Positions 1 to 64,000 of a stretch of DNA of 64,000 nt are shown piece after piece. How positions within the stretch are numbered: the first letter of the stretch is position 1; every line of letters begins with the position of its first letter. The stretch spans positions 186,001 through 250,000 of the forward strand of contig NZ_CALPBZ010000006.1 of the NCBI RefSeq assembly GCF_943181415.1. Direction: 5' to 3'. A program made the translations under genes and the position numbers. The stretch is from Microbacterium sp. Marseille-Q6648. Its GTDB lineage: Bacteria > Actinomycetota > Actinomycetes > Actinomycetales > Microbacteriaceae. The notes beneath the pieces were generated by a model, which was not told where the DNA came from, searched no databases, and saw nothing but the letters and a program-made list of their open reading frames with translations.

Positions 1-2556
1 CTCCTGCAGGAGTACGCCGCCGGTCTCAGCCGGGCGACGCTCCCACTGGACGCGGACTCGTCGGCGGTCCGCTACGACGAGGTGATCGCCCCGGGCGGCG
101 GACTCCGCCCGGCGTGGAAGACCCTCGCGGCCGCCACGGTGGGCCTCACCGGCGACGAGATCGCCCGGGTGGATGCCGAGATCGCCCGGACGCTCGCCGA
201 TGACGGCGTCACCTACGGGCACCCCGTGCACGGCCCGCGACCGTGGCGACTGGACCCGCTGCCGCTCGTGCTGGATGCCGCGACGTGGTCGCGCCTGGAA
301 CTGGGCCTGGCCCAGCGGGCCGAACTCCTCAACGCGATCATGGCCGACGTGTACGGCGACCAGCGTCTGCTCGCCGAGGGCGTCATCCCCGCGGCCGCGG
401 TGGTGGCGCACCCCGGATTCGTGCGGGCCATCGCGCGGCCGAGCGTCGCGACGGACCCCTCGCTGCTGATGTCGGCCACCGACCTCGGCCGCGACGAGGA
501 CGGCGAATGGCGCGTGCTCGCCGACCGGGTCCAGGCGCCCTCGGGGCTCGGCTACGCGATGGAGAACCGGCTGGTGCTCTCGCGCACCCTTCCCGACCTC
601 TACGGCGACGCCGACCTCCACCGCATGGACCCCTACTTCGCGGTGCTGCGCGACGCGCTGCTGCAGTGCGCGCCCACCGACGACCCCGACCCGCGCGTCG
701 TGGTGCTCTCACCCGGCACGCACTCCGAGACCGCGTACGACCAGGCCTTCATCGCCAACACGCTCGGCTTCCCGCTCGTGCAGGGAAGCGACCTCGTCGT
801 CAGCGACGGCTACGTGTGGATCAAGCCGGCCCGCTGGCCGCATACGGCGCCGATCGACCGGGTCGACGTGATCCTCCGTCGCGTCGACTCGACGTGGTGC
901 GATCCGCTCGAGCTGCGCGGCGACTCGCAGCTGGGCGTCGCCGGGCTCGTCGAGGCGGTGCGGCGCGGCCGCGTCCACGTCGTGAACGGCCTCGGCGCCG
1001 GTGTCCTGGAGAACCCCGCGCTGCTGCCCTACATGGCCGCCGCGTGCGAGCGGCTCCTCGGCGAGCAGCTGCGACTGCCCTCGGCGCCCGCCTGGTGGTG
1101 CGGCGACCCCGTAGGCCGCGACCGCGTCCTGGAACGTCTGCGCACCGACCCCGACGGCATCCTGCTGCGACACCTCGACGGCACGGCCGTCGGGTTCGGC
1201 GCGACCGCCGTCGCGGGCGACACTCCGGCCGGCGGCGCGCCGGTCGGAGGCGCGCGGGATGCCGGGACGGCCGAATCCGCGGACGCCCTCGTGGCCCGCA
1301 TCCTGGCGCATCCCTACCGCTACGTCGGCGTGGACCGCCTGCCCCTGTCGCAGGCCCCGGTCTTCACCGCCGGAGCCGCCGCCGCCCACCCCCTCGTGCT
1401 GCGGGCCTTCACCGTCCGGTACGGGCCCGCTTATCGCACGCTCGCCGGCGGGATGGCTACGGCGCGCGACGTCGACGGGGCCCCGCTCACGAAGGACGTG
1501 TGGGTGCTGAAGGCCGACCCGGCCGAGCCCGACCAGGGGCTCGCGGGCGCCCCGCGTCTGACGATGATCCCCTCCATCCCGGCCCTGGCCCCCCGAGCCC
1601 TCGAGGACATGTACTGGGCCGGCCGCTACGCCGAGCGCACCGAGGATCTGCTGCGACTGGTGCTCGCCACCCGGGCGCACCTCGAGCGCGGACGGACCAG
1701 GACAGCGGATGCCGCGCCGGTGCTCTTCGGCGTGCTCCGACGACTCGCCGGTCACCGCTTCGACGATCCCGCCGACGAGCTGCGGTCGCTGCTGGTCGAC
1801 GACGCGCGCGCCGGCTCGGCCGCGCACGCCCTCTCCGGGATGCGGGACGCGCTGGAGGGCGTGCGCGATCAGCTCTCGGGCGACACGTGGCGGGTCTTCG
1901 CCATCGCCGACCGCGCCAAGAAGGCGGCCACGACCTCGACGCACGTTCCGCAGATCGCCGAATCCGCCGGCCGCATGCTCAGCGGCGTGCTGTCGCTGCA
2001 CGGCGTCACCGCGAACATGATCCGCGACCCGGGCTGGCACATGATCCAGGCCGGACGCTACCTCGAGCGCGCCGCGCAGCTGTGCACGCTGCTGTCGGCC
2101 ACGACGCGTTCGCACGCCGGGGCGATCGACCGCGAAGTCCTCGACGGCGTGCTGCTCGCGGCCGAGAGCCTCGTCACCCACCGTCGGCGGTACCGCGGCT
2201 ACGGGCGGATCCGCAGCGTGGTCGAGCTGCTCCTGCTTGACCCGGACAACCCGCGGTCGATGGCGTTCTCGCTCGAGCACCTGCGCGCGCACCTCGCGGC
2301 GCTGCCCGATTCCACCGGCTCCACGCGGCCCGAGCGGCTGCGCCACGAGCTCGCCGACCGACTCGCCGCCGTCGACCCCGCCGTGCTGGCGGTCGAGACC
2401 GACGGGCGCCGGAGGGCGCTGGCCGACCTCCTCGACGAGACGGCCGCGGGGCTGCGTCAGCTGTCGGACGCGATCGCCGACGTGCACTTCGCCGGCGGTC
2501 CGCCCGCGGTCCAGCTGTCGTCCCTCGCCCTCATCGAGGAGATCGGCCGCGCATGA
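1..2556 (+). CDS. Circularly permuted ATP-grasp / alpha-E domain fusion protein (5' partial)
   Basis: The reading frame is open from the first base of the window, so the N-terminus lies outside; a GTG at 82 is an internal codon rather than a convincing start. The first ~470 residues look like the DUF404/DUF407 circularly permuted ATP-grasp type 2 fold (segments such as VVVLSPGTHSETAYDQAF, LRRVDSTWCDPLEL and VHVVNGLGAGVLEN). Residues ~500-815 are the helical alpha-E (DUF403) domain, beginning near DMYWAGRYAERTEDLLR. ATP-grasp, alpha-E and transglutaminase-like proteins commonly occur together and are thought to modify peptides or proteins, but no substrate is known. It overlaps the next gene by 4 nt (ATGA), so the two are probably co-translated. 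Family confident, function unknown. Confidence 0.88.
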   Translation, partial: LLQEYAAGLSRATLPLDADSSAVRYDEVIAPGGGLRPAWKTLAAATVGLTGDEIARVDAEIARTLADDGVTYGHPVHGPRPWRLDPLPLVLDAATWSRLELGLAQRAELLNAIMADVYGDQRLLAEGVIPAAAVVAHPGFVRAIARPSVATDPSLLMSATDLGRDEDGEWRVLADRVQAPSGLGYAMENRLVLSRTLPDLYGDADLHRMDPYFAVLRDALLQCAPTDDPDPRVVVLSPGTHSETAYDQAFIANTLGFPLVQGSDLVVSDGYVWIKPARWPHTAPIDRVDVILRRVDSTWCDPLELRGDSQLGVAGLVEAVRRGRVHVVNGLGAGVLENPALLPYMAAACERLLGEQLRLPSAPAWWCGDPVGRDRVLERLRTDPDGILLRHLDGTAVGFGATAVAGDTPAGGAPVGGARDAGTAESADALVARILAHPYRYVGVDRLPLSQAPVFTAGAAAAHPLVLRAFTVRYGPAYRTLAGGMATARDVDGAPLTKDVWVLKADPAEPDQGLAGAPRLTMIPSIPALAPRALEDMYWAGRYAERTEDLLRLVLATRAHLERGRTRTADAAPVLFGVLRRLAGHRFDDPADELRSLLVDDARAGSAAHALSGMRDALEGVRDQLSGDTWRVFAIADRAKKAATTSTHVPQIAESAGRMLSGVLSLHGVTANMIRDPGWHMIQAGRYLERAAQLCTLLSATTRSHAGAIDREVLDGVLLAAESLVTHRRRYRGYGRIRSVVELLLLDPDNPRSMAFSLEHLRAHLAALPDSTGSTRPERLRHELADRLAAVDPAVLAVETDGRRRALADLLDETAAGLRQLSDAIADVHFAGGPPAVQLSSLALIEEIGRA

Positions 2557-3428
2557 GGTACCAGCTGTCGCATCGCACCGAGTACTCCTACGACAAACCC
2601 GTCCGCAACAGCCTGGGCGTCCACCACCTGCGTCCGCGCGAGCTGCCGTGGCAGAACGTCGCCGCGCACAGCGTCACGATCGATCCGCTGCCCGGCGACC
2701 ACGCGCCCGATGTGGACTACTACGGCAACTCGGTGACGTACTTCCACGTCACCGAGCCGCACCGGCACCTCGTCATCGACTCGTCCAGCGAGGTCACGGT
2801 CGAGCGCCCGCGATACGACGACGCCGCCCTCGCCCAGCCGTGGGAGACCGCCCGTCCCCTCGTCGGCCTCTCGCCCGACGCGTGGGCGGCGACGGAGTTC
2901 GCGCTGGAGTCCCCGCGGGTGGCCCACATCCCCGAGGCCGCGGAGTACGGCGCCGTCTCGCTCGCGCCCGGACGCCCGCTGGGCGAGGCGGTCACCGATC
3001 TCATGCAGCGCATCCACCGCGACTTCGACTACGACACCAAGGCGACCACCGTCACGAGCACCGTGGCCGACGCGATGCGTAAGCGCGCGGGCGTGTGCCA
3101 GGACTTCGCCCACGTCGCCCTCGCGTGTCTGCGCAGTCACGGCGTCGCCGCCCGCTACGTCAGCGGGTACCTCGCCACCCAGCCGCCGCCGGGCAAGGAG
3201 CGGGTGGTGGGAGCGGATGCGTCCCACGCGTGGCTCGCGGTGTGGGTTCCGGCATCCGGGGAATGGCTCGCGATCGACCCCACCAACGATCAGTGGGCGA
3301 ACGAGCGCTACATCACGGTCGCGTGGGGTCGCGACTACGGCGACGTGTCGCCCGTGCGCGGCATCATCTGGTCGAAGGCGAAGAGCTCCACCCTGCGCGT
3401 CGCCGTCGACGTCGCCCCCGCCGGCTGA
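2553..3428 (+). CDS. Transglutaminase-like cysteine protease family protein
   Basis: A 291-residue protein. The N-terminal half is the beta-rich 'bacterial transglutaminase-like N-terminal' region (YQLSHRTEYSYDKPVRNSLG). The C-terminal half carries the papain-like core: Cys in RAGVCQDFAHV, His in GADASHAWLAVWVP and Asp in IDPTNDQ, the expected Cys-His-Asp triad. Its ATG overlaps the stop of the ATP-grasp/alpha-E gene. This pairing is widespread in bacteria and suggests the two act on a common peptide or protein substrate, with this enzyme cleaving or transferring amide bonds. There is no signal peptide, so it is probably cytoplasmic. Confidence 0.9.
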   Translation: MRYQLSHRTEYSYDKPVRNSLGVHHLRPRELPWQNVAAHSVTIDPLPGDHAPDVDYYGNSVTYFHVTEPHRHLVIDSSSEVTVERPRYDDAALAQPWETARPLVGLSPDAWAATEFALESPRVAHIPEAAEYGAVSLAPGRPLGEAVTDLMQRIHRDFDYDTKATTVTSTVADAMRKRAGVCQDFAHVALACLRSHGVAARYVSGYLATQPPPGKERVVGADASHAWLAVWVPASGEWLAIDPTNDQWANERYITVAWGRDYGDVSPVRGIIWSKAKSSTLRVAVDVAPAG

Positions 3429-3458
3429 CGCCTTCGAGCCATACGCCCCCCGCAGGGA

Positions 3459-4376
3459 TCAGACGAAGGCGGGCAGGTCGGTCCAGGCCTCGGGGGCGGC
3501 GGGCGCGCCGTCGCGGGTGACCGTGCCCTCGATGAGGCCGTACGGACGGTCGGCGGCGTAGAAGACCTCGTTGGGGTTATCGAGGCCGAACGCCGACAGG
3601 TCGTAGGCGAAGTGGTGCTTGTTGGGCATCGCGAAGCGCATCTCGGCGATCTCGGGTCGCGCCTCGATGGCGGCCCGCCCCATCTCGAACAGGGTCTGCT
3701 GCAGCGCCAGCGAGTGCACGGCGGCGAACGTCGACAGCAGCACGTCGAGCACCTCGGCGTACAGCGCGTTGTAGTCGATGCCCGCGGCGACGGCGTCGGG
3801 CAGGAAGCGCCACCGCCCGGTCACCGAGGTCGCCATGATGCGGTCGTCCGTCTCTCCGAGCGTCGTGTAGCGGTCGCGGGGGAAGCCGTGGAACTCCGAT
3901 CCGGTGGACTTCAGAACGGTGAGGTCCTTCACGCCACCGAGCACGTGCGTGCCGCCGTCGATGGTCTGCACCGCCGCGAGCCGCGTCGCCCGCCCGGGCC
4001 GCACGAAGGCGTGGTCGTGCTCGGCGCCGTCGACGACGATGCGCTCCCACTCGTACTGCTCGGCCTGCCACAGGCCGCCGTCGATCCACTCGAAGCTCGA
4101 CACGAAGTGCCGGCCGAGGGCGACCAGGTAGTCCTCGGGCGAGCGGATCCCGTGCTCTTTCGCGAACGCGAACGCGGTGTTCTTCTGCGTGTCGGTGGCC
4201 ACGATCAGGGCGTTGTCGCCCGAGAGGTACGACTGGGCGAGAGCCGCCCCGCGCAGCTGCGACGAGACGTTGAGGTCGACGATCTCGTGGCGGGCGGCAT
4301 CGCGGTAGATGCGCACGATCCGGTTCTCGGCCTTGCCGTACTTGTTGGCGCCCAGGCTCACGGACACGTCGGTCAT
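3459..4376 (-). CDS. pucL: Urate oxidase (uricase)
   Basis: A cofactor-free uricase that oxidises urate to 5-hydroxyisourate and H2O2. The 305 residues match the usual ~300-residue length with two T-fold domains. Recognisable sites are Lys12 in LGANKYGKAENRI (active-site Lys), Thr61-Asp62 in IVATDTQKNTAFAF (urate/oxygen-binding Thr-Asp), and the His-containing PNKHHFAYDL segment near the C-terminus. Unlike Bacillus PucL it is not fused to an OHCU decarboxylase domain; that activity is the separate gene two positions upstream. It is the last gene of a three-gene minus-strand operon that runs pathway-reversed (decarboxylase, HIU hydrolase, uricase), 3 nt from the HIU hydrolase gene. The symbol follows B. 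subtilis usage. Confidence 0.97.
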   Translation of the reverse strand: MTDVSVSLGANKYGKAENRIVRIYRDAARHEIVDLNVSSQLRGAALAQSYLSGDNALIVATDTQKNTAFAFAKEHGIRSPEDYLVALGRHFVSSFEWIDGGLWQAEQYEWERIVVDGAEHDHAFVRPGRATRLAAVQTIDGGTHVLGGVKDLTVLKSTGSEFHGFPRDRYTTLGETDDRIMATSVTGRWRFLPDAVAAGIDYNALYAEVLDVLLSTFAAVHSLALQQTLFEMGRAAIEARPEIAEMRFAMPNKHHFAYDLSAFGLDNPNEVFYAADRPYGLIEGTVTRDGAPAAPEAWTDLPAFV

Positions 4377-4379
4377 GGA

Positions 4380-4715
4380 TCAGCTCCCTCGATAGGTCGA
4401 ATAGGCGAACGGGCTCAGCAGCAGCGGCACGTGCAGATGCGGCTCGCCCGACACCGTGAACGTCACGATCACGGCGGGATAGAAGGTCTCGACACCGCGC
4501 GCGGCGAAGTACGGCCCCGTCGAGAACGTCAGCGTGTACGCGCCGTCGTCGAGACGCGCGGGACCGAGCGCGGCGCGTCCGTCGGCATCGGTGGCTCCCT
4601 CGGCGACGGGGGTCGCACGGCCGGCGTCATCGAGCCGGGCGAGGGCGATGCGGACCTCCTGCGCCGGCAGGCCGGTTGCGGCGTCGAGGACGTGGGTGGT
4701 GAGATGCGCGGTCAT
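4380..4715 (-). CDS. pucM: 5-Hydroxyisourate hydrolase (transthyretin-like)
   Basis: Hydrolyses 5-hydroxyisourate, the uricase product, to OHCU. At 111 residues it has the size of the transthyretin-related family. Family hallmarks are the N-terminal His8 motif (LTTHVLDAATGLPAQ), the internal His in GEPHLHVPLLLSP, and the signature C-terminus YRGS at 108-111. The gene lies 4 nt downstream of the OHCU decarboxylase and 3 nt upstream of uricase, so all three urate-to-allantoin steps are encoded together. No signal peptide is visible; it should be cytoplasmic. Confidence 0.96.
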   Translation of the reverse strand: MTAHLTTHVLDAATGLPAQEVRIALARLDDAGRATPVAEGATDADGRAALGPARLDDGAYTLTFSTGPYFAARGVETFYPAVIVTFTVSGEPHLHVPLLLSPFAYSTYRGS

Positions 4716-4719
4716 GCCC

Positions 4720-5220
4720 TCATCCTGCCGTCACGCTCCGGCGCAGGCGCAAGAGGGCGATCTCGGCGAGCTGCCCGACCGCTTCGGCGACCTCGGCGTC
4801 GTCATCGTTGCCCAGCCGGCGCTCCAGCTCGGCGAGCATCTCCTGGGGCGAGCGTCCGGCCGCCCGGATCAGGAACACCCGGCCGAACCGCTCCTCGTAG
4901 TCGCGGTTGCCCGCGGCGATCCGGTCGGCGACGTCGGCTGCGGCATCCGACATGCTCGCCTGCTCCCGACGGGATGCCGCAGCCTCGGCCCCGGTCCCGG
5001 CCGGTCTCTCGCCGATACGCGGATGGTGCGCGAGCGCGGCGTCCAGCTCGGCGCGACCCCACGACGAGGACAGTCCCGCCGCCGCGTCGGCGAGATCGCG
5101 CACCGAGGCGTAGGGCCGCCGAGCGACGACCGCGTCGACCCAGGCGGGGATCGCCGCCCACAGCGCCACGGCCTCGCGGGCGGGGGCGGTATCCAGGCTG
5201 TTGAACTCGTCGATGTGCAT
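4720..5220 (-). CDS. uraD: 2-oxo-4-hydroxy-4-carboxy-5-ureidoimidazoline (OHCU) decarboxylase
   Basis: Decarboxylates OHCU stereospecifically to (S)-allantoin. The 166-residue helical protein carries the family motif HHPRIGE at 65-71 (catalytic His66) and the conserved C-terminal stretch NRDYEERFGRVFLIRAAGRS. It is the first gene of the operon with HIU hydrolase and uricase. The ATG at 5220 has only a weak purine-rich stretch (AGATCGG) before it. A TAGCGT box lies ~27 nt upstream on the coding strand, in the short gap to the ABC ATPase gene, so the operon probably has its own promoter. Confidence 0.95.
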   Translation of the reverse strand: MHIDEFNSLDTAPAREAVALWAAIPAWVDAVVARRPYASVRDLADAAAGLSSSWGRAELDAALAHHPRIGERPAGTGAEAAASRREQASMSDAAADVADRIAAGNRDYEERFGRVFLIRAAGRSPQEMLAELERRLGNDDDAEVAEAVGQLAEIALLRLRRSVTAG

Positions 5221-5263
5221 GCGGGGTCCGATCTCGATGTGGGTGCGACGCTATCGGGCCCGG

Positions 5264-6079
5264 TCAGACGTGCCCGGCGACGGCGTGCACGAGGTCGGAG
5301 ATCTCGCGCTTGTACTCGTTGAACTCGGGACCGGTGATGTCGCGCTCGCCGGGGAGGTCGATCGTCACGATGCGGCTGATGTGGCCGGGCACGCCGTGCG
5401 AGGCGCCGCCGGTCATCACCACGACGCGGTCGGCGAGGAACACGGCCTCTTCGATGGAGTGCGTGACGAACACCACGGTCGTCTTCGTCTCGACGTGGAT
5501 GCGCTTGAGCTCGGTCTGCAGATCCGAGCGGGTGAGGGCGTCGAGCGCCCCGAACGGCTCGTCCATCAGCAGCACCTGAGGCTCGTTGGCCAGCACGCGG
5601 GCGATCGCGACGCGCTGCTGCATACCGCCCGAGAGCTGGCCGGGGTACTTCTCGGCGAAGCGCGAGAGGCCGACGGTCTCGATGAAGCGGTCGGCGAGTT
5701 CCGCCGCGCGCGCCTTCGGCAGCCGCCGCCGGCGCGGACCGTACGCGACGTTCTCGCGGACGGTCAGCCACGGGAACAGGCCGTAGTCCTGGAAGACCAC
5801 GCCGCGCTCGGGCGCGGGCCCGGTGACCGGACGCCCGCCGACGCTGATCGAGCCGCTCGTGGCCGGCTCGAAACCGGCGAGGATGCGCAGCACCGTGCTC
5901 TTGCCGCACCCGGACGCGCCGACCACCGCGACGAACTCGCCCGACGCGATCGTCAGGTCGACGTCGGCGACCGCTTGCACGCCCGCCCACTCCGGGCCGT
6001 AGCGCTTGCCGAGCCGGTCGATGACGACGTCGGCGGACGAGTGCTCGTTCACGGCTGCTCCGTTCGGTGAGAGGGTCAT
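5264..6079 (-). CDS. ABC importer ATPase (nitrate/taurine/NMT1 class), purine island system 1
   Basis: A 271-residue ATPase with Walker A GASGCGKS at 54-61, Q-loop [11 protein letters not shown], signature LSGGMQQR, Walker [15 protein letters not shown] and switch His in [10 protein letters not shown]. It has the features of the SsuB/TauB/ThiZ-type subfamily. The start at 6079 was chosen because its ATG overlaps the permease stop by 4 nt (ATGA) and places the Walker A at a normal distance. It powers the importer formed with the next two minus-strand genes. The substrate is not evident from sequence; the setting beside uricase suggests a purine, ureide or related nitrogen compound (inference). 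Confidence 0.93.
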
Positions 6080-6963
6080 TTGATGAGGGGGCGGCCGCGC
6101 GTGAACACGCGGAAGGCGCCGATCAGAAGGCGGTCCGACAGGAACCCGGCCAGGCCGATGACGATCATCCCGACCACGACCATGTCGGTGCGCACCACGT
6201 CGCGGGCGAGGATGATCGCGGACCCGAGCCCGACGCTCACGCCCACGCTCTCGCCGAGGACGAGCACCACCCACGCGATGCCGAGGCCGACGCGCAGTCC
6301 GTTGACGACGGCCGCAGCGGATGCCGGAACGACCACCTGCGCCAGGATCTCCCACGGTCGGGCGCCCAGCATCCGGCCCGCTTCGATCAGACGCGGGGGC
6401 ACCTCTTTGGAACCGCTGATGGCGCCCAGCACGATCGGGAAGAACGCCGACAGGGCGATCAGGAAGATCGTCGCCTGGTCTCCCCAGCCGATCAGGAGGC
6501 CGACGAGCGGCACCCACGCGGTGGCGGGGATGGGCCGGAACAGGTTGATGAACGGGTCGAACAGCGAGTCCATCGTGTAATAGCGGCCCATCAGGATGCC
6601 GAGCGGGATCGCGATCGCCGCGGCGATGCCGAACCCGACCAGCACCCGCAGCGACGACGCCGCGAGGTTGACCCACAGGTCGCCCGAGAACGCGTCGTCG
6701 TGGATGCCGCCGAACGCGTAGTCCCACAGCGACAGCACGACATCGCCCGGCGCGGGCAGGAACCCCATGCGGATGCCGATGACGGGGATCTCCCACGCCT
6801 GATCCCGACCGACCTGCCAGACGACGAGGAACAGCAGGGGGACCGGAAGGGCGAGCAGGCTGCGGCGCAGCAGCGCGCGCCGATTCGGGCGCCGGGCCGG
6901 TGGCCGACGGCGGGGCTCGGTCGAGCCCGCCGCGGCCGTTGCCGTCACCGGGGTCGCGGTCAT
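6076..6963 (-). CDS. ABC importer permease (BPD inner-membrane, SsuC/TauC-like), system 1
   Basis: A 295-residue membrane protein. A short Arg-rich cytoplasmic N-terminus precedes about six hydrophobic helices (first at LLALPVPLLFLVVWQVG). The EAA-type coupling loop is recognisable in IEAGRMLGARPWEILAQVVVP. The ATG at 6963 overlaps the stop of the binding-protein gene (ATGA) and the stop overlaps the ATPase start, so the three proteins are translationally coupled. It should homodimerise, since only one permease gene is present, unlike the two-permease system at 18.7-20.3 kb. Confidence 0.92.
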   Translation of the reverse strand: MTATPVTATAAAGSTEPRRRPPARRPNRRALLRRSLLALPVPLLFLVVWQVGRDQAWEIPVIGIRMGFLPAPGDVVLSLWDYAFGGIHDDAFSGDLWVNLAASSLRVLVGFGIAAAIAIPLGILMGRYYTMDSLFDPFINLFRPIPATAWVPLVGLLIGWGDQATIFLIALSAFFPIVLGAISGSKEVPPRLIEAGRMLGARPWEILAQVVVPASAAAVVNGLRVGLGIAWVVLVLGESVGVSVGLGSAIILARDVVRTDMVVVGMIVIGLAGFLSDRLLIGAFRVFTRGRPLIK

Positions 6964-7916
6964 GGCGCGAACGTGGTGTCGACGATGTCTTCGGCGGCGG
7001 GCGCCTCGTCGATCAGGCCGATGTCGGTCATCGCCGTTGCCAGAGCCTCGAGCTGTGCGACGTACTCGTCCGACAGGTCGGAACGCAGCCAGAAGTTCTC
7101 GAGCGCCGAGGTGAAGACCTCTTCGTCGCCGCCGAACTCCTCGACCATGCCGGGCAGCCACTCGTCGATGTTGTCGGCCATGTACGCGGTCGTGGCGGCA
7201 TGGGTGTCGACGACCCGCTGCACGAGCTCGGGGTCCTCCTCGACGAGCGCGCCGGTGGTGACCAGGCCGATGTTCACCCGCCCGATGTCGGTCGAGTACG
7301 GGTCGAGCACCTCGGTGCCGCCGGCGGCCTTCGCGATCGAGACGCCGATCTCGACGCCCATGAACGCCGCGATGTCGCCGGCCATGAACGCCGACGCCAT
7401 CTCGGGGACCGGGATCACGGCGAGGTCGAAGTCCTCGGGCGTGAGACCGGCGTCGTCGATCAGGAGGCGCAGCGCCACCTCCTGCGCCGAGCCCTGCACG
7501 ATGCCGATGCGCTCGCCGACCAGGTCGTCGAGCGACGTCTCGCCGTTGCCGATGAAGCCGGAGCCGCCGTCGGCGGCGCTGGCGACGATGGTGAGGTCGC
7601 GGTCCTGCGAGACGGAGGAGATGGTGGGCGTGACGCCCGAGATGGCGAAGTCGATCGACCCGGAGGCGAGGGCGTCCGAGAGGGCCGGGGTGGTGTCGAG
7701 GGTCACGACCTCGAACTCCACGCCGTCCACGGCGTAGTCGTTGTAGAGGAACGGCTGGTAGAAGTGCGGCTGGCCGCGCAGGGTGCCGATCGTGACGGTC
7801 ACGGTCTCGTCGTCCGAGCCGCCGGCGGCGGGGCTGCTGCTGCAGCCCGCGAGGAGCAGGGCGGCGGACGCGGCGGTCGCGGCGACCGCGAGGAGGCGGG
7901 TGCGGGGTGAGGACAT
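6960..7916 (-). CDS. ABC substrate-binding lipoprotein (NMT1/tauT-like), system 1
   Basis: A 318-residue lipoprotein. From the ATG at 7916 the N-terminus is an export signal with lipobox LLLAGC, and GGAG lies 9-12 nt upstream; a longer frame from 7991 would bury the signal peptide and is rejected. The mature part is a periplasmic-binding type 2 fold of the NMT1/SsuA class (VTIGTLRGQPHFYQPFLYND near the start, IDFAISGVTPTISS mid-protein). First gene of the three-gene importer operon. Its promoter region faces the XRE-cupin regulator and contains the 30-bp palindromic element at 8027-8056. Ligand unknown. Confidence 0.92.
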   Translation of the reverse strand: MSSPRTRLLAVAATAASAALLLAGCSSSPAAGGSDDETVTVTIGTLRGQPHFYQPFLYNDYAVDGVEFEVVTLDTTPALSDALASGSIDFAISGVTPTISSVSQDRDLTIVASAADGGSGFIGNGETSLDDLVGERIGIVQGSAQEVALRLLIDDAGLTPEDFDLAVIPVPEMASAFMAGDIAAFMGVEIGVSIAKAAGGTEVLDPYSTDIGRVNIGLVTTGALVEEDPELVQRVVDTHAATTAYMADNIDEWLPGMVEEFGGDEEVFTSALENFWLRSDLSDEYVAQLEALATAMTDIGLIDEAPAAEDIVDTTFAP

Positions 7917-8026
7917 GGGTGGACGCTCCAGGGGCGGTTTCCGGCGTGGGGCATACCGGCAGGCGGAAGGGGGTGGTGGGGCTGGCCTCATTCAAGACCC
8001 GCTGTTCGCTCGCGGTGTGAAGCGCG

Positions 8027-8056
8027 TGTAACGAGCGCGTTAAGTCGGGACTTAAG
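8027..8056 (-). promoter_or_regulatory. Putative operator, copy 1 (TGTAACG arm + GTTAAG-N6-CTTAAG)
   Basis: The core GTTAAGTCGGGACTTAAG (8039-8056) is a near-perfect inverted repeat; a TGTAACG arm sits at 8027-8033. Copy 2 at 9043-9072 is its reverse complement with 3 differences in 30 positions. In both, the TGTAACG arm points toward the regulated transport gene (111 nt from the binding-protein start here). The probable regulator is the XRE-cupin protein encoded between the two copies (inference). Confidence 0.75.
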
Positions 8057-8128
8057 CCGCGCGCGGCGCGGGTGCGCGAGGATTTCGCTCCGCCCTACGA
8101 TGGCGGCAGAGCGGTTCACGGAGGCCCC

Positions 8129-8749
8129 ATGAGCGAGACGGCACTGCCGATGCAGATCGGAGCGCGCCTGCGCAGCATCCGGCAATCGTCGGGACGCTCG
8201 CTGGCCTCGGTCGCCCAGCAGATGGGGATCTCCTCCAGCGCGCTGTCGCAGATCGAGACCGGCGCGATGCAGCCGTCCGTCAACCGGCTCATCGAGTTCG
8301 TGACGGTGCTGGGCGTGCCCGTGTCGGCGATCTTCGACGACCTCGCGGTCTTCGCCCCCCGTCTGGGCGACGGGGCCGCAGACGTCACCGAGCCGCTCGA
8401 GGGCGTGCTCGTGTCGCAGCCCGACGCGGTCGAGGCGGCGCACCTCGGGCAGGGCGTCACCTACCGTCGACTCTCCCCAGCCGCGCTGCCCGGTGTCGAC
8501 TGGTTCGAGTCGACGTATCCGCCCGGGTCGTCGTCGTCGATCGACGGCGCGATGCTCGTCCACGCCGGCTACGAGAGCGGGCACGTGGTGCAGGGCGAGC
8601 TCACCTTCGAGTTCGCCGACGGCGCCGTGCGGCTCGGCCGCGGCGGCTCACTGTCGTTCGCGGCGTCGCGTCCGCATCGCGTCGTCAACGACACCGCCGA
8701 GACCGCGGTCGCGATCTGGCTGACCCTCACCACCGCGGAGTCCTCGTAG
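8129..8749 (+). CDS. XRE-family regulator with C-terminal cupin domain (probable purine/ureide regulator)
   Basis: A 206-residue protein with an N-terminal lambda-repressor-like HTH (~residues 8-65: IGARLRSIRQSSGRSLASVA ... ISSSALSQIETG) and a C-terminal cupin barrel (~115-200), the layout of the PuuR/XRE-cupin regulators that sense small metabolites. The ATG at 8129 has GGAGG 5 nt upstream; a longer frame from 8072 lacks one. A TACGAT -10-like box lies near 8096. The gene sits between the divergent ABC operon and the NCS1/allantoinase operon, with the same 30-bp palindromic element on each side, so control of both by this protein is the natural reading. The effector is not determinable; a urate-pathway intermediate is plausible. 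Confidence 0.9.
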   Translation: MSETALPMQIGARLRSIRQSSGRSLASVAQQMGISSSALSQIETGAMQPSVNRLIEFVTVLGVPVSAIFDDLAVFAPRLGDGAADVTEPLEGVLVSQPDAVEAAHLGQGVTYRRLSPAALPGVDWFESTYPPGSSSSIDGAMLVHAGYESGHVVQGELTFEFADGAVRLGRGGSLSFAASRPHRVVNDTAETAVAIWLTLTTAESS

Positions 8750-8771
8750 CGCAGCCCACGCCCGCCGTTCG

Positions 8772-8935
8772 GATCACGTGAACTGGACGCGTGCGGTGGG
8801 TGGGTGCGGCATCCGGGGTTCAGATCACGTGAGCTGGACGCGTGCGGCGGGTGGGGCGCGGCATCCGGGGTTCGGATCACGTGAGCTGGACGCGTGCGGT
8901 GGGTGGGGTGCGGCATCCGGGGTTCGGATCACGTG
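8772..8935. repeat. Tandem repeat, ~52-bp units starting with GATCACGTG
   Basis: GATCACGTG recurs at 8772, 8823, 8875 and 8927 (spacing 51, 52, 52). The intervening sequence (GAGCTGGACGCGTGCGG, then a GGTGGG-rich run, then GCGGCATCCGGGGTT) is nearly identical between units. It is non-coding and lies between the regulator stop and the NCS1 permease promoter. Confidence 0.88.
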
Positions 8936-8995
8936 GTGTCGCCGAGCGCACCCGTTGCGTGCGCTCGTGCCGGGTGGTCTCGGTGAGATCACGTG
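8927..8995. repeat. CACGTG-bounded dispersed element, copy 1
   Basis: Two GATCACGTG words exactly 60 bp apart enclose a sequence ending GGGTGGTCTCGGTGA. The same arrangement, with clear similarity through the whole interior, recurs at 15001-15069. It is fused to the end of the 52-bp tandem array. Confidence 0.75.
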
Positions 8996-9042
8996 TTCTG
9001 GACGCCAGGTGAGGGCGGGCAGCCCCCGAACGGATGCCGGGG

Positions 9043-9072
9043 CTTAAGCCCCGACTTAACGCGAGCGTTACA
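9043..9072 (+). promoter_or_regulatory. Putative operator, copy 2 (inverted relative to copy 1)
   Basis: Core CTTAAGCCCCGACTTAAC (9043-9060) followed by the arm CGTTACA (9066-9072). It is the reverse complement of 8027-8056 with 27 of 30 positions matching, and has the same orientation relative to its downstream gene, the NCS1 permease starting 139 nt further on. Confidence 0.75.
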
Positions 9073-9210
9073 CGAGGGAAACCGGGCCGAGCCCCGGGCG
9101 GCATAGCTTCGTGCCACGGGGCGCCGCCCGCGTGCCGCCGGCACGACCGGCGGTCCCGCGGGCATCTCCGCCCGCCGAGCACCACCCCCACGTCCGTGAC
9201 GGGAGCAGCC

Positions 9211-10731
9211 ATGACCTCGACCATCCCCACCTCCGAGTTCGACACCGCCATCGGTGACGACCGGCATCCTTCTCTGCACAACGACGACCTCGCGCCGCTC
9301 CCCTCCGAGAAGCGCCGGTGGGGAGCGTTCGAGATCTTCAACGTGTGGACCAACGACGTGCAGAGCCTGGCGGGCTACACCCTGGCCGCGGGCCTGTTCG
9401 TCACCGCCGGGATCAACGGCTGGTGGGTCTTCGCGGCGATCATCCTCGCCGGCTTCTTCGTGAACTGGCTCGTGAACCTGACCGGCAAGCCGAGCGTGAA
9501 GTACGGCATCCCGTACGCGGTGATGGCGCGGTCGAGCATGGGCGTGCAGGGGGCGCAGTTCCCCGCACTCATCCGCGGCATCGTCGCGATGTTCTGGTAC
9601 GGCGCGCAGACCTACTTCGCCTCGACCGCGGTGGCCATGGCGCTCAACGCCGTCTTCGGCAACCCCGAGCTGCCCGTGTTCCTGGGGATGGACGCGATCG
9701 ACTGGGTCGCGTACGTCTTCGTCGCGGTGCTCCAGGTCGCGCTGTTCGTGGGCGGCATCGCGTGGATCGAGAGGTTCCTCAACGTCGCCGGACCCGCCGT
9801 CTACGCGGTCATGGTCATCCTCCTCGTGGTGATCTGGATCCAGGCGGGCGACCGCCTGCTGCCCGCCGTCGGCTCGCTCTTCGCAGGCGACGATCGGGTC
9901 GGATGGGACGCGGTCCTCGCCTTCGTCGGCGTCATCGGCACGATGATCGCCTACTTCTCGGCGGTCGTGATCAACTTCGGCGACTTCGCGCGCTTCTCGC
10001 GCAGCGAGGGTGCCATGCGCCGCGGCAACTTCCTCGGGCTGCCGGTGAGCCTGGCCTTCTTCACGTTCCTGTCGCTGTTCATCACCGCCGGCGCCTACAT
10101 CGTGCTGCAGGGCGGCGAGGGCGAGCCCCTCACGAACCCCGCCGAGATCGTCGGCCTCGTCGGCAACGTGTTCCTCACGATCGTCGCCGCAGTGACCTTC
10201 GTGATCGCGACGATCGGGATCAACCTCGTCGCGAACTTCATCCCGCCGGCCTACGACCTGTCGAACCTCGCGCCGCAGCGGATCAGCTTCCGCGCCGGCG
10301 GGTACATCACGGCCGCGTTCGGCTTCGTCGTCGGCGCGCTGTGGGTCGCCACGATCAGTCGGATCGGGCTGCCCGCCTTCGTCGACACCCTTGGCGCGAT
10401 CCTCGCACCGCTCTACGGTGTGCTGGTGGCCGACTTCTACATCATCCAGCGCCGGCGCCTGAAGGTGGCCGACCTTTACTCGATGGACCCGGCGGGCCGC
10501 TATCACTACCAGAAGGGCTGGAACCTGCGGGCGATCGTCGTCGTCGGCGTCGCGGCGGTGTTCTCGATCGCCGCGGTGTGGATGCCGGCGCTGCAGGCGC
10601 TGAGCGGCTTCGCGTGGGTGATCGGCGCCGTCCTCGGCGGTCTGCTGTACCTTGCCGCGATGTGGAACCTGCGCGCCGAAGCCGGCGACACCGCACCCGC
10701 GGTCGAGACCGCAGTCGAGACGGGAGCGTGA
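9211..10731 (+). CDS. NCS1-family nucleobase/allantoin permease
   Basis: A 506-residue integral membrane protein with about 12 hydrophobic helices, of the NCS1 (PucI/allantoin-cytosine permease) family. The N-terminal signature FEIFNVWTNDVQSLAGYTLA is the family's first-helix region. The next gene is allantoinase (its ATG overlaps this stop by 1 nt: TGATG), so allantoin is the favoured substrate, with purines or hydantoins as alternatives. The ATG at 9211 is preceded by GGGAG; the frame extends upstream to 9034 but only through low-quality sequence covering the operator. Expression is probably governed by the palindromic element at 9043-9072. Confidence 0.92.
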   Translation: MTSTIPTSEFDTAIGDDRHPSLHNDDLAPLPSEKRRWGAFEIFNVWTNDVQSLAGYTLAAGLFVTAGINGWWVFAAIILAGFFVNWLVNLTGKPSVKYGIPYAVMARSSMGVQGAQFPALIRGIVAMFWYGAQTYFASTAVAMALNAVFGNPELPVFLGMDAIDWVAYVFVAVLQVALFVGGIAWIERFLNVAGPAVYAVMVILLVVIWIQAGDRLLPAVGSLFAGDDRVGWDAVLAFVGVIGTMIAYFSAVVINFGDFARFSRSEGAMRRGNFLGLPVSLAFFTFLSLFITAGAYIVLQGGEGEPLTNPAEIVGLVGNVFLTIVAAVTFVIATIGINLVANFIPPAYDLSNLAPQRISFRAGGYITAAFGFVVGALWVATISRIGLPAFVDTLGAILAPLYGVLVADFYIIQRRRLKVADLYSMDPAGRYHYQKGWNLRAIVVVGVAAVFSIAAVWMPALQALSGFAWVIGAVLGGLLYLAAMWNLRAEAGDTAPAVETAVETGA

Positions 10732-12110
10732 TGGGCGATCGCCGCGTCATCCGGGCGAGCGGGACCTTCCTCGACGGTGCGTTCCAGCCCGCGGCGGTCG
10801 TCGTCGAGGACGGCGTCATCGTCGACGTGACCGCCGTCGGGGCCCGCATCCCCGGAGCCGCGGCCGTCGTCGTCCCCGACGACGCCGTCCTCCTCCCCGG
10901 TCTGGTCGACTCGCACGTGCACGTCAACGAGCCGGGCCGCACCGAGTGGGAGGGGTTCCGGTCCGCCACGCTCGCCGCGGCCGCGGGCGGCGTCACCACG
11001 ATCGTCGACATGCCGCTCAACTCCATCCCGCCGACCATCAGCCCCGAGGCTCTCGACGTGAAGAAGGCCGCCGCCGCGGCATCCGCCTTCATCGACATCG
11101 GATTCTGGGGCGGCGCGGTCCCCGAGAACCTCGGTCGGCTCGCCCCGCTGCACGACGCCGGCGTCTTCGGCTTCAAGTGCTTCCTGGCGCCGTCGGGCGT
11201 CGAGGAGTTCGGCCACCTCGACCGGTCGCAGCTCGCCGCAGCCATGGAGGAGATCGCCGCGATCGGGTCGCGCCTCATCGTCCACGCCGAAGACCCCGAC
11301 CTGCTCGGCCGTGACGGCGCGCTCGGCCGGGGGTACGACGCGTTCCTGGCGTCGCGGCCGCCGGCGAGCGAGGCGTCGGCGATCGCGTCCGTCATCGCCG
11401 AGGCGCGGCGCACCGGCGCCGGCGCCCACATCCTGCATCTCAGCGACGCGGGATCGTTGCCGGCCATCCGGGCGGCCAAGGCCGACGGCGTGCGGCTGAC
11501 CGTCGAGACGTGCCCGCACTACCTGACGATCGCCGCCGAGGAGATCCCCGACGGCGCGGCGGAGTTCAAGTGCTGCCCGCCGATCCGCGAGTCGGCCAAT
11601 CGCGACCTGCTGTGGCGGGGCGTGCTCGACGGCACGATCGACGCGATCGTCAGCGATCATTCGCCGTCGACCGTCGACCTCAAGCGCTCCGGCGGCGGCG
11701 ACTTCGGTCTCGCGTGGGGCGGCATCGCCGGGCTCCAGGTGGGCTTGTCGGCGGTGTGGACCGAGGCGCGAGCACGCGGCATCCCGCTCGAACGCGTGCT
11801 CCCGCTGTACACGACCGGCCCGACGCGGGTCGCCGGACTCGACGGACTCGGCGTGATCGAGCCGGGAGCGCCGGCGCACCTGGCGGTCTTCGGCACCGAT
11901 GACGCGTTCCCCATCGAGGCCCGCGAGCTCCTGCACAAGAACCCGATCACCGCGTACGACCATCGCCTCCTCACCGGGCGGGTGCGGCGCACCTGGCTGC
12001 ACGGGAGGACGATCTACGACGCGACCGAGGGTGCGCCCGGGCACGCGCCGCGCTTTCGCGCCGCACCGGCCGGCCGGCTGCTGTCGGCGCGCACGGGGGT
12101 GACGACATGA
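10731..12110 (+). CDS. allB: Allantoinase
   Basis: A zinc amidohydrolase that opens allantoin to allantoate. The 459 residues contain the metal motif SHVHVNEPGRTEWEGF (His62, His64), the Lys149 carboxylation site in FGFKCFLAPSG, metal His in HAEDP and HLSDA, the substrate motif VETCPHYL and metal Asp in IVSDHSP. Lys in FKCFLAPSG plus NEPGR-TEWEG separates it from dihydropyrimidinase. It is coupled by 1 nt to the upstream permease and by an ATGA overlap to the downstream formamidase-like gene, as the second gene of a six-gene plus-strand run ending with allantoate amidohydrolase. Confidence 0.96.
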   Translation: MGDRRVIRASGTFLDGAFQPAAVVVEDGVIVDVTAVGARIPGAAAVVVPDDAVLLPGLVDSHVHVNEPGRTEWEGFRSATLAAAAGGVTTIVDMPLNSIPPTISPEALDVKKAAAAASAFIDIGFWGGAVPENLGRLAPLHDAGVFGFKCFLAPSGVEEFGHLDRSQLAAAMEEIAAIGSRLIVHAEDPDLLGRDGALGRGYDAFLASRPPASEASAIASVIAEARRTGAGAHILHLSDAGSLPAIRAAKADGVRLTVETCPHYLTIAAEEIPDGAAEFKCCPPIRESANRDLLWRGVLDGTIDAIVSDHSPSTVDLKRSGGGDFGLAWGGIAGLQVGLSAVWTEARARGIPLERVLPLYTTGPTRVAGLDGLGVIEPGAPAHLAVFGTDDAFPIEARELLHKNPITAYDHRLLTGRVRRTWLHGRTIYDATEGAPGHAPRFRAAPAGRLLSARTGVTT

Positions 12111-13282
12111 CCGTGCACGTAAGCGCCGGGACGCGGCCGCGCACGACCGCCGCTCACGCGCCGAGCCCGGGGATGGGATTGGATGGGCCCATGCCCACCG
12201 ATGTGCTCCAGCCCGGACACGGCGAGATCGCCGGCGACCACTATCTCCCGGCGACGCCGGCCACCGTGATGTGGGGACGGCTTCCCTGCTCGCAGGATGC
12301 CGCGGCCCTCACCATCGGCCCGGGTGACACGGTCACCGTCGACACCGTCAGCCATGAGGGCGTGCTCGAAGACCAGGGCAAGGACCCGGTCGCCTACTTC
12401 ACCGGCCACGGCGTGCCGCGGGAGCAGATCCTCGACGACGCGATCGAGATCGCCGCGACCCTCTCCCGCAACCCGGACCAGGACGGTCCTCACGTGATCA
12501 CCGGACCGATCCGAGTCGAGGGGGCGATGCCCGGCGACCTGCTGCGGATCACCGTCGACCGGCTGCAGCCGCGCGTGCCGTACGGCGTCATCTCCAACCG
12601 CCACGGCAAGGGCGCCCTCGCGGGCGAGCTGCCGCGCGGCCCGGGGAGCGTGAGCGTCTTCTGCCCGGTCGCCGAGCGCGACGGTCGCCTGGTCGGGACG
12701 CTGCCGGTCGTCGAGGGCGGCCCGCGGGTGGTGGCGTTCCCGCTGGCGCCCTTCCTCGGCACGATGGGGGTGGCCGTCGCCGGCGGCGAGCGGCCGCACT
12801 CCGTCCCGCCCGGCCGTCACGGCGGCAACATCGACATCAACCTGCTGACAGAGGGCGCCGTCCTCTACCTGCCGGTGCAGGTCGAGGGCGCGCTGGCCTA
12901 CGTCGGCGACCCCCATTTCGCGCAGGGCGACGGGGAGGTCGCGCTCACCGCGCTCGAGGCGTCCCTGCGCGCCACCTTGCGCTTCGACGTGGTGCCGCGC
13001 AAGGAGGCGCTGGCGGAGTTCGGCGAGGTTCTCGGTCCGCTCGTCCGCGCGGGCGGATACCTCGTCCCCACCGGCATGCACCCCGACCTCGACGAGGCGA
13101 TGCGCGCGTGCGTCCGCGCGGCGATCGCCCTCATCCGGGCGCGCTGGGGACTCGACGAGCATCTGGCCTACGCCTACCTCAGTGCGGCGACCGACTTCGA
13201 CATCTCGCAGGTGGTCGACATCGTGTGCGGCGTGCACGCCCGCATCCGCGAGACCGATTTCGCGGAGGTGGGCGATGAGTGA
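12107..13282 (+). CDS. Acetamidase/formamidase-family protein
   Basis: A 391-residue member of the FmdA_AmdA family, metal-dependent hydrolases that release ammonia from small amides such as formamide or acetamide. The family pattern is seen in TVDTVSHEGVLEDQG, HVITGPIRVEGAMPGDLL, YGVISNRHGKGALAGELP and NIDINLLTEGAVLYLPVQVEGA. The ATG overlaps the allantoinase stop (ATGA), though a start at the internal Met of GMGLDGPMPTD is also possible. Lying between allantoinase and the AtzH-amidase fusion, it may hydrolyse a small amide from ureide breakdown (for example oxamate or formamide); this is inference from position only. Confidence 0.85.
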   Translation: MTVHVSAGTRPRTTAAHAPSPGMGLDGPMPTDVLQPGHGEIAGDHYLPATPATVMWGRLPCSQDAAALTIGPGDTVTVDTVSHEGVLEDQGKDPVAYFTGHGVPREQILDDAIEIAATLSRNPDQDGPHVITGPIRVEGAMPGDLLRITVDRLQPRVPYGVISNRHGKGALAGELPRGPGSVSVFCPVAERDGRLVGTLPVVEGGPRVVAFPLAPFLGTMGVAVAGGERPHSVPPGRHGGNIDINLLTEGAVLYLPVQVEGALAYVGDPHFAQGDGEVALTALEASLRATLRFDVVPRKEALAEFGEVLGPLVRAGGYLVPTGMHPDLDEAMRACVRAAIALIRARWGLDEHLAYAYLSAATDFDISQVVDIVCGVHARIRETDFAEVGDE

Positions 13283-14927
13283 GGGTGCGGACGCCCGCTC
13301 GGCGGAGGCGCCGGGGAGCGGCATCCCGGGGGCGGAGTCCCTGCCCGATGATCTTCTCGCAGCCTTCGTGCGCTACGAAGAGGCGATCCTCGCGGACGAT
13401 CTCGCACACCTCGACGCGGCTTTCGCGCCCGGCGAGCGCACGATGCGCGGCGACGCGGCGGGGCTGCTCGTGGGGCACGACGCGATCTCGGCCTTCCGCG
13501 GCACCCGCGGCGGCGTCCCGGCGCGGGTCATCGAGCGCATCGAGCATCGCGAGCTGGGTGAGGATGCCGCACTCGTCGTCTCGGTGTCGCGTTATGCGTC
13601 GGGCGGGACCGGACTGCAGACCCAGGTGTGGCAGCGGACCGACGGAGCGTGGCGGATCACCGCCGCGCACGTCACGCCGCGCGCGCAGGCGCTGAACCGT
13701 GCGATCTGGCGGACGGTCGGCGACCCGCTGTTCCAGGGCGCGTGGGAGGGTCCCCTGGCCGGGCTCACCGTCGCGGTGAAGGACCTCTTCGCCATCAAGG
13801 GCTACCGCATCGGCGCCGGCAACCCCGCGTTCCTCGACAGCGTCACACCCGAGACCGCCACGGCCGCGGCGGTGAGCGACCTGCTGCGTGGCGGGGCGTC
13901 GCTGCGGGGCATCGCGCGCACCGACGAGTTCGCGTACTCCATCGCTGGCGACAACGTCCACTACGGCACGCCACCCAACGGGGCCCTGCCGGGCGCACTG
14001 CCGGGCGGCTCGTCGAGCGGGCCGGCGTCCGCCGTCGCGACCGGGCAGGCCGAGATCGGGCTCGCCACCGACACCGCCGGATCCATACGGGTGCCGGCCT
14101 CGTATCAGGGCCTGTGGGGACTGCGGACGACGCACGGGCTCGTGCCGCGGCAGGGTCTGCTGCCTCTCGCGCAGTCCTTCGACACCGTCGGCTGGCTCAC
14201 GCGGGACGGCGAGACGCTGCAGCGCGTCGCCGACTGGTGCCTGAGCTACGGCGGATCCGAGAGCACCGAGAGCGTCTACGGCGAATCGGGGACCGACCTG
14301 CCGTGGCGGTTCCTGGTGCCGACCGAGATGCTCGAGACGGTCGAGCCGGCCACCCGGGCGGCGTTCGAGGCCTTCCTGACGGCGCTCGCCGCGAGTCCCG
14401 ACGCCCCGCCCGTCGACACCGTGTCGATCGGCGACCTCGACGCATACGTCGCCCCGTTCCGCACCGTGCAGGGCGCGGAGGCCTGGCGCAACAACGGCGA
14501 CTGGCTGCGCGAGCACCCCGGCGCCGTCGGTTCCGCCGTCGCCGAGCGCTTCCGTGCCGCGGCCGCCATCACCGCAGAAGACGAAGCCGCCGCCCGCCGC
14601 GCGCTCGAACCGCTGGCCGAGCGTCTCGCCGGGCTCGTCGACGACGCCGTCCTGCTGCTGCCGACGGTTCCCGGCCCGGCGCCGATGCGCACGAGCGCGG
14701 GGGAGCGGGTGGATGCCGTCCGCGCCGCCACGCTCCGGCTCACCACCCCGGCGGCCGTCGCCGGGCTTCCCGCCCTGTCGATGCCGTTGCTCACCGTCGC
14801 CGCGCAGACCGGTCCCGCCCCGGTCGGGGTGTGCGCGATCGCGCGTGCCGGCACCGACATCGCTCTGGTCCGCCTCGGCCGGCGGCTCGCCGCGGCTGCC
14901 GTCCCGGCATCCGGGATCGCCTCGTGA
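13275..14927 (+). CDS. AtzH-like (DUF3225) domain fused to an AtzE/HpxY-type amidase
   Basis: A 550-residue two-domain protein. Residues ~22-140 form an NTF2/SnoaL-like AtzH (DUF3225, HpxZ) domain ending in RTDGAWRITAAHVTPR. From ~155 on it is an amidase-signature enzyme with Lys169 (LTVAVKDLF), cis-Ser246 in GGSSSG and nucleophile Ser270 in DTAGSIRVPAS, spaced as in known members. In Pseudomonas ADP (AtzE/AtzH, cyanuric acid degradation) and Klebsiella (HpxY/HpxZ, purine ureide degradation) these are separate proteins. Here they are fused, with no AtzG/HpxX small subunit in view. Flanked by allantoinase, transaminase and allantoate amidohydrolase genes, it probably hydrolyses a carbamoyl/oxalurate-type product of the pathway (inference). 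The ATG at 13275 overlaps the previous stop by 8 nt. Confidence 0.88.
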   Translation: MSEGADARSAEAPGSGIPGAESLPDDLLAAFVRYEEAILADDLAHLDAAFAPGERTMRGDAAGLLVGHDAISAFRGTRGGVPARVIERIEHRELGEDAALVVSVSRYASGGTGLQTQVWQRTDGAWRITAAHVTPRAQALNRAIWRTVGDPLFQGAWEGPLAGLTVAVKDLFAIKGYRIGAGNPAFLDSVTPETATAAAVSDLLRGGASLRGIARTDEFAYSIAGDNVHYGTPPNGALPGALPGGSSSGPASAVATGQAEIGLATDTAGSIRVPASYQGLWGLRTTHGLVPRQGLLPLAQSFDTVGWLTRDGETLQRVADWCLSYGGSESTESVYGESGTDLPWRFLVPTEMLETVEPATRAAFEAFLTALAASPDAPPVDTVSIGDLDAYVAPFRTVQGAEAWRNNGDWLREHPGAVGSAVAERFRAAAAITAEDEAAARRALEPLAERLAGLVDDAVLLLPTVPGPAPMRTSAGERVDAVRAATLRLTTPAAVAGLPALSMPLLTVAAQTGPAPVGVCAIARAGTDIALVRLGRRLAAAAVPASGIAS

Positions 14928-14959
14928 CCGTCCCCCACCGCGCCCCCGACGAGCGGCCA

Positions 14960-15069
14960 GATCACGTGTTCGCGGCGAACGCGCCCTCCTCCGGTGCCCA
15001 GATCACGTGTTTCCGCCGAACGCACACGTCGCGCGCGCACCGGACGGGTGGTCTCGGTGACAACACGTG
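14960..15069. repeat. CACGTG-bounded dispersed element, copy 2 (with an extra half unit)
   Basis: GATCACGTG occurs at 14960 and 15001, and CAACACGTG at 15061. The 15001-15069 part aligns with 8927-8995: same 60-bp spacing, shared GCCGA-CGCAC left part and GGGTGGTCTCGGTGA right part. It fills most of the 247-bp spacer before the PucG-type gene; no other signal was recognised in that spacer. Confidence 0.75.
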
Positions 15070-15174
15070 ATCTCGGCGCGATGAACCCCGCGACCTGCGC
15101 CGTGCGCCCCGACGCCCGCCCCGCCTCGCGCCCGACGACCACCCCACGCCCCGCCGCTCGTTCCAGGAGACCCC

Positions 15175-16401
15175 GTGAGCCACATCCCCGGCCCCATCGA
15201 CCCGCCCGCGCGCCTGCTCATGGGGCCCGGGCCGATCTCGGCGTACCCGAGCGTGCTGCAGGCGATGTCGGCGCCGCTGGTCGGCCAGTACGACCCCTTC
15301 ATGACGGCCACGATGACCGAGACCCAGCAGCTCTACCGCGAGGTGTGGGGCACCGCCAACGACGCGACCGTGCTCATCGACGGCACGTCGCGGGCGGGGA
15401 TCGAGGCCGCGATGATCTCGCTCGTGCGCCCGGGAGACCGCGTGCTCGTCCCGGTGTTCGGGCGATTCGGGCACCTGCTCGCCGAGATCGCCGAGCGGGC
15501 GCTGGCCGAAGTGCACACCATCGAGGTGCCGTGGGGGCAGGTCTTCCCCGTGTCGGCGATCGAAGAGGCCGTCGCCCGCGTGCGACCGCACCTCGTCGCC
15601 GTCGTGCAGGGCGACACCTCGACCACGATGCTGCAGCCCCTCGACGAGATCGGCGCCGTCTGCGCCGCCCACGGCGCGCTGTTCTACACCGACGCGACCG
15701 CGTCGCTCGGCGGCAACGACTTCGAGGCCGACGCCTGGGGTCTGGATGCCGCAACCGCCGGCCTGCAGAAATGCCTGGGCGGTCCGTCCGGATCGGCCCC
15801 GCTGACCCTCTCGGACCGTGCGGTCGCGGTCGTCCGGTCGCGGGCGAGGGTCGAGGCGGGCATCCGCGAGGACGGCGACCCCGATGCGGACGACTTCGTG
15901 CGCTCGAACTACTTCGACCTCGGCATGATCCTCGACTACTGGGGCCCTCGCCGCCTCAACCACCACACCGAAGCCACCTCGATGCTCTACGGCGCACGCG
16001 AGTGCGCCCGGGTTCTGCTGGCCGAAGGGCGCGACGCCGTCGTCGAGCGCCACCGCCTCGCCGGGGCCGCCATGCTCGCCGGCGTCGAGGGTCTCGGGCT
16101 CACCGTCTTCGGCGATGTCGCGCACAAGATGTCGAACGTCGTCGCGGTCGAGATCCCCGACGGGGTTCCCGGCGATGTCGCGCGCCAGGCCATGCTCGAG
16201 GACTTCGGCATCGAGATCGGCACGTCGTTCGGCCCGCTGCACGGTCGGGTGTGGCGCATCGGCACCATGGGCTATAACGCCCGCAAGGATGCCGTGTTCA
16301 CGACGCTCGTCGCCCTGGAGGCGGTGCTGCGGCGGTTCGGCGCACACGTGGCTCCCGGCGGGGGAGTGGATGCCGCCAGCGACATATACCGGAGCGCGTG
16401 A
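15175..16401 (+). CDS. pucG: (S)-ureidoglycine-glyoxylate aminotransferase (PucG type)
   Basis: A PLP-dependent class V aminotransferase of 408 residues, related to alanine-glyoxylate transaminase. Lys199 in AGLQKCLGGPSG is the PLP lysine. Gln38 in VGQYDP and Asn262 in RRLNHHTEAT match the substitutions I recall for ureidoglycine-specific PucG versus ordinary AGT. It would transfer the amino group of ureidoglycine, formed from allantoate, to glyoxylate, giving glycine and an oxalurate-type product. The GTG start at 15175 has AGGAGA 4 nt upstream. Its stop is followed after 1 nt by the GTG start of allantoate amidohydrolase, the enzyme making its substrate. Confidence 0.93.
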   Translation: MSHIPGPIDPPARLLMGPGPISAYPSVLQAMSAPLVGQYDPFMTATMTETQQLYREVWGTANDATVLIDGTSRAGIEAAMISLVRPGDRVLVPVFGRFGHLLAEIAERALAEVHTIEVPWGQVFPVSAIEEAVARVRPHLVAVVQGDTSTTMLQPLDEIGAVCAAHGALFYTDATASLGGNDFEADAWGLDAATAGLQKCLGGPSGSAPLTLSDRAVAVVRSRARVEAGIREDGDPDADDFVRSNYFDLGMILDYWGPRRLNHHTEATSMLYGARECARVLLAEGRDAVVERHRLAGAAMLAGVEGLGLTVFGDVAHKMSNVVAVEIPDGVPGDVARQAMLEDFGIEIGTSFGPLHGRVWRIGTMGYNARKDAVFTTLVALEAVLRRFGAHVAPGGGVDAASDIYRSA

Positions 16402-16402
16402 C

Positions 16403-17698
16403 GTGCCGGCACCCCTCCTCGACGTCGACCGCGACCGGATCGCCACCGCCGCCCGGCGCGTGATGGCCCGCTGCGACGAGCTCGCGCGCGTGTCGGCGAC
16501 CGCCGGCGCCATCGAGCGGGTCTACCTCTCGCCCGAGCATGCCCGTGTGAACCGCCTGGCCGCCGAATGGATGCGCGAGATCGGCATGACGACGAGGCAG
16601 GATGCCGCGGGCAACCAGCTCGGGCGTCTCGGTGACCCCGATCGTCCCGCCCTCATGATCGGGTCGCACCTCGACACGGTTCCCGACGCGGGACGGTTCG
16701 ACGGGATCGTCGGCGTGCTCATGGCCCTCGAGGTCGTCCGCCTGCTGCGCGGGTCCGGCGGCCACGAGGACGGTGCCGGGTCGCCGCTGCCGTTCGCGCT
16801 CGAGGTGATCGCGTTCTCGGACGAAGAGGGCACGCGATTCGGGAAGGCGCTGCTCGGTTCGTCCGCGGTCGCCGGAACCTGGGACGACGCCTGGTGGGCG
16901 CTCGCGGATGCCGACGGAACGACCCTGCGCGAGGCCTTCCTGGAGTTCGGCCTCGATCCCGGCCGCATCCGCGAGGCCGCGAGGCACCCGGACGAACTCG
17001 TCGGCTACCTCGAGGCCCACATCGAGCAGGGGCCGGAGCTCGACGAGCGGGGCGAGTCGCTCGCCGTCGTGTCGTCGATCGCGAGTGCGCGCCGGTTCCA
17101 GCTCGTCGTCGAAGGGGAGGCGCGGCACGCCGGGGGGACCCCGTACGACCGTCGCCGCGATGCGCTCCTCGGGGCCTCCGAGGCGGCGCTGGCCGTCGAG
17201 CGGGTATGCCGGTCCGAGCATCACATCGTCGGCACCGTGGGTCAGCTCGAGGCCTACCCCGGCGCGGTGAACATCGTGCCCGGCGAGGCCCACCTCTCTC
17301 TCGACCTGCGCGGCGAGTTCGACGGCGAGCGGGACCGGGTGTGGCAGCGGATCGAGCGCGAGTTCGACGACATCATGGGCCGGCGCGGCCTGCGCTGGCA
17401 TTCCCGCGAGATCCACAACGCCCCCGCGGTGTACTGCGCACCCCTGCTGCAGGACGTCATGCGGGCCGGCATCCGCGCTGCCACCCCGAACGGTCCGGCG
17501 GATCCGGCGGTCATCTTCAGCCGCGCCGGTCACGACGGCATGGCGATCGGCGCGGTGGCCGATGTCGGGATGCTGTTCCTCCGCAACCCGGACGGCATCA
17601 GTCATCACCCCGACGAGTCGGTGTCGGCGGGCGACGTCGCGCGCGGCATCCAGGCCCTGAGCGAGGCCGTGCTGCTGCTCGCCGCCGAACGCGGCTGA
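16403..17698 (+). CDS. allC: Allantoate amidohydrolase (M20 family)
   Basis: A metallopeptidase-like amidohydrolase of 431 residues that converts allantoate to ureidoglycine with release of ammonia and CO2. M20 motifs are present: GSHLDTVPDAGRFDG (metal His/Asp), FSDEEGTRFGKALLGS (catalytic Glu pair), AHIEQGPELDE, the dimerisation-domain Arg/His region RHAGGTPYDRR, and a C-terminal metal His in NPDGISHHPDESV. A start at GTG 16403 is preferred because it is 1 nt after the pucG stop and has GGAGCG upstream; the frame itself stays open to 16115 inside pucG. N-carbamoyl-L-amino-acid hydrolase and ureidoglycolate amidohydrolase are close relatives, but the neighbourhood makes allantoate the likely substrate. 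It closes the plus-strand operon. Confidence 0.92.
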   Translation: MPAPLLDVDRDRIATAARRVMARCDELARVSATAGAIERVYLSPEHARVNRLAAEWMREIGMTTRQDAAGNQLGRLGDPDRPALMIGSHLDTVPDAGRFDGIVGVLMALEVVRLLRGSGGHEDGAGSPLPFALEVIAFSDEEGTRFGKALLGSSAVAGTWDDAWWALADADGTTLREAFLEFGLDPGRIREAARHPDELVGYLEAHIEQGPELDERGESLAVVSSIASARRFQLVVEGEARHAGGTPYDRRRDALLGASEAALAVERVCRSEHHIVGTVGQLEAYPGAVNIVPGEAHLSLDLRGEFDGERDRVWQRIEREFDDIMGRRGLRWHSREIHNAPAVYCAPLLQDVMRAGIRAATPNGPADPAVIFSRAGHDGMAIGAVADVGMLFLRNPDGISHHPDESVSAGDVARGIQALSEAVLLLAAERG

Positions 17699-17718
17699 CG
17701 CCTCAGTCCGGGCGTCAG
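17695..17718. terminator. Bidirectional hairpin between convergent genes
   Basis: CTGACGCC (17695-17702) and GGCGTCAG (17711-17718) form a perfect 8-bp stem with an 8-nt loop. The structure overlaps the stop codons of both convergent genes. There is no T-run, so it is at best an imperfect intrinsic terminator. Confidence 0.55.
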
Positions 17719-18611
17719 TCGATCGGAACGCCGCCGAATGTCCCGCCGGTGTAGGTGACCCCGTCTTCGCCCGTGGTGCCGAGCACGAACGACAGCGCGC
17801 CCTCCGGGGCCACGTCGGCCAGAGCCGGGTCGGTGAGCCGGTCGGAGATCTGCTCGACCTCGTCGGGTTCGAGTCCCGACACGTAGAGGGTCGGTGAGGC
17901 ATCGGGGCGCGGCTCGGCCTCGAGCACGACTTCGGCGTGAGGGTACTCCTGCGCGATGCGCACCACCTCGTGGATGGCGGCGTCGGCGGTGCGGGCGGGC
18001 ACGTGGACGATGCGCAGGCGCTCATCGACGGACTGCAGGGTGTACGTGCCGCCGTCGGCGAACAGGTCGAGGTCCTTGATCGACGTGAAGGTCCACTCGA
18101 ATTCGGCCATGTCGATGATGGTCACCGTCGGCCAGCCGTCCGCGATGCTGATTCCGGTCGTCCCCGGAGTGCCCGCCACCTCGAGGACGTCGGTCAGGGT
18201 CTGCTCGATCTCGGCGGCGTCCGCCGGGTAGACCTGCAGGGTCCACGCCGGAGGCGGGGTGATCTCGGCGTCCAGCTGCGGCACCTCGACGGGTTCCCGC
18301 TGCAGGATCGCCTCACCCGGCAGCGACTCGGCCGCCGCGGCATCCCGCACCCGGCCGGCCAGGGCGAGGGTCTCCTCGTCGGTGGCCGAGCCGATGATCG
18401 TCACGGCGACCGACTCGCGACCCTGCGTGGCGCAGTCGGCCACGAGCGGGTCCTCGCACAGCTGCGCGAGCGACTCGGGCGTGCCCGACGGGGTCGGCGT
18501 GCTCGTCGTGCCGCCCGCGCATCCCGCGAGCGCCAGCACGGGTGCCAGCGCGAGCGCGCCGATGAGCGCCGCGCCCGCGGCGCGCGGCATCGTCCGGGTC
18601 TGGCGTCGCAC
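17715..18611 (-). CDS. Putative lipoprotein of unknown function
   Basis: A 298-residue protein of no family I recognise. It has an Arg-rich start (VRRQTRTMPR), a hydrophobic signal core and a lipobox ending LALAGC, followed by a Thr/Pro/Ser-rich linker, so it should be a surface lipoprotein. The mature part looks alpha/beta with several repeated 'VxVxIIG...A' and 'ADGWPTVTIID' segments, suggesting small repeated domains. GTG at 18611 is chosen because GGAAGG lies 8 nt upstream and it gives a good positively charged signal peptide; ATG 18590 is the alternative. It lies convergent to the allantoate gene and next to the ABC permease genes, with no shared operon evident. Confidence 0.75.
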   Translation of the reverse strand: MRRQTRTMPRAAGAALIGALALAPVLALAGCAGGTTSTPTPSGTPESLAQLCEDPLVADCATQGRESVAVTIIGSATDEETLALAGRVRDAAAAESLPGEAILQREPVEVPQLDAEITPPPAWTLQVYPADAAEIEQTLTDVLEVAGTPGTTGISIADGWPTVTIIDMAEFEWTFTSIKDLDLFADGGTYTLQSVDERLRIVHVPARTADAAIHEVVRIAQEYPHAEVVLEAEPRPDASPTLYVSGLEPDEVEQISDRLTDPALADVAPEGALSFVLGTTGEDGVTYTGGTFGGVPID

Positions 18612-18706
18612 CCGTGCACCTTCCGTTCCGGCGTCGCCGTCCTCGACGCGCCGTCCCCATCGACGGTACTCGATGCCCCGCCCCTCGGGGCGGTCGGCGC
18701 CCGCTG

Positions 18707-19510
18707 TCAGCGCTGCGCGCCGGCCATCCCCATGCGCGCGAGCACGATGTTCTCGACGACCTGCACGATGTTGTAGAGCAGCAGCGTCACGATCGTGATG
18801 AGGGCGACCGATGCCCACAGATCGTCGAACCGGGCGGATGCCGTGAATTTGACGATCATGCCGCCGATGCCCGTCCCGGTCGAGAGCCACTCGGCCAGCA
18901 GTGCGCCGGTGACCGCTCCGGGCACCGACACGCGCGCCGCGGCGAACAGCGACGGCAGGGCGCCGGGGACGCTCACCTTGCGCAGCTGCGTGGCGCGTCC
19001 GCCGCCGTACACGTGGACGAGGTCGAGGCTCTCCTTGGAGGCGCGACTGAGGCCGAACATGATCGAGGCGAGCGCGGGGAAGAGAACCACGATCGACCCG
19101 ATGACGGCGACCGAGGCCGGTGTGCCGCGGCCGGTGATGAGGATGATGACCGGCGCGATCGCGACCAGCGGCACCGACCGCAGCAGTAGGGCGAGCGGCA
19201 TGACACCGGCCTCGACGGCGCGCGAGAGCGAGAAGACGACGGCCAGGGCGGTCGCGACGAGCATGCCGACGGCGAAGCCCAGGGCGGCGTCCTGCAGTGT
19301 CTGCCACAGGAGCGGCAGCAGGTCGGCGCGGTGCGCCGCGGCATCCGGGTCGATGAAGAGGAACTCCCACACCTGCGCGGGACCCTTGGCGACGAACGGA
19401 GAGATGCCGGTGAGGTTCACCACCGCCCACCACAGCGCGACGATGATCACGAGGGTCAGCAGCGCGTTGAGCAGCGAACGCCCGACGGCGCGGCCCATGG
19501 CGTTCATCAT
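18707..19510 (-). CDS. ABC importer permease B, purine island system 2
   Basis: A 267-residue inner-membrane permease of the SsuC/TauC class with about six helices. The coupling-loop region LVHVYGGGRATQLRKVSVPG closely parallels that of the adjacent permease (VVHVYGGSRFTALRKVRLIA), so the two are paralogues that most likely form a heterodimer. The ATG at 19510 overlaps the stop of permease A (ATGATG context). It is the last gene of a four-gene minus-strand importer operon (binding protein, ATPase, permease A, permease B). Confidence 0.9.
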   Translation of the reverse strand: MMNAMGRAVGRSLLNALLTLVIIVALWWAVVNLTGISPFVAKGPAQVWEFLFIDPDAAAHRADLLPLLWQTLQDAALGFAVGMLVATALAVVFSLSRAVEAGVMPLALLLRSVPLVAIAPVIILITGRGTPASVAVIGSIVVLFPALASIMFGLSRASKESLDLVHVYGGGRATQLRKVSVPGALPSLFAAARVSVPGAVTGALLAEWLSTGTGIGGMIVKFTASARFDDLWASVALITIVTLLLYNIVQVVENIVLARMGMAGAQR

Positions 19511-20313
19511 GCGACGGCCCTCCCCGACACCCACGGGGTGACGGCTCGTGACAGCAGTCCGACGAGGGCGTACCCGATGAGGGCGACGACGGCCGAGAGC
19601 AGGAACACCGCCCATACGCGCGCGGAGTCCAGGTCGCCCTGCAGCTTGATGAGGGTGATGCCGACGCCGCGGTCGATTCCCCCCATGTATTCGCCGAGGA
19701 CGGCTCCGAGGAACGCCGACGGCACCGCGATCTGCAGGGCGTTGAGGATCGCCGGGAGGGCCGCGATGAGCCGCACCTTGCGCAGCGCCGTGAAGCGGGA
19801 TCCGCCGTACACGTGCACGACGTCCAGGCTCGCCTTGTCGGCGGCCTTGAAGCCGAGGAGGGCGCCGACGACGGTGGTGAAGAAGACCGCCAGCGCGGCG
19901 AGGAAGATCGCCGTCGAGCTGGGGTCGCCCGGGCGCTTGGCGCCGCCGAGCACGACGATCGCGATGCCACCGACCGCGACCACCGGCAGGCAGTAGCTGA
20001 CGACGGCGATCTGGGTGACGATCGGCTCGATGCGGGGGATCAGCAGCACGGTCGCCGCCAGCAGCAGCGCGATCGCGTTCCCCCACGCGTAGCCGATGAG
20101 GGCTTCGGTGATGGTCACCTGGAAGACGCTCCAGTAGGGCGCGAGACCGTCCTGCCAGATCGTCTGGAACACCGTGAAGGGCGACGGCACCGGAGTGAAC
20201 GTGGTGCCCGGCGGGGGCTGGAAGATCGTCGCCGAGAAGACCCACCAGCCCAGCAGGATGGCGACGGCCCCGATGACTCCCGCGAGCCAGCCCGGGATGC
20301 GACGGCGGGTCAT
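19507..20313 (-). CDS. ABC importer permease A, purine island system 2
   Basis: A 268-residue permease with six or so hydrophobic helices (first: GVIGAVAILLGWWVFSATIF) and an EAA-like loop DVVHVYGGSRFTALRKVRL. It is paralogous to the next gene along the operon. The ATG at 20313 shares one base with the ATPase stop (TGATG), and its own stop overlaps the start of permease B. Two distinct permeases are less usual for NMT1/tauT-type importers, which often have one. Confidence 0.9.
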   Translation of the reverse strand: MTRRRIPGWLAGVIGAVAILLGWWVFSATIFQPPPGTTFTPVPSPFTVFQTIWQDGLAPYWSVFQVTITEALIGYAWGNAIALLLAATVLLIPRIEPIVTQIAVVSYCLPVVAVGGIAIVVLGGAKRPGDPSSTAIFLAALAVFFTTVVGALLGFKAADKASLDVVHVYGGSRFTALRKVRLIAALPAILNALQIAVPSAFLGAVLGEYMGGIDRGVGITLIKLQGDLDSARVWAVFLLSAVVALIGYALVGLLSRAVTPWVSGRAVA

Positions 20314-21149
20314 CAGGCTTCCGCCGCGGCCCGGCCGTCCGAGCCGAAGAGCAGCTCCGACGCGCGGTCCACGAGCGCGTGGAACTCGGGCGTGCGCATC
20401 ATGTCGGGGGTGCGGGGGCGGGGCAGGTCGACCTCGATGATCTCCTTGATGCGGCCGGGGCGCGGGCTCATGACGGCGACGCGGTCCGACAGGAAGATCG
20501 CCTCGGAGATGCCGTGGGTGACCAGCAGCGTCGTGGCGGGCTTCTCGGTCCAGATCCGCAGCAGCTCGAGGTTGAGGTTCTGCCGGGTCATGTCGTCGAG
20601 CGCGCCGAAGGGCTCGTCGAGCAGCAGCACCGAGGGCTTCAGTGCCAGGGCGCGCGCGATCGAGACGCGCTGGCGCATGCCGCCCGACAGCTGGGCGGGC
20701 TTGGCCTTCTCGAACCCGGTGAGCCCGACCAGTTGGATGAGCTCGTCGATGTACGCCTTGTCGGGTCTGCGGCCGGCGATCTCGAAGACCAGACGGATGT
20801 TGGTCAGCACGCTCCGCCACGGCAGCAGCGCGTGGTCCTGGAAGGCGATCCCCAGCTCGCTGTCGCGGCGCAGCTGCGCCGGCGTCTTGCCGTCCACGAA
20901 CACCTCACCCGTGCTCGGGTGCTCGAGGTCGGCGAGGATGCGCAGGATCGTCGACTTGCCGCAGCCCGAGGGGCCGAGAAGCGCCAGGAACGATCCCTTG
21001 TCGGTGTGCAGGTGGGTGTCCTGCAGTGCGGTGACGGTCTTCCCGCGCCCGGTGTGGAAGGTCTTGCTGAGGCCGTCGATCCGGATGCCGGTACCGCCGG
21101 CCCGCGAGGGGCTGGAGGTACCGGCATCCGATGTGATGTCCGTGGTCAT
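20313..21149 (-). CDS. ABC importer ATPase, purine island system 2
   Basis: A 278-residue ATPase with Walker [11 protein letters not shown]-loop [13 protein letters not shown], signature [15 protein letters not shown], Walker [15 protein letters not shown] and H-loop [10 protein letters not shown]. It belongs to the same subfamily as the ATPases at 5.3 and 58.1 kb. The N-terminal ~20 residues are a poorly conserved Ser/Gly-rich extension. It lies 6 nt downstream of the binding-protein stop and is coupled by 1 nt to permease A. Confidence 0.93.
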
Positions 21150-21155
21150 GAGTCC

Positions 21156-22271
21156 CTAGGGAAGGTAGTCCTTGAGCTCGGGCATCTCGGCGTAGATCTC
21201 GTCGATGATGGTCGTGTCGAAGAGGTCCTCGACCGACACCTCCCAGCCGGCGGCGGCGAGGGAGTCGACGGTCTGCTGCTTGAGCTCGTCGGAGATGGTG
21301 AACAGGCCGTTCGCCTCGGTCTCCTCGGTGGAGATGAGGAGCTTCTCGGCCTCGAGGCCGAGCGCCGTCTTCTCGGGGTCGAGCGCCCCGAAGATGGCCT
21401 CGAGGCCCTCCTCGGACTCGGCGGCCGCGGCGTTGTAGTACTCCTCGACCAGCGACACGGTGTCCTCGGTCGACTCCTGGAAGACGTCCGTCCAGCCCTT
21501 GATCTCGGCGATCAGGAACGCCTTCAGCAGCTCGGGGTTCTCGGCCAGGTACTGGTCGGTGACGCTGAAGGTCTCAGCGACGTAGGGCACGCCGTTGTCG
21601 GCGTACGACAGGTTGGTGATGTCGTAGCCGGCCAGCTCGACGGTCAGTGCCTCGTTGGTCAGGTAGGCCATGAAGCCGTCGACCTCGCCGTTCATCAGCG
21701 GGGTCGGGTCGAAGTCCACGGGCACGACGGTGACGTCGCCCTCGTCGATGCCGTTGGCGTTGAGGAGCGCGGCGAAGACCGAGGCGTTGGAGTCCTGCAC
21801 ACCGATCGTCTTGCCGACGAGGTCCTCAGGGCTCTGGATGTCGCCGCCGTCGGCGAGCGACAGGATCGTGAACGGGTTCTTCTGGAAGGTCGCGCCGATG
21901 ATCTTCAGCGGGGCTTCCTGCTCGGCGATCGCGGCGCCGATCGAGGCGGCGTCGCTCAGGGCGACCTGGACCGATCCCGAGAGCAGCTTGGCCACGCCGG
22001 TGTCGGGACCCGAGATGCCGATGACCTCGTCGAAGCCCGCCTCGTCGTAGTAGCCGTTCTCGTAGGCGTAGAACTCGCCCGCGAACTCCTCGTTCTTGAT
22101 CCACGAGTACTGCACGCTGATCTCGCCGTACGAGGCCTCATCGGTGCCCTCGGCTCCGCCGGTCGACGTCTCGCTGCCGGCGCAGCCGCCGAGGATCAGT
22201 GCGGATGCGGCGACCGCCGCTGCGACCGTGCCCAGCCGGGCACGCCGCTTCAGGTTGCTGTGAACTGCCAT
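21156..22271 (-). CDS. ABC substrate-binding lipoprotein (NMT1/THI5-like), system 2
   Basis: A 371-residue lipoprotein. The ATG at 22271 has GGGAG upstream and gives a signal peptide with lipobox ALILGGC. The mature domain carries NMT1/THI5-type features: VQYSWIKNEEFAGEFYAYEN (ligand-pocket region), a Gly-rich ISGPDTGVAKLLSGSVQVA and PLMNGEVDGFMAYLTNEAL. This subclass binds small aromatic or heterocyclic nitrogen compounds in characterised members, which would suit a purine- or pyrimidine-derived ligand here, but the ligand cannot be read from sequence. First gene of the operon; it ends 105 nt from the molybdenum hydroxylase gene, which lies upstream on the same strand. Confidence 0.92.
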   Translation of the reverse strand: MAVHSNLKRRARLGTVAAAVAASALILGGCAGSETSTGGAEGTDEASYGEISVQYSWIKNEEFAGEFYAYENGYYDEAGFDEVIGISGPDTGVAKLLSGSVQVALSDAASIGAAIAEQEAPLKIIGATFQKNPFTILSLADGGDIQSPEDLVGKTIGVQDSNASVFAALLNANGIDEGDVTVVPVDFDPTPLMNGEVDGFMAYLTNEALTVELAGYDITNLSYADNGVPYVAETFSVTDQYLAENPELLKAFLIAEIKGWTDVFQESTEDTVSLVEEYYNAAAAESEEGLEAIFGALDPEKTALGLEAEKLLISTEETEANGLFTISDELKQQTVDSLAAAGWEVSVEDLFDTTIIDEIYAEMPELKDYLP

Positions 22272-22375
22272 CGGGCTGGCTCTCCCTTGAAAAGTGGGTG
22301 ATAACGGCATGACGCTAGTCCCGGCACGTTTCGGCCCCCGCCCCGCCGTGTTTCCGAGATGTGACGCGAAGCCGG

Positions 22376-25153
22376 TCAGGATGCCGGGGTCTGCGCGACG
22401 CGCCACACGCGCTCGCGGGTGAACGGCAGCTCGAACGGGCGCCCGCCGAGGGCGCGCGCGATGGCGTTGCCGACGGCGGGAGCCACCGGGTTGTACGGCG
22501 ACTCGCTCATCGACTTCGCGCCGAACGGGCCCACGGTGTCGTGGGTGTCGGCGAGGTACACCTCGGTGTCGGGCACGTCGGCGGACTGCGGCACGCGGTA
22601 CAGCCGGAAGACGGGGTTCGACACCGCGCCGTTCTCGTCGATCAGCACCTCTTCGTAGAGCGCGCTGCCGAGTCCCTGCGCCGCGCCCCCCTCGATCTGC
22701 CCGCGCAGCTGGGCCGGGTTGAGCGCGACTCCGGCGTCGGCGGACTGCACCGACTGCAGCACGCGCACCGAACCGGTCTCGCGCTCGACCGCCACGCGCA
22801 CCGCGTGCACGTTGAACGCGAGGCTCCGCCGAGCCCCGGGTTCGGATCCGTGGGCGGTCAGTCCCTCGTCGGTGCACTCCGCGGCATCCGCGGCGGCGAC
22901 GATCTCGGCGAAGCCCACCACGCGGTCGCCGACGCGTACGCCGTCCGCGGTCAGCTCGGCCGCGCCGTCACCGGCGATGCCGACCGCCAGCGCCAGCATC
23001 CGCTCGCGCAGCGCCGTGCAGGCAGAGGCCAGCGCCTGGCCGGCGATGACCGTGCCCGCCGACGCGAAGGCTCCTGTGTCGTGGCGCACGAGATCGGTGT
23101 CGCTGGCCCGCAGCACGAGCCGATCCGCGGATGCCGCGAGCACCGACGCCGCGATCTGCCGGTGCACGGTGCTGGTGCCGTTGCCGAACTCGGCGGTCCC
23201 GACCGCCAGGGCGAACGTGCCGTCGGGGCGCAGCGTCGCGGTCGTGTCGGAGAAGTGGCCGCCGGGTGCGGCGCCCGCGATGAGCGAGATCGCCATGCCC
23301 TCGCCGACCGCCCACCCGGCAGGGGCCTCGACGCCGTTGCCGCGGCGGAGGGCGGACTCGGCGAGGTCGAGGCACTGGTCGAGGCCGTACGAACCCCACA
23401 CCAGGTCGGGCTCGGGGTGCTCGTGCACTGTCAGCAGCGGGTCTCCCTCGCGGACGGCGTTGATGCGGCGCAGGTCGAACGGGTCTATGTCGAGCTCGTC
23501 GGCGAGCATGTCCATCGCCGACTCGACCGCGAGGATCACCTGGCCGAGCCCGTATCCGCGGAACGCCCCCGAGGGGACCGTGTTCGTGTAGACGGCCTCG
23601 GCGTCGATGCGCATGACAGGCGTGCGGTAGACGTTGAGCGACTCCGACACGCTGTGGAAGAGCACGCCGATGGCGTGGTTGCCGTACGCGCCGGTGTCGC
23701 TGAGGACGTCGAGGGTCATCGCGGTCAGCGTGCCGTCGGCATCCGCGCCCAGCGACACCGAGACCCGGAAGGGATGCCGCACGGACGTGCGTCGGAACTC
23801 GTCGGTGCGCGAGAGCTCGTACGCGACAGGGCGTCCCGTGGCGAGCACGGCGAGGGCGACGATGTCTTCGGCGAAGATCTCCTGCTTGCCGCCGAAGCCG
23901 CCGCCCACCCGCGGCGCGAAGACGCGCACGCGCTCGGGAGGCAGGCCGAAGATGTGTGCGAGTTCGTCGCGCGCGAGGAACGGCACCTGGGTGCTGGAGC
24001 GGATGACGAGACGGCCGCCGTCGTCGAGCCACCCGATGGCCCCGTGGGTCTCGAGCTGCGCGTGCGACACGCGTCCGGTGCGCCACGTGCCGCTCACGCG
24101 GACCGCGCTCGCCGCGAGGACGGTCTCGGGGTCGCCGCCGCGCCCGGCGTGCAGGGTCGCCACGACGTTCCGGTGGGCTTCGGCGACCCGCTCGGCCGGC
24201 GTGCGGTCGGGGTGCAGCAGCGGCGCACCCGGTCGGCGGGCGTCCTCGGGGTCGAACACCGCGGGGAGCACGTCGTACACGACGTCGATGAGCGCGAGCG
24301 CGGCGTCGGCGATCTCGGCGGTCTCGGCGACCACCGCCGCCACCCGCTGGCCGACGAAGCGGACGACGTCGTCGAGCACGCGCGTGTCGTCGGGGTCGTC
24401 GGTGCGGTGCTCGTGACGGCCGGACGAGTAGCGCGTGGCGGGCGCGTCGACGTGGGTCAGCACGGCGACGACGCCCGGGAGCGCCCGTGCGGCGGCAGCG
24501 TCGATCGCCGTGATGCGCGCGTGGGCGTGCGGCGAGCCGAGCACGCGGAGCACGAGGGCGTCCGGGGCCTCGGGACCGTCGAACGTGAACGGCTCGAGCC
24601 CCTGCACGATGCGTCGGGCCGGCTCGGGCGACACCGAGCGACCGACGCCGACGTCGAGGGAGCCGGGTGTGGGGCGGCTTTCAGGCGCGGCGTCGCGTGC
24701 CGGGCCGGTGTCGCGCACGGGGCCCAGCACGGACTCCCGGATCGCCTCGCGGATGGGGCGGTACCCGGTGCAGCGGCACAGGTTGCCCTTGAGGCGTCGG
24801 TCGAGGTCGTCGAGGTCGTCGGGGGTGAAGGTCGACGCGGTGACGCTCATGCCGGGGGTGCAGAACCCGCACTGGAACCCGAAGTGCTCGACGAGCGCCT
24901 CCTGCACCGGGTGCAGTGCGTCGCCGGGGGCGAGACCGGCGGCTGTCGTGATGACCGCGCCTTCGGCCCGCTGGGCGGGGATGATGCACGAGTGCACGGG
25001 AACGCCGTCGAGGATGACGCCGCATGCGCCGCAGTCCCCGGCGTCGCAGCCTTTCTTGACTTCGGTGTGGCCGTGCTCGCGAAGGAGCGTCCGCAGGCAC
25101 TGACCCGCGCGCGGCTCGGTCTCCAGCGGCGTCCCATTGACCTCGATCCTCAT
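22376..25153 (-). CDS. Xanthine-dehydrogenase-type molybdenum hydroxylase (2Fe-2S + Moco subunits fused)
   Basis: A 925-residue fusion. Residues 1-~155 hold two [2Fe-2S] clusters: plant-type Cys36, Cys41, Cys44 and Cys56, then CGFC and CRC in the helical domain. From ~170 comes the Moco catalytic part, with GVGGGFGGKQE, GAFRGYGLGQ and the active-site Glu in FGAKSMSESPYNP (normally GVGEPP). In most bacteria these are separate subunits (PucE and PucD in B. subtilis). With the FAD subunit directly upstream it would hydroxylate hypoxanthine or xanthine toward urate. Adjacent XdhC and MobA-like genes supply the cofactor. The changed active-site loop leaves some doubt on substrate. The start overlaps the FAD gene stop (ATGA). 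Confidence 0.92.
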   Translation of the reverse strand: MRIEVNGTPLETEPRAGQCLRTLLREHGHTEVKKGCDAGDCGACGVILDGVPVHSCIIPAQRAEGAVITTAAGLAPGDALHPVQEALVEHFGFQCGFCTPGMSVTASTFTPDDLDDLDRRLKGNLCRCTGYRPIREAIRESVLGPVRDTGPARDAAPESRPTPGSLDVGVGRSVSPEPARRIVQGLEPFTFDGPEAPDALVLRVLGSPHAHARITAIDAAAARALPGVVAVLTHVDAPATRYSSGRHEHRTDDPDDTRVLDDVVRFVGQRVAAVVAETAEIADAALALIDVVYDVLPAVFDPEDARRPGAPLLHPDRTPAERVAEAHRNVVATLHAGRGGDPETVLAASAVRVSGTWRTGRVSHAQLETHGAIGWLDDGGRLVIRSSTQVPFLARDELAHIFGLPPERVRVFAPRVGGGFGGKQEIFAEDIVALAVLATGRPVAYELSRTDEFRRTSVRHPFRVSVSLGADADGTLTAMTLDVLSDTGAYGNHAIGVLFHSVSESLNVYRTPVMRIDAEAVYTNTVPSGAFRGYGLGQVILAVESAMDMLADELDIDPFDLRRINAVREGDPLLTVHEHPEPDLVWGSYGLDQCLDLAESALRRGNGVEAPAGWAVGEGMAISLIAGAAPGGHFSDTTATLRPDGTFALAVGTAEFGNGTSTVHRQIAASVLAASADRLVLRASDTDLVRHDTGAFASAGTVIAGQALASACTALRERMLALAVGIAGDGAAELTADGVRVGDRVVGFAEIVAAADAAECTDEGLTAHGSEPGARRSLAFNVHAVRVAVERETGSVRVLQSVQSADAGVALNPAQLRGQIEGGAAQGLGSALYEEVLIDENGAVSNPVFRLYRVPQSADVPDTEVYLADTHDTVGPFGAKSMSESPYNPVAPAVGNAIARALGGRPFELPFTRERVWRVAQTPAS

Positions 25154-25986
25154 CGGTGCGCCCCCTCTGCCAGCTCCGCGCGGACGCGCTCGGCCAGCAC
25201 GATGCTCACGCCGCGGCGCCAGTCCGCGGCCCCGAGCGAGTCGGTGAACCAGCCGGATGCCGCCCCCACCGCCTCTGCCAGGGTGGCCTCGTCCGGCATC
25301 CGGTCGAATCGCAGCACCACGGGCCGCTCCACGGCGGCGGTGACCGCGATCACCGTCTCGCCGTCGTCAGCGGTGCGCCCGGTGACGACGGCGCCGGAGC
25401 GGCCGAGCTCGGCGAGGGCGATCTTGCGGAGGGCGGCGCGCGCACGCAGCGCGCCGGCGGGGATCACGATCGCCCGCAGCACCTCGCCGGGCGCGAGCGC
25501 GTTGGTGGCGTTGCCCGTCACGAATTCCGAGACCGGCATATTCACGGTTCCGCCGTACGGCGTCCAGATCTCGGCGACGGCGTCGAGCGCCACGGCGAAC
25601 GAGATCATCGACCCGGCGGGGAAGGCGCGGCACAGGTTCCCGCCGACGGTGGCGGTGTGCCAGATCTTGTACGAGGCAAGCAGCGCGTCCGCGGCATCCG
25701 GGATCATGCGGATCGCGCGCCACGAGGGCGGCACGGGCTGCGTGCCACGGCCCTCCGCCCACGCGCGCAGGGTCGCGATCGTGCAGGTGGCTCCGATCCG
25801 GAGCCCCGCGTCGGTGATCTCGAGGTGGGGCCAGCCCAGGGTGGTGAGGTCCACGAACCCGGTCGTGCCGGGCTGTGGCTCGCTCATCAGCCACGTGCCG
25901 CCGCCGAGCACCACCTCGCCGGGGGCGAGGGTGAGATCCTCGCGCGAGCGGGCGCGTCGGAAGGATGCGACGCCGGTGATGTCCAT
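25150..25986 (-). CDS. FAD-binding subunit of the molybdenum hydroxylase
   Basis: A 278-residue protein of the CoxM/PucC/XdhB class. The FAD pyrophosphate-binding motif is seen in VVLGGGTWLMSE, and the second FAD motif in TATVGGNLCRAFPAGS. It carries electrons from the Fe-S clusters to the acceptor. It is joined to the Fe-S/Moco gene by an ATGA overlap and lies 10 nt downstream of the amidohydrolase gene, all in one minus-strand operon starting with XdhC at 28590. Confidence 0.9.
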   Translation of the reverse strand: MDITGVASFRRARSREDLTLAPGEVVLGGGTWLMSEPQPGTTGFVDLTTLGWPHLEITDAGLRIGATCTIATLRAWAEGRGTQPVPPSWRAIRMIPDAADALLASYKIWHTATVGGNLCRAFPAGSMISFAVALDAVAEIWTPYGGTVNMPVSEFVTGNATNALAPGEVLRAIVIPAGALRARAALRKIALAELGRSGAVVTGRTADDGETVIAVTAAVERPVVLRFDRMPDEATLAEAVGAASGWFTDSLGAADWRRGVSIVLAERVRAELAEGAHR

Positions 25987-25996
25987 GCGCTGCGCC

Positions 25997-27355
25997 TCAG
26001 AGTCTCTCGGCCAGTTCGCGCGAGGCGCGGGCGACCTCGCGGGCGAGGGTGTCCTCGTCGGTGGTGACGAGCCGGGTCTTCTCGACGACCGGGCGGCCCC
26101 CCACGAGCAGACGCTCGAGGGGCGGCAGCGCGCCCAGCCCGAGCGCGGCGACCGGGTCGAGGATGCCGGCGTGCTCGACGCCGTCGACGCGCCAGACGGC
26201 GATGTCGGCGAGCTTTCCCGCCTCGAGCGAGCCGAGCTCGTCGTGGCGACCGAGCACGCGGGCCCCGCCGATCGTGCCCATGCGCAGCGCGTCGCGCACG
26301 CTCATCGAGTCCGACCCGGTGCGGAGCCGATTCATCAGCACCGCCTCGCGCACCTCGACGCCCAGCTGCCCCGACTCGTTCGACGCCGCGCCGTCCACCC
26401 CGAGGCCCACGGGCACCCCTGCGTCGAGCATCGCCCGCACCGGAGCGATGCCGGCGGCCAGCCGCGCGTTCGACGACGGGCAGTGCGCGACGCCCGTGCC
26501 GGTCGCGGCATATCTTGCGATCGCGCGATCGTCGAGGTGCACGGCATGCGCCATCCAGACGTCGTCGCCGAGCCACCCGAGGTCTTCGAGGTACTGGGTG
26601 GGGCTCTTGCCGAAGTGCTCGAGGCAGTAGGCGTCCTCTTCGACGGTCTCGGAGGCGTGCGTGTGCAGCCGCACATCGAGGGACCGGGCCAGCACCGCGG
26701 CCTCGCGCAGCAGGTCGGCGGTCACCGAGAACGGTGAGCACGGCGCGATGGCCACCCGCACCATCGCGTCGCGCGCGCGGTCGTGGTAGCGCTCGACCGC
26801 CTCCTGCGACGCGGCGAGGGCGGCGTCGGTCGCCTCGACGGCGAAGTCCGGCGGCAGACCGCCCTGCGACGCTCCGAGATCCATCGAGCCGCGCGTGGCA
26901 TGAAGGCGCACGCCGACCCGCGACGCCGACTCGACCAGGGCTCCGACGATGTCGCCCGAACCCTGCGGGAAGATGTAATGGTGGTCGCCGACCGTGGTGC
27001 AGCCCGATCGCGCGAGCACGGCCATCGCCCCGGCCGCACCGGTGCCGGTGAGTCCGGCGTCGATGCGCGACCACAGCGGGTACAGCTCGGTCAGCCAGTC
27101 GAACAGGATCGCGTCCTGCGCGTACCCGCGGGTCAGCCACTGGTACAGGTGGTGGTGGGTGTTGATCAGTCCCGGGGTCACCAGGCACCCGGTCGCGTCG
27201 ATCACCTCGGCGCCGTCGCGCAGCATCCGGTCCGCCGGGCCCGCACCGACCGCCGTGATCACGCCGTCGTCGATCACGACATGCCCGCCGTCGAACTCCG
27301 CGCCCGAGGCGTCGACGGTGGCGACATAGCCGTTCTCGATGATGGTGCGGGTCAT
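25997..27355 (-). CDS. Amidohydrolase, probable 8-oxoguanine deaminase
   Basis: A 452-residue ATZ/TRZ-type aminohydrolase. All metal ligands and catalytic residues are present: NTHHHLYQWLTRGYAQD, HTHASETVEED, MAHAVHLDD and GLGVDGAASNESG. This motif set, especially QWLTRGYAQD and DGAASNES, resembles 8-oxoguanine deaminase, which yields urate directly, more than classical guanine deaminase. It sits inside the molybdenum-hydroxylase operon and so feeds the same product into uricase. The start at 27355 has AGGAG 9 nt upstream and overlaps the XdhC stop (ATGA); a 14-residue longer frame is less likely. Hydroxyatrazine- or guanine-type substrates are alternatives. Confidence 0.85.
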   Translation of the reverse strand: MTRTIIENGYVATVDASGAEFDGGHVVIDDGVITAVGAGPADRMLRDGAEVIDATGCLVTPGLINTHHHLYQWLTRGYAQDAILFDWLTELYPLWSRIDAGLTGTGAAGAMAVLARSGCTTVGDHHYIFPQGSGDIVGALVESASRVGVRLHATRGSMDLGASQGGLPPDFAVEATDAALAASQEAVERYHDRARDAMVRVAIAPCSPFSVTADLLREAAVLARSLDVRLHTHASETVEEDAYCLEHFGKSPTQYLEDLGWLGDDVWMAHAVHLDDRAIARYAATGTGVAHCPSSNARLAAGIAPVRAMLDAGVPVGLGVDGAASNESGQLGVEVREAVLMNRLRTGSDSMSVRDALRMGTIGGARVLGRHDELGSLEAGKLADIAVWRVDGVEHAGILDPVAALGLGALPPLERLLVGGRPVVEKTRLVTTDEDTLAREVARASRELAERL

Positions 27356-28590
27356 GCCGGGGCTCCTGTCGGAAGACTGTCGTCGGGGGATGCGCACGCG
27401 GCGGATGCTGCGACGGCGGCATCCGGGTCTGCGGCCTTCGTGCCCGTCGAAGCGGGCCGGCGGTGCAGCGGACCGGTGCGCTCCCGCAGCGGCACGCCCG
27501 AGCCACCGTGGCGGGAGGCGACGATCTCGGCGAGGACCGACAACGCCGTCTCGACGGGCTCAGCGCCGCCGAGGTCGAGCCCGAGCGGCGAGTGCAGCCG
27601 GGCCAGGTCGACCTCGCTCACGCCGGCCTCGCGCAGCAGAGCGGCGCGGTGATCGACGGTGCGCCGCGCACCCATCGCGCCGACGAAGCCGATCGGCATC
27701 GTCAGCGCCTGGTGCAGCGCGGGGACGTCGAGACGTTCGTCGTGGGTGAGGACGCACACGGCGGTGCGGGCGTCGACCTCGTCGTCGCCCAGCGAAGCGA
27801 GGTACTCGTGGGGGAGTGCCGTGATGAGCCCCTCGGCGTCGGGGAAGCGCTCGGGTGTCACGAGTGTCTGCCACGGGTCGCAGACGGTGACGGCGAATCC
27901 GGCGGCGGCGCCGACGCGGCAGAGCGCCGCCGCATGCTCGCCGGCCCCGAGGACGATGAGCCGAGCGCGTGGCGCGTGGGAGAGCAGCAGGATGTCGGCG
28001 CCCTGATATGCCGCAGGAAGCATGATGCTGTCGCGCATCGCGATGGCCCGTGCAGCGAGGTGCGTCGCCGACGGGTCGCCGTCGCCGATGGTCACGTCGG
28101 GGGCCGCTCGGGTGATTGGGGCCCCGACGAGTGCGACGTCGTCGAATGCGGTTCCGGCCGGCGCGACGCCGGGGATGGAGATCACACGGCCGGCGGCGGC
28201 GCCCGATGCCACCACGGCCACCGACGTACCGCGGTCGTCGGCTGCGCTCTCGAGTGCGGCCACGGTGGCCGTGTCGGCCGGATCGATCCGGTAGGCGATG
28301 ACGTCGACCTGCCCGCCGCATGCCAGCCCGGCGGCGTGCGCGGTCTCGTCCGAGAACCCGAACCGGGCGCGAGGGGCCGTGCCCGTGGCCAGCGCCGTGT
28401 GGGCGAGCAGGATGGCGTCGCTTTCGACGCAGCCGCCCGAGATCGAGCCCAGCACGGCGCCGTCGGCGGTGACCGCCATGGTGGCGCCCACCCCTCTCGG
28501 GGCGCTGCGGGCCACGTTCGTCACCGTCACCGCCGCGACGGAGACCCCCGCACGCAGCAGCGGCAGCAGGTCACGGGCCAGTTCGAGCAT
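27352..28590 (-). CDS. pucA: XdhC/CoxI-family molybdenum cofactor insertion protein
   Basis: A 412-residue protein with an N-terminal XdhC/CoxI domain (RGVGATMAVTADGAVLGSIS and GGCVE) and a C-terminal Rossmann domain (RLIVLGAGEHAAALCRVGAA, then GFVGAMGARRT). These proteins bind, protect and insert sulfurated Moco into xanthine-dehydrogenase-type enzymes. The last ~55 residues are a low-complexity Ala/Pro tail. It is the first gene of the operon and its ATG follows a TAGCGT box by 6 nt with no SD, predicting a leaderless transcript. The symbol follows B. subtilis PucA. Confidence 0.9.
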   Translation of the reverse strand: MLELARDLLPLLRAGVSVAAVTVTNVARSAPRGVGATMAVTADGAVLGSISGGCVESDAILLAHTALATGTAPRARFGFSDETAHAAGLACGGQVDVIAYRIDPADTATVAALESAADDRGTSVAVVASGAAAGRVISIPGVAPAGTAFDDVALVGAPITRAAPDVTIGDGDPSATHLAARAIAMRDSIMLPAAYQGADILLLSHAPRARLIVLGAGEHAAALCRVGAAAGFAVTVCDPWQTLVTPERFPDAEGLITALPHEYLASLGDDEVDARTAVCVLTHDERLDVPALHQALTMPIGFVGAMGARRTVDHRAALLREAGVSEVDLARLHSPLGLDLGGAEPVETALSVLAEIVASRHGGSGVPLRERTGPLHRRPASTGTKAADPDAAVAASAACASPDDSLPTGAPA

Positions 28591-28596
28591 GTGGCA

Positions 28597-28602
28597 ACGC
28601 TA
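28597..28602 (-). promoter_or_regulatory. Leaderless -10 box (TAGCGT) of the XdhC operon
   Basis: TAGCGT on the minus strand is separated from the ATG at 28590 by 6 nt, and no SD lies between. Confidence 0.6.
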
Positions 28603-28693
28603 ACCCGCCCTGTGTTACGTGCGCACTACGCTCGGGATCGGCCCTTCTCGCGGCGGGGTCGGGGCTCGGACGTCGTGCGGAAGAAGGAAAGCC

Positions 28694-29257
28694 ATGCGGG
28701 TATGCGGGCTGGTCCTCGCCGCCGGAGCGGGCACCCGCTTCGGCGGGCCCAAGGGACTGGCCCGCGACGCCGACGGCGAGCCGTGGGTGGCCCGAGCGGT
28801 CCGGATGCTGCGCGCCGGCGGCTGCGACGAGGTGCTCGTGGCGGTGGGAGCCGCGGGCGACGCGGTGGCCGCCCTGGTTCCGTCCGAGGCGAGCGTCGTC
28901 CGCGTGCCGGAATGGCGGGCCGGCGTCTCGGCCACCCTGCGAGCGGGTTCGGTCGCGGCATCCGAACGATCGGCCGACGTCGTCGTCGTGACCCCCGTGG
29001 ACACCCCCGACGCTCCCGCCGACGCCGTCAGCCGGGTCCTCGCCGTCCTCGGCGACGACCCCGCGGCGGGACTGGCGCAGGCGGTCTACCGGGGCCGGCC
29101 CGGGCACCCGGTCGCCATTGGCCGAGCGCATCTGGCCGCGCTCGGCGCCGCGGTGTCCGGAGACCGCGGAGCGCGACCCTACCTCGCCTCACACGACGTG
29201 ATCGAGGTCGAGTGCGGCGACCTCTGGTCGGGCGAGGATGTCGACGCCCGCGCGTGA
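28694..29257 (+). CDS. pucB: MobA-like molybdenum cofactor nucleotidyltransferase
   Basis: A 187-residue NTP-transferase (MobA/MocA/PucB-like), which makes the dinucleotide form of Moco needed by xanthine-dehydrogenase-type enzymes. The signature LVLAAGAGTRFGGPKGL lies at the N-terminus, with VVVVTPVDTPDAP (metal-binding Asp) mid-protein and RGRPGHPVAIGRAHL after it. The ATG at 28694 has AGAAGGAAA upstream and is preferred over the 25-residue longer frame. It is divergent from the XdhC operon, so it probably shares the control region; it is the dedicated cofactor gene of the hydroxylase. Confidence 0.88.
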   Translation: MRVCGLVLAAGAGTRFGGPKGLARDADGEPWVARAVRMLRAGGCDEVLVAVGAAGDAVAALVPSEASVVRVPEWRAGVSATLRAGSVAASERSADVVVVTPVDTPDAPADAVSRVLAVLGDDPAAGLAQAVYRGRPGHPVAIGRAHLAALGAAVSGDRGARPYLASHDVIEVECGDLWSGEDVDARA

Positions 29258-29297
29258 CCGCACGCACCGGTCGCCCTTGCGGCAACCGGGCCCGGCG

Positions 29298-30230
29298 TCA
29301 GCTTTCGATGACGACGTTGAGCGGATCGTCGCCGGCCAGCATCCGGTCGATCTGCCGGCGCACCAGCCGGGCGATGCGCGGGCGCATGGCCGTCGACGCG
29401 CCGCCGACGTGCGGCACCACGAGCGCCCCGGGCATCGACCACAGCGGATGGCCCTCGGGAAGGGGTTCGGGATCCGTGACGTCCAGCGCCGCCCGCACCC
29501 GCCCGCGCCCCAGATGATCGACCAGCGCGCCGGTGTCGACGAGCGACCCGCGTCCCACGTTCACCAGCAGCGCGCCGTCGGGCAGGGCGGAGAGGAAGGC
29601 GTCGTCGACGATGTGCCGAGTGGACTCACCGCCTGGCAGCGACACGATGACGATCTCGGCGCGCGGCAGCAGGTCGGGCAGCTCGTCCACGCCGTGCACC
29701 GGCATCCCGTCCTCAGTTCGTGCGTTCGAGGCGACGGCGGTGATCTCGACCTCGAAACCGGCGAGGCGCGCGGCGATCGCCTTGCCGACGCCGCCGTATC
29801 CGAGCAGCAGCACGCGCCGGTCGGCCAGGCTCTCGGCGAACTCCGGTGCCCACCGCCCGTCGGTCTGGGCGCGGACGTACGCGGGGATCCGGCGCTGCGC
29901 AGCCAGGGCGAGCGCGACGGCGAGCTCGGCCGTCGAGGTCTCGTGCACCGACGCGGCGTTCGCGAACACGTGCCCAGGAGGCAGGTGATCGGCGATCCCC
30001 TCGTAGCCGATCGACTGGCTCTGCACGAGGCGCGTCTCGACGCCCGCGAGGTGGGGGAGCATGACGCTCGCACTCATGTACGGGGGCACGACGATGTCGA
30101 TCCGCTCACGGGGTGCCGCGGCATCCATTCGCCACTGGATGACCTCGACGCCCTCGGGGAGCGGTTCGAGGTCGGTGGCCAGTTTGGCGCTCGGGACGGA
30201 CACGATGAGATTTCGGATGCCGGTGCTCAC
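29298..30230 (-). CDS. D-isomer-specific 2-hydroxyacid dehydrogenase family protein
   Basis: A 310-residue NAD(P)-dependent 2-hydroxyacid dehydrogenase. The nucleotide-binding motif is LLGYGGVGKAIAARL (~143-157). The catalytic Arg is in LVNVGRGSLVD, the Glu in DVTDPEPLPEGHPLW and the His in VVPHVGGAS, all in place. The substrate could be glyoxylate or hydroxypyruvate, which would match glyoxylate handling in the purine pathway, but phosphoglycerate-like or other acids cannot be excluded. The GTG start lies 6 nt after a TAGCGT box. Monocistronic. Confidence 0.88.
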   Translation of the reverse strand: MSTGIRNLIVSVPSAKLATDLEPLPEGVEVIQWRMDAAAPRERIDIVVPPYMSASVMLPHLAGVETRLVQSQSIGYEGIADHLPPGHVFANAASVHETSTAELAVALALAAQRRIPAYVRAQTDGRWAPEFAESLADRRVLLLGYGGVGKAIAARLAGFEVEITAVASNARTEDGMPVHGVDELPDLLPRAEIVIVSLPGGESTRHIVDDAFLSALPDGALLVNVGRGSLVDTGALVDHLGRGRVRAALDVTDPEPLPEGHPLWSMPGALVVPHVGGASTAMRPRIARLVRRQIDRMLAGDDPLNVVIES

Positions 30231-30236
30231 CGTTCC

Positions 30237-30242
30237 ACGCTA
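30237..30242 (-). promoter_or_regulatory. Leaderless -10 box (TAGCGT) of the 2-hydroxyacid dehydrogenase gene
   Basis: TAGCGT on the minus strand lies 6 nt before the GTG at 30230; no SD is present. Confidence 0.6.
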
Positions 30243-30289
30243 CCCGGCGCTACGCTCGGCGCGACGGCAACCGAGAGGCTGGAGGCGCC

Positions 30290-30724
30290 ATGCAGGTTCC
30301 CGAGATCAACTACTGGGCGGTCATCCTCGCGACGCTCTCCACCCTCGTCGTCGGCACCGTCTGGTACTCGCCGAAGGTGTTCGGCACGCGCTGGGCGGCG
30401 CTGGCGAAGGTCGACATGGACCGCCCCGGAGCCTCCGCGCTGTGGCCGATCATCACCACGGTCATCGTCAGCTTCATCTCCGCCTGGGTGCTGGCCGGCT
30501 CCACCTCGATCGCATGGCACTTCTACGGCGGTGGATACCTGCTGGCGGCGCTCGGCACCGCCGTGATCCTGTGGGCGGGCTTCACCGCCGCGCGCTTCAT
30601 CACCCACGACGCCTTCGAGGGGCGCCCGACGTCGCTGACCGTGATGAACATCGGCCACGAGGTCGTGACGTTCGTGGTGATGGCGCTCATCATCGGGCTC
30701 TGGCCGCCCGCCGGAACCGTCTGA
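30290..30724 (+). CDS. DUF1761 family membrane protein
   Basis: A 144-residue protein with four hydrophobic helices (AVILATLSTLVVGTVWYSPKVFG, WPIITTVIVSFISAWVLAG, YLLAALGTAVILWAGF, VVTFVVMALIIGLWPP). The WYSPKVFGTRW motif after helix 1 is typical of DUF1761. Function unknown. A good SD (GGAGG) is present 5 nt before the ATG, and a TACGCT box near 30248 may be the -10. It converges on purQ. Confidence 0.85.
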   Translation: MQVPEINYWAVILATLSTLVVGTVWYSPKVFGTRWAALAKVDMDRPGASALWPIITTVIVSFISAWVLAGSTSIAWHFYGGGYLLAALGTAVILWAGFTAARFITHDAFEGRPTSLTVMNIGHEVVTFVVMALIIGLWPPAGTV

Positions 30725-30735
30725 CCCGCGAGAAC

Positions 30736-31443
30736 CTAGGCGGCGGCGCCCACCACCGCGCGCACGGCGGCGGTGAAGAAGCTCAGGCCGTCGACTCCGG
30801 AACGGGTCGCGGCGGCCGTGTCGGGACCGAAGCCGGGCTCGACCGCGTGCTCGGGGTGCGGCATGAGGCCGACGACGTTGCCGTGCTCGTTCGTGAGGCC
30901 TGCGATGTCGTCGAGCGAGCCGTTCGGGTTCACACCGACATAGCGGAAGGCCACGAGGCCTTCGCCTTCGACCCGCTCCAGCGTCTCGGCGCTGCAGATG
31001 TAGCCGCCGTCGGCGTTCTTCAGCGGGATGACGATCTCCTGGCCGCGCGAGAAGTGGTTCGTCCAGGCGGTGTCGGAGTTCTCCACGCGCAGGCGCTGGT
31101 CGCGGCGGATGAACTGCTGATGCGCGTTGCGGATCAGACCGCCCGGCAGCAGGTGCGCCTCGACCAGCATCTGGAATCCGTTGCAGATGCCGAGGATGGG
31201 CATGCCCTTGGCCGCGGCGTCCTTGACCTCCGACATGATCGGCGCGAGCGCGGCGATCGCCCCGGCGCGCAGATAGTCGCCGTAGCTGAAGCCGCCGGGC
31301 AGCACGAGCGCGTCGACGCCCTCGAGGTCGTGCGAACCGTGCCACAGGGCGACCGGCTCTGCGCCGGCGAGTCGCACGGCGCGCTGCGCATCGCGGTCGT
31401 CGAGCGAACCGGGGAAGGTGATGACCCCGATGCGGACGGTCAC
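30736..31443 (-). CDS. purQ: Phosphoribosylformylglycinamidine synthase subunit PurQ (glutaminase)
   Basis: A class I glutamine amidotransferase of 235 residues that supplies ammonia to PurL in de novo purine synthesis. The nucleophile Cys is in [14 protein letters not shown] and the His-Glu pair in [25 protein letters not shown] is the typical N-terminus. It overlaps the upstream purS by 4 nt. The synthetase subunit purL is not in this window, so it must be encoded elsewhere. Confidence 0.97.
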
Positions 31444-31688
31444 TCGACCACCTCGACGCCGACCACGTCCTCGATCACCGCGTTCGAGAGGATCTCGTCG
31501 GCTACCTTGCGGGCCGCCGCGAGCACGTCCTCGGTGACCTCGCCCTCGACGGCGAGCTCGAAGCGCTTGCCGATGCGGACCGAGCTGAAGTCCTCGATTC
31601 CGAGCCGGGACAGAGCCCCGGCGACCGCCTTGCCCTGGGGGTCCAGGAGCTCGGCCTTGGGCATGACGTCGACGACGATGGTGGGCAT
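31440..31688 (-). CDS. purS: Phosphoribosylformylglycinamidine synthase subunit PurS
   Basis: An 82-residue protein matching the small PurS subunit that bridges PurQ and small PurL. The family pattern is [20 protein letters not shown], then [16 protein letters not shown]. The ATG at 31688 has AGGAG 6 nt upstream, and the stop overlaps the purQ start. The presence of PurS predicts a small, Gram-positive-type PurL. Confidence 0.96.
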
Positions 31689-31850
31689 CTGAATTCTCCT
31701 GGCGGCCGCAGGCCGCAGCTATCGGTCGTTGAGCGACGAGCGCAGCCAGAAGCCGAACGCCGGATGTCGCGGGCAGGGAACGCCGACAAGTCTACGGCGC
31801 GAGGCGATGCCGCGACGAAACGGTGTCGTGATCAAACCGTGACCACCTCG

Positions 31851-31864
31851 TGGGAGCGCTCCCT
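31851..31864. promoter_or_regulatory. CebR/CelR-type operator 1
   Basis: TGGGAGCGCTCCCT matches 13 of 14 positions of the CebR/CelR palindrome TGGGAGCGCTCCCA. It abuts the TTGACA -35 at 31864-31869. Confidence 0.88.
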
Positions 31865-31896
31865 TGACAGACTTGAGAGCGCTCCCGTAACGTAAC
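31864..31896 (+). promoter_or_regulatory. Promoter of the cellobiose operon
   Basis: A perfect TTGACA at 31864-31869 is followed after an 18-nt spacer by a TAACGT-like -10 near 31888-31893. Operator 2 lies inside the spacer and operator 1 touches the -35, so repressor binding would block RNA polymerase. Confidence 0.65.
31874..31887. promoter_or_regulatory. CebR/CelR-type operator 2
   Basis: TGAGAGCGCTCCCG, a palindrome with two differences from the consensus, lies between the -35 and -10. Its centre is 23 bp from operator 1. Confidence 0.85.
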
Positions 31897-31906
31897 CCGC
31901 ACATCG

Positions 31907-31920
31907 TGAGAGCGCTCCCA
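31907..31920. promoter_or_regulatory. CebR/CelR-type operator 3
   Basis: TGAGAGCGCTCCCA has one difference from the consensus. Its centre is 33 bp downstream of operator 2, just past the predicted transcription start. Confidence 0.88.
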
Positions 31921-32006
31921 AACGCACTCGCGTTCGATCGGCCGATAGGGAATCGGCCGCATCCCGTCACCTCACACGACACCACCCACACCACAAAGGA
32001 GTGACA

Positions 32007-33281
32007 GTGAAATCACGCGCCTTCCGCAGGAGCGCAGCGGCCGTCGCCGCGTTCTCGGCCACAGCAATCGTCCTCGCGGGCTGCTCGACCGGCGACACCG
32101 CCGGCGAGGGCTCGAGCGAGGGTGAGGAGATCACCCTCACCGTCGCGACGTTCAACGACTTCGGCTACACGGACGAGCTCTTCCAGGAGTACATGGACGA
32201 GAACCCCGACGTCACGATCGTCCACAATCGCGCCGCCGAGTCCGGCGATGCGCGTGCGAACTACTTCCAGAAGCTCGGCAAGGGCGGTCTGGCCGACATC
32301 GAGGCCGTCGAGATCGACTGGTTCGCCGAGGCCATGCAGTACTCCGACCTGCTCGCGGAGGCTCCCGACAGCGTCAAGGGCCGCTGGCTCGACTGGAAGG
32401 AAGCCGCCGCGACCGACGCAGACGGCCGCCTCGTGGGCTTCGGCACCGACATCGGCCCGCAGAGCATCTGCTACCGCGCCGACCTGTTCGAGGCCGCCGG
32501 CCTGCCCAGCGACCGCGAGGGTGTCGCCGAGCTGTTCGACGGCGACTGGGAGAACTTCCTCGACGTCGCCGACCAGTACCGCGAGGCCACCGGCAAGCCG
32601 ATGATCGACTCCGCCAACTCGGTGCTCCAGGGCATCGTGAACCAGATCGAGTACACCTACTCCGAGGCCGACGGCACGTCCATCGCCACCTCGAACCCCG
32701 AGATCGCCGATGCCTACGAGCTCGTCATCGAGCGCGCCGTGCCGAACTCGGCCTACTCGGGCCAGTGGTCCGACGACTGGTTCGCCTCGATGGCCAACGG
32801 CGAGTTCGCCACCATGCTGTGCCCGGGCTGGATGCTCGGCGTGATCTCGGGCACCGCGCCCGACGTCACCGGCTGGGACATCGCGGATGTCTTCCCGAAC
32901 GGCGGCGGCAACTGGGGCGGGTCGTACCTGACCGTCCCCGCCGACGGCGAGAACGTGGATGCCGCACTCGCGCTGGCCGACTGGCTGACGGCTCCCGAGC
33001 AGCAGATGAAGGCGTTCGAGGCTGCGGGCACGTTCCCGAGCCAGCTCGAGGCCCTCGAGAGCGAAGAGCTCACGAGCGCGACGAACGAGTACTTCAACGA
33101 GGCGCCCACCGGTGAGATCCTCTCCAACCGCGCCGCGGCCGTCACGGTCACGCCCTACAAGGACGCCGACTACTTCAAGTACCACGACGCCCTGCAGAAC
33201 GCGGTGAACCGCGTGTTCGACGGTCTCGAAGACCCCGAGACCTCATGGAACACGTGGGTCGCCGAGGTCGAGGCCTTCTGA
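32007..33281 (+). CDS. cebE: Sugar ABC transporter substrate-binding lipoprotein (cellobiose type)
   Basis: A 424-residue extracellular solute-binding protein family 1 lipoprotein with signal VKSRAFRRSAAAVAAFSATA and lipobox IVLAGC. The GTG at 32007 is chosen because AAAGGAG ends 5 nt before it; the GTG at 32001 would overlap that SD. A ligand-pocket Trp-rich region (CPGWMLGV) and the C-terminal helical region are present. The CebR-type operators upstream, the two sugar permeases, the GH1 beta-glucosidase and the LacI gene downstream identify it as a CebE-like cellobiose/cello-oligosaccharide receptor; other beta-glucosides are possible. No ATPase gene is present, so a shared MsiK-type ATPase elsewhere is expected. 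Confidence 0.82.
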   Translation: MKSRAFRRSAAAVAAFSATAIVLAGCSTGDTAGEGSSEGEEITLTVATFNDFGYTDELFQEYMDENPDVTIVHNRAAESGDARANYFQKLGKGGLADIEAVEIDWFAEAMQYSDLLAEAPDSVKGRWLDWKEAAATDADGRLVGFGTDIGPQSICYRADLFEAAGLPSDREGVAELFDGDWENFLDVADQYREATGKPMIDSANSVLQGIVNQIEYTYSEADGTSIATSNPEIADAYELVIERAVPNSAYSGQWSDDWFASMANGEFATMLCPGWMLGVISGTAPDVTGWDIADVFPNGGGNWGGSYLTVPADGENVDAALALADWLTAPEQQMKAFEAAGTFPSQLEALESEELTSATNEYFNEAPTGEILSNRAAAVTVTPYKDADYFKYHDALQNAVNRVFDGLEDPETSWNTWVAEVEAF

Positions 33282-33287
33282 TCCCCA

Positions 33288-33318
33288 GGCGGGTGCGGGC
33301 CCACAGCCCGCACCCGCC
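33288..33318 (+). terminator. Strong hairpin after the binding-protein gene (attenuator or 3' stabiliser)
   Basis: GGCGGGTGCGGGC (33288-33300) and its exact complement (33306-33318) form a 13-bp stem with a 5-nt loop, 7 nt after the cebE stop. There is no T-run, so it probably protects or partly terminates the cebE message, giving more receptor than permease. Confidence 0.75.
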
Positions 33319-33373
33319 CTCCCGGGCAGCTCCGGCCGCCCCCCTGCCACACCACAGATCGACCGGAGTCATC

Positions 33374-34387
33374 GTGACCGCCACCGAAACGCGCCCGCCG
33401 GCGACATCGGCGCCGTCGAAGACGGAGCGCCCCGTCCGGGTCCTTTCCTTCAGCCAGCGCCTGAGCAAGTGGGACCTGAAGTTCTCGCCCTACCTCTACA
33501 TCTCGCCGTTCTTCATCCTCTTCGCGATCGTCGGACTGTTCCCGATCGTGTTCACGGCGATCATCTCGTTCCAGGAGTGGGACCTCGTCCGCAACTCCGG
33601 CGAGTTCGTCGGCTTCGACCAGTACAGCTGGATCCTCGCCAACCCGCAGTTCTGGACCGCGCTGCGCAACACCTTCAGCATCTTCCTTCTGTCCACGGTG
33701 CCGCAGCTGATCGCCGCCGTGTTCATCGCGGCCCTGCTCGACCGCAACATCCGCGCCAAGACCTTCTGGCGGATGAGCGTCCTCATCCCGTTCGTCATGG
33801 CGCCCGTCGCCGTCGCCCTGATCTTCAGCAACATGTTCGGCGACAACTTCGGCCTGGTGAACAACCTGCTCCGCGACTGGTTCGGCATCGCGATCCCGTG
33901 GCACAAGGACCCGTTCTGGAGCCACGTCGCCATCGCCACGATGGTCAACTTCCGCTGGACCGGCTACAACACCCTCATCCTCCTCGCGGCGATGCAGGCC
34001 ATCCCCCGCGACTACTACGAGGCGGCGACCGTCGACGGCGCCGGACCTCTGCGCCAGTTCTTCAGCATCACGATCCCGTCGCTGAAGGCCACGCTCATCT
34101 TCGTCATCATCACCTCGACGATCGGCGGTCTGCAGATCTTCGACGAGCCCCGCATGTTCGACAACACCGGTCAGGGCGGACCCGCGCAGCAGTGGCTGAC
34201 GATCACCCTGTTCCTCTACAACATCGGCTGGGGCGAGTCGAACTTCGGTCGCGCCGCAGCGCTCGCCTGGATCCTCTTCGTGATCATCCTGATCATCGGT
34301 CTCATCAACCTGCTGGTCACCCGCTCCCTCGTCCGCGACGAGGGCACCCGCAACCCGAACCTCGGCAGGAAGGCACGCCGCTCATGA
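33374..34387 (+). CDS. cebF: Sugar ABC transporter permease (MalF/CebF type)
   Basis: A 337-residue permease with six predicted helices. The EAA loop is YYEAATVDGAGPLRQFFSITIPSL (the ABC-ATPase docking site), typical of CUT1 sugar permeases. The ATG-less frame extends upstream through cebE, but GTG 33374 has GGAG 6 nt upstream and gives a normal ~40-residue cytoplasmic start. Its stop overlaps the next permease (ATGA). It forms the membrane channel with the next gene product. Confidence 0.88.
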   Translation: MTATETRPPATSAPSKTERPVRVLSFSQRLSKWDLKFSPYLYISPFFILFAIVGLFPIVFTAIISFQEWDLVRNSGEFVGFDQYSWILANPQFWTALRNTFSIFLLSTVPQLIAAVFIAALLDRNIRAKTFWRMSVLIPFVMAPVAVALIFSNMFGDNFGLVNNLLRDWFGIAIPWHKDPFWSHVAIATMVNFRWTGYNTLILLAAMQAIPRDYYEAATVDGAGPLRQFFSITIPSLKATLIFVIITSTIGGLQIFDEPRMFDNTGQGGPAQQWLTITLFLYNIGWGESNFGRAAALAWILFVIILIIGLINLLVTRSLVRDEGTRNPNLGRKARRS

Positions 34388-35283
34388 GCACGTCCACCGC
34401 CACACGCACCACGGCCGGTCGGCCGGCTCCGATCCGCGCCGGTCGCACCACCCGCATCAAGGGCCAGCGCGCAGGCTTCTGGGTCTACGTCGGGCTGGTC
34501 GTCATCCTCGTCGCCTCGGTGTTCCCCTTCTACTGGTCGTTCCTCATCGGCTCGGGCGACGCCTCGACCATCAACGACCCCGACATGTCGTGGCTGCCCG
34601 GCGGTAACTTCCTCGCCAACGCCGCCTCGGTGCTGAACGACCCCGCCGTGAACTTCTGGCGGGCGCTGTGGAACTCGATCTTCAGCTCGGCCGTCATCGC
34701 CATCTCGGTCGTGGTGTTCTCGACGCTGGCCGGCTGGGCGTTCGCGAAGCTGCGCTTCCGCGGTTCGGGACCCCTGCTGGTGTTCGTCGTGGCGACCATG
34801 GCCGTGCCGATGCAGCTGGGCGTCGTGCCGCTGTACATCCTCTTCAGCGACCTCGGCTGGACCGGCAACATCGGCGCCATCATCATCCCGTCGCTCACGA
34901 GCGCCTTCGGGGTGTTCTGGATGACGCAGTATCTTCGCCAGGCCGTTCCGGACGAACTCATCGAGGCGGCGCGGGTCGACGGCGCGAACTCGTTCCGCAC
35001 CTTCACCACGATCGGTCTCGTCGCGGCACGACCCGCCGCCGCGATGCTGGGGCTGTTCACCTTCGTCACCGCGTGGAACAACTTCTTCTGGCCGTTCATC
35101 GTGCTCGACCGCCGCGACCCCACCCTGCCCGTGGCGCTGTCGCTGCTGCAGTCGAACTACTTCGTCGACTACTCCGTCGTGCTGGCCGGTGTGCTGCTGG
35201 CGACCATCCCGCTGCTGATCCTGTTCGTCTTCGCGGGCAAACAGCTGGTGAGCGGCATCATGGCCGGCGCGGTGAAGGGATGA
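34384..35283 (+). CDS. cebG: Sugar ABC transporter permease (MalG/CebG type)
   Basis: A 299-residue CUT1 permease, partner of the preceding one, with about six helices (first: FWVYVGLVVILVASVFPFYW) and the EAA loop ELIEAARVDGANSFRTF. ATG 34384 overlaps the cebF stop, and its own stop overlaps a possible start of the GH1 gene, so the operon is tightly coupled. Confidence 0.88.
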   Translation: MSTSTATRTTAGRPAPIRAGRTTRIKGQRAGFWVYVGLVVILVASVFPFYWSFLIGSGDASTINDPDMSWLPGGNFLANAASVLNDPAVNFWRALWNSIFSSAVIAISVVVFSTLAGWAFAKLRFRGSGPLLVFVVATMAVPMQLGVVPLYILFSDLGWTGNIGAIIIPSLTSAFGVFWMTQYLRQAVPDELIEAARVDGANSFRTFTTIGLVAARPAAAMLGLFTFVTAWNNFFWPFIVLDRRDPTLPVALSLLQSNYFVDYSVVLAGVLLATIPLLILFVFAGKQLVSGIMAGAVKG

Positions 35284-36815
35284 CCGCGCCGATGTCATCG
35301 AGTACGACAACAGCGAGCAAGAAGGCCAGGATGGACATGCTGACGACTCCGAGAGAGGACGTGGTCCCCATGACCTCGACCCCCGAACGCGGATTCCCGT
35401 CGAACTTCCTGTTCGGCGCCGCCACCGCCGCCTTCCAGATCGAGGGCGCCGCCCACGAGGACGGGCGCCGCGACTCCATCTGGGACGCGTTCTGCCGGGT
35501 GCCCGACGCGGTCATCAACGGCGACAACGGCGACGTCGCGTGCGACCACTACCACCGCTACCGCGACGACGTCGCGCTCATGAAGTCGATGGGCCTCCAG
35601 ACCTACCGCTTCTCGACGTCGTGGGCGCGCGTGCGCCCCGACGGCGGCGTCGTGAACCCGGCGGGTATCGATTTCTACAGCCGTCTGGTCGACGAGCTGC
35701 TGGGGGCCGGCATCCTGCCCTGGCTCACCCTGTATCACTGGGACCTGCCGCAGGCGCTGCAGGATGCCGGGGGCTGGGCGAACCGCGACACCGCGGAGCG
35801 CTTCACCGAGTACGCGATGTCGATGCACGACGCGCTCGGCGACCGGGTCGGCGTGTGGACGACGCTCAACGAGCCGTGGTGCTCGTCGTTCCTCAGCTAC
35901 ACCGCCGGCATCCACGCCCCCGGGCATTACAGCATCCAAGAGGGTCTCCTCGCCTCGCACCACCTCATGCTCGGGCACGGTCAGGTGATCCGCGAGCTGC
36001 GGGCGCGCGACAGCACGCTCAACCTCGGCATCACCCTCAACCTGACCGTCGCCGACCCGGTCGACGCCGCCGACCCGGCGGATGCCGACGCCGCCCGTCG
36101 CATCGACGGCCAGTTCAACCGCTGGTTCCTGGACCCCCTCTTCCGCGGCGCGTACCCCGCCGACATCGTCGAGGACGTCCGATCGGTGGATGCCGGGGCG
36201 GTCGCCGCCTTCGAGCAGGCGGTGCGCCCGGGTGACCTCGAGGCGATCTCGACCCCCATCGACTCGCTCGGGGTGAACTACTACCACGGCGAGTTCGTCG
36301 GTGGTCACGCCCCCGAGGTGCCCCCGATCCCCGGCGACGCGCCGACCGTGCGCGTGGGCGGATCGCCGTTCCCGTCGCACGAGGGCATCTTCTGGCACGA
36401 CCGCGGCCTTCCGCGCACGCCGATGCAGTGGGAGGTGCAGCCCGAGGGGCTCACACGCCTGCTCGGACGCGTGTGGGACGAGTACGCCCAGCCTGCCGGG
36501 ACCGTGCTGTACGTCACCGAGAACGGCGCCGCCTACGACGACGTCGCCGTGGTCGAGGACGGCGAGACCCGCGTGCACGACGCGGACCGGGTCGACTTCG
36601 TCCGCTCGCACCTGGGGGCGATCCTCGATGCGCAGGATGCCGGGGTCGACGTCCGCGGCTACTTCTACTGGTCTCTGCTCGACAACTTCGAGTGGGCCTG
36701 GGGCTACGAGAAGCGCTTCGGCATCGTGCGGGTGGACTACGCCACCCAGGAGCGTGCGGTGAAGGACTCGGGCCTGGAGTACCGTCGCATCATCGGCCGC
36801 CGCGCGCTCGACTGA
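35280..36815 (+). CDS. bglC: GH1 beta-glucosidase
   Basis: A 511-residue family 1 glycoside hydrolase that hydrolyses cellobiose and other beta-glucosides taken up by the adjacent transporter. The acid/base Glu is in TLNEPWCSSF and the nucleophile Glu in YVTENGAAYDD. The N-terminal GH1 signature FLFGAATAAFQIEGA and the C-terminal substrate-site YFYWSLLDNFEWAWGY are intact. It has no signal peptide and is cytoplasmic. The start is uncertain: ATG 35280 overlaps the cebG stop but leaves ~38 non-conserved residues, while ATG 35331 or ATG 35370 would begin closer to the GH1 fold. Confidence 0.93.
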   Translation: MTAPMSSSTTTASKKARMDMLTTPREDVVPMTSTPERGFPSNFLFGAATAAFQIEGAAHEDGRRDSIWDAFCRVPDAVINGDNGDVACDHYHRYRDDVALMKSMGLQTYRFSTSWARVRPDGGVVNPAGIDFYSRLVDELLGAGILPWLTLYHWDLPQALQDAGGWANRDTAERFTEYAMSMHDALGDRVGVWTTLNEPWCSSFLSYTAGIHAPGHYSIQEGLLASHHLMLGHGQVIRELRARDSTLNLGITLNLTVADPVDAADPADADAARRIDGQFNRWFLDPLFRGAYPADIVEDVRSVDAGAVAAFEQAVRPGDLEAISTPIDSLGVNYYHGEFVGGHAPEVPPIPGDAPTVRVGGSPFPSHEGIFWHDRGLPRTPMQWEVQPEGLTRLLGRVWDEYAQPAGTVLYVTENGAAYDDVAVVEDGETRVHDADRVDFVRSHLGAILDAQDAGVDVRGYFYWSLLDNFEWAWGYEKRFGIVRVDYATQERAVKDSGLEYRRIIGRRALD

Positions 36816-36817
36816 GA

Positions 36818-36842
36818 GCCTGCGGCCGCAGCGCCCGCAGGC
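36818..36842. terminator. Hairpin between the GH1 gene and the LacI gene
   Basis: GCCTGCGG (36818-36825) pairs with CCGCAGGC (36835-36842) across a 9-nt loop, directly after the bglC stop. No T-run, so termination is probably partial at most. Confidence 0.5.
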
Positions 36843-36861
36843 AGAGGAAGGCACGTGATCC

Positions 36862-37875
36862 ATGAGCATTGACTCCGTCCGCGCGTCGGTGACGATCGAA
36901 GAGGTCGCCGCCGCCGCAGGGGTCTCGAGGTCGACGGTGTCGCGCGTGGTCAACGGGTCGACGGCGGTCAGCCCCGAAGCGCTCGACGCGGTGCGCAAGG
37001 CGATCGCCGAGCTGAACTACGTGCCCAACCGGGCGGCGCGTTCGCTGGCGAGCAAGCAGACCCACGCGATCGCCCTGGTCGTGCCCGAGGACACGACTCG
37101 CTTCTTCGGCGACCCCTTCTTCGCCGCGATCGTCTCGGGCATCAACGCGCGACTGGGGCGCACCGATTACGTGCTCAACCTCTTCATCGCCAGCGACGAC
37201 CCGGGCGACAAGACCACGAGCTACCTGCGCTCGGGCGCGGTGGACGGCGCGATCGTCGTGTCGCACCACACCAGCGACACCTTCATCGACCGGATCGCCG
37301 CCGTCGTGCCGGTCGTCTACGGCGGCCGGCCCGTGCGCGAGCGCGAGCGCGACTACTACGTCGACGTGGACAACATCCGCGGGGGGCGCGAGGCCACCGA
37401 GTTCCTGATCGACCGCGGTCACACCCGTATCGCGACGATCACCGGGCCCTCCGACATGCCCGCCGCCGTCGACCGCCTCGATGGCTACCGTCAGGCGGTC
37501 GCCGCGCACGGGCTGACCCCGGCCGGCGTCGAGGACGGCAACTTCACCGCCGACGGGGGAGCGGCCGCGATGCGGCGACTGCTCGCCGCAGGCGAGCGCC
37601 CCGACGCGATCTTCGTCGCGAGTGATCTCATGGCGCGCGGTGTTCTCGCCGTGTTGGCCGGGGCCGGCATCCGGGTGCCCGACGACATGGCGATCATCGG
37701 CTTCGACGATTCACCCGTCGCGACGAGCGTCACGCCGGCCCTCACCACGATGAAGCAGCCGTCCCTCGTGCAGGGCGAGACGATGGCCGGCGTGCTGGTC
37801 GACCTTCTCGCCGGTCGGAACCCGCAGCACGTCACGATCCTCGAGACCGAGCTGGTGGTGCGGGACTCCGTCTGA
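36862..37875 (+). CDS. cebR: LacI-family repressor of the cellobiose operon (CebR/CelR type)
   Basis: A 337-residue LacI regulator. The HTH spans ~10-66 (TIEEVAAAAGVSRSTVSRVV, then hinge helix LNYVPNRAARSLAS), followed by the periplasmic-binding-like effector domain. It is encoded at the 3' end of the operon whose promoter carries three TGGGAGCGCTCCCA-type sites, which are the known targets of Streptomyces CebR and Thermobifida CelR, so autoregulated repression relieved by cellobiose is the best model. SD AGGAAGG lies upstream of the ATG. Confidence 0.88.
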   Translation: MSIDSVRASVTIEEVAAAAGVSRSTVSRVVNGSTAVSPEALDAVRKAIAELNYVPNRAARSLASKQTHAIALVVPEDTTRFFGDPFFAAIVSGINARLGRTDYVLNLFIASDDPGDKTTSYLRSGAVDGAIVVSHHTSDTFIDRIAAVVPVVYGGRPVRERERDYYVDVDNIRGGREATEFLIDRGHTRIATITGPSDMPAAVDRLDGYRQAVAAHGLTPAGVEDGNFTADGGAAAMRRLLAAGERPDAIFVASDLMARGVLAVLAGAGIRVPDDMAIIGFDDSPVATSVTPALTTMKQPSLVQGETMAGVLVDLLAGRNPQHVTILETELVVRDSV

Positions 37876-37921
37876 CGCGCCCGCGCCGGCCCGGCCCCGT
37901 CAGCCGCGGTGGGCGTGCCGG

Positions 37922-39271
37922 TCAGCCGCGGCGGGCGTCGCCCGGCTTGGCGTCGGCGGGGTCGCCGCCGAGCGGACCGACCGCCGGGATCGGGCCGCCG
38001 TCGTCCGCGCCGGTCTGCCGCCAGCGGGCGATGGCGTTCCCGAGGTGATAGATCACGAGCGCCGCGGCCGCGCCCAGCACGATCGCGCCCAGCTGGAAGT
38101 CGCCCCACTGCATGGTGAAGCCGGCGATGGCGATCACGAGGGCGACGGCTCCGGTGTACTGGTTGACCGGACGCGAGAAGTCCACGCGGTTGTCGACCCA
38201 GATCTTGATCCCGATGATCCCGATGAGCCCGTAGAGCGCCGTCGTCACCCCGCCGAGCACGCCCGCGGGGATCGAGTTGAAGATCGCGCCGATCTTCGGC
38301 GACATCGCCAGCAGGATCGCGACCGTTCCCGCGACCCAGTAGGCCGCGGTGGAGTACACGCGAGTCGCCGCCATGACGCCGATGTTCTCGCCGTACGTGG
38401 TGGTTCCCGAGCCTCCGAAGAAGCCGGCGAGGGTCGTCGCGGCGCCGTCGGCGATGAGCGCCCGGCCGGTGTAGGCGTTCACGGACGAGTCGGTCATGGC
38501 GGCGACGCCGCGGACGTGACCGACGTTCTCCGCGATGAGCACCAGGACGACCGGCAGGAACATCGCGATCGCGCTCCATGTGCCGGGCGAGGCGAAGTCG
38601 GCGAGCTGGAACTCGGGCAGGCCGACCCACGCGGCCTCGCCGACGGCGGTGAAGTCGATCTCGCCGAACAGCAGCGCGGCGAGGTAGCCGACGATGACGC
38701 CGAGGAAGATCGAGATCCGACCCAGGAACCCGCGGAACAGCACGCTGAACAGGATCACCGACGCCAGCGTGATCGTCCCGACCACGGGGGACTGCTCGAA
38801 GTTCGACCACGCGACCGGCGCGAGGTTGAAGCCGATGAGGGCGACGACGGCGCCGGCGACCACGGGAGGCATGAGCCGGTCGATCCAGCCGAGTCCGGCG
38901 AACTGCACGATGAAGCCCACTGCGGCCAGCAGCACGCCGACGGCGACGATGCCGGCGAGGGCCGACCCAATTCCCGCGGATGCCGTCGCGGCCGTCACCG
39001 GCGCGATGAACGCGAAGGACGAGCCCAGATAGCTGGGGAGGCGGTTCTTCGTCACGAGCAGGAACAGCAGCGTGCCGAGCCCCGAGAACAGCAGGGTGGT
39101 GGCGACGGGGAAGCCGGTGAGCACCGGGACGAGGAACGTCGCCCCGAACATGGCGATGACGTGCTGCGCGCCGATCGCGATCGTCGCCGGCCAGTTCAGC
39201 CGCTCGTCGGGACGGACGACGCGGCCGCGCTCGACGGTCCGGCCGTTGCCGTGAAGGCTCCACAAAGGCAT
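37922..39271 (-). CDS. uraA: NCS2 uracil/xanthine permease
   Basis: A 449-residue membrane protein with ~12-14 helices of the nucleobase:cation symporter-2 family. The characteristic QHVIAMFGATFLVPVLTGFP is near the N-terminus and the substrate-site motif GGSGTTTYGENIGVMA is in the expected place. The Thr/Tyr-containing version and the 'QHV..MFGA' start favour uracil (UraA-like) over xanthine, but purines are possible in this purine-rich setting. AGGAG lies 7 nt before the ATG and a TAGCCT box further up may be the -10. Confidence 0.88.
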   Translation of the reverse strand: MPLWSLHGNGRTVERGRVVRPDERLNWPATIAIGAQHVIAMFGATFLVPVLTGFPVATTLLFSGLGTLLFLLVTKNRLPSYLGSSFAFIAPVTAATASAGIGSALAGIVAVGVLLAAVGFIVQFAGLGWIDRLMPPVVAGAVVALIGFNLAPVAWSNFEQSPVVGTITLASVILFSVLFRGFLGRISIFLGVIVGYLAALLFGEIDFTAVGEAAWVGLPEFQLADFASPGTWSAIAMFLPVVLVLIAENVGHVRGVAAMTDSSVNAYTGRALIADGAATTLAGFFGGSGTTTYGENIGVMAATRVYSTAAYWVAGTVAILLAMSPKIGAIFNSIPAGVLGGVTTALYGLIGIIGIKIWVDNRVDFSRPVNQYTGAVALVIAIAGFTMQWGDFQLGAIVLGAAAALVIYHLGNAIARWRQTGADDGGPIPAVGPLGGDPADAKPGDARRG

Positions 39272-39401
39272 TCGCGCTCCTGCGAGGTGAGGGGAAGACG
39301 CCGATGCTGACGGATCGGCCTCAGACAGGCTAGCGACATCGTCATCGAACCGTCATCCGATTCCCAGCCCGATGTCACCGACGGCGCGTCAGCATGTGTC
39401 C

Positions 39402-39932
39402 ATGAAGCGCGGTGCCGTCATCGGAGTCGTCCTCGCCGTCGTCCTGGCTGCCGGTGTCGCCGGCGCGTTCGCGGTCTCGCTCGGAGAGCGCTCCGCCGAC
39501 GCCGACGCGGGTGGGGTGGGGTCGACTCCGGCGGCGACGTCCTCGCCGACCGCGGGCCCGGGTGATCCCTCACCCTCCGGTGCTCCCGCCGATGCACCAC
39601 CGAGCGAAGGGTTGCCGCCGGGAGAGTACGCGGACTACTCCGACGCCGCCCTCGAGGCCGTCGAAGGCACGGCGGTGCTGTTCTTCCACGCGCCGTGGTG
39701 CCCGCAGTGCCGCGCCCTCGAGGAGGACATCCTCGCCCGCGAGGTCCCCGACGGGATCACCGTGCTGAAGGTCGACTACGACTCGAACCAAGACCTCCGC
39801 CGACAGTACGGGGTCACGATCCAGACCACCGTGGTCCGGCTCGACGACAGCGGCGACGCGGTGCAGACCTTCGTGCCCTACGACGAACCGACGCTCGAGA
39901 CGGCGCTCGCCGGGCTCGGGCTCGCACCGTGA
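39402..39932 (+). CDS. Membrane-anchored thioredoxin-fold protein
   Basis: A 176-residue protein. The N-terminal helix GAVIGVVLAVVLAAGVAGAF anchors it to the membrane, followed by a Ser/Pro/Thr-rich linker and a thioredoxin domain with the redox motif WCPQC (in FFHAPWCPQCRALEEDI) and a cis-Pro region changed to TIQTTVV (Thr instead of Pro). It should face outside and exchange disulfides with the CcdA-like protein encoded 76 nt downstream. The ATG at 39402 has no clear SD; the initiation site is the weakest part of the call. Confidence 0.8.
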   Translation: MKRGAVIGVVLAVVLAAGVAGAFAVSLGERSADADAGGVGSTPAATSSPTAGPGDPSPSGAPADAPPSEGLPPGEYADYSDAALEAVEGTAVLFFHAPWCPQCRALEEDILAREVPDGITVLKVDYDSNQDLRRQYGVTIQTTVVRLDDSGDAVQTFVPYDEPTLETALAGLGLAP

Positions 39933-40008
39933 TGCAATCCCCCATCCAGCCGGTGAGCCCGCGAGCAATCGCGCCCGGTGACTCCCGCCCGCCGACGCGT
40001 GCCCGCTG

Positions 40009-40755
40009 ATGTTGGCCCTGACCCTCGTCTCCTTCGCCGCCGGGGTGCTCACGGTCCTCGCGCCGTGCGTGCTGCCGCTGCTGCCGGTCATCGTCGGCGG
40101 CACCGCCGTGCGCACCGGCGACGCGACCACGGCCGAGCGGCAGTGGTACCGGCCCTTCGTCATTGCGGCATCCCTCGCGCTGTCGGTCATCGCGTTCACG
40201 CTGCTGCTGAAGGCCACCTCGGCGCTTCTGGGCATCCCGACGTGGATCTGGCAGACGATCTCGGGCGTGATCGTGGCAGTTTTCGGGCTGACGATGCTGT
40301 TCCCGACGCTGTGGGAACGACTGACGGTCGCCGCCGGGTGGCAGGCCGGCGGCGGGCGGCTGCTGGACCGCGGCTACCGCAAGGGCGGACTGGGCGGCGA
40401 CATCGCCCTCGGGGCCGCCCTCGGGCCGGCGTTCAGCAGCTGCAGTCCGACCTACGCCCTCATCGTCGCGACCGTCCTGCCGGCGAGCTTCGCCGTCGGC
40501 ACCCTGTATGTCACCGCGTACGCCGTGGGCCTCGCCCTCGCGCTGCTGGGGATCGCGCTCGCCGGGTCGGCGCTGGTTCGCCGACTGGGCTGGCTCGCCG
40601 ATCCGCACGGGCTGTTCCGGCGGATCGTGGGCGGGCTGCTCGTCGTCGTCGGGGTGGCCGTCGCGCTGGGGTGGGATCGCCTGCTCCAGGCCTGGGTGCT
40701 CGAACAGGGCTGGTACGCGCCCATCGAGCAGCTCGAGCGGTTCCTCCTCGGCTGA
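40009..40755 (+). CDS. ccdA: CcdA/DsbD-like thiol-disulfide electron transporter
   Basis: A 248-residue protein with six predicted helices of the CcdA family, which passes electrons from cytoplasmic thioredoxin across the membrane. The redox Cys20 (VLAPCVLPLLPV) and Cys145 (AFSSCSPTYALI) are both conserved in helices 1 and 4. The adjacent thioredoxin-like lipid-anchored protein is its likely partner, serving periplasmic-side disulfide reduction or cytochrome c maturation. The ATG at 40009 lacks a good SD. Confidence 0.85.
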   Translation: MLALTLVSFAAGVLTVLAPCVLPLLPVIVGGTAVRTGDATTAERQWYRPFVIAASLALSVIAFTLLLKATSALLGIPTWIWQTISGVIVAVFGLTMLFPTLWERLTVAAGWQAGGGRLLDRGYRKGGLGGDIALGAALGPAFSSCSPTYALIVATVLPASFAVGTLYVTAYAVGLALALLGIALAGSALVRRLGWLADPHGLFRRIVGGLLVVVGVAVALGWDRLLQAWVLEQGWYAPIEQLERFLLG

Positions 40756-40770
40756 GGCCGCTCGCCGCCG

Positions 40771-41691
40771 TCAGCTGCGGGTCAGCAGATCGAGGAGCTC
40801 GCGGTAGCGGGCGGCGGTGCGCTCGACGATGTCGGCCGGCAGCGACGGGGGAGTGCCCTGCTTGTCCCAATGGGCCGCGAGCCAGTCGCGCACGATCTGC
40901 TTGTCGAAGCTCGCCATCCGTTCGGCCGGGGTGTCGCCGGTCGCCCAGGCGGCGGCGTCCCAGTACCTCGAGGAGTCGCTCGTGAGCACCTCGTCGGCGA
41001 GGGTCATGACGCCGGCGTCGTCGAGCCCGAATTCGAACTTCGTGTCGGCGAGGATCAGGCCGTGGCCCTCGGCCGTGCGGGCGGCGCGCGAGTAGATCTC
41101 GAGCGACAGGTCGCGCAGCAGACTCGCCCGCTCGAGACCCACGAGCTCGATCGACTGCTCGAAGGTGATGTTCTCGTCGTGCGCGCCCAGCGGCGCCTTG
41201 TACGCCGGGGTGTAGATCGGCTCGGGCAGCCGGTCGCCGTCCTGCAGACCCTCCGGAAGCCGGATGCCGCACACCGTGCGGTGCTCGCGATACTCCGCCC
41301 ATCCCGAGCCGGTGAGGTAACCGCGCACGACGCACTCGATCGGCTGCATGTCCAGCCGTCGCACGACCATCGCCCGATCGGCGACCGCGGCGGGCGGCGT
41401 CGCCCCGGGAACCAGATGGTTCGGGATGCCGCGCCCGCCGTCGCCGCCGGCCAGCTGGTCGAACCACCACAGACTGAGCCGCGTCAGCAGCGCGCCCTTG
41501 TCGGGGATCCCGGGTTCGAGTACGTGGTCGAACGCGCTCACCCGGTCGCTGGCCACCACCAGCATCCCTTCGCCCTGGTCGGAGGAGGCGTCGCCGCCGG
41601 CCGGCTCGTACAGGTCCCGCACCTTGCCGGAGTAGACGTGCCGCCACCCGGGCAGCTCGAGCGGGGATGCGGAGGCAGGCGAGGCGGTCAC
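40771..41691 (-). CDS. purC: Phosphoribosylaminoimidazole-succinocarboxamide synthase
   Basis: SAICAR synthetase of 306 residues, a purine biosynthesis enzyme. Characteristic motifs are YSGKVRDLY (ATP site), VASDRVSAFDHVLEPGIPDKG, PIECVVRGYLTGSGWAEY and ILADTKFEFGLDD. It uses a GTG start 6 nt after a GATAAT box, with no SD; a longer frame to 41952 runs through the purD 3' end and is rejected. Transcribed in the same direction as purD, 43 nt downstream of it. Confidence 0.96.
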   Translation of the reverse strand: MTASPASASPLELPGWRHVYSGKVRDLYEPAGGDASSDQGEGMLVVASDRVSAFDHVLEPGIPDKGALLTRLSLWWFDQLAGGDGGRGIPNHLVPGATPPAAVADRAMVVRRLDMQPIECVVRGYLTGSGWAEYREHRTVCGIRLPEGLQDGDRLPEPIYTPAYKAPLGAHDENITFEQSIELVGLERASLLRDLSLEIYSRAARTAEGHGLILADTKFEFGLDDAGVMTLADEVLTSDSSRYWDAAAWATGDTPAERMASFDKQIVRDWLAAHWDKQGTPPSLPADIVERTAARYRELLDLLTRS

Positions 41692-41697
41692 CCGCCC

Positions 41698-41703
41698 ATT
41701 ATC
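41698..41703 (-). promoter_or_regulatory. Leaderless -10 box (GATAAT) of purC
   Basis: GATAAT on the minus strand lies 6 nt before the GTG at 41691. No SD lies between. Confidence 0.65.
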
Positions 41704-41734
41704 GCGGAGCGGGCGCCTGCGCCCGGGCGGTATG

Positions 41735-43006
41735 TCAGTGCTCGACGACGCGTGCGGCGATGTCGGTGCGGAACTGCCCGCCAGCGAGTTCGATGTGCCC
41801 CAGTGCGCGGTAGGTGCGCTCCCGCGCCTCGGCGAAGGTCGTGCCGAGCCCGACGACGTTGAGCACGCGTCCGCCGGTGGCCACGAGGTGGTCGCCCTCG
41901 AGCGCCGTGGCGGCGTGCGCGAGGTGCACACCCTCGACGGATGCCGCGGCATCCAGTCCTGCCAGCGGCCGGCCGGTCAGCGGCGACGACGGATAGCCCT
42001 CGCTGGCGAGGACGACGGTCACGGCGACGGCATCGGCGAAGGCGGGGCGCGCGCGGTCCTCGAGGTGCCCCGAGGCGGCGGCCAGCAGCAGCTCCGACAG
42101 CGGGTCGACCAGGCGCGGCAGGACCACCTGGGTCTCGGGGTCGCCGAACCGGGCGTTGAATTCGATCACCTTGACACCGGTGTCGGTGAGGATCAGCCCC
42201 GCGTACAGCAGGCCGATGAACGGCGTGCCTTCGGCGTCGAGCTGACGGATCACCGGCTCGGCGACCTCGCGGGTGACCAGGTCGACGAAGGCGTCCTCTC
42301 CGCCGAAGCGCTCCAGCAGCCACGGCAGCGGCGAGTACGCGCCCATGCCGCCGGTGTTGGGCCCGGAGTCGCCGTCGCCCAGGCGCTTGAAGTCCTGCGC
42401 AGGGCTGAGGGGCAGTACGCGGTCCCCGTCCGAGAGGAAGAAGAGCGACACCTCGGGTCCGGACAGGAACTCCTCGACGAGCACCGGACCGCTCGGCAGG
42501 TAGGTGTCGGCGTGAGCGAGGGCGGAGGCGCGGTCGTCGGTGACGATGACGCCCTTGCCGGCGGCGAGCCCGTCGGCCTTGACGACGTACGGCGAGCCCA
42601 GCTCGTCGATGGCCGCCTCGACCTCGGCGCGCGTGCGCGCTCGCAGCGCGCGGCCGGTGGGGACCCCCGCGGCCTCCATGATCCGCTTCGCGAACGCCTT
42701 CGAGCCTTCCAGTTGGGCCGCGGCCTTGCCCGGACCGAACACGGGGATCCCGTGCGCGCGCACGGTGTCGGCGACGCCCGCGACGAGCGGTGCTTCGGGG
42801 CCGATCACGACGAGGTCGACGTTCTCGGCGTTGGCGAAGGACGTCACCGCCGCGGGGTCGTTCGCGTCCAGGTCGACCAGGGTCGCGTCGCGCCCGATGC
42901 CGGCGTTGCCGGGGGCGGCGAGGATCTCGTGCCCGGCCTCCTCCGAGAGCAGGGCGAGGATGATGGCGTGCTCGCGCGCGCCCGAGCCGAGGACGAGGAT
43001 CTTCAC
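41735..43006 (-). CDS. purD: Phosphoribosylamine-glycine ligase
   Basis: GAR synthetase of 423 residues with the full ATP-grasp fold. Key regions are VLGSGAREHAI (N-terminal), VVKADGLAAGKGVIVTDD (ATP-grasp) and VIEFNARFGDPETQVVLPRL (metal/ATP binding). The GTG at 43006 lies 7 nt after a TAGGCT box without SD, and the extended frame to 43030 adds only non-conserved residues. Divergent from the sterol-carrier-family gene. Confidence 0.97.
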   Translation of the reverse strand: MKILVLGSGAREHAIILALLSEEAGHEILAAPGNAGIGRDATLVDLDANDPAAVTSFANAENVDLVVIGPEAPLVAGVADTVRAHGIPVFGPGKAAAQLEGSKAFAKRIMEAAGVPTGRALRARTRAEVEAAIDELGSPYVVKADGLAAGKGVIVTDDRASALAHADTYLPSGPVLVEEFLSGPEVSLFFLSDGDRVLPLSPAQDFKRLGDGDSGPNTGGMGAYSPLPWLLERFGGEDAFVDLVTREVAEPVIRQLDAEGTPFIGLLYAGLILTDTGVKVIEFNARFGDPETQVVLPRLVDPLSELLLAAASGHLEDRARPAFADAVAVTVVLASEGYPSSPLTGRPLAGLDAAASVEGVHLAHAATALEGDHLVATGGRVLNVVGLGTTFAEARERTYRALGHIELAGGQFRTDIAARVVEH

Positions 43007-43013
43007 CCTGCCC

Positions 43014-43019
43014 AGCCTA
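43014..43019 (-). promoter_or_regulatory. Leaderless -10 box (TAGGCT) of purD
   Basis: TAGGCT on the minus strand, 7 nt before the GTG at 43006. Confidence 0.6.
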
Positions 43020-43037
43020 GCGAGGCGCACTCCCGCG

Positions 43038-43043
43038 TACCGT
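43038..43043 (+). promoter_or_regulatory. Leaderless -10 box (TACCGT) of the sterol-carrier-family gene
   Basis: TACCGT, 7 nt before the ATG at 43051. This promoter is back to back with that of purD. Confidence 0.5.
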
Positions 43044-43050
43044 GGTGTGC

Positions 43051-43410
43051 ATGGCAGCCCGCAGGATCACCGTCGACGACGGCCGCGCCGCGCTCGCCGC
43101 GGTCCGCGGCGTCGACGCGCCCGCCCGCACCGACCTCGCGACCGCCGTCCGCTACCTGCTGCAGCTCCTGGCGGAGAAGGCACCCGGCCGCAGCGTCGAG
43201 GTGCGCGTGCCCCCGTTCGGCGCCGTCCAGGTGGTCGAGGGGCCCCGGCACACCCGGGGCACACCCCCGAACGTCGTCGAGACCGACCCGGCGACCTGGA
43301 TCGCGCTGGCGCTCGGCGATGAGAAGTGGGCGGATGCCGCGACGAGCGGCCGAATCCTGGCTTCGGGGACGCGTGCCGACGTCTCTCACCTGCTGCCGCT
43401 GCGTCCCTGA
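43051..43410 (+). CDS. Sterol-carrier-family (SCP2-like) small protein
   Basis: A 119-residue protein of the type annotated as 'sterol carrier family protein' in actinobacteria and often found beside purine genes. The pattern [39 protein letters not shown] is the conserved region. Cytoplasmic; function unknown. The ATG at 43051 follows a TACCGT box by 7 nt. Confidence 0.82.
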
Positions 43411-43463
43411 CACCTCGTCGATTCCGGACCCGGATTTCCCGCCCGCCCCGCCTCGTCCGGTGG

Positions 43464-43469
43464 GACAAT
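43464..43469 (+). promoter_or_regulatory. Leaderless -10 box (GACAAT)
   Basis: GACAAT, 6 nt before the ATG at 43476. Confidence 0.55.
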
Positions 43470-43475
43470 GAGCCC

Positions 43476-43907
43476 ATGGCAGGCGCACGCGGTGCCGCGG
43501 CAGGCCGGGGAACCCCGTCCGAGCACGACCACATCGTCGACGACGAAGTGGTCTCGGTCGTCGTGCGCCGCTCGCCGCGCTACGGCCGCTTCCTCTTCCT
43601 CGGCGTCGTCCTGGGCCTCGTCGTCGCCGGGATCCTCACCGCCGTCGCGGCCGCGACCGGCGACCCCGGCGGACCGCTCGCCGCCGGCGCTTCCGGTTTC
43701 CTGAGGGTCTACGGTGCGCTCGCCGCAGTGTGCGTGGGTGTCGGACTGCTGGTGTTCGGCACGCTCGCGATCGTCCTCGACCGCATGATCGGCCGGCGCC
43801 ACCGGGCCGAGATCGCGGAGCGGGCGACCGTGCTCACCGACGACCTCACGTCCGCCGTCTCGGACGATCCGCCCCGGTGGGGAGACGAGCCCGAACGGCG
43901 CCCCTGA
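43476..43907 (+). CDS. Small membrane protein A (two helices)
   Basis: A 143-residue protein without a family I recognise. It has a charged N-terminus, two hydrophobic helices (FLFLGVVLGLVVAGILTAVAA and YGALAAVCVGVGLLVFGTLAIVL), then a basic-acidic cytoplasmic tail starting DRMIGRRHRAE. It has the same layout as the next gene, so the two appear to be paralogues or partners; the second helix is followed by D-R-x-x-x-R-R in both. Confidence 0.72.
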   Translation: MAGARGAAAGRGTPSEHDHIVDDEVVSVVVRRSPRYGRFLFLGVVLGLVVAGILTAVAAATGDPGGPLAAGASGFLRVYGALAAVCVGVGLLVFGTLAIVLDRMIGRRHRAEIAERATVLTDDLTSAVSDDPPRWGDEPERRP

Positions 43908-44004
43908 CCTTCCGATGCCGAACTCACGGGGGCCTTCCGCGGCGTCTCCCCGGCGCCGGCCCTGTGGAGCCCGCGGCCTCGGATCTCGGCTCCTGCACCC
44001 GGGG

Positions 44005-44010
44005 GATAAT
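44005..44010 (+). promoter_or_regulatory. Leaderless -10 box (GATAAT)
   Basis: GATAAT, 7 nt before the ATG at 44018. An earlier in-frame ATG at 44009 lies inside this box. Confidence 0.62.
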
Positions 44011-44017
44011 GGACGAC

Positions 44018-44344
44018 ATGATCGACAGCCCGGGTGACCGCCGTGAACGCGTGAGCGTGCGGCGCGCTCCGAAGATCTCGGTGTTCCTCGTCGCGGGCGC
44101 CGGTCTCGGCATCCTCATCGCGATGATCCTCACCTTCGCGTTCGACGGAACCACGCAGGTGAGCGACAACACCGGGCTCGAATACTCGCAGGGGCAGGTC
44201 TTCGGGTTCCTGGCGCTCATGGGCATCGCCGTCGGGCTCGCCCTCGGCGGGGCGGTGGCGCTCGTGTTCGACCGGGTCTCACGGCGCCGCGCGCGTGAGG
44301 TCGAGGTGCGGCACTCGTCGATCCACATCGACGAAGAGGCCTGA
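44018..44344 (+). CDS. Small membrane protein B (two helices)
   Basis: A 108-residue protein with two helices (ISVFLVAGAGLGILIAMILTF and VFGFLALMGIAVGLALGGAVALV) and the tail DRVSRRRAREVEVRHSSIHID. The helix-DR-xx-RR-E arrangement parallels the preceding gene. Function unknown. ATG 44018 was chosen over ATG 44009 because the latter would fall within the -10 box. Confidence 0.72.
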   Translation: MIDSPGDRRERVSVRRAPKISVFLVAGAGLGILIAMILTFAFDGTTQVSDNTGLEYSQGQVFGFLALMGIAVGLALGGAVALVFDRVSRRRAREVEVRHSSIHIDEEA

Positions 44345-44478
44345 GCCGACCGCCGGCCGGCCCGCTCGGCCGGCCCTGTTCGGCCCGCCCTGTTCGGCTC
44401 GGCTCGCTTGGCCCGCCGGGTTCGTCAGGCCGGTCGGCCCGCCCTGTTCGCGCGGCCCGGTTCGGCGGGCCGCGTTGC
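44345..44478. repeat. GC-rich low-complexity spacer with repeated GGCCCGCCCTGTTCG
   Basis: A 134-bp non-coding spacer between convergent genes. GGC-CGCCCTGTTCG-like words recur about three times. GGCCCGCC (44436-44443) and GGCGGGCC (44464-44471) could form an 8-bp stem, so it may act as a bidirectional terminator. Confidence 0.55.
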
Positions 44479-45090
44479 TCAGGCCAGCTCGGCGATGATC
44501 GGGTGGATGGCCGCGTCGAACGCGGCAATGTCTCCGCGCAGTCCGTCGGTCACCGCGACGGTCAGCGAGCCGATCCACCACACGCCCCGCTGGGCGAGAG
44601 GCAGTACCTGCACATTCAGCTCGAACGAGTGCGCACGCCGCCCCACCTGCCGCTCGTGCTCTGCGATCGCGCTCGCGTAGGCGCGATAGGCGACCCCTGA
44701 GCCGGCGTCGCGGACGTAGCGGGCGTGCGCCGACTGAGCGAACGCGACGGCCTCGGCCGCGTGGGGGGCCATAGCGGCGCGCAGCAGGTCGGAGCCCTCG
44801 ATCGGCAGGGCCACGAGTGTCTCGAAGCCGTCGACCAGATCCAGCGGCACAGGCGAGGGATGCGCCTGCGGCTCGACCGTCATCGCCCAATACTCCCGCC
44901 ACTGCCGCTCGAGCAGCTCGTGCTCATCGGTGTCGCGGTCGGGAGCCGTCGCACGCGGCGGGATGCCGCGCAGCAGCGGCAGCTCGTCCGGCGAGCGGAT
45001 CCCGAGCACCTGCCGTAGATAGAGCGCGAGAAGCACCGGCTGACCTGCGTCCTCGCGGATCAGCCACTCCGGCGTTCCGGCCCCAGCCAT
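44479..45090 (-). CDS. Hypothetical protein
   Basis: A 203-residue soluble protein with no recognised family. It has two conserved-looking stretches, WREYWAMTVEPQAHPSPVPLDL and ERQVGRRAHSFELNVQVLPLAQRGVWWIG, and no signal peptide or membrane helix. The ATG follows a TACAAT box by 6 nt. No partner is evident; it converges with small membrane protein B. Confidence 0.72.
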   Translation of the reverse strand: MAGAGTPEWLIREDAGQPVLLALYLRQVLGIRSPDELPLLRGIPPRATAPDRDTDEHELLERQWREYWAMTVEPQAHPSPVPLDLVDGFETLVALPIEGSDLLRAAMAPHAAEAVAFAQSAHARYVRDAGSGVAYRAYASAIAEHERQVGRRAHSFELNVQVLPLAQRGVWWIGSLTVAVTDGLRGDIAAFDAAIHPIIAELA

Positions 45091-45096
45091 GCCGCC

Positions 45097-45102
45097 ATTG
45101 TA
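45097..45102 (-). promoter_or_regulatory. Leaderless -10 box (TACAAT) of the 203-residue protein gene
   Basis: TACAAT on the minus strand lies 6 nt before the ATG at 45090; no SD. Confidence 0.62.
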
Positions 45103-45187
45103 GGGTGCGCCCGGCGAGCCGGGCCAAGCGCGCTGCCGCGCCCGTCACTCGCGCGACGACTCGTGCGCGCCCCTCGTCTCCTGATCC

Positions 45188-45252
45188 CCTTCCGGTCCTT
45201 GGTCCTCTTCCGCTCCTTGGTCCTCTTTCGCTCCTGGTCGCCTTCCGCTCCT
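45188..45252. repeat. CT-rich tandem repeat, ~18-bp units
   Basis: About 3.5 copies of a CCTCTTCCGCTCCTTGGT-like unit, diverged at the ends. Strong purine/pyrimidine strand asymmetry. Confidence 0.75.
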
Positions 45253-45261
45253 CCGCTCGCC

Positions 45262-45340
45262 GCGCTCGACGGAGGGGATGTCGGCGAACGGAGGACGCAA
45301 ACGACGCAGATCGACCTCCCGTCGCGGCATCCGCCTCTCT
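45262..45340. repeat. Dispersed intergenic element, copy 1
   Basis: Contains GCGCTCGACGGAGGGGATGT followed by CGGAGGACG and, further on, CCTCCCGTCGCGGCATCC. The order of these words and their spacing resemble 46693-46775, on the other side of the DUF559 gene. Confidence 0.45.
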
Positions 45341-45582
45341 TCGCGGCGACGAGCGGAGGGCGTGCCGCCCCGGGCAGTACCGTCGGCCCGACCCGGACCC
45401 GAAGGCGGACGCCACACCTCAGGCGTGGCCCGGCCCGGGCCAGGCCCCGGACGGCCGATGCCGGTCGGGTCGGCACTGTCCCCTCACGCGTGGTCTCCTC
45501 CCCAGGCTCGCCAGGGCGGCAGCCTGTCCCCGGCTCTCCGCGAGACCGTCGTCGCCGGCCCACCGCACGACATCATGACCGG

Positions 45583-46446
45583 ATGCCGCAACGCACGCCG
45601 CTGCAACGACGAATGGACGCCCTGCTCGAGACACTCGAGAAGGAGGGCGGGGTGGTGCGCGGTGCGAAGCTGCGGTCTCTCGGTCATTCCGAGCGGGCGA
45701 TCGCCGCGGCGGTCGCCTCGGACAAGGTCGTGCGGGTGCGGCGACGGTGGGTCGCCCTGCCTCACGCCGATACCGCCCTCGTCGCCGCCGCGCGGGCCGG
45801 CGTCGTGCTCACCTGTTCCACGCAGGCCAAGCGTCTGCAGCTGTGGGACCCGGGAGGAGACAAGGCCTGGCACGTGGCCGCGCCGCCGCACGCGGGTCGT
45901 GTCTCGGTCGCGAAGGGAACCGTGGTCCACCGGGCGAAGCCGCTGGTCGCCCGTGATCCCGACGCCCTTGAGGATCCGATCGAGAACGTTCTCGTCCGGG
46001 TGGCCGAGTGCAGGCCACACGAGGCGGCACTCACGATCTGGGAGTCGGCGTTCCGCAAGCAGCTCGTGGAGCGCGCCGCCATGGCTCGGCTGACCCTGTC
46101 GGCGCGGGCGCGAGCGGTGCTCGACGACGCGCAGGTGTTCTCCGACTCGGGGCTCGAGACGATCGTGATCCCGAGGCTGAAGTGGATGGGCGTCCCGATC
46201 GTGCCGCAGGCGTGGATCGCCGGACACCGCGTGGACTTCCTCATCGGCGATCGCCTGATCCTTCAGGTCGACGGCGGTCACCACGTCGGCGAGCAGCGCG
46301 ACTCCGACAACCGCCACGACGCAGCGCTCCTGCTGGCGGGCTACCGGGTCGTCCGTGTGGGCTACCGCCAGGTGGTCGACGACTGGCCGTCGGTGCAGCA
46401 TCTGATCATGGTCGCCATCGCGCAGGGCCTGCATCTGGCCGCATGA
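45583..46446 (+). CDS. DUF559-type protein with N-terminal AbiEi-like HTH
   Basis: A 287-residue protein. The N-terminal ~60 residues resemble the AbiEi/type IV antitoxin winged-helix domain (GGVVRGAKLRSLGHSERAIAAA). The C-terminus is DUF559/PD-(D/E)XK-like: VDFLIGDRLILQVDGG, then DNRHDAALLLAGYRVVRV. The usual acidic residue of the second strand ('EVDG') is Gln here (LQVDGG), so nuclease activity is uncertain; I believe related actinobacterial proteins share this change. The start is uncertain (ATG 45583 or 45613), without a clear SD. Flanked on both sides by repeat-rich spacers, suggesting a mobile or hypervariable locus. Confidence 0.78.
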   Translation: MPQRTPLQRRMDALLETLEKEGGVVRGAKLRSLGHSERAIAAAVASDKVVRVRRRWVALPHADTALVAAARAGVVLTCSTQAKRLQLWDPGGDKAWHVAAPPHAGRVSVAKGTVVHRAKPLVARDPDALEDPIENVLVRVAECRPHEAALTIWESAFRKQLVERAAMARLTLSARARAVLDDAQVFSDSGLETIVIPRLKWMGVPIVPQAWIAGHRVDFLIGDRLILQVDGGHHVGEQRDSDNRHDAALLLAGYRVVRVGYRQVVDDWPSVQHLIMVAIAQGLHLAA

Positions 46447-46501
46447 CGCCGGGACTCTCTGTTGGGTGCAAGCCCGCACCCGCCGCCCGGGCTGGTGCCC
46501 T

Positions 46502-46690
46502 GGCATCCTGCCCGCCGCGAGCGGTGCTGACGATCCGGCATCCTGCCCCGCCGCGAGCGGTGCTGACGATCCGGCATCCTGCCCCGCCCGGGTTGGTGCG
46601 CCCGGGTCTTGCCCGCCGCGAGCCCCGCCCGGGTTGGTACGCCCGGGTCTTGCCCGCCGCGGCCGGTGCTGACGACCCGGCATCCTGCGC
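46502..46690. repeat. 35-36-bp tandem repeats (GGCATCCTGCCCC...GACGATCC)
   Basis: GGCATCCTGC starts at 46502, 46537 and 46573 with nearly identical 35-36-bp units containing CCGCGAGCGGTGCTGACGAT. A degenerate run (CCCGGGTTGGTGCGCCCGGG twice) follows, then another GGTGCTGACGACCCGGCATC at 46665-46690. Confidence 0.82.
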
Positions 46691-46692
46691 TC

Positions 46693-46775
46693 GTCGCGAT
46701 GAGCGGAGGAGATGTGGGTGGCGGGAGGAGTGTTCGCGCGGAAACCTCCTCCCGCGGGCGACGCATCCTCCCCTC
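46693..46775. repeat. Dispersed intergenic element, copy 2, with 10-bp perfect inverted repeat
   Basis: GCGGGAGGAG (46721-46730) and CTCCTCCCGC (46746-46755) are perfect inverted repeats around a 15-nt, itself nearly palindromic, GTTCGCGCGGAAAC loop. The flanks (GAGCGGAGGAGATGT, GGGCGACGCATCC) resemble 45262-45340. A GAGCGGAGGA word recurs at 46784. Confidence 0.65.
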
Positions 46776-46837
46776 AGCGCGGTGAGCGGAGGACCGCGGG
46801 GCTGAGGCCATCCGGGCCGACGGGATGGCGAGTGAGC

Positions 46838-46999
46838 GGATGCCGCGACGCACGCACCTCACGCAAAGCGGATGCCGCGGCGCACGCACCTCACGCGAAC
46901 CGGATGCCGCGACGCACGCACCACCTCACGCGATCCGGACGCCGCGACGCCCCCGAGGCCCAGCCGGATGCCGCGACGCACGGCGGATGCGGCATCCGG
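46838..46999. repeat. GGATGCCGCGACGCACGCACCTCACGC tandem repeat
   Basis: GGATGC begins at 46838, 46870, 46902, 46966 and 46984, with a GGACGC variant at 46937 (spacing 32, 32, 35, 29, 18). Between them CGCGACGCACGCACCTCACG is repeated. Units are near-identical, with no unique spacers. Confidence 0.85.
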
Positions 47000-47006
47000 T
47001 GCCGGG

Positions 47007-47012
47007 TAGGCT
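47007..47012 (+). promoter_or_regulatory. Leaderless -10 box (TAGGCT) of purM
   Basis: TAGGCT, 6 nt before the GTG at 47019. An earlier GTG at 47013 directly abuts the box and is disfavoured. Confidence 0.6.
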
Positions 47013-47018
47013 GTGCGG

Positions 47019-48143
47019 GTGGGATCCCCATCAGAAACTCCTGCGAACCCCTACGCCGCGGCCGGGGTCGACACCGCCGCCGGCGACCTCGCCGTCGAGC
47101 TGATGAAGTCGGCTGTCCGGCGCACGCACGGGCCCGAGGTGCTCGGCGGCGTCGGCGGGTTCGCCGGCCTGTTCGATGCCACCGCACTGCGCGCGTACAC
47201 GAAGCCGCTCCTCGCGACGAGCACCGACGGCGTCGGCACGAAGGTCGCCATCGCGCAGGCGATCGACAAGCACGACACCATCGGTCAGGACCTCGTCGGC
47301 ATGGTGGTGGACGACATCGTCGTGGTGGGGGCCAAGCCGCTCTTCATGACCGACTACATCGCATGCGGCAAAGTGTTCCCGCAGCGGATCGCCGACATCG
47401 TGCGCGGCATCGCCGAAGGATGCGCCGCCACCGGCACTGCCCTGGTCGGCGGCGAGACCGCCGAGCACCCCGGTCTTCTCGGCATCAACGACTACGACGT
47501 CGCGGGCGCCGCGACCGGAATCGTCGAGGCCGACAAGGTCCTCGGTGCCGAGCGCGTGCGCGCCGGCGACGTCGTGCTCGCCCTCGCCTCGAGCGGGCTG
47601 CACGCCAACGGCTACTCGCTCGTCCGCCACATCGTCGCGCGCGCCGGCCTGCAGTACGGCGGTCACGCGGCTGATTTCGGCTCGAGCTGGGGCGAGGTGC
47701 TCCTCGAGCCGACCCGCCTCTACACCAGCCCCCTGCTGCGCCTCATCGCCGACACGGGCGACGCCGTCCACGCCCTCAGCCACGTCACGGGCGGCGGCAT
47801 CGCCGCCAATCTCGCGCGCGTGCTCCCGCGGGGCTCGTGGGTCGACGTCGACCGGTCCACGTGGTCGCCGTCGCCGGTGTTCCGCGTGCTCGCCGACCTC
47901 GGCGACCTCGACCTCGCCGCGACCGAGGGCACCTGGAACCTCGGAGTCGGGTTCCTCGCGGTGGTCGCCGCGGACAGGGCCGAGGCTGCGGCATCCGCTC
48001 TCGGGGCCGAGGGCATCGAGACCTGGCAGGTCGGCGTCGTGAGCGACGGTCCCCTGCCGGACGGCGATTTCGAACAGGGCGCCAAGGGCGTCGATGGCGG
48101 CGCGGTCCGCCTGGTCGGTTCCTATCAAGACGGAGCGAAGTAA
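47019..48143 (+). CDS. purM: Phosphoribosylformylglycinamidine cyclo-ligase
   Basis: AIR synthetase of 374 residues. Characteristic motifs are NPYAAAGVDTAAGDLAVELM (N-terminal ATP region), LLATSTDGVGTKVAIA, LVGGETAEHPG and LSHVTGGGIAANLARVLP. It precedes purF by 6 nt, so purM and purF form an operon. The GTG at 47019 is chosen from its distance to the TAGGCT box; GTG 47013 would add two residues. Confidence 0.97.
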   Translation: MGSPSETPANPYAAAGVDTAAGDLAVELMKSAVRRTHGPEVLGGVGGFAGLFDATALRAYTKPLLATSTDGVGTKVAIAQAIDKHDTIGQDLVGMVVDDIVVVGAKPLFMTDYIACGKVFPQRIADIVRGIAEGCAATGTALVGGETAEHPGLLGINDYDVAGAATGIVEADKVLGAERVRAGDVVLALASSGLHANGYSLVRHIVARAGLQYGGHAADFGSSWGEVLLEPTRLYTSPLLRLIADTGDAVHALSHVTGGGIAANLARVLPRGSWVDVDRSTWSPSPVFRVLADLGDLDLAATEGTWNLGVGFLAVVAADRAEAAASALGAEGIETWQVGVVSDGPLPDGDFEQGAKGVDGGAVRLVGSYQDGAK

Positions 48144-48149
48144 CTTCAC

Positions 48150-49610
48150 ATGTGCGGCATCGTCGGGATGGTGGGGCGCGGCCCCGTCAACCAGGAGATC
48201 TACGACTCCCTGCTTCTGCTGCAGCACCGCGGACAGGACTCGACCGGGATGGCCACGGCCGAGCCGAGCGGCGTCTTCCACGTATACAAGGCGAAGGGGC
48301 AGGTGCGCGAGGCCTTCCGCACGCGCGACATGCGGGCCCTCCTCGGGAACCTCGGCCTCGGTCACGTGCGCTACGCCACCAAGGGCACCGCGTCCAGTGA
48401 AGAAGAGGCGCAGCCCTTCTACGTCAACGCCCCCTACGGCATCGTCCTGGTGCACAACGGCAACCTCACCAACACGCGCGAGCTCACCCAGGAGCTCTTC
48501 ACCAAGGACCGCCGGCACCTCAACACCAGCTCCGACACCGAGCTGCTGGTCAACGTCCTCGGCGGCGAGCTGCAGGCGGTCATCTCCGGCCTCGAGCTCG
48601 ATCCGGCCCAGGTCTTCCAGGCGGTCACGCGCGTGCACGAGCGCGTCGAGGGGTCGTACGCGGCCATTGCGCTGATCGCCGGATACGGTCTGCTGGCCTT
48701 CCGTGACCCGTACGGCATCCGGCCCCTCATCCTCGGCACGCGCAAGAACGACGACGGCAGCTACGAGTGGGTCGTCACGAGCGAGTCGCTCGTGCTCGAG
48801 AACGGCGAGTTCGAGGTCGTCCGCGACATCGACCCGGGCGAGGCGGTCTTCGTCGACCTCGCCGGCAACCTGCACACGCAGCAGTGCGCCCCCGATCCGA
48901 AGCTCGTCCCGTGCTCGTTCGAGTACGTGTACCTCGCTCGTCCCGACTCCGTCATGAACGGCATCTCGGTCTACGAGGCGCGCCTGCGCATGGGCGACCG
49001 GCTCGCCGACACCATCGCGAAGTACACGCCGAAGGAAGCCATCGACGTCGTCATGCCGATCCCCGATTCCTCGCGCCCCGCGGCGATGCAGGTGGCGCGC
49101 AAGCTCGGGATCGAGTACCGCGAGGGGTTCTACAAGAACCGCTACATCGGCCGCACCTTCATCATGCCCGGGCAGGCGGTGCGCAAGAAGAGCGTGCGGC
49201 AGAAGCTCAACGCCATGTCCAGCGAGTTCAAGGGCAAGAACGTGCTGCTCATCGACGACTCGATCGTCCGCGGAACGACCTCGAAAGAGATCATCCAGAT
49301 GGCTCGGGATGCCGGGGCCAAGAGTGTCACGTTCGCCTCGGCCGCGCCGCCGGTGCGCTATCCCCACGTCTACGGCATCAACATGCCCTCCCGCCACGAG
49401 CTCGTCGCGCACGGGCGCACGATCCCCGAGATCGCCGCGGAGCTCGGCGCGGACTACATGGTCTACCAGGAGGTCGAGGACCTGAAGGCCGCCATCCTCG
49501 AGGGCTCCGACGTCGAGGACCTCGACATGAGCTGCTTCGACGGCCGGTACATCACCGGCACCGTCACCGAGGAGTACCTGGAGTGGGTCGAGGGCTCGCA
49601 GGAGTCCTGA
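48150..49610 (+). CDS. purF: Amidophosphoribosyltransferase
   Basis: First committed enzyme of purine biosynthesis, 486 residues. The N-terminal glutaminase nucleophile is Cys2 (MCGIVGM), exposed without a propeptide. The PRPP-binding motif VLLIDDSIVRGTTSKEI is at ~365-381. The C-terminus has CRY/CFDG-type residues (MSCFDGRYITG) typical of the family. No strong SD is visible; GGAG lies about 17 nt before the ATG, so translation may be coupled to purM. Its stop is followed, in the same frame, by the glycosyltransferase remnant. Confidence 0.97.
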   Translation: MCGIVGMVGRGPVNQEIYDSLLLLQHRGQDSTGMATAEPSGVFHVYKAKGQVREAFRTRDMRALLGNLGLGHVRYATKGTASSEEEAQPFYVNAPYGIVLVHNGNLTNTRELTQELFTKDRRHLNTSSDTELLVNVLGGELQAVISGLELDPAQVFQAVTRVHERVEGSYAAIALIAGYGLLAFRDPYGIRPLILGTRKNDDGSYEWVVTSESLVLENGEFEVVRDIDPGEAVFVDLAGNLHTQQCAPDPKLVPCSFEYVYLARPDSVMNGISVYEARLRMGDRLADTIAKYTPKEAIDVVMPIPDSSRPAAMQVARKLGIEYREGFYKNRYIGRTFIMPGQAVRKKSVRQKLNAMSSEFKGKNVLLIDDSIVRGTTSKEIIQMARDAGAKSVTFASAAPPVRYPHVYGINMPSRHELVAHGRTIPEIAAELGADYMVYQEVEDLKAAILEGSDVEDLDMSCFDGRYITGTVTEEYLEWVEGSQES

Positions 49611-50099
49611 CCCCGCCTGTCGCGCCGCGGCCGTCTCGTCGTCGACGCCGTGGAACGCTCCGGCATCCGCGCCGTCGTGAGCCGCGGGTGGGGTGCGCTC
49701 CGGGCGGACTCCAGCGACCGCCTCCACGTCGTCGACCAGGTGCCGCACTCCTGGCTCTTCCCTCGCGTGTCAGCCGTCGTGCATCACGGCGGATCGGGCA
49801 CGACCGCCGCCGGCCTCCGCGCCGACAAGCCGACGCTCGTCTGCCCCGTCCTGGGGGATCAGCCGTTCTGGGGTCGTCGGATCCACGAGCTCGGTGTCGG
49901 CCCGCGGCCGCTGCCGCTGCGCAGCGCGACCGCCGACACCCTCACGGCCCGCATCCTCGACCTGGTGACGTCGGCGAGCTTCGCGCACCGGGCGCGCGAG
50001 ATCGGTGCGGCGATCCGCGCCGAGGACGGGCCGGGTGCCGCGATCGCCGCGCTCGAGTCGATCCAGGCCGCCCACCGCACCTACCGGCGGGTGGGCTGA
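49611..50099 (+). pseudogene. C-terminal remnant of a glycosyltransferase (UGT/GT1 type)
   Basis: From the purF stop to 50099 the frame reads the last ~160 residues of a nucleotide-sugar glycosyltransferase: RLVVDAVERSGIRAVVSRGW, VPHSWLFPRVSAVVHHGGSG, then TTAAGLRADKPTLVCPVLGDQPFWGRR, the donor-binding motif of the family. The N-terminal acceptor domain (normally ~250 residues) is absent and no start codon with SD exists; an apparent GTG at 49650 is internal to the homologous part. This is a truncated remnant left by a deletion that fused purF's end to a lost neighbour's 3' end. Confidence 0.82.
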
Positions 50100-50107
50100 G
50101 TGCGACC

Positions 50108-50278
50108 TCAGTCGGACGACCGCGTGTGGTCTTGGACGTCCGGCTCGGCGCGAAGGACATCGGCGATCTCTTCCTCGGGACGGGGGGCGACGTTCTCGTC
50201 CTCCTCGAGCTCCGGCACGGTCGGCTCATCCGGAGCGGGAACATGCGGGTGCGCGGGAGGCTGCTGCTGAGTGGTCAT
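50108..50278 (-). CDS. Small acidic hypothetical protein
   Basis: A 56-residue Pro/Glu-rich protein (EPTVPELEEDENVAPRPEEE), probably disordered. Its coding evidence is a strong SD, GGAGGAAA, 5 nt before the ATG at 50278, better than that of most genes nearby. Function unknown. A longer frame to 50509 runs back into the arfB gene and is rejected. Confidence 0.7.
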   Translation of the reverse strand: MTTQQQPPAHPHVPAPDEPTVPELEEDENVAPRPEEEIADVLRAEPDVQDHTRSSD

Positions 50279-50324
50279 GGCGTTTCCTCCGATCGACGAG
50301 CGATCCCAGCGTAGGACGGACACG

Positions 50325-50762
50325 TCAGTCGTGGGGTGGGCGCCGGAGACGCTTGACATCGGTGCGCCGCTTCTTCGCCTGCAGTCGGCGCTCCTTGGCG
50401 CCCCTGGTCGGGGCCGTCGACCGCCGCGCCGGCGAGGGCGGCCGTACCGCCTCGGCCACCAGGGCGGCGAGGCGGTCGCGCGCGGCTTCGCGGTTGCGCA
50501 GCTGAGCACGGTGCTCGGATGCCGTGACCGTCAGCACGCCGTCGACCAGACGACCGCTCAGACGCTCGAGGAGTCGCTCGCGCTGCCGCGGTGACAGCAC
50601 GGCGGAGCGGGCGGCATCCCACACCAGCTCCGCGCGGGAGTCGGCGGTGTTGACGCCCTGTCCGCCCGGTCCCGACGAGCGCGAGAACCGCCACGAGAGC
50701 TCGGACTCGGGGATGGTGATCCGCGCGTCCACGCGCAGACCCGGTCGGTGGGAGGCGGGCAT
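50325..50762 (-). CDS. arfB: Ribosome-rescue peptidyl-tRNA hydrolase ArfB (YaeJ)
   Basis: A 145-residue release-factor-like protein with the catalytic GGQ at residues 33-35 (SGPGGQGVNTADSRAEL) and a Lys/Arg-rich C-terminal tail (RGAKERRLQAKKRRTDVKR) that enters the mRNA channel of stalled ribosomes. It lacks domains 1, 2 and 4 of full release factors, as ArfB does. The gene starts 1 nt after the ligase stop at 50764, in the same direction. Confidence 0.92.
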   Translation of the reverse strand: MPASHRPGLRVDARITIPESELSWRFSRSSGPGGQGVNTADSRAELVWDAARSAVLSPRQRERLLERLSGRLVDGVLTVTASEHRAQLRNREAARDRLAALVAEAVRPPSPARRSTAPTRGAKERRLQAKKRRTDVKRLRRPPHD

Positions 50763-50763
50763 G

Positions 50764-51891
50764 TCAGAGACCCTCGTGGAACTCCTCGATGAGGCTGTCG
50801 ACGACCGCGGTCATGGCACCGTTGCGGTCGGAACCGGCGGCTTCGGCGCCCGCGGCCACCGCGCGCTGTCGCGTGGTCGACGTGCCGGCGGACGCGATCG
50901 CGATCACCCTCTCGACCTCGTCGCGGCATCCGAGCGCCTCGGCGTCCTCGGCGACGAGCTCGACCAGCTCGTCCATGAGCTGCGGGAAGGGCGTGATGGT
51001 GTTCGCTCCGAAGTCGATGAGTCCCTCCGCCACGCCGTATCGCTGCGCGCGCCACCGGTTCTCGCCGATGAGGAAGCGGTCGTACACCCGCCAGCGCTGA
51101 TTCTTCGCGCGCAGTCGCCACAGCATCCGCATCAGCGACTGGTTCACCGCGGCCAGGGCGACGGCATCCTCGAGGCGGGGTGAGACGTCCATGATGCGGG
51201 TCTCGAGGGTCGGGTAGGAGTGCGACGGCCGGATGTCCCACCAGATCTTCGACGAGTCCTCGATGATGCCCAGGTCGACCAGGATGGCCACCGAGCGCTG
51301 GTACTCCGCCCAGCTGACGTAGGCGGGCGGCAGTCCGGTGCGCGGCAGGTTGTCGAACACCGAGATCCGGTACGAGGCCAGACCCGTGTCCTCTCCCTGC
51401 CAGAACGGCGACGATGTCGACAGTGCGAGCAGGTGCGGCAGGAAGTAGGCCATCTGCGGCATCAGATCGGCGCGCAGGGCATCGTCGCCGAGCCCGATGT
51501 GGACGTGGCAGCCGCAGATGAGCAGACGCCGTGCGACCCCGGCCAGGTCGCGCTCGAGGCCGTGGTAGCGCTCCTTGTCGGTGTGGTGGGCCTGCTTCCA
51601 GTCGGCGAACGGGTGGCAGGCGGCGGCGATGGGTGACAGCCCGTGACGGGCGGCGTGCGCCGACACGGTCGCACGCAGGCGCCGCAGTTCGTCGCGGGCG
51701 CCGGCGGCGTCGACGCACACCCGCGTGCCGATCTCGACCTGGCACTGCTTGTACTCGGGGCTCACCTGCAGCTGAAGCTCGGTGCGGAGCCCGTCGAGGA
51801 AGCCCTCGGGGGCGACCGCCAGTGCTCGGGAGTCACGGTCGACGAGGAGGTACTCCTCTTCGATGCCCATGGTGAAGGCCGGTTCCGGCAT
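50764..51891 (-). CDS. YbdK-type carboxylate-amine ligase (glutamate-cysteine ligase family 2)
   Basis: A 375-residue GCS2-family enzyme with signature [17 protein letters not shown] at the N-terminus and [20 protein letters not shown] mid-protein. It can have weak glutamate-cysteine ligase activity, but actinobacterial members are mostly of unknown substrate. AGGAG lies 7 nt before the ATG at 51891. It is followed by arfB within 1 nt, a link without obvious functional meaning. Confidence 0.9.
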
Positions 51892-51991
51892 GGCTGGCTC
51901 CTACGGTCGTCACTTCATCGTCGCGGACGCCCCACCCCGGACGCCATCGCCACGCGGGCCGCACTCCCAGCATCCTCGCGATACATCGTGT

Positions 51992-51997
51992 TAGGTT
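51992..51997 (+). promoter_or_regulatory. Leaderless -10 box (TAGGTT)
   Basis: TAGGTT, 7 nt before the ATG at 52005; no SD. Confidence 0.55.
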
Positions 51998-52004
51998 CCC
52001 CGGC

Positions 52005-52406
52005 ATGACGAGCACCGAGCAACCTGGTGGCCTCGAAGCGACGGTCCGCGCCGAGATCGCCGAAGCCGAGCGACCCGACAGACCGATCAGACGGATGCTG
52101 CGCCGTGCACGATCGTGGGTGTCGCGGTACCCGCGTATCGAGAGCGCCTACCGGGCGGCGGTCGGCGTCGTGGGCGGCGCGCTCGCGATCGGCGGTCTGA
52201 TCCTGGTGCCGCTTCCCGGTCCCGGGTGGCTCGTCGTGTTCCTGGGTCTGGCGGTGCTGGGCACCGAGTTCGCCTGGGCGAAGCGCATCGCGGCGTGGCT
52301 CAAGCGCATGCTCGACCGGTTCTGGACGTGGTGGCGCGCGCGCCGCGCACGAAAGGCCGCTACCCCGGCAGGTGGCGCCGCGACCACCCCTCACCCGAGC
52401 GCGTGA
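52005..52406 (+). CDS. PGPGW-motif small membrane protein
   Basis: A 133-residue protein of the TIGR02611/PGPGW family. The hallmark PLPGPGWLVVFLGLAVLG follows a first helix (AVGVVGGALAIGGLILVPL), then a basic C-terminus (RWWRARRARKA-type). Function unknown. The last 47 bp overlap the 3' end of the oppositely oriented PNPOx-like gene. Confidence 0.88.
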   Translation: MTSTEQPGGLEATVRAEIAEAERPDRPIRRMLRRARSWVSRYPRIESAYRAAVGVVGGALAIGGLILVPLPGPGWLVVFLGLAVLGTEFAWAKRIAAWLKRMLDRFWTWWRARRARKAATPAGGAATTPHPSA

Positions 52407-52998
52407 ACTCGAGCCGTCGGCTCGCCGCTTCGGGGTGCGACACCCAGAACAGCAGCCGGTGCGGAGCGACCGCGTAACCCACCCACCCGTCCGGCTGCGG
52501 CGGGGCGGGATGCTGCTCGCCGAACGCGCGCCACCGCCGCTCCCGCTCCTGGCGCGGCAACTCGGCGAACTCGGCGGTGTTGACCCACGCGAGCTGCTTC
52601 AGGTACGGGGAGCGAGCCGCGAAAGCGGCCGCCACCTCGCCGACCGGAGCCTCCTCGGCCCATCCCTGCACGACGATCTGGCGCGTGAATCCCGGCCACA
52701 GCAGGGTCAGTGAGACACGCGGGTTCGCCCTCAGGTCGGCGACCTTGTCACTCGCGATATCGGTGTGGAAGAAGAAGCGCTCGCCGTCGAACTCGCTGAG
52801 CATCACCGTGCGGCTTCGCGGACAGCCGTCTGCATCCACCGTGGCGAGGGTCATGAGCATGCGGTCTTCGCCGGGGCCCGGCAGCCACGACGCTGCCAGG
52901 GCACACGGGTCTTCGGGCGGGTCGTCGGACTGCACCGGGTCGATGCGATGGTCGATCACCGGGACGTCCATCGTCACGCGTCCGGTCGGGCGGTCCAT
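52360..52998 (-). CDS. Pyridoxamine 5'-phosphate oxidase-like flavoprotein
   Basis: A 212-residue split-barrel flavoprotein, PdxH-like in size and order: RSRTVMLSEFDGERFFFHTD (FMN binding), NPRVSLTLLWPGFTRQIVVQG and RSPYLKQLAWVN. The C-terminal region AVAPHRLLFWVSHPEAASRRLEFTR resembles the PNPOx C-terminal dimerisation segment but lacks the usual 'P..VEFWQG' wording, so another PNPOx-family flavin reaction is possible. It lies 5 nt downstream of the creatininase gene, as the last of the oxidase-creatininase operon. Its 3' end overlaps the PGPGW gene by 47 bp. Confidence 0.82.
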   Translation of the reverse strand: MDRPTGRVTMDVPVIDHRIDPVQSDDPPEDPCALAASWLPGPGEDRMLMTLATVDADGCPRSRTVMLSEFDGERFFFHTDIASDKVADLRANPRVSLTLLWPGFTRQIVVQGWAEEAPVGEVAAAFAARSPYLKQLAWVNTAEFAELPRQERERRWRAFGEQHPAPPQPDGWVGYAVAPHRLLFWVSHPEAASRRLEFTRSGEGWSRRHLPG

Positions 52999-53003
52999 GA
53001 CGC

Positions 53004-53801
53004 CTACCCGAACTCGAAGCCGTCGATCTCGACGAGCGCCTCGGTGACGAAGTCGACGCCGCGCTCGAAGAGGATGCGGCCCTCGGCCGCGTTCGCGCCG
53101 GTCGGGTCGCCGATGACACCAGTGGGGCCGAAGTCCTCGCTCGTCCAGCCGAACATCACGGGCTTGCGGTTGAACCCGATGTGGGTCATCCCGGCGATCT
53201 TCTCGGGAACGTTCCGCGGCGGCATGTCGGGCGCCACCAGGTGCGGGGCCAGGTGCATGACGACCGACGTCTCGCCGTACCCGGCGTGGATGCCCTGCCC
53301 GAGCTCGTCGGGGCGCCCGTCGACGCCGTCGCCCGCTGCCCCCGCCCCGGCCGGCATCGAGAAGGAGCGCAGTCCGAAGCGTCGCCGCAGCTCGCGATTG
53401 GCCCAGCCCAGGAGCATGACGTTGCCGCCGTGGCCGTTCACGAACACGACGGTGCGCACCGGCGTCATCGCGATGGAGCGACCGATCTCGATGAGCTGCT
53501 CGAGCAGCGTCGTCCCCTCGAGCCACAGGGTGCCCGGCGCCCAGTGGTGCTCATCCGACTTGGCGTACTCGATGGTCGGCAGCAGCCAGGCGTCGACGCC
53601 GGATGCCGCAGCGCGTTCGACCGCGGCGGCCGCGACCGACTCGGCGACCAGTGCGTCGGTGCGCAGGGGGAGGTGCGGTCCGTGATGCTCGATCGCGCCG
53701 ATCGGGACGATCGCGAGGGAACGGTCCGACGTCGCGGCGACCAGCGACGGTCCCGAGAGGTCGGCCCATCGGCGGGTGACGGGAACGAAGGGTGCGCTCA
53801 T
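53004..53801 (-). CDS. Creatininase-family amidohydrolase
   Basis: A 265-residue member of the creatininase/MftE family. Metal-binding motifs are present: AIEHHGPHLPLRTDALVAES (Glu, His, Asp), FVNGHGGN (His) and, near the end, HAGYGETSVVMHL (catalytic Glu). These are binuclear metal amidohydrolases on cyclic or carbamoyl amides. The ATG overlaps the FAD oxidase stop (ATGA), with GGGAG upstream. With the oxidase and the PNPOx-like protein it looks like an oxidative pathway for a small nitrogenous compound; substrate not assigned. Confidence 0.88.
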   Translation of the reverse strand: MSAPFVPVTRRWADLSGPSLVAATSDRSLAIVPIGAIEHHGPHLPLRTDALVAESVAAAAVERAAASGVDAWLLPTIEYAKSDEHHWAPGTLWLEGTTLLEQLIEIGRSIAMTPVRTVVFVNGHGGNVMLLGWANRELRRRFGLRSFSMPAGAGAAGDGVDGRPDELGQGIHAGYGETSVVMHLAPHLVAPDMPPRNVPEKIAGMTHIGFNRKPVMFGWTSEDFGPTGVIGDPTGANAAEGRILFERGVDFVTEALVEIDGFEFG

Positions 53802-55120
53802 CGGATGGCTCCCTTCGTGGGACCCGCGTACTCGGGGTTCAGCTTGCCGGGGTTCAGCAGTCCGTCCGGATCGGTGCGGGCGGCGAGCTCGAGCGTCTGC
53901 GACAGCCGGAAGTCGACGTTCCACTGGTGCGGGTTGTGCACGCCGACCCCGAGCGCGTTGAGCCTCGCGATGCCGTCGTATACGGCATCCGGGCTCTCGT
54001 AGATCCCCGCGAGCATGCCGATCGGCACCGTGTGGCCGGCTTCGATGTGGAGCAGACCGCCCGGGTACACCGCATGCACCTCGTCGATCCGGTCGACCAG
54101 TGCGTCTCCCGAGACCTCGACGTGGAAGTACACGCCGGGCTCGGACTTCTGCAACCACTCGATCGGGTGGTTGTAGCTGAGCACCGAGATGGCCGACGAG
54201 ACGCCGGGCCCCTCCCGCACCGCCTCGACGCGACCCCCGGCGGCTTCGATGATCCCGGATGCTTCGGAGACCAGTTCCGCGTCCACGATCATCCGCAGCG
54301 AGCTGCGGCCCTCGGGGAACACCTCGTCCGGCGGCAGCTGGGCGGTGATGTGCGGGGTGTCGGCTGACACCAGGCGCGGGGCCGGTTGGAGCCCGCCCAG
54401 CGTCCGCAGCACCGACAGGGAGCCGGCGAAGTCGGGGAACGACGCGTAGAGGCCGCGCCAGTCCTGCAGCGGCTCGAGCCGAACCGTCGCCCGGGCGATG
54501 ATGCCGGCGGTGCCGTAGTTGTGCACGTAGCCGAGCGCCTCGGATCCCTCGACGTGCTGCAGGACCCCGCCGGATGCGGGGGTCACGACGTCGAGGGCGG
54601 CCACGAAGCCCATGTCGTTGCTGCCGTGTGCGATCGTGCCGGTGCCACCCGACCCGCCGCCGAGAAACCCGCCGATGCTCGAATGCACCGTCGACGGATA
54701 CATCCACAGCTGCTTGCCGGCGGCCCGCGCGGCCTGCTCGAGGGCGTTCATCGGGGCTCCCGCGTCCGCTGTGATCGTGTCGCCGTCGATCCCCACGATC
54801 GTCCGCGCACGCGAGGTGTCCACCACCAGGCCGCCCGACATCGGGATCGCCTGGCCGTAGTTGCCGGTGCCCTTGCCGCGCGGGGTCACCGGAACGCCGT
54901 GGCGCACGGCGAGGGCGACGACCGCGGCGATCTCGTCGGCGCTCGTGGGGAAGGCGACGAGATCGGCGACGCCGAGGGGGAGCATCTCGGCGATGATCGG
55001 CGACATCCGCGCGCCGTCGACGGACGCCCGCTCGCGCTGGCGCATGTCGCTGCTGACCCCGCGCGGGCCCAGCAGATCGTTCAGGTCCGCCTCCAGGGAG
55101 GCGTAGTCGGGGTGGGTCAT
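53798..55120 (-). CDS. FAD-binding oxidase (VAO/glycolate-oxidase family)
   Basis: A 440-residue FAD_binding_4 protein. The FAD-binding segments are GVPVTPRGKGTGNYGQAIP, GVNPGKL-type GLLNPGKLNPEYAG at the C-terminus and VHSSIGGFLGGGSGGTGTIAHG. The ATG at 55120 is preceded by AAAGGAAA; a longer frame to 55219 runs through the promoter. First gene of a three-gene operon (oxidase, creatininase-like, PNPOx-like) divergent from the XRE-cupin gene at 55201, its probable regulator. The substrate is unknown; the operon composition suggests an amide- or amine-containing hydroxy compound. Confidence 0.88.
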   Translation of the reverse strand: MTHPDYASLEADLNDLLGPRGVSSDMRQRERASVDGARMSPIIAEMLPLGVADLVAFPTSADEIAAVVALAVRHGVPVTPRGKGTGNYGQAIPMSGGLVVDTSRARTIVGIDGDTITADAGAPMNALEQAARAAGKQLWMYPSTVHSSIGGFLGGGSGGTGTIAHGSNDMGFVAALDVVTPASGGVLQHVEGSEALGYVHNYGTAGIIARATVRLEPLQDWRGLYASFPDFAGSLSVLRTLGGLQPAPRLVSADTPHITAQLPPDEVFPEGRSSLRMIVDAELVSEASGIIEAAGGRVEAVREGPGVSSAISVLSYNHPIEWLQKSEPGVYFHVEVSGDALVDRIDEVHAVYPGGLLHIEAGHTVPIGMLAGIYESPDAVYDGIARLNALGVGVHNPHQWNVDFRLSQTLELAARTDPDGLLNPGKLNPEYAGPTKGAIR

Positions 55121-55188
55121 GTGTTTCCTTTCCCTGCGTTCGCTTGTGCCGCGCGGCGGCGCGAGCCGCGCCGTGCCGGTCGGCCCGG

Positions 55189-55194
55189 TAATCT
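55189..55194 (+). promoter_or_regulatory. Leaderless -10 box (TAATCT)
   Basis: TAATCT, 6 nt before the ATG at 55201; no SD. Confidence 0.6.
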
Positions 55195-55200
55195 GCACGC

Positions 55201-55794
55201 ATGACGGATGGCAGCGCACGCTCGGCCGCGAGCCCGGCCGACGTCGATGCGTCCGCGCGTGCTCTCGGAGCCCGCATCCGCGAGCTGCGCAAGCGGCGCG
55301 GCATGACGCTGACGCAGGCGGCGAGTGAGGCAGGCCTGTCGCATTCGTTCCTCAGCCAGGTCGAGCGAGGGCTCGAGCGGCTCAGCATGGTGTCGCTGTT
55401 CCGCGTCGCCAATGCCCTCGGAACCACCCAGCAGGACCTTCTCACCGAAGACCCGCCGGAGCGGCCCGAGGCCAGCTACCACGTCTACCGGAAGTCGTCG
55501 GAATCGCCCGTGGATGCCGGCTCGGGGCGGGTGGCGGTGCTCGCCGAGCAGCGCGCGAGGTTCCTGCCGATGCTCTTCACCGGCTCGTACGGGGACGACA
55601 TGTGGTGGGAGCACGACGAGGAGGAGTTCGTCTACGTCCTCGAAGGGGAGCTGATCGTGGTGTTCCCCGATAGTGAGGTCGCACTGCGCGAGGGCGACGC
55701 TACGTACTACGAGGGCGGCATCCGGCACCGCTGGCGCACTCCCGAGGGCGTCACCTGCCGGGTCCTGGTCGTCAAGGAGCAGCACCACAGCTGA
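55201..55794 (+). CDS. XRE-family regulator with cupin domain (second)
   Basis: A 197-residue XRE-cupin protein. The HTH spans ~20-75 (ARIRELRKRRGMTLTQAASE-type start; SHSFLSQVERGLERLSMVSL). The C-terminal cupin carries metal-site features (DMWWEHDEEEFVYVLEGELI, then YYEGGIRHRWRTPEGVTCR). It is divergent from the FAD-oxidase operon and lies between that operon and the third ABC/amidohydrolase operon, so it may control one or both. A leaderless start is predicted from the TAATCT box. Confidence 0.9.
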   Translation: MTDGSARSAASPADVDASARALGARIRELRKRRGMTLTQAASEAGLSHSFLSQVERGLERLSMVSLFRVANALGTTQQDLLTEDPPERPEASYHVYRKSSESPVDAGSGRVAVLAEQRARFLPMLFTGSYGDDMWWEHDEEEFVYVLEGELIVVFPDSEVALREGDATYYEGGIRHRWRTPEGVTCRVLVVKEQHHS

Positions 55795-55886
55795 GCCGCC
55801 CGCGACGGGCCCCCGACCCGGCACCGCGGCGGCGGTCAGGCGCTGCGGCGCCGGGAGGAAGCCCGTCATGGTGTGGAGCGGTCCCT

Positions 55887-57092
55887 TCAGTCCATCGAGA
55901 TCGACGAGTCGAGGAACTCGTTCGTGTACAGGGTCTCGACGTCGAGGGCGTCGGCGTCGGACTGCGTGAGCGAGCCCGACTCGATCAGGAACGGGACGAA
56001 GTCGTCGACGATCGACTGCATGCGCTCGGGATCGAGCTGGCCGAACACGCCCGAAGCCGGGTCGTTCTGCACGATGCCCAGCTCGACCTGCTGCTCGACG
56101 GAGTACTCGGCCACGCCGGTGGAGTAGGTCCAGCCGGTGTCGTACTGCTCGACGAGCTCCACGATCAGGTCGATCGTGTCGGCGGGGTCCTCGAGGAAGT
56201 CGAGCTGCGACTGCTGCATGATCGGAACGAGCTTGGTCAGGCAGTCGCCGTACTCCTCGATGGTCTCGGGGCGGACGGCGAGCGGCTCGGGGTAGATGGA
56301 GTAGCCGACCTCCGAGAGCAGCTGGAATCCGACGGGGCGGCCCCACGCCGAGATCTCGTTCTCGTACACGTACGGCTCGGCGGTCGCGAAGCCCTGCTGC
56401 AGGATCGTGGGGTCCGACACGAAGCGCTGCGGCGTGCCCTCGTAGCTGAGGTCGATCTGGGACTGGTCGATCATGCCCTGGGACTCGAGCAGGGCGGGGA
56501 TCACGTCTCCGGCGGTGACGACCACCGCGCCGTCCGCCGTGGCTTCCTCGATGGTCTCGGCGCCCGGGTGGCTCTCGGGGTCCCACATGAGGATCTGGGG
56601 GCTCCAGGTCATCTGCGACGCCACCGCGACGGTCGGCTGGTCGGCGGCGGCCACGATCGCGGCATCCGTGTTGACCGCCCCGAGGAGGATGTCGGTGTCG
56701 AGGTACATCAGGGCGGGGACCGGCTGGAAGTTCACGTTGGGGCCGCCGGGCCTCACTTCGATGTCGACCCCGGTGTCGACGCCCTGCGCGACCAGGGTGC
56801 CGGTGACGGTCTTCATCTCGGTGTCGACCGTGTAGTCGTCGCCGACGAGGTTGTACATCGCGCCGTGCTCGGCCTCGGGCTGCCAGTCCTGCTGCATGAC
56901 GACGGTCGCGGGGCACGATTCGGACAGGTCGAGGGCGCTGCCGGGCTCGGCCGCCGGGGCCGAGCTGGCGGTGGCGGAGCCGCTGCCGGCGGAAGGTCCG
57001 CTCGAGCAGGCGGCGAGAGAGACGGCCAGCGAGATCGCCGCGCCGGCGGCCAGGACGGGCCGCAGGCGTGCGGCGGGGGTTGATGTCGACAC
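55887..57092 (-). CDS. ABC substrate-binding lipoprotein (NMT1/nitrate type), system 3
   Basis: A 401-residue lipoprotein with signal VSTSTPAARLRPVLAAGAAI and lipobox SLAAC. The GTG at 57092 has GGAGGAAC 3-4 nt upstream. The mature protein is a long NMT1/tauT-like binding domain (PEAEHGAMYNLVGDDYTVD near the ligand site, WGRPVGFQLLSEVGYSIYPE). It is the third such binding protein in the window, here downstream of its own permease and ATPase genes. Ligand unknown; the linked cytosine-deaminase-like enzyme suggests a pyrimidine or related amine. Confidence 0.88.
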   Translation of the reverse strand: MSTSTPAARLRPVLAAGAAISLAVSLAACSSGPSAGSGSATASSAPAAEPGSALDLSESCPATVVMQQDWQPEAEHGAMYNLVGDDYTVDTEMKTVTGTLVAQGVDTGVDIEVRPGGPNVNFQPVPALMYLDTDILLGAVNTDAAIVAAADQPTVAVASQMTWSPQILMWDPESHPGAETIEEATADGAVVVTAGDVIPALLESQGMIDQSQIDLSYEGTPQRFVSDPTILQQGFATAEPYVYENEISAWGRPVGFQLLSEVGYSIYPEPLAVRPETIEEYGDCLTKLVPIMQQSQLDFLEDPADTIDLIVELVEQYDTGWTYSTGVAEYSVEQQVELGIVQNDPASGVFGQLDPERMQSIVDDFVPFLIESGSLTQSDADALDVETLYTNEFLDSSISMD

Positions 57093-57193
57093 GGTTCCTC
57101 CAGGGGTGGTTGCAGACGGTGCGGTGCAGGGGTGGGACGGGTCTGGATGACGGAGCGGCTCGGCAGAGCGAGCGGGCACCGTGGGCGGGGGCG

Positions 57194-58081
57194 TCAGCGG
57201 CCCTTCCAGCCGAAGAGGCGCCCGACGACGGCGCGGTCGAGGGCCGCGAAGATCGAGAAGACGAGCACCCCGAACAGGGCGGTGAAGATGATCGCCAGGA
57301 ACAGCGACTCCATGTTCAGCCGCAACGTGTAGGTGCGGAGGAGCCCTCCGATGCCCTGCGAGCCCTGCTGGAAGAAGAAGTCGCCGACGATCGCGCCGAT
57401 GACCGACAGGCCCGCGGCGTTTCGCAGTCCCGTGAAGATGGCGGGGATCGCGGCGGGCAGCTGCAGCTTGGTCAGTCGCTGCCATCTCGACGCCTTGTTC
57501 AGCGTGAACAGATCGTGCGCGCTGGCCTCGGCGGACTGCAGGCCGAAGAGCGTGTTCGAGATCATCGGGAAGACCGCGATGATGACGCACACCACGATGC
57601 GCGCGGGGATGCCGTAGCCCATCCAGATTCCGATGAGCGGCGTCAGGGCCAGGATCGGGATGGTCTGCAGGATCACGGCGTACGGATAGAGGATGCGCTC
57701 AGCGATGCGCCACTGCGACATCAGGATCGCCCAGCCCATGCCGATCGCGACGGCCAGGGCCAGCCCGATGAGCGCGACGGATGTCGTCTGGCCGAGCGCG
57801 ACGAGCATGGGCCCGATGATCTGCGGATTGCCGAGCGTCTCGGCGACGACCTGATGCGGCGGGGGCAGCAGGAATCGACGCGATTCGCTCAGCAGCAGGT
57901 ACGACACGGCATACCACAGCACCAGGATGCCGACGATGGCCAGGACGATCGGCAGCGCACGCGACCCGGCTGCGCCGGCCGCGCGCGAGAAGGACGGCGG
58001 TGCGCTGATCGGGGCCGCCGCGGCGACCACCGGGGCCTGAGCGGCCGGCGCGGCCGGTGCGACGAGTGTCTTCTCGCTCAC
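57194..58081 (-). CDS. ABC importer permease, system 3
   Basis: A 295-residue permease with an Ala/Pro-rich N-terminal tail and about six helices (LPIVLAIVGILVLWYAVSYLL first). The EAA-like loop ALFTLNKASRWQRLTKLQLPA-type segment is present (TLNKASRWQRLTKLQLP). The GTG at 58081 has GGAGGAG upstream within the ATPase gene and overlaps its stop by 4 nt (GTGA). Single permease, presumably homodimeric. Confidence 0.9.
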   Translation of the reverse strand: MSEKTLVAPAAPAAQAPVVAAAAPISAPPSFSRAAGAAGSRALPIVLAIVGILVLWYAVSYLLLSESRRFLLPPPHQVVAETLGNPQIIGPMLVALGQTTSVALIGLALAVAIGMGWAILMSQWRIAERILYPYAVILQTIPILALTPLIGIWMGYGIPARIVVCVIIAVFPMISNTLFGLQSAEASAHDLFTLNKASRWQRLTKLQLPAAIPAIFTGLRNAAGLSVIGAIVGDFFFQQGSQGIGGLLRTYTLRLNMESLFLAIIFTALFGVLVFSIFAALDRAVVGRLFGWKGR

Positions 58082-58827
58082 GAGTGCTCCTCCAGCGTCT
58101 TCGAGAGATGACCCGCGATGCGCCCGAACTCGGGGTCGTAGCGCAGCTCGGGCGGACGGGGATAGGACCAGGGAAGCTCGATGTCCTCGACGATCCGGCC
58201 GGGGCGCCCGCTCATGACGAGCACCCGGCTGGACAGGTACACCGCTTCCGAGATCGAGTGGGTGATGAACATGGCGGCGAAGGACTTGAGCTGGAAGATC
58301 CGCTGCAGCTCGGTCTGCATCTTCAGCCTCGTGATCTCGTCGAGGGCGCCGAACGGCTCGTCGAAGAGGGCGAGCTGGGGCTCGGCCACGAGCGCCCGCG
58401 CGATCGACACGCGCATCCGCATGCCGCCGGACAGGGCGCGGGGATGCTGCTTCTCGAAGCCGCTGAGCCCCACGAGCGCGAGTGCCTCGCGAGCCCGTTC
58501 GGCGCGCTCCGCTGCGGGGACGCCGGCGAGTTCGCCCACGAGTTCCACGTTCTTCTGCGCCGAACGCCACTCCAGGAGGGTGGCGTCCTGGAAGACGAAG
58601 CTGGTCACCGCCGCGTCGACCTCGAGGCTGCCGGCGCTGATGGTGTCGAGGCCCGAGGCGAGTCGGAGGAGCGTCGACTTGCCGCAACCGGACGGCCCGA
58701 CCACCGAGACGAACTCGCCGCGCGAGATCGAGAGCGAGACGTCGGCGAGGGCACGGGTGCCGGTGGCGAAGTCCTTCGTGACGCCGTCCAGGCGAAGGGT
58801 CGGGGCGGTGGTGGTGAGAGGTGTCAT
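58078..58827 (-). CDS. ABC importer ATPase, system 3
   Basis: A 249-residue ATPase with Walker [11 protein letters not shown]-loop FVFQDATLLEWRS, signature [15 protein letters not shown], Walker [15 protein letters not shown] and H-loop MFITHSISEA. ATG 58827 overlaps the amidohydrolase stop (ATGA); a longer frame to 59049 lies inside that gene and is rejected. The importer operon is therefore led by the deaminase gene. Confidence 0.92.
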   Translation of the reverse strand: MTPLTTTAPTLRLDGVTKDFATGTRALADVSLSISRGEFVSVVGPSGCGKSTLLRLASGLDTISAGSLEVDAAVTSFVFQDATLLEWRSAQKNVELVGELAGVPAAERAERAREALALVGLSGFEKQHPRALSGGMRMRVSIARALVAEPQLALFDEPFGALDEITRLKMQTELQRIFQLKSFAAMFITHSISEAVYLSSRVLVMSGRPGRIVEDIELPWSYPRPPELRYDPEFGRIAGHLSKTLEEHS

Positions 58828-60107
58828 GCGGTGACCTCGCTTCTTTCGCGCACGGGGAGGGCTGCGGAACTGACGGCACGGGTCGCGACGACCATGCCGT
58901 TTCGGACGACGACCCGGTCGGGTGCGCGCTCGGCAAGCGCTTCGGCGACCGAGCCCGCGCGGACGAGGAGCATGTCGGCGGTGTCGCCGGCCCGGCCGTG
59001 GGCGTCGGGCAGCCCGAGCAATCCGCGTCCGGACGACACCACCTGCCACGCCGCCCGTGGCGGGAGGTGGCCGGCGAGGACGAGCGCTGCAGCGACATCG
59101 ACCATGTCGCCGTTGCCGAGGGGGTTGAACGGGTCCTGCACGTTGTCGCCCCCCGCTGCGAGGTCCACGCCCGCCTCGAGGATGGCCGCGAGCGGCGGGA
59201 GGGCCCGCGGCGTGGCGACGGGATGCTCCCAGCCCTGCAGATAGAGGTTCGTGAGGGGGTTGGTGACGATGCTGACCTTCGCCGACGCGGCCAGTTCGAG
59301 CACGGCGGCCAGGGTGTCGGCGGGCTGCACCGCCAGGCTGACGCAGTGGCCCGCGGAGCGGGTCATGTGCGCCGGCCAGTCCGCGGTGCGCCGGGCGAGG
59401 TGGGCTAGGTCGAGGGAGGCGGCGTTGAGAGTCTCGTCCGTGTGCAGGTCGATGCCGATCCCCGCGGCCTCGGCGTGCGCGGCTGCTCGCTCGATCTCGG
59501 CGCGGGGGTCCTCACTCAGGTGAGGGGCGGCGCCCACGAGGTCGGCGCCGAGCGCGATGGCGTCGCGGATGAGACCGTCGTCGGTGAACTGGCCGTGCAT
59601 CGCGACGACCTGCAGGTCGACGAGCCCGCCGTACGCGGCCCGCGCGTCGATGACGGCACGCAGACCGCGCAGCGGATCGGGTCCCTCGTGATAGTTCACG
59701 TGGGTGCGGACGGCCGTGACCCCGGACCGCAGCGCCGCGTCGAGCTGGCGACGCGCGTGGGCGGCGATCTGCTCCTCGCGAAGCGTCGCGCCGTGCTGCT
59801 GCCAGCACGCCACCGCATCCTCCAGCGATCCCTCGGGCTCGCCGAACATGCGCCAGGTGTAGGCCTTGTCGATGTGGGCGTGCAGGTCAGCGGCCGGCGG
59901 GAGCAGCATCCAGCCGTCGGCATCGATGTCCGCGCCGCCGTCATCGAGTCGCGGCGCCGCCGTCAGGGCGCCGTCTGTCACGGTGCCATCTGTCACGATG
60001 CCGTCGGCGATGCCGAGGGTGACGGCGGTGCCGTCCGGCAGCCTGACGCCGCGGAGTCGGCCGATCTGCTGCCCGGGCGCCAGATCTGCGGGGCGGATGG
60101 GGAGCAT
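58824..60107 (-). CDS. Amidohydrolase, cytosine-deaminase (CodA) type
   Basis: A 427-residue amidohydrolase closest in motif order to CodA/isoguanine deaminases: PAADLHAHIDKAYTW (metal His pair), GIDLHTDET (metal His and catalytic Glu), MTRSAGHCVSLA, IVTNPLTNLYLQGWE and AAGGDNVQDPFNP (metal Asp). All ligands are intact. The ATG at 60107 has AAAGG upstream; a longer frame to 60818 lies antisense to the reductase and is rejected. It heads the third importer operon, so uptake and deamination of a cytosine-like base is the natural hypothesis. A weaker copy of the 30-bp operator lies upstream at 60205-60234. Confidence 0.88.
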   Translation of the reverse strand: MLPIRPADLAPGQQIGRLRGVRLPDGTAVTLGIADGIVTDGTVTDGALTAAPRLDDGGADIDADGWMLLPPAADLHAHIDKAYTWRMFGEPEGSLEDAVACWQQHGATLREEQIAAHARRQLDAALRSGVTAVRTHVNYHEGPDPLRGLRAVIDARAAYGGLVDLQVVAMHGQFTDDGLIRDAIALGADLVGAAPHLSEDPRAEIERAAAHAEAAGIGIDLHTDETLNAASLDLAHLARRTADWPAHMTRSAGHCVSLAVQPADTLAAVLELAASAKVSIVTNPLTNLYLQGWEHPVATPRALPPLAAILEAGVDLAAGGDNVQDPFNPLGNGDMVDVAAALVLAGHLPPRAAWQVVSSGRGLLGLPDAHGRAGDTADMLLVRAGSVAEALAERAPDRVVVRNGMVVATRAVSSAALPVRERSEVTA

Positions 60108-60144
60108 GAGCGCCTTTCGCGAGAGGTTCGTGGTCGTGGCATTC

Positions 60145-60161
60145 TGTTGGCGTGACCAACA
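60145..60161. promoter_or_regulatory. Inverted repeat TGTTGG-CGTGA-CCAACA
   Basis: A perfect 6-bp inverted repeat with a 5-bp spacer, 38 nt upstream of the amidohydrolase start, at a position where it could cover the promoter. The TTGGCGTGACCAA core has the spacing of GntR/FadR-type sites, but no such regulator gene is in view. Confidence 0.55.
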
Positions 60162-60204
60162 ACCGTCATTCAACGCCGGGTGTGTTTCGGCTGCGGGCGG
60201 CCCG

Positions 60205-60234
60205 TGTTGCGGACTCGTTAAGCCTGGGCTGAAC
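60205..60234. promoter_or_regulatory. Putative operator, copy 3 (degenerate)
   Basis: GTTAAGCCTGGGCTGAAC (60217-60234) has the same 6-6-6 layout as copies 1 and 2, preceded by a TGTTGCG arm at 60205. About 20 of 30 positions match copy 1. As in the other copies, the arm faces the minus-strand deaminase/ABC operon 98 nt away. Confidence 0.5.
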
Positions 60235-60293
60235 ACCTGGCCGGTGCCCGCCGGTCCGCTTAGCGTGCGATCACCACCGAATGAGGAGATTGA

Positions 60294-61280
60294 GTGAGCT
60301 ACTTCAGCGATGTCGAGCGCGACCTCGTGGTCGCCGGACGCACCGAGCTGGCGGACGGGGTCGTCGCGCTCGACCTGGTGTCGCACAACGGGCGAGACCT
60401 GCCGGCCTGGACGCCCGGCTCCCACGTGGACGTGATCTTCCCCGCACTCACAGACGCGGAGCCGCTGGAGAGGCAGTACTCGCTGTGCGGCGATCGCGGC
60501 GACCGCGGCTCCTGGCGCGTGGCGGTCCTGCGCGAGGGCGACGGCCGCGGCGGCTCGCTGCGCCTGCACGACACGGTGGCGGTGGGGGATCGGCTCCGCG
60601 TCCGCGGCCCGCGCAACCACTTTCCGTTCGATCCGGTGTCCGGGACGACGTACCGCTTCGTCGCCGGCGGGATCGGGATCACGCCGCTGACGTCGATGGT
60701 CGCTGCCGCCGATGCCGCGGGTGTCGAGTGGACGCTGGACTACGCCGGCCGGTCTCGCAGCGCGATGGCCTTCGCGCACGACCTCGTCTCGCGGCATCCC
60801 TCTCGCGTGCGCCTGCACGCCGCCGATGAGGGGTCACGACTGGACGCGGCGGCACTCGCGCGCGAGAGCGGCGGCGACACGGTCATCTACGCGTGCGGGC
60901 CCGCTCGTCTGCTCGAGGCTCTGGAGGGCGCCTTCGCGGATGCCGGGGACGACGTGCTGCACGTCGAGCGGTTCGAGGCGAAGGAGTACGGCGACCCGGT
61001 CTGGTCCGATGCCTTCGACGTCGAGCTCGCCCTGACCGGAAGCGTCGTCACGGTCTCGCCCGGGGTCTCGGTGCTGGACGCCATCCGCGAGCAATCGCCC
61101 GAGACGACGGTGCTCTCGAGTTGCCGACGCGGCACCTGCGGCACGTGCGAGGCTCCCGTCCTCGAGGGGGAGGTCGAGCACCGCGATTCGATCCTGACCC
61201 CGGTCGAGCGGGAGGAGTCGGCGGTCATGATGGTGTGCGTGTCCCGCGCGGCGTGCCCGCGCATCGTGCTCGACCTGTGA
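60294..61280 (+). CDS. Oxygenase reductase (ferredoxin-NADP reductase with C-terminal 2Fe-2S)
   Basis: A 328-residue phthalate-dioxygenase-reductase/VanB-type protein in order: FMN/FAD barrel (ERQYSLCGDRGD), NAD-binding domain (AGGIGITPLTSMV) and plant-type [2Fe-2S] ferredoxin (SSCRRGTCGTCEAPVLEGE, final Cys in MMVCVSRA). Such reductases serve Rieske oxygenases or demethylases, but no oxygenase gene is in the window. It lies between two amidohydrolase genes. The GTG at 60294 has GAGGAG 7 nt upstream, and a TAGCGT box at 60261-60266 may be the -10. Confidence 0.92.
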   Translation: MSYFSDVERDLVVAGRTELADGVVALDLVSHNGRDLPAWTPGSHVDVIFPALTDAEPLERQYSLCGDRGDRGSWRVAVLREGDGRGGSLRLHDTVAVGDRLRVRGPRNHFPFDPVSGTTYRFVAGGIGITPLTSMVAAADAAGVEWTLDYAGRSRSAMAFAHDLVSRHPSRVRLHAADEGSRLDAAALARESGGDTVIYACGPARLLEALEGAFADAGDDVLHVERFEAKEYGDPVWSDAFDVELALTGSVVTVSPGVSVLDAIREQSPETTVLSSCRRGTCGTCEAPVLEGEVEHRDSILTPVEREESAVMMVCVSRAACPRIVLDL

Positions 61281-61289
61281 GGCGGGACG

Positions 61290-62621
61290 CTATCGCCCGA
61301 GTCGTCGCTCCATCGCGGCGACGAGCTCGTCCTCGTTCGCGGTGACGAGCCGGTAGTCCCGGACGACCACGTGTCCGCCCACGATCACGTGCCGCGGGCG
61401 ACGCCCGGGAGAAGCCCACAGCAGCCCGGCGATGGGGTCGGCGACGCCGGCATCGGCGACCCCTGCGACGTCCCACACGCACGCATCGCCTCGCGCACCG
61501 GGACGCAGGTGCCCGATGTCGTCGCGGCCGAGACCGAGGGCTCCGTCCTCGGTCGCCATCGCGAGCACGGTTCGTGCGGGCAGCTGCGGCCCGACCAGAC
61601 TCGACACCTGCATCGCCAGTCGCGCGTCGGCGAGGAGATGGCCGGCGTCGTTCGAGCCGCCTCCGGAGGTGCCGAGGCCCACGACGACCCCGGCGGCGCG
61701 CAGGCGCGCGACGGGTGCCACGCCCCACCCCATCGGCACGTCGCATCCGGGCGCGTGAGTGCCCGCAACCCCCCTGTCGGCGAGAAGCTGGATCTCGGCG
61801 TCGGTTACGTCGCACAGGTGGGCGATCGTGACGTCCGGGGCCAGCCATCCCCACTCGTCGAGCAGGTCGAGGGGCCGGCGGCCGTAACGGGCGAGCGCGA
61901 TCTCGGTGTCGACCTGCTCGTTTGCCTGTGTCCGGCGGCGGAGGCCGTGACGAGCGGCGACCTCGCCCAGTGCGCGGAACGTGGCCTCGGAATCGGAGTG
62001 CACGCCGGCCGGTCCCACGGCGATCTGTCGTCGACCGTCGCCGCTCACGCCGCCGGCGTGGTCGTGGCCGAGCAGGTCCGCGACGATGGCGTCGGCGCTG
62101 CACGCGGCGAGCTCGGGGGCGTCGCGCGCCGTGCCGCGGACGAACACCAGGCGGGTGCCGAGGGTCTCGGCGGTATCGGCGATCGCGCGGGCGATCCCGA
62201 CGGTGTCACCGACGGGGTCGTCGCTGCCGGAAGGATCCGGCCAGTTCAGCTGATGGTCCGCGACGGTGGTCACTCCGGACAGCAGCGACTCGGCCAGACC
62301 AACGGCAGCGGTCGTGCGCGTGAGCGCCGCGTCGATCCCGGCGGAGGCGTAGGCCGCAGCCATCGCGGGCAGCCAGTCCCGCATGGCGGCTCCTCGCGTG
62401 CCGGGCAGGGTGCGGAATCCGGACTGGAGGAGGTGGTGATGGGCGTTGACGAGCCCGGGCGTGATCACGCACCCTCGGACGTCGAGCTCCTCCGATCCCG
62501 GGGCGCCGTGTGCGACGATCGTGCCGCCGCCGCCGATGGCCAGCTCCGCACCGTTCTCCGCGTCGGAGCTCTGCGCGCGAGGATCTACGAGGATGCGGGA
62601 GGCACCGACCAGAGTGAGCAT
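61290..62621 (-). CDS. Degenerate ATZ/TRZ-family amidohydrolase lacking metal ligands
   Basis: A 443-residue protein with the overall fold and length of the 8-oxoguanine/hydroxyatrazine hydrolase group. The first metal pair is kept (NAHHHLLQSGFRTLPG), but the second, normally H-x-H-x-x-E (HTHASE in the gene at 26 kb), reads RTQANE. The final metal Asp in GxDGxxS is Ser (GTSGGGSNDAG), and the substrate His loop reads AHLCDVTD instead of AHAVHLDD. Two of four metal ligands are therefore gone without any frameshift, and the rest of the protein is intact. It is either a non-catalytic binder or uses a different mechanism. Convergent with the reductase (10 nt apart). Confidence 0.82.
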   Translation of the reverse strand: MLTLVGASRILVDPRAQSSDAENGAELAIGGGGTIVAHGAPGSEELDVRGCVITPGLVNAHHHLLQSGFRTLPGTRGAAMRDWLPAMAAAYASAGIDAALTRTTAAVGLAESLLSGVTTVADHQLNWPDPSGSDDPVGDTVGIARAIADTAETLGTRLVFVRGTARDAPELAACSADAIVADLLGHDHAGGVSGDGRRQIAVGPAGVHSDSEATFRALGEVAARHGLRRRTQANEQVDTEIALARYGRRPLDLLDEWGWLAPDVTIAHLCDVTDAEIQLLADRGVAGTHAPGCDVPMGWGVAPVARLRAAGVVVGLGTSGGGSNDAGHLLADARLAMQVSSLVGPQLPARTVLAMATEDGALGLGRDDIGHLRPGARGDACVWDVAGVADAGVADPIAGLLWASPGRRPRHVIVGGHVVVRDYRLVTANEDELVAAMERRLGR

Positions 62622-62689
62622 CTGACGTTCGTACCACGTCCGTGTGTCAGGCGATCGACATCCCGGGGGCGCGCGCGATGCGCACGAAA

Positions 62690-62711
62690 GGCCGCCGCGA
62701 ATGCGGCGGCC
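62690..62711 (-). terminator. Rho-independent terminator of the DUF3073 gene
   Basis: GGCCGCCGC (62690-62698) pairs perfectly with GCGGCGGCC (62703-62711) over a 4-nt GAAT loop. On the minus strand the stem is followed by TTTCGT. It also separates the DUF3073 gene from the amidohydrolase gene. Confidence 0.75.
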
Positions 62712-62733
62712 GGGAGAAGGACGGACGAGGCGG

Positions 62734-62919
62734 TCAGGCTCGTTCTAGCTCGTCCTCGTCCTCGTCTTCGTACTGGTCGGCCCACTTGTCGACGAGAGCG
62801 TCGTCGTCGGTGGGGTGCCCGAGCTCACGCTCGAGCGCCGCGTAGTTGACGCTGTACGTGTCGTACTTCAACTCGCGGGCGATCTTGGTGTGCTTCGCCT
62901 TCTGACGGCCACGCCCCAT
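62734..62919 (-). CDS. DUF3073 small protein
   Basis: A 61-residue protein with basic N-terminus (MGRGRQKAKHTKIARELKY) and acidic C-terminus (WADQYEDEDEDELERA), the conserved form of DUF3073 in actinobacteria. Function unknown. GAGGGGG lies 6 nt before the ATG. It is monocistronic and ends at the hairpin at 62690-62711. The longer frame through 63567 is antisense to the stress-protein gene and not real. Confidence 0.92.
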   Translation of the reverse strand: MGRGRQKAKHTKIARELKYDTYSVNYAALERELGHPTDDDALVDKWADQYEDEDEDELERA

Positions 62920-63102
62920 GCGAGACCCCCTCATTTCACCAGTCGCGGGCTGTACGCGGGGGAATTCCGCTTCAGACAAACCCGGGCATTCACGTAATCC
63001 GGCTGCGCCGGGAAGAGTAGCATTCAGAATACCACGGTGCTCCGGCGCCCCGGCGGGGGATGTCCCAAGCCCGTGATCACGACGACGAAGGGGCGAGCGG
63101 AC

Positions 63103-63642
63103 ATGGCCGACGAGGCATACGGAGTCGATCGGGTGGTGGCCAGTGATGCCGCCACGCAGGGAGCGGTCATCGCGGGGATCATTCCGGGGCAATCGCCTCG
63201 CGTTCTGAAGGAAGCCGCCCGCTACGCCTCCCTGCTGAAGGCCCCGCTGCTGGTCGTCCACGTGGACGTCACCCGTTTCGTGACGTATGAGGACCCCGAC
63301 GGCTACGTGCATTCCGCGCCGATCGACATCGACATCTCCTCGGGAGAGACCGACCTCGTCGAGGTCCGCCGTCTCGCGGACTCGCTCCTGTCGGGACATG
63401 ATCTGCAGTGGAGCGTCCAACAGCTGGTGGGCGACCCCGCCTTGGCCATGAAGCACCTCGCCGAGAAGATCGACGCGAAGCTGCTGGTCGTCGGTACGCG
63501 CAAGCGGGGGATCGGCGAGTCGATACGGGAGTTCTTCACCGGATCGGTCGCCGCCCGCCTGGCCCACCGTCAGCCCCGGCCGATCCTCGTCGTGCCGCTG
63601 GGCGAGCCCGTGGCGGACGACGAGGAGATCTGGCCGGTCTGA
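63103..63642 (+). CDS. Universal stress protein (UspA family)
   Basis: A 179-residue single UspA domain. The ATP-binding motif is in LLVVGTRKRGIGESIREFFTGSVAARLAH (G-2x-G-9x-G(S/T) pattern) near the C-terminus, and LLKAPLLVVHVDVTRF is the second beta-strand region. The N-terminal ~35 residues before IIPGQSPRVLKEAARYAS are a short acidic extension. The ATG at 63103 has a purine-rich GAAGGGG ~13 nt upstream. Probable nucleotide-binding stress factor; the exact role is unknown. Confidence 0.9.
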   Translation: MADEAYGVDRVVASDAATQGAVIAGIIPGQSPRVLKEAARYASLLKAPLLVVHVDVTRFVTYEDPDGYVHSAPIDIDISSGETDLVEVRRLADSLLSGHDLQWSVQQLVGDPALAMKHLAEKIDAKLLVVGTRKRGIGESIREFFTGSVAARLAHRQPRPILVVPLGEPVADDEEIWPV

Positions 63643-63650
63643 CGTCGGGC

Positions 63651-64000
63651 TCAGCCCTTCACGCTGCGGATCACATCGTCGGCGAGCCGCTCCAGGTCCG
63701 CGACGAAGCGGTCCACCGTCTCGGTCGGGAGGGCACCGCCCTTGGCGACATGCGTTCGCAGGTCGGTCCGCACGCGTGCGCGGAACTCGTTCACCGCGGC
63801 ATCCGCTCGATGCAGCTGCTCGCGGCTGCGCACCTTCGGATCCTCGGGTCCGCGCGGGGCGGCGGGGCTCTCGCGCTCTTCGCGGCTGGCGGCGGCGAGG
63901 TCGGCACGAAGGCTCTTCATCGCCTCGCGCACGCTGCCGCGCACTTCGTCGGCGATGAGCCGCACGGAATCGGCGAGGTTCGCCTCGATGCCCTCGAGTT
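63651..64000 (-). CDS. Hypothetical helical protein (5' partial)
   Basis: The minus-strand frame runs from 63651 to the window edge without a stop, so the gene begins outside. The GTG at 63965 is likely internal: the residues before it (LEGIEANLADSVRLIADEVR) continue the same amphipathic helical pattern. The visible ~115 residues are Ala/Glu/Arg-rich coiled-coil with no recognised family (RADLAAASREERESPAAPRG, FRARVRTDLRTHVAKGGALP). Convergent to the universal stress gene, 8 nt apart. Confidence 0.65.
   Translation of the reverse strand, partial: LEGIEANLADSVRLIADEVRGSVREAMKSLRADLAAASREERESPAAPRGPEDPKVRSREQLHRADAAVNEFRARVRTDLRTHVAKGGALPTETVDRFVADLERLADDVIRSVKG

Follow-up and report, generated by a model that had tools for sequence, protein, structure and literature searches.

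The window, by which we mean the whole stretch of 64,000 nucleotides analysed here, carries a gene encoding a 206-residue XRE-cupin regulator (8129..8749, plus strand) between two transporter operons. On the minus strand, the gene encoding an NMT1-like ABC transporter substrate-binding protein (SBP; 6960..7916, assigned by family match) is the first of a divergent operon which continues with genes for a permease, an ATPase, an OHCU decarboxylase, an HIU-hydrolase-like protein and a uricase. The regulator gene is followed, in its own orientation, by genes encoding an NCS1-type permease (9211..10731, plus strand; PF02133, read from 9214), an allantoinase, an FmdA-like protein, an amidase-like protein and a class-V aminotransferase; the names HIU-hydrolase-like and amidase-like were assigned by eye. 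The hexamer TACGAT (8096..8101, plus strand) is a possible -10 of the regulator gene, with similar blocks recognised by eye in relatives. The gap between the regulator and NCS1 genes measures 465 nt in the window versus 172 nt in locus L087, and within it, at positions 8751-9019, a 52-nt tandem repeat with GATCACGTG is present in four copies and a fifth, partial one.

The regulator joins an N-terminal HTH to a C-terminal cupin, the Pfam families HTH_31, HTH_3 and Cupin_2 (PF13560, PF01381 and PF07883) all scoring above cut-off, and its AlphaFold model (mean pLDDT 81, pTM 0.72) displays helices over residues 5-68 followed by strands over residues 111-200. The cupin residues His145, Glu149 and His183, which are invariant in 36/36 proteins of the regulator alignment A1 (it took in these 36 and left out the remaining ones), are candidates for a site binding a metal or a ligand.

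Two 30-nt sites, 8027-8056 on the plus strand and 9043-9072 on the minus strand, lie on either side of the regulator gene and are identical at 27/30 positions. They stand 111 nt from the SBP start (7916) and 139 nt from the NCS1 ATG (9211), respectively; an earlier inspection, hereafter the sequence-only reading, had given these positions, identity and distances, and recomputation returned the same values. As an inverted pair, the sites can be followed over 37 nt with 89% identity, and beyond about 37 nt the two copies show low similarity. No match was obtained in 100 dinucleotide shuffles of the window, and the 3.49-Mb genome (8 contigs) contains these two copies only when up to three mismatches are allowed; a looser form of the motif hits seven further places in this genome, all with three mismatches, and its reversed control gives eight matches. 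What had been described as a 30-bp palindromic element is palindromic in GTTAAG-N6-CTTAAG only, and the TGTAACG arm is apparently an element of its own. The palindromic part, here termed IR1, reads GTTAAGTCGGGACTTAAG at the SBP/ABC promoter (8039..8056, plus strand), where the shuffles and its conservation lead us to propose it as an XRE-cupin operator, and GTTAAGTCGGGGCTTAAG on the minus strand at the NCS1 promoter (9043..9060), where the same role is proposed.

Distribution of the inverted repeat and the regulator

Homologues of the regulator were identified in 46 of 198 Microbacterium genomes (49 matches), and regions covering all 48 further matches were fetched for locus comparison. The same 198 genomes include 29 with the motif TGTAAC-N6-GTKAAG-N6-CTTMAS, of which 28 also encode the regulator, and the reversed control motif has no match in any of the 198; the hypergeometric probability of this co-occurrence is 8e-21, a figure that overstates independence since the genomes share descent. 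In the remaining motif-bearing genome, G095, no regulator was found in the fetched region and the ORFs there resemble polysaccharide genes by eye; its motif is probably a chance match.

When scored as GTKAAG-N6-CTTMAC with at most one mismatch and within 400 bp upstream of the regulator, the core repeat is present at 32/32 clade-B and 8/22 clade-A loci, and at 0/5 homologues without purine neighbours. Anywhere within the fetched locus, at the same threshold, it is found in 19/22 clade-A loci, those in which it was not found being L033, L091 and L098. The upstream count covers 59 loci and leaves out L034-L038 and L042; five of these six look like copies of fetched regions, and L037, which differs, was used in the counts of the second repeat and of SBP spacing reported below. 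A Markov background for the core repeat, which is a rough estimate, gave no match in 1.4 Mb. Clade-B regulators accompany the variant GTGAAG-N6-CTTCAC, for which the search motif of the sequence-only reading proved too narrow. Its claim of conservation upstream of both transport operons is borne out, as SBP/ABC promoters linked to the regulator carry the proposed operator at 11/11 loci and, in the nearest relatives, it also lies upstream of NCS1 in a re-spaced form. The motif is therefore not absent upstream of the orthologous ABC and NCS1 genes, which was the outcome named beforehand as contrary to the idea, and the idea was not refuted by this search. Overall, this distribution suggests that the inverted repeat is an operator accompanying the XRE-cupin regulator.

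Among the 198 genomes there is none with the target genes and without the regulator. SBP orthologues with at least 76% identity occur in 9/198 genomes, all nine with the regulator (13/198 genomes pass an SBP search at E 1e-60, the other four being only 42-44% identical), and clade-B NCS1 occurs in 30/198, every one with the regulator. The case for separation consequently rests on genome G161, on box promoters that have no repeat and on distant orthologues, all of which are taken up below. A recognition rule in which Thr at residue 44 would go with GTTAAG, and Arg there with GTGAAG, agrees with clades A and B as well as Nocardiopsis; it was rejected on account of L235, which has Arg together with GTTAAG. 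Both types of regulator are encoded at three loci (L043, L044 and L096), whose SBP operon has a site of the GTTAAG type and whose NCS1 gene has one of the GTGAAG type; these loci provide natural material for a specificity test. The clade-B NCS1 homologue found in G179 (L216, G179:C1:2020041-2021621) has one TGA inside the match.

A class-level profile search of 394 genomes returned 21 with the regulator, 16 of which are outside the genus. Orthologues in other actinobacterial families retain the repeat, which is present in all seven of the stronger out-of-genus orthologues (L227, L231-L236) with two mismatches allowed; near the nine weaker ones (L237-L245) no repeat was found at up to one mismatch and two match at two, and at L229 it was likewise not found at up to one mismatch. 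The divergent genes of the Nocardiopsis locus L049 encode an Asp/Glu/hydantoin-racemase family protein and two NCS1 permeases, which is a ureide-like setting. A phylum-wide scan for GTGAAGCNATANCTTCAC hit 1/396 genomes, G043, beside the regulator of that genome; the phylum sample held few relatives, so the scan speaks to little but specificity.

The GlnR-type box and the core promoters

Read toward the transporter, TGTAACG forms part of GTTAC-N6-GAAAC at the NCS1 promoter (9067..9082, plus strand) and of GTTAC-N6-TTCAC at the SBP/ABC promoter (8017..8032, minus strand). The former is an exact match both to the GlnR box gTnAc-n6-GaAAc, as given in the accessible part of a published account (PMC10704036), and to the box at amtB promoters of the genus; the latter is a weaker match to the published box, its first half fitting and its second half reading TTCAC, not GAAAC. 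At amtB promoters from 30 loci in 29 genomes of the genus, GTNAC-N6-GAAAC is exact in 23/30 and within one mismatch at the conserved place in 28/30, while L159 has two mismatches and no box was found at that place in L165. The window's own genome has an exact amtB box and encodes a GlnR orthologue (the L180 ORF), whose best match among PDB sequences is 8hih_O (E 3e-75), from an M. tuberculosis GlnR complex, and whose GlnR-named match is 4o1h (E 2.5e-25). By eye, many of the amtB promoters L150-L179 have, in addition to GTAAC-N6-GAAAC, GATGTTTAC or GATGTTCAC in common on the upstream side, together with a downstream GAAAC and an ACACTG block.

The presumed -10 elements, TTGAAT at the SBP/ABC promoter (7990..7995, minus strand) and TAGCTT at NCS1 (9104..9109, plus strand), lie 31 nt from GTTACA, which at NCS1 occupies 9067-9072. 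This spacing is kept at 11/11 regulator-linked SBP promoters, several of them from close relatives, nine reading GTTACA-N31-TTGAAT and two GTTACA-N31-TTTACT. We read the TGTAACG arm as probably one half of a GlnR-type activator box lying near the -35 of each transporter promoter. The orientation of this arm toward its target, pointed out in the sequence-only reading, holds, but it fits the polarity of a GlnR box at a fixed distance from the presumed -10.

A second repeat, e.g., GTTAAGCAATAGCTTTAC or GTGAAGCAATAGCTTCAC, is found in 40/55 loci, where it spans the presumed -10 of whichever gene stands there, NCS1 or its replacement; the distance from GTTAC to the end of the second repeat is 46 nt in 39 of these 40. 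This count leaves out the five non-purine homologues, and some regulator starts in it are mis-set. The window is among the 15/55 loci in which no second repeat was found, and only the right arm of a degenerate one (IR2) is recognisable, at 9095..9112 on the plus strand. The two window copies agree at 9/12 positions which vary freely in relatives (binomial P of about 0.0015), and the NCS1-side arrangement of L087 and L088 differs from that of the window; one window site might perhaps have been copied locally onto the other in the window's lineage.

Repeat and box also occur apart. In G161 the SBP operon and the regulator are on different contigs, and the SBP promoter keeps GTTACA-N31-TTAACT and has no repeat even at two mismatches; this natural experiment is weakened by the G161 regulator locus, which has 2-mismatch repeats only and whose regulator may have changed specificity. 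NCS1 or allantoinase promoters such as those of L089, L093 and L040 have the box and lack the upstream repeat, and in L087 and L088 the distance separating that repeat from the box is 6 bp greater. The reverse is seen in Nocardiopsis L048 and L049, where the repeat is present and a search allowing one mismatch found no box within 300 nt; L231-L236 likewise have the repeat, without a box match near the regulator. The clade-B loci L100, L103, L110 and L121, which have the repeat and not the GTTAC form, were excluded from this evidence since a GlnR-like box is present in another form, TTTAC or TTCAC-N6-G(A/C)AAC. In L103 the GlnR-like box is, by count, displaced from the repeat by a further 11 bp, or one helical turn. 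At both window sites TTAAC, GTTAC and GAAAC are in 11-bp phase, and TTAAC, the right arm of IR1, could itself be a GlnR half-site.

Proposed control of the transporter promoters

According to our analysis, the element probably consists of an XRE-cupin dimer operator, GTTAAG-N6-CTTAAG, and a GlnR-type box which together would control both transporter operons. The XRE-cupin operator put forward in the sequence-only reading thus survives insofar as the repeat goes with the regulator, but not as one 30-bp operator including TGTAACG, given that box and repeat are separable. In the scheme that we envisage, where we infer the binding of XRE-cupin and GlnR, the direction of control and the ligand, GlnR would bind the box under nitrogen limitation and activate the transporter promoters. 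Such activation is proposed in view of the GlnR peaks located in M. smegmatis at genes annotated as allantoin/purine permease and allantoicase, according to the accessible part of the report (PMC3662644). In cells lacking the substrate, which would be a ureide or purine (allantoin, for instance), an XRE-cupin dimer on IR1 would block transcription by competing with GlnR or with polymerase, and in most relatives the second repeat over the -10 would be occupied by a dimer as well; repression would be lifted by an inducer held in the cupin domain. Repression seems likelier than activation in light of the repeat over the -10 and of the behaviour of characterised XRE-cupins. As a more tentative elaboration, which we hold to be possible and short of an even chance, the promoter may work as a conserved AND gate, in which operator and GlnR box, set one helical turn from each other, would have a half-site (TTAAC/TTCAC) in common or adjoin at one, and the local ureide sensor and the global nitrogen activator would compete for the DNA; the spacing of IR1 would then have changed by 6 bp in the lineage of the window, with the GlnR box fixed-spaced in Microbacterium.

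Other explanations were weighed against the composite of operator and box. The XRE-cupin might bind the repeat and act as an activator, or regulate its own gene only, as IR1 is located upstream of both core promoters, SBP and NCS1, and in clade B close to the regulator's own promoter; we deem this unlikely, since the second repeat over the presumed -10 in 40/55 loci is in a repressing position and the XRE-cupins characterised in the available parts of two reports repress (PMC12724383, PMC7901475). Lower still is the probability that we assign to a single 30-bp XRE-cupin operator with TGTAACG as a third half-site setting direction. At 31 sites in 29 genomes TGTAAC does stand beside the repeat at N6, but GTTAC-N6-GAAAC agrees with both the GlnR box as published and the amtB box of the genus, the box occurs at several NCS1/allantoinase promoters and in G161 where the upstream repeat is missing, the Nocardiopsis repeat stands alone without a box, and in L087/L088 the repeat is shifted by 6 bp relative to the box.

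The converse, a site for GlnR only, made of half-sites phased at 11 bp, with the XRE-cupin acting elsewhere, draws on the phasing of TTAAC, GTTAC and GAAAC at both window sites and on the four clade-B loci where another form of the box stands upstream by one helical turn. It strikes us as quite improbable: by eye, the left arm of the repeat is out of the 11-bp phase, the repeat stays with the regulator where the box is not seen, and the motif is confined to regulator genomes (28/29) whereas amtB boxes are genus-wide. Finally, that the pair is a recent inverted duplication without regulatory meaning, for which the agreement at 9/12 freely varying positions could be cited, is barely credible, as the genome has two copies only, with low similarity past about 37 nt, and as the site is kept at the same promoters across species, which largely refutes it. 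If the composite of operator and box is correct, an operator, its regulator and a second input would be proposed for ureide/purine use in a genus that is common in the environment, and a natural series of promoters having or lacking each part would be directly testable. It would also show that what looks by eye like one palindromic element can be two sites for two regulators.

Relation to known XRE-cupin and GlnR systems

Each part of the arrangement is a known kind of element, and in openly accessible papers we found no report of the operator or of its coupling to a GlnR-type box. A supplement reports 223 XRE motif clusters (PMC12565409), among which, as far as the accessible material goes, the window's motif may be included. 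The best NCBIfam match of the regulator is PuuR (NF007408; E 3.1e-14, residues 8-193), with which it shares the XRE-cupin architecture; its identification as PuuR was rejected on the score, 53 bits versus a cut-off of 211, and its gene lies in a purine-breakdown neighbourhood.

The closest parallels are DbuR of Pseudomonas putida and PsdR, ErfA and PauR of P. aeruginosa, which in the available parts of the reports (PMC12724383, PMC7901475) likewise combine an HTH and a cupin, are encoded beside a transport or catabolic operon and use a palindromic dimer site, as predicted here; the footprint of DbuR covers a palindrome and the predicted -10 (PMC12724383). Unlike in those systems, as described there, the palindrome here has a different sequence, lies in a purine/ureide neighbourhood and adjoins a GlnR-type box. 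With the actinomycete GlnR regulon, as partly accessible (PMC10704036), the locus shares the box gTnAc-n6-GaAAc at the NCS1 promoter, whereas here the box adjoins an XRE-cupin repeat, a pairing absent from the portions of the GlnR accounts that were compared.
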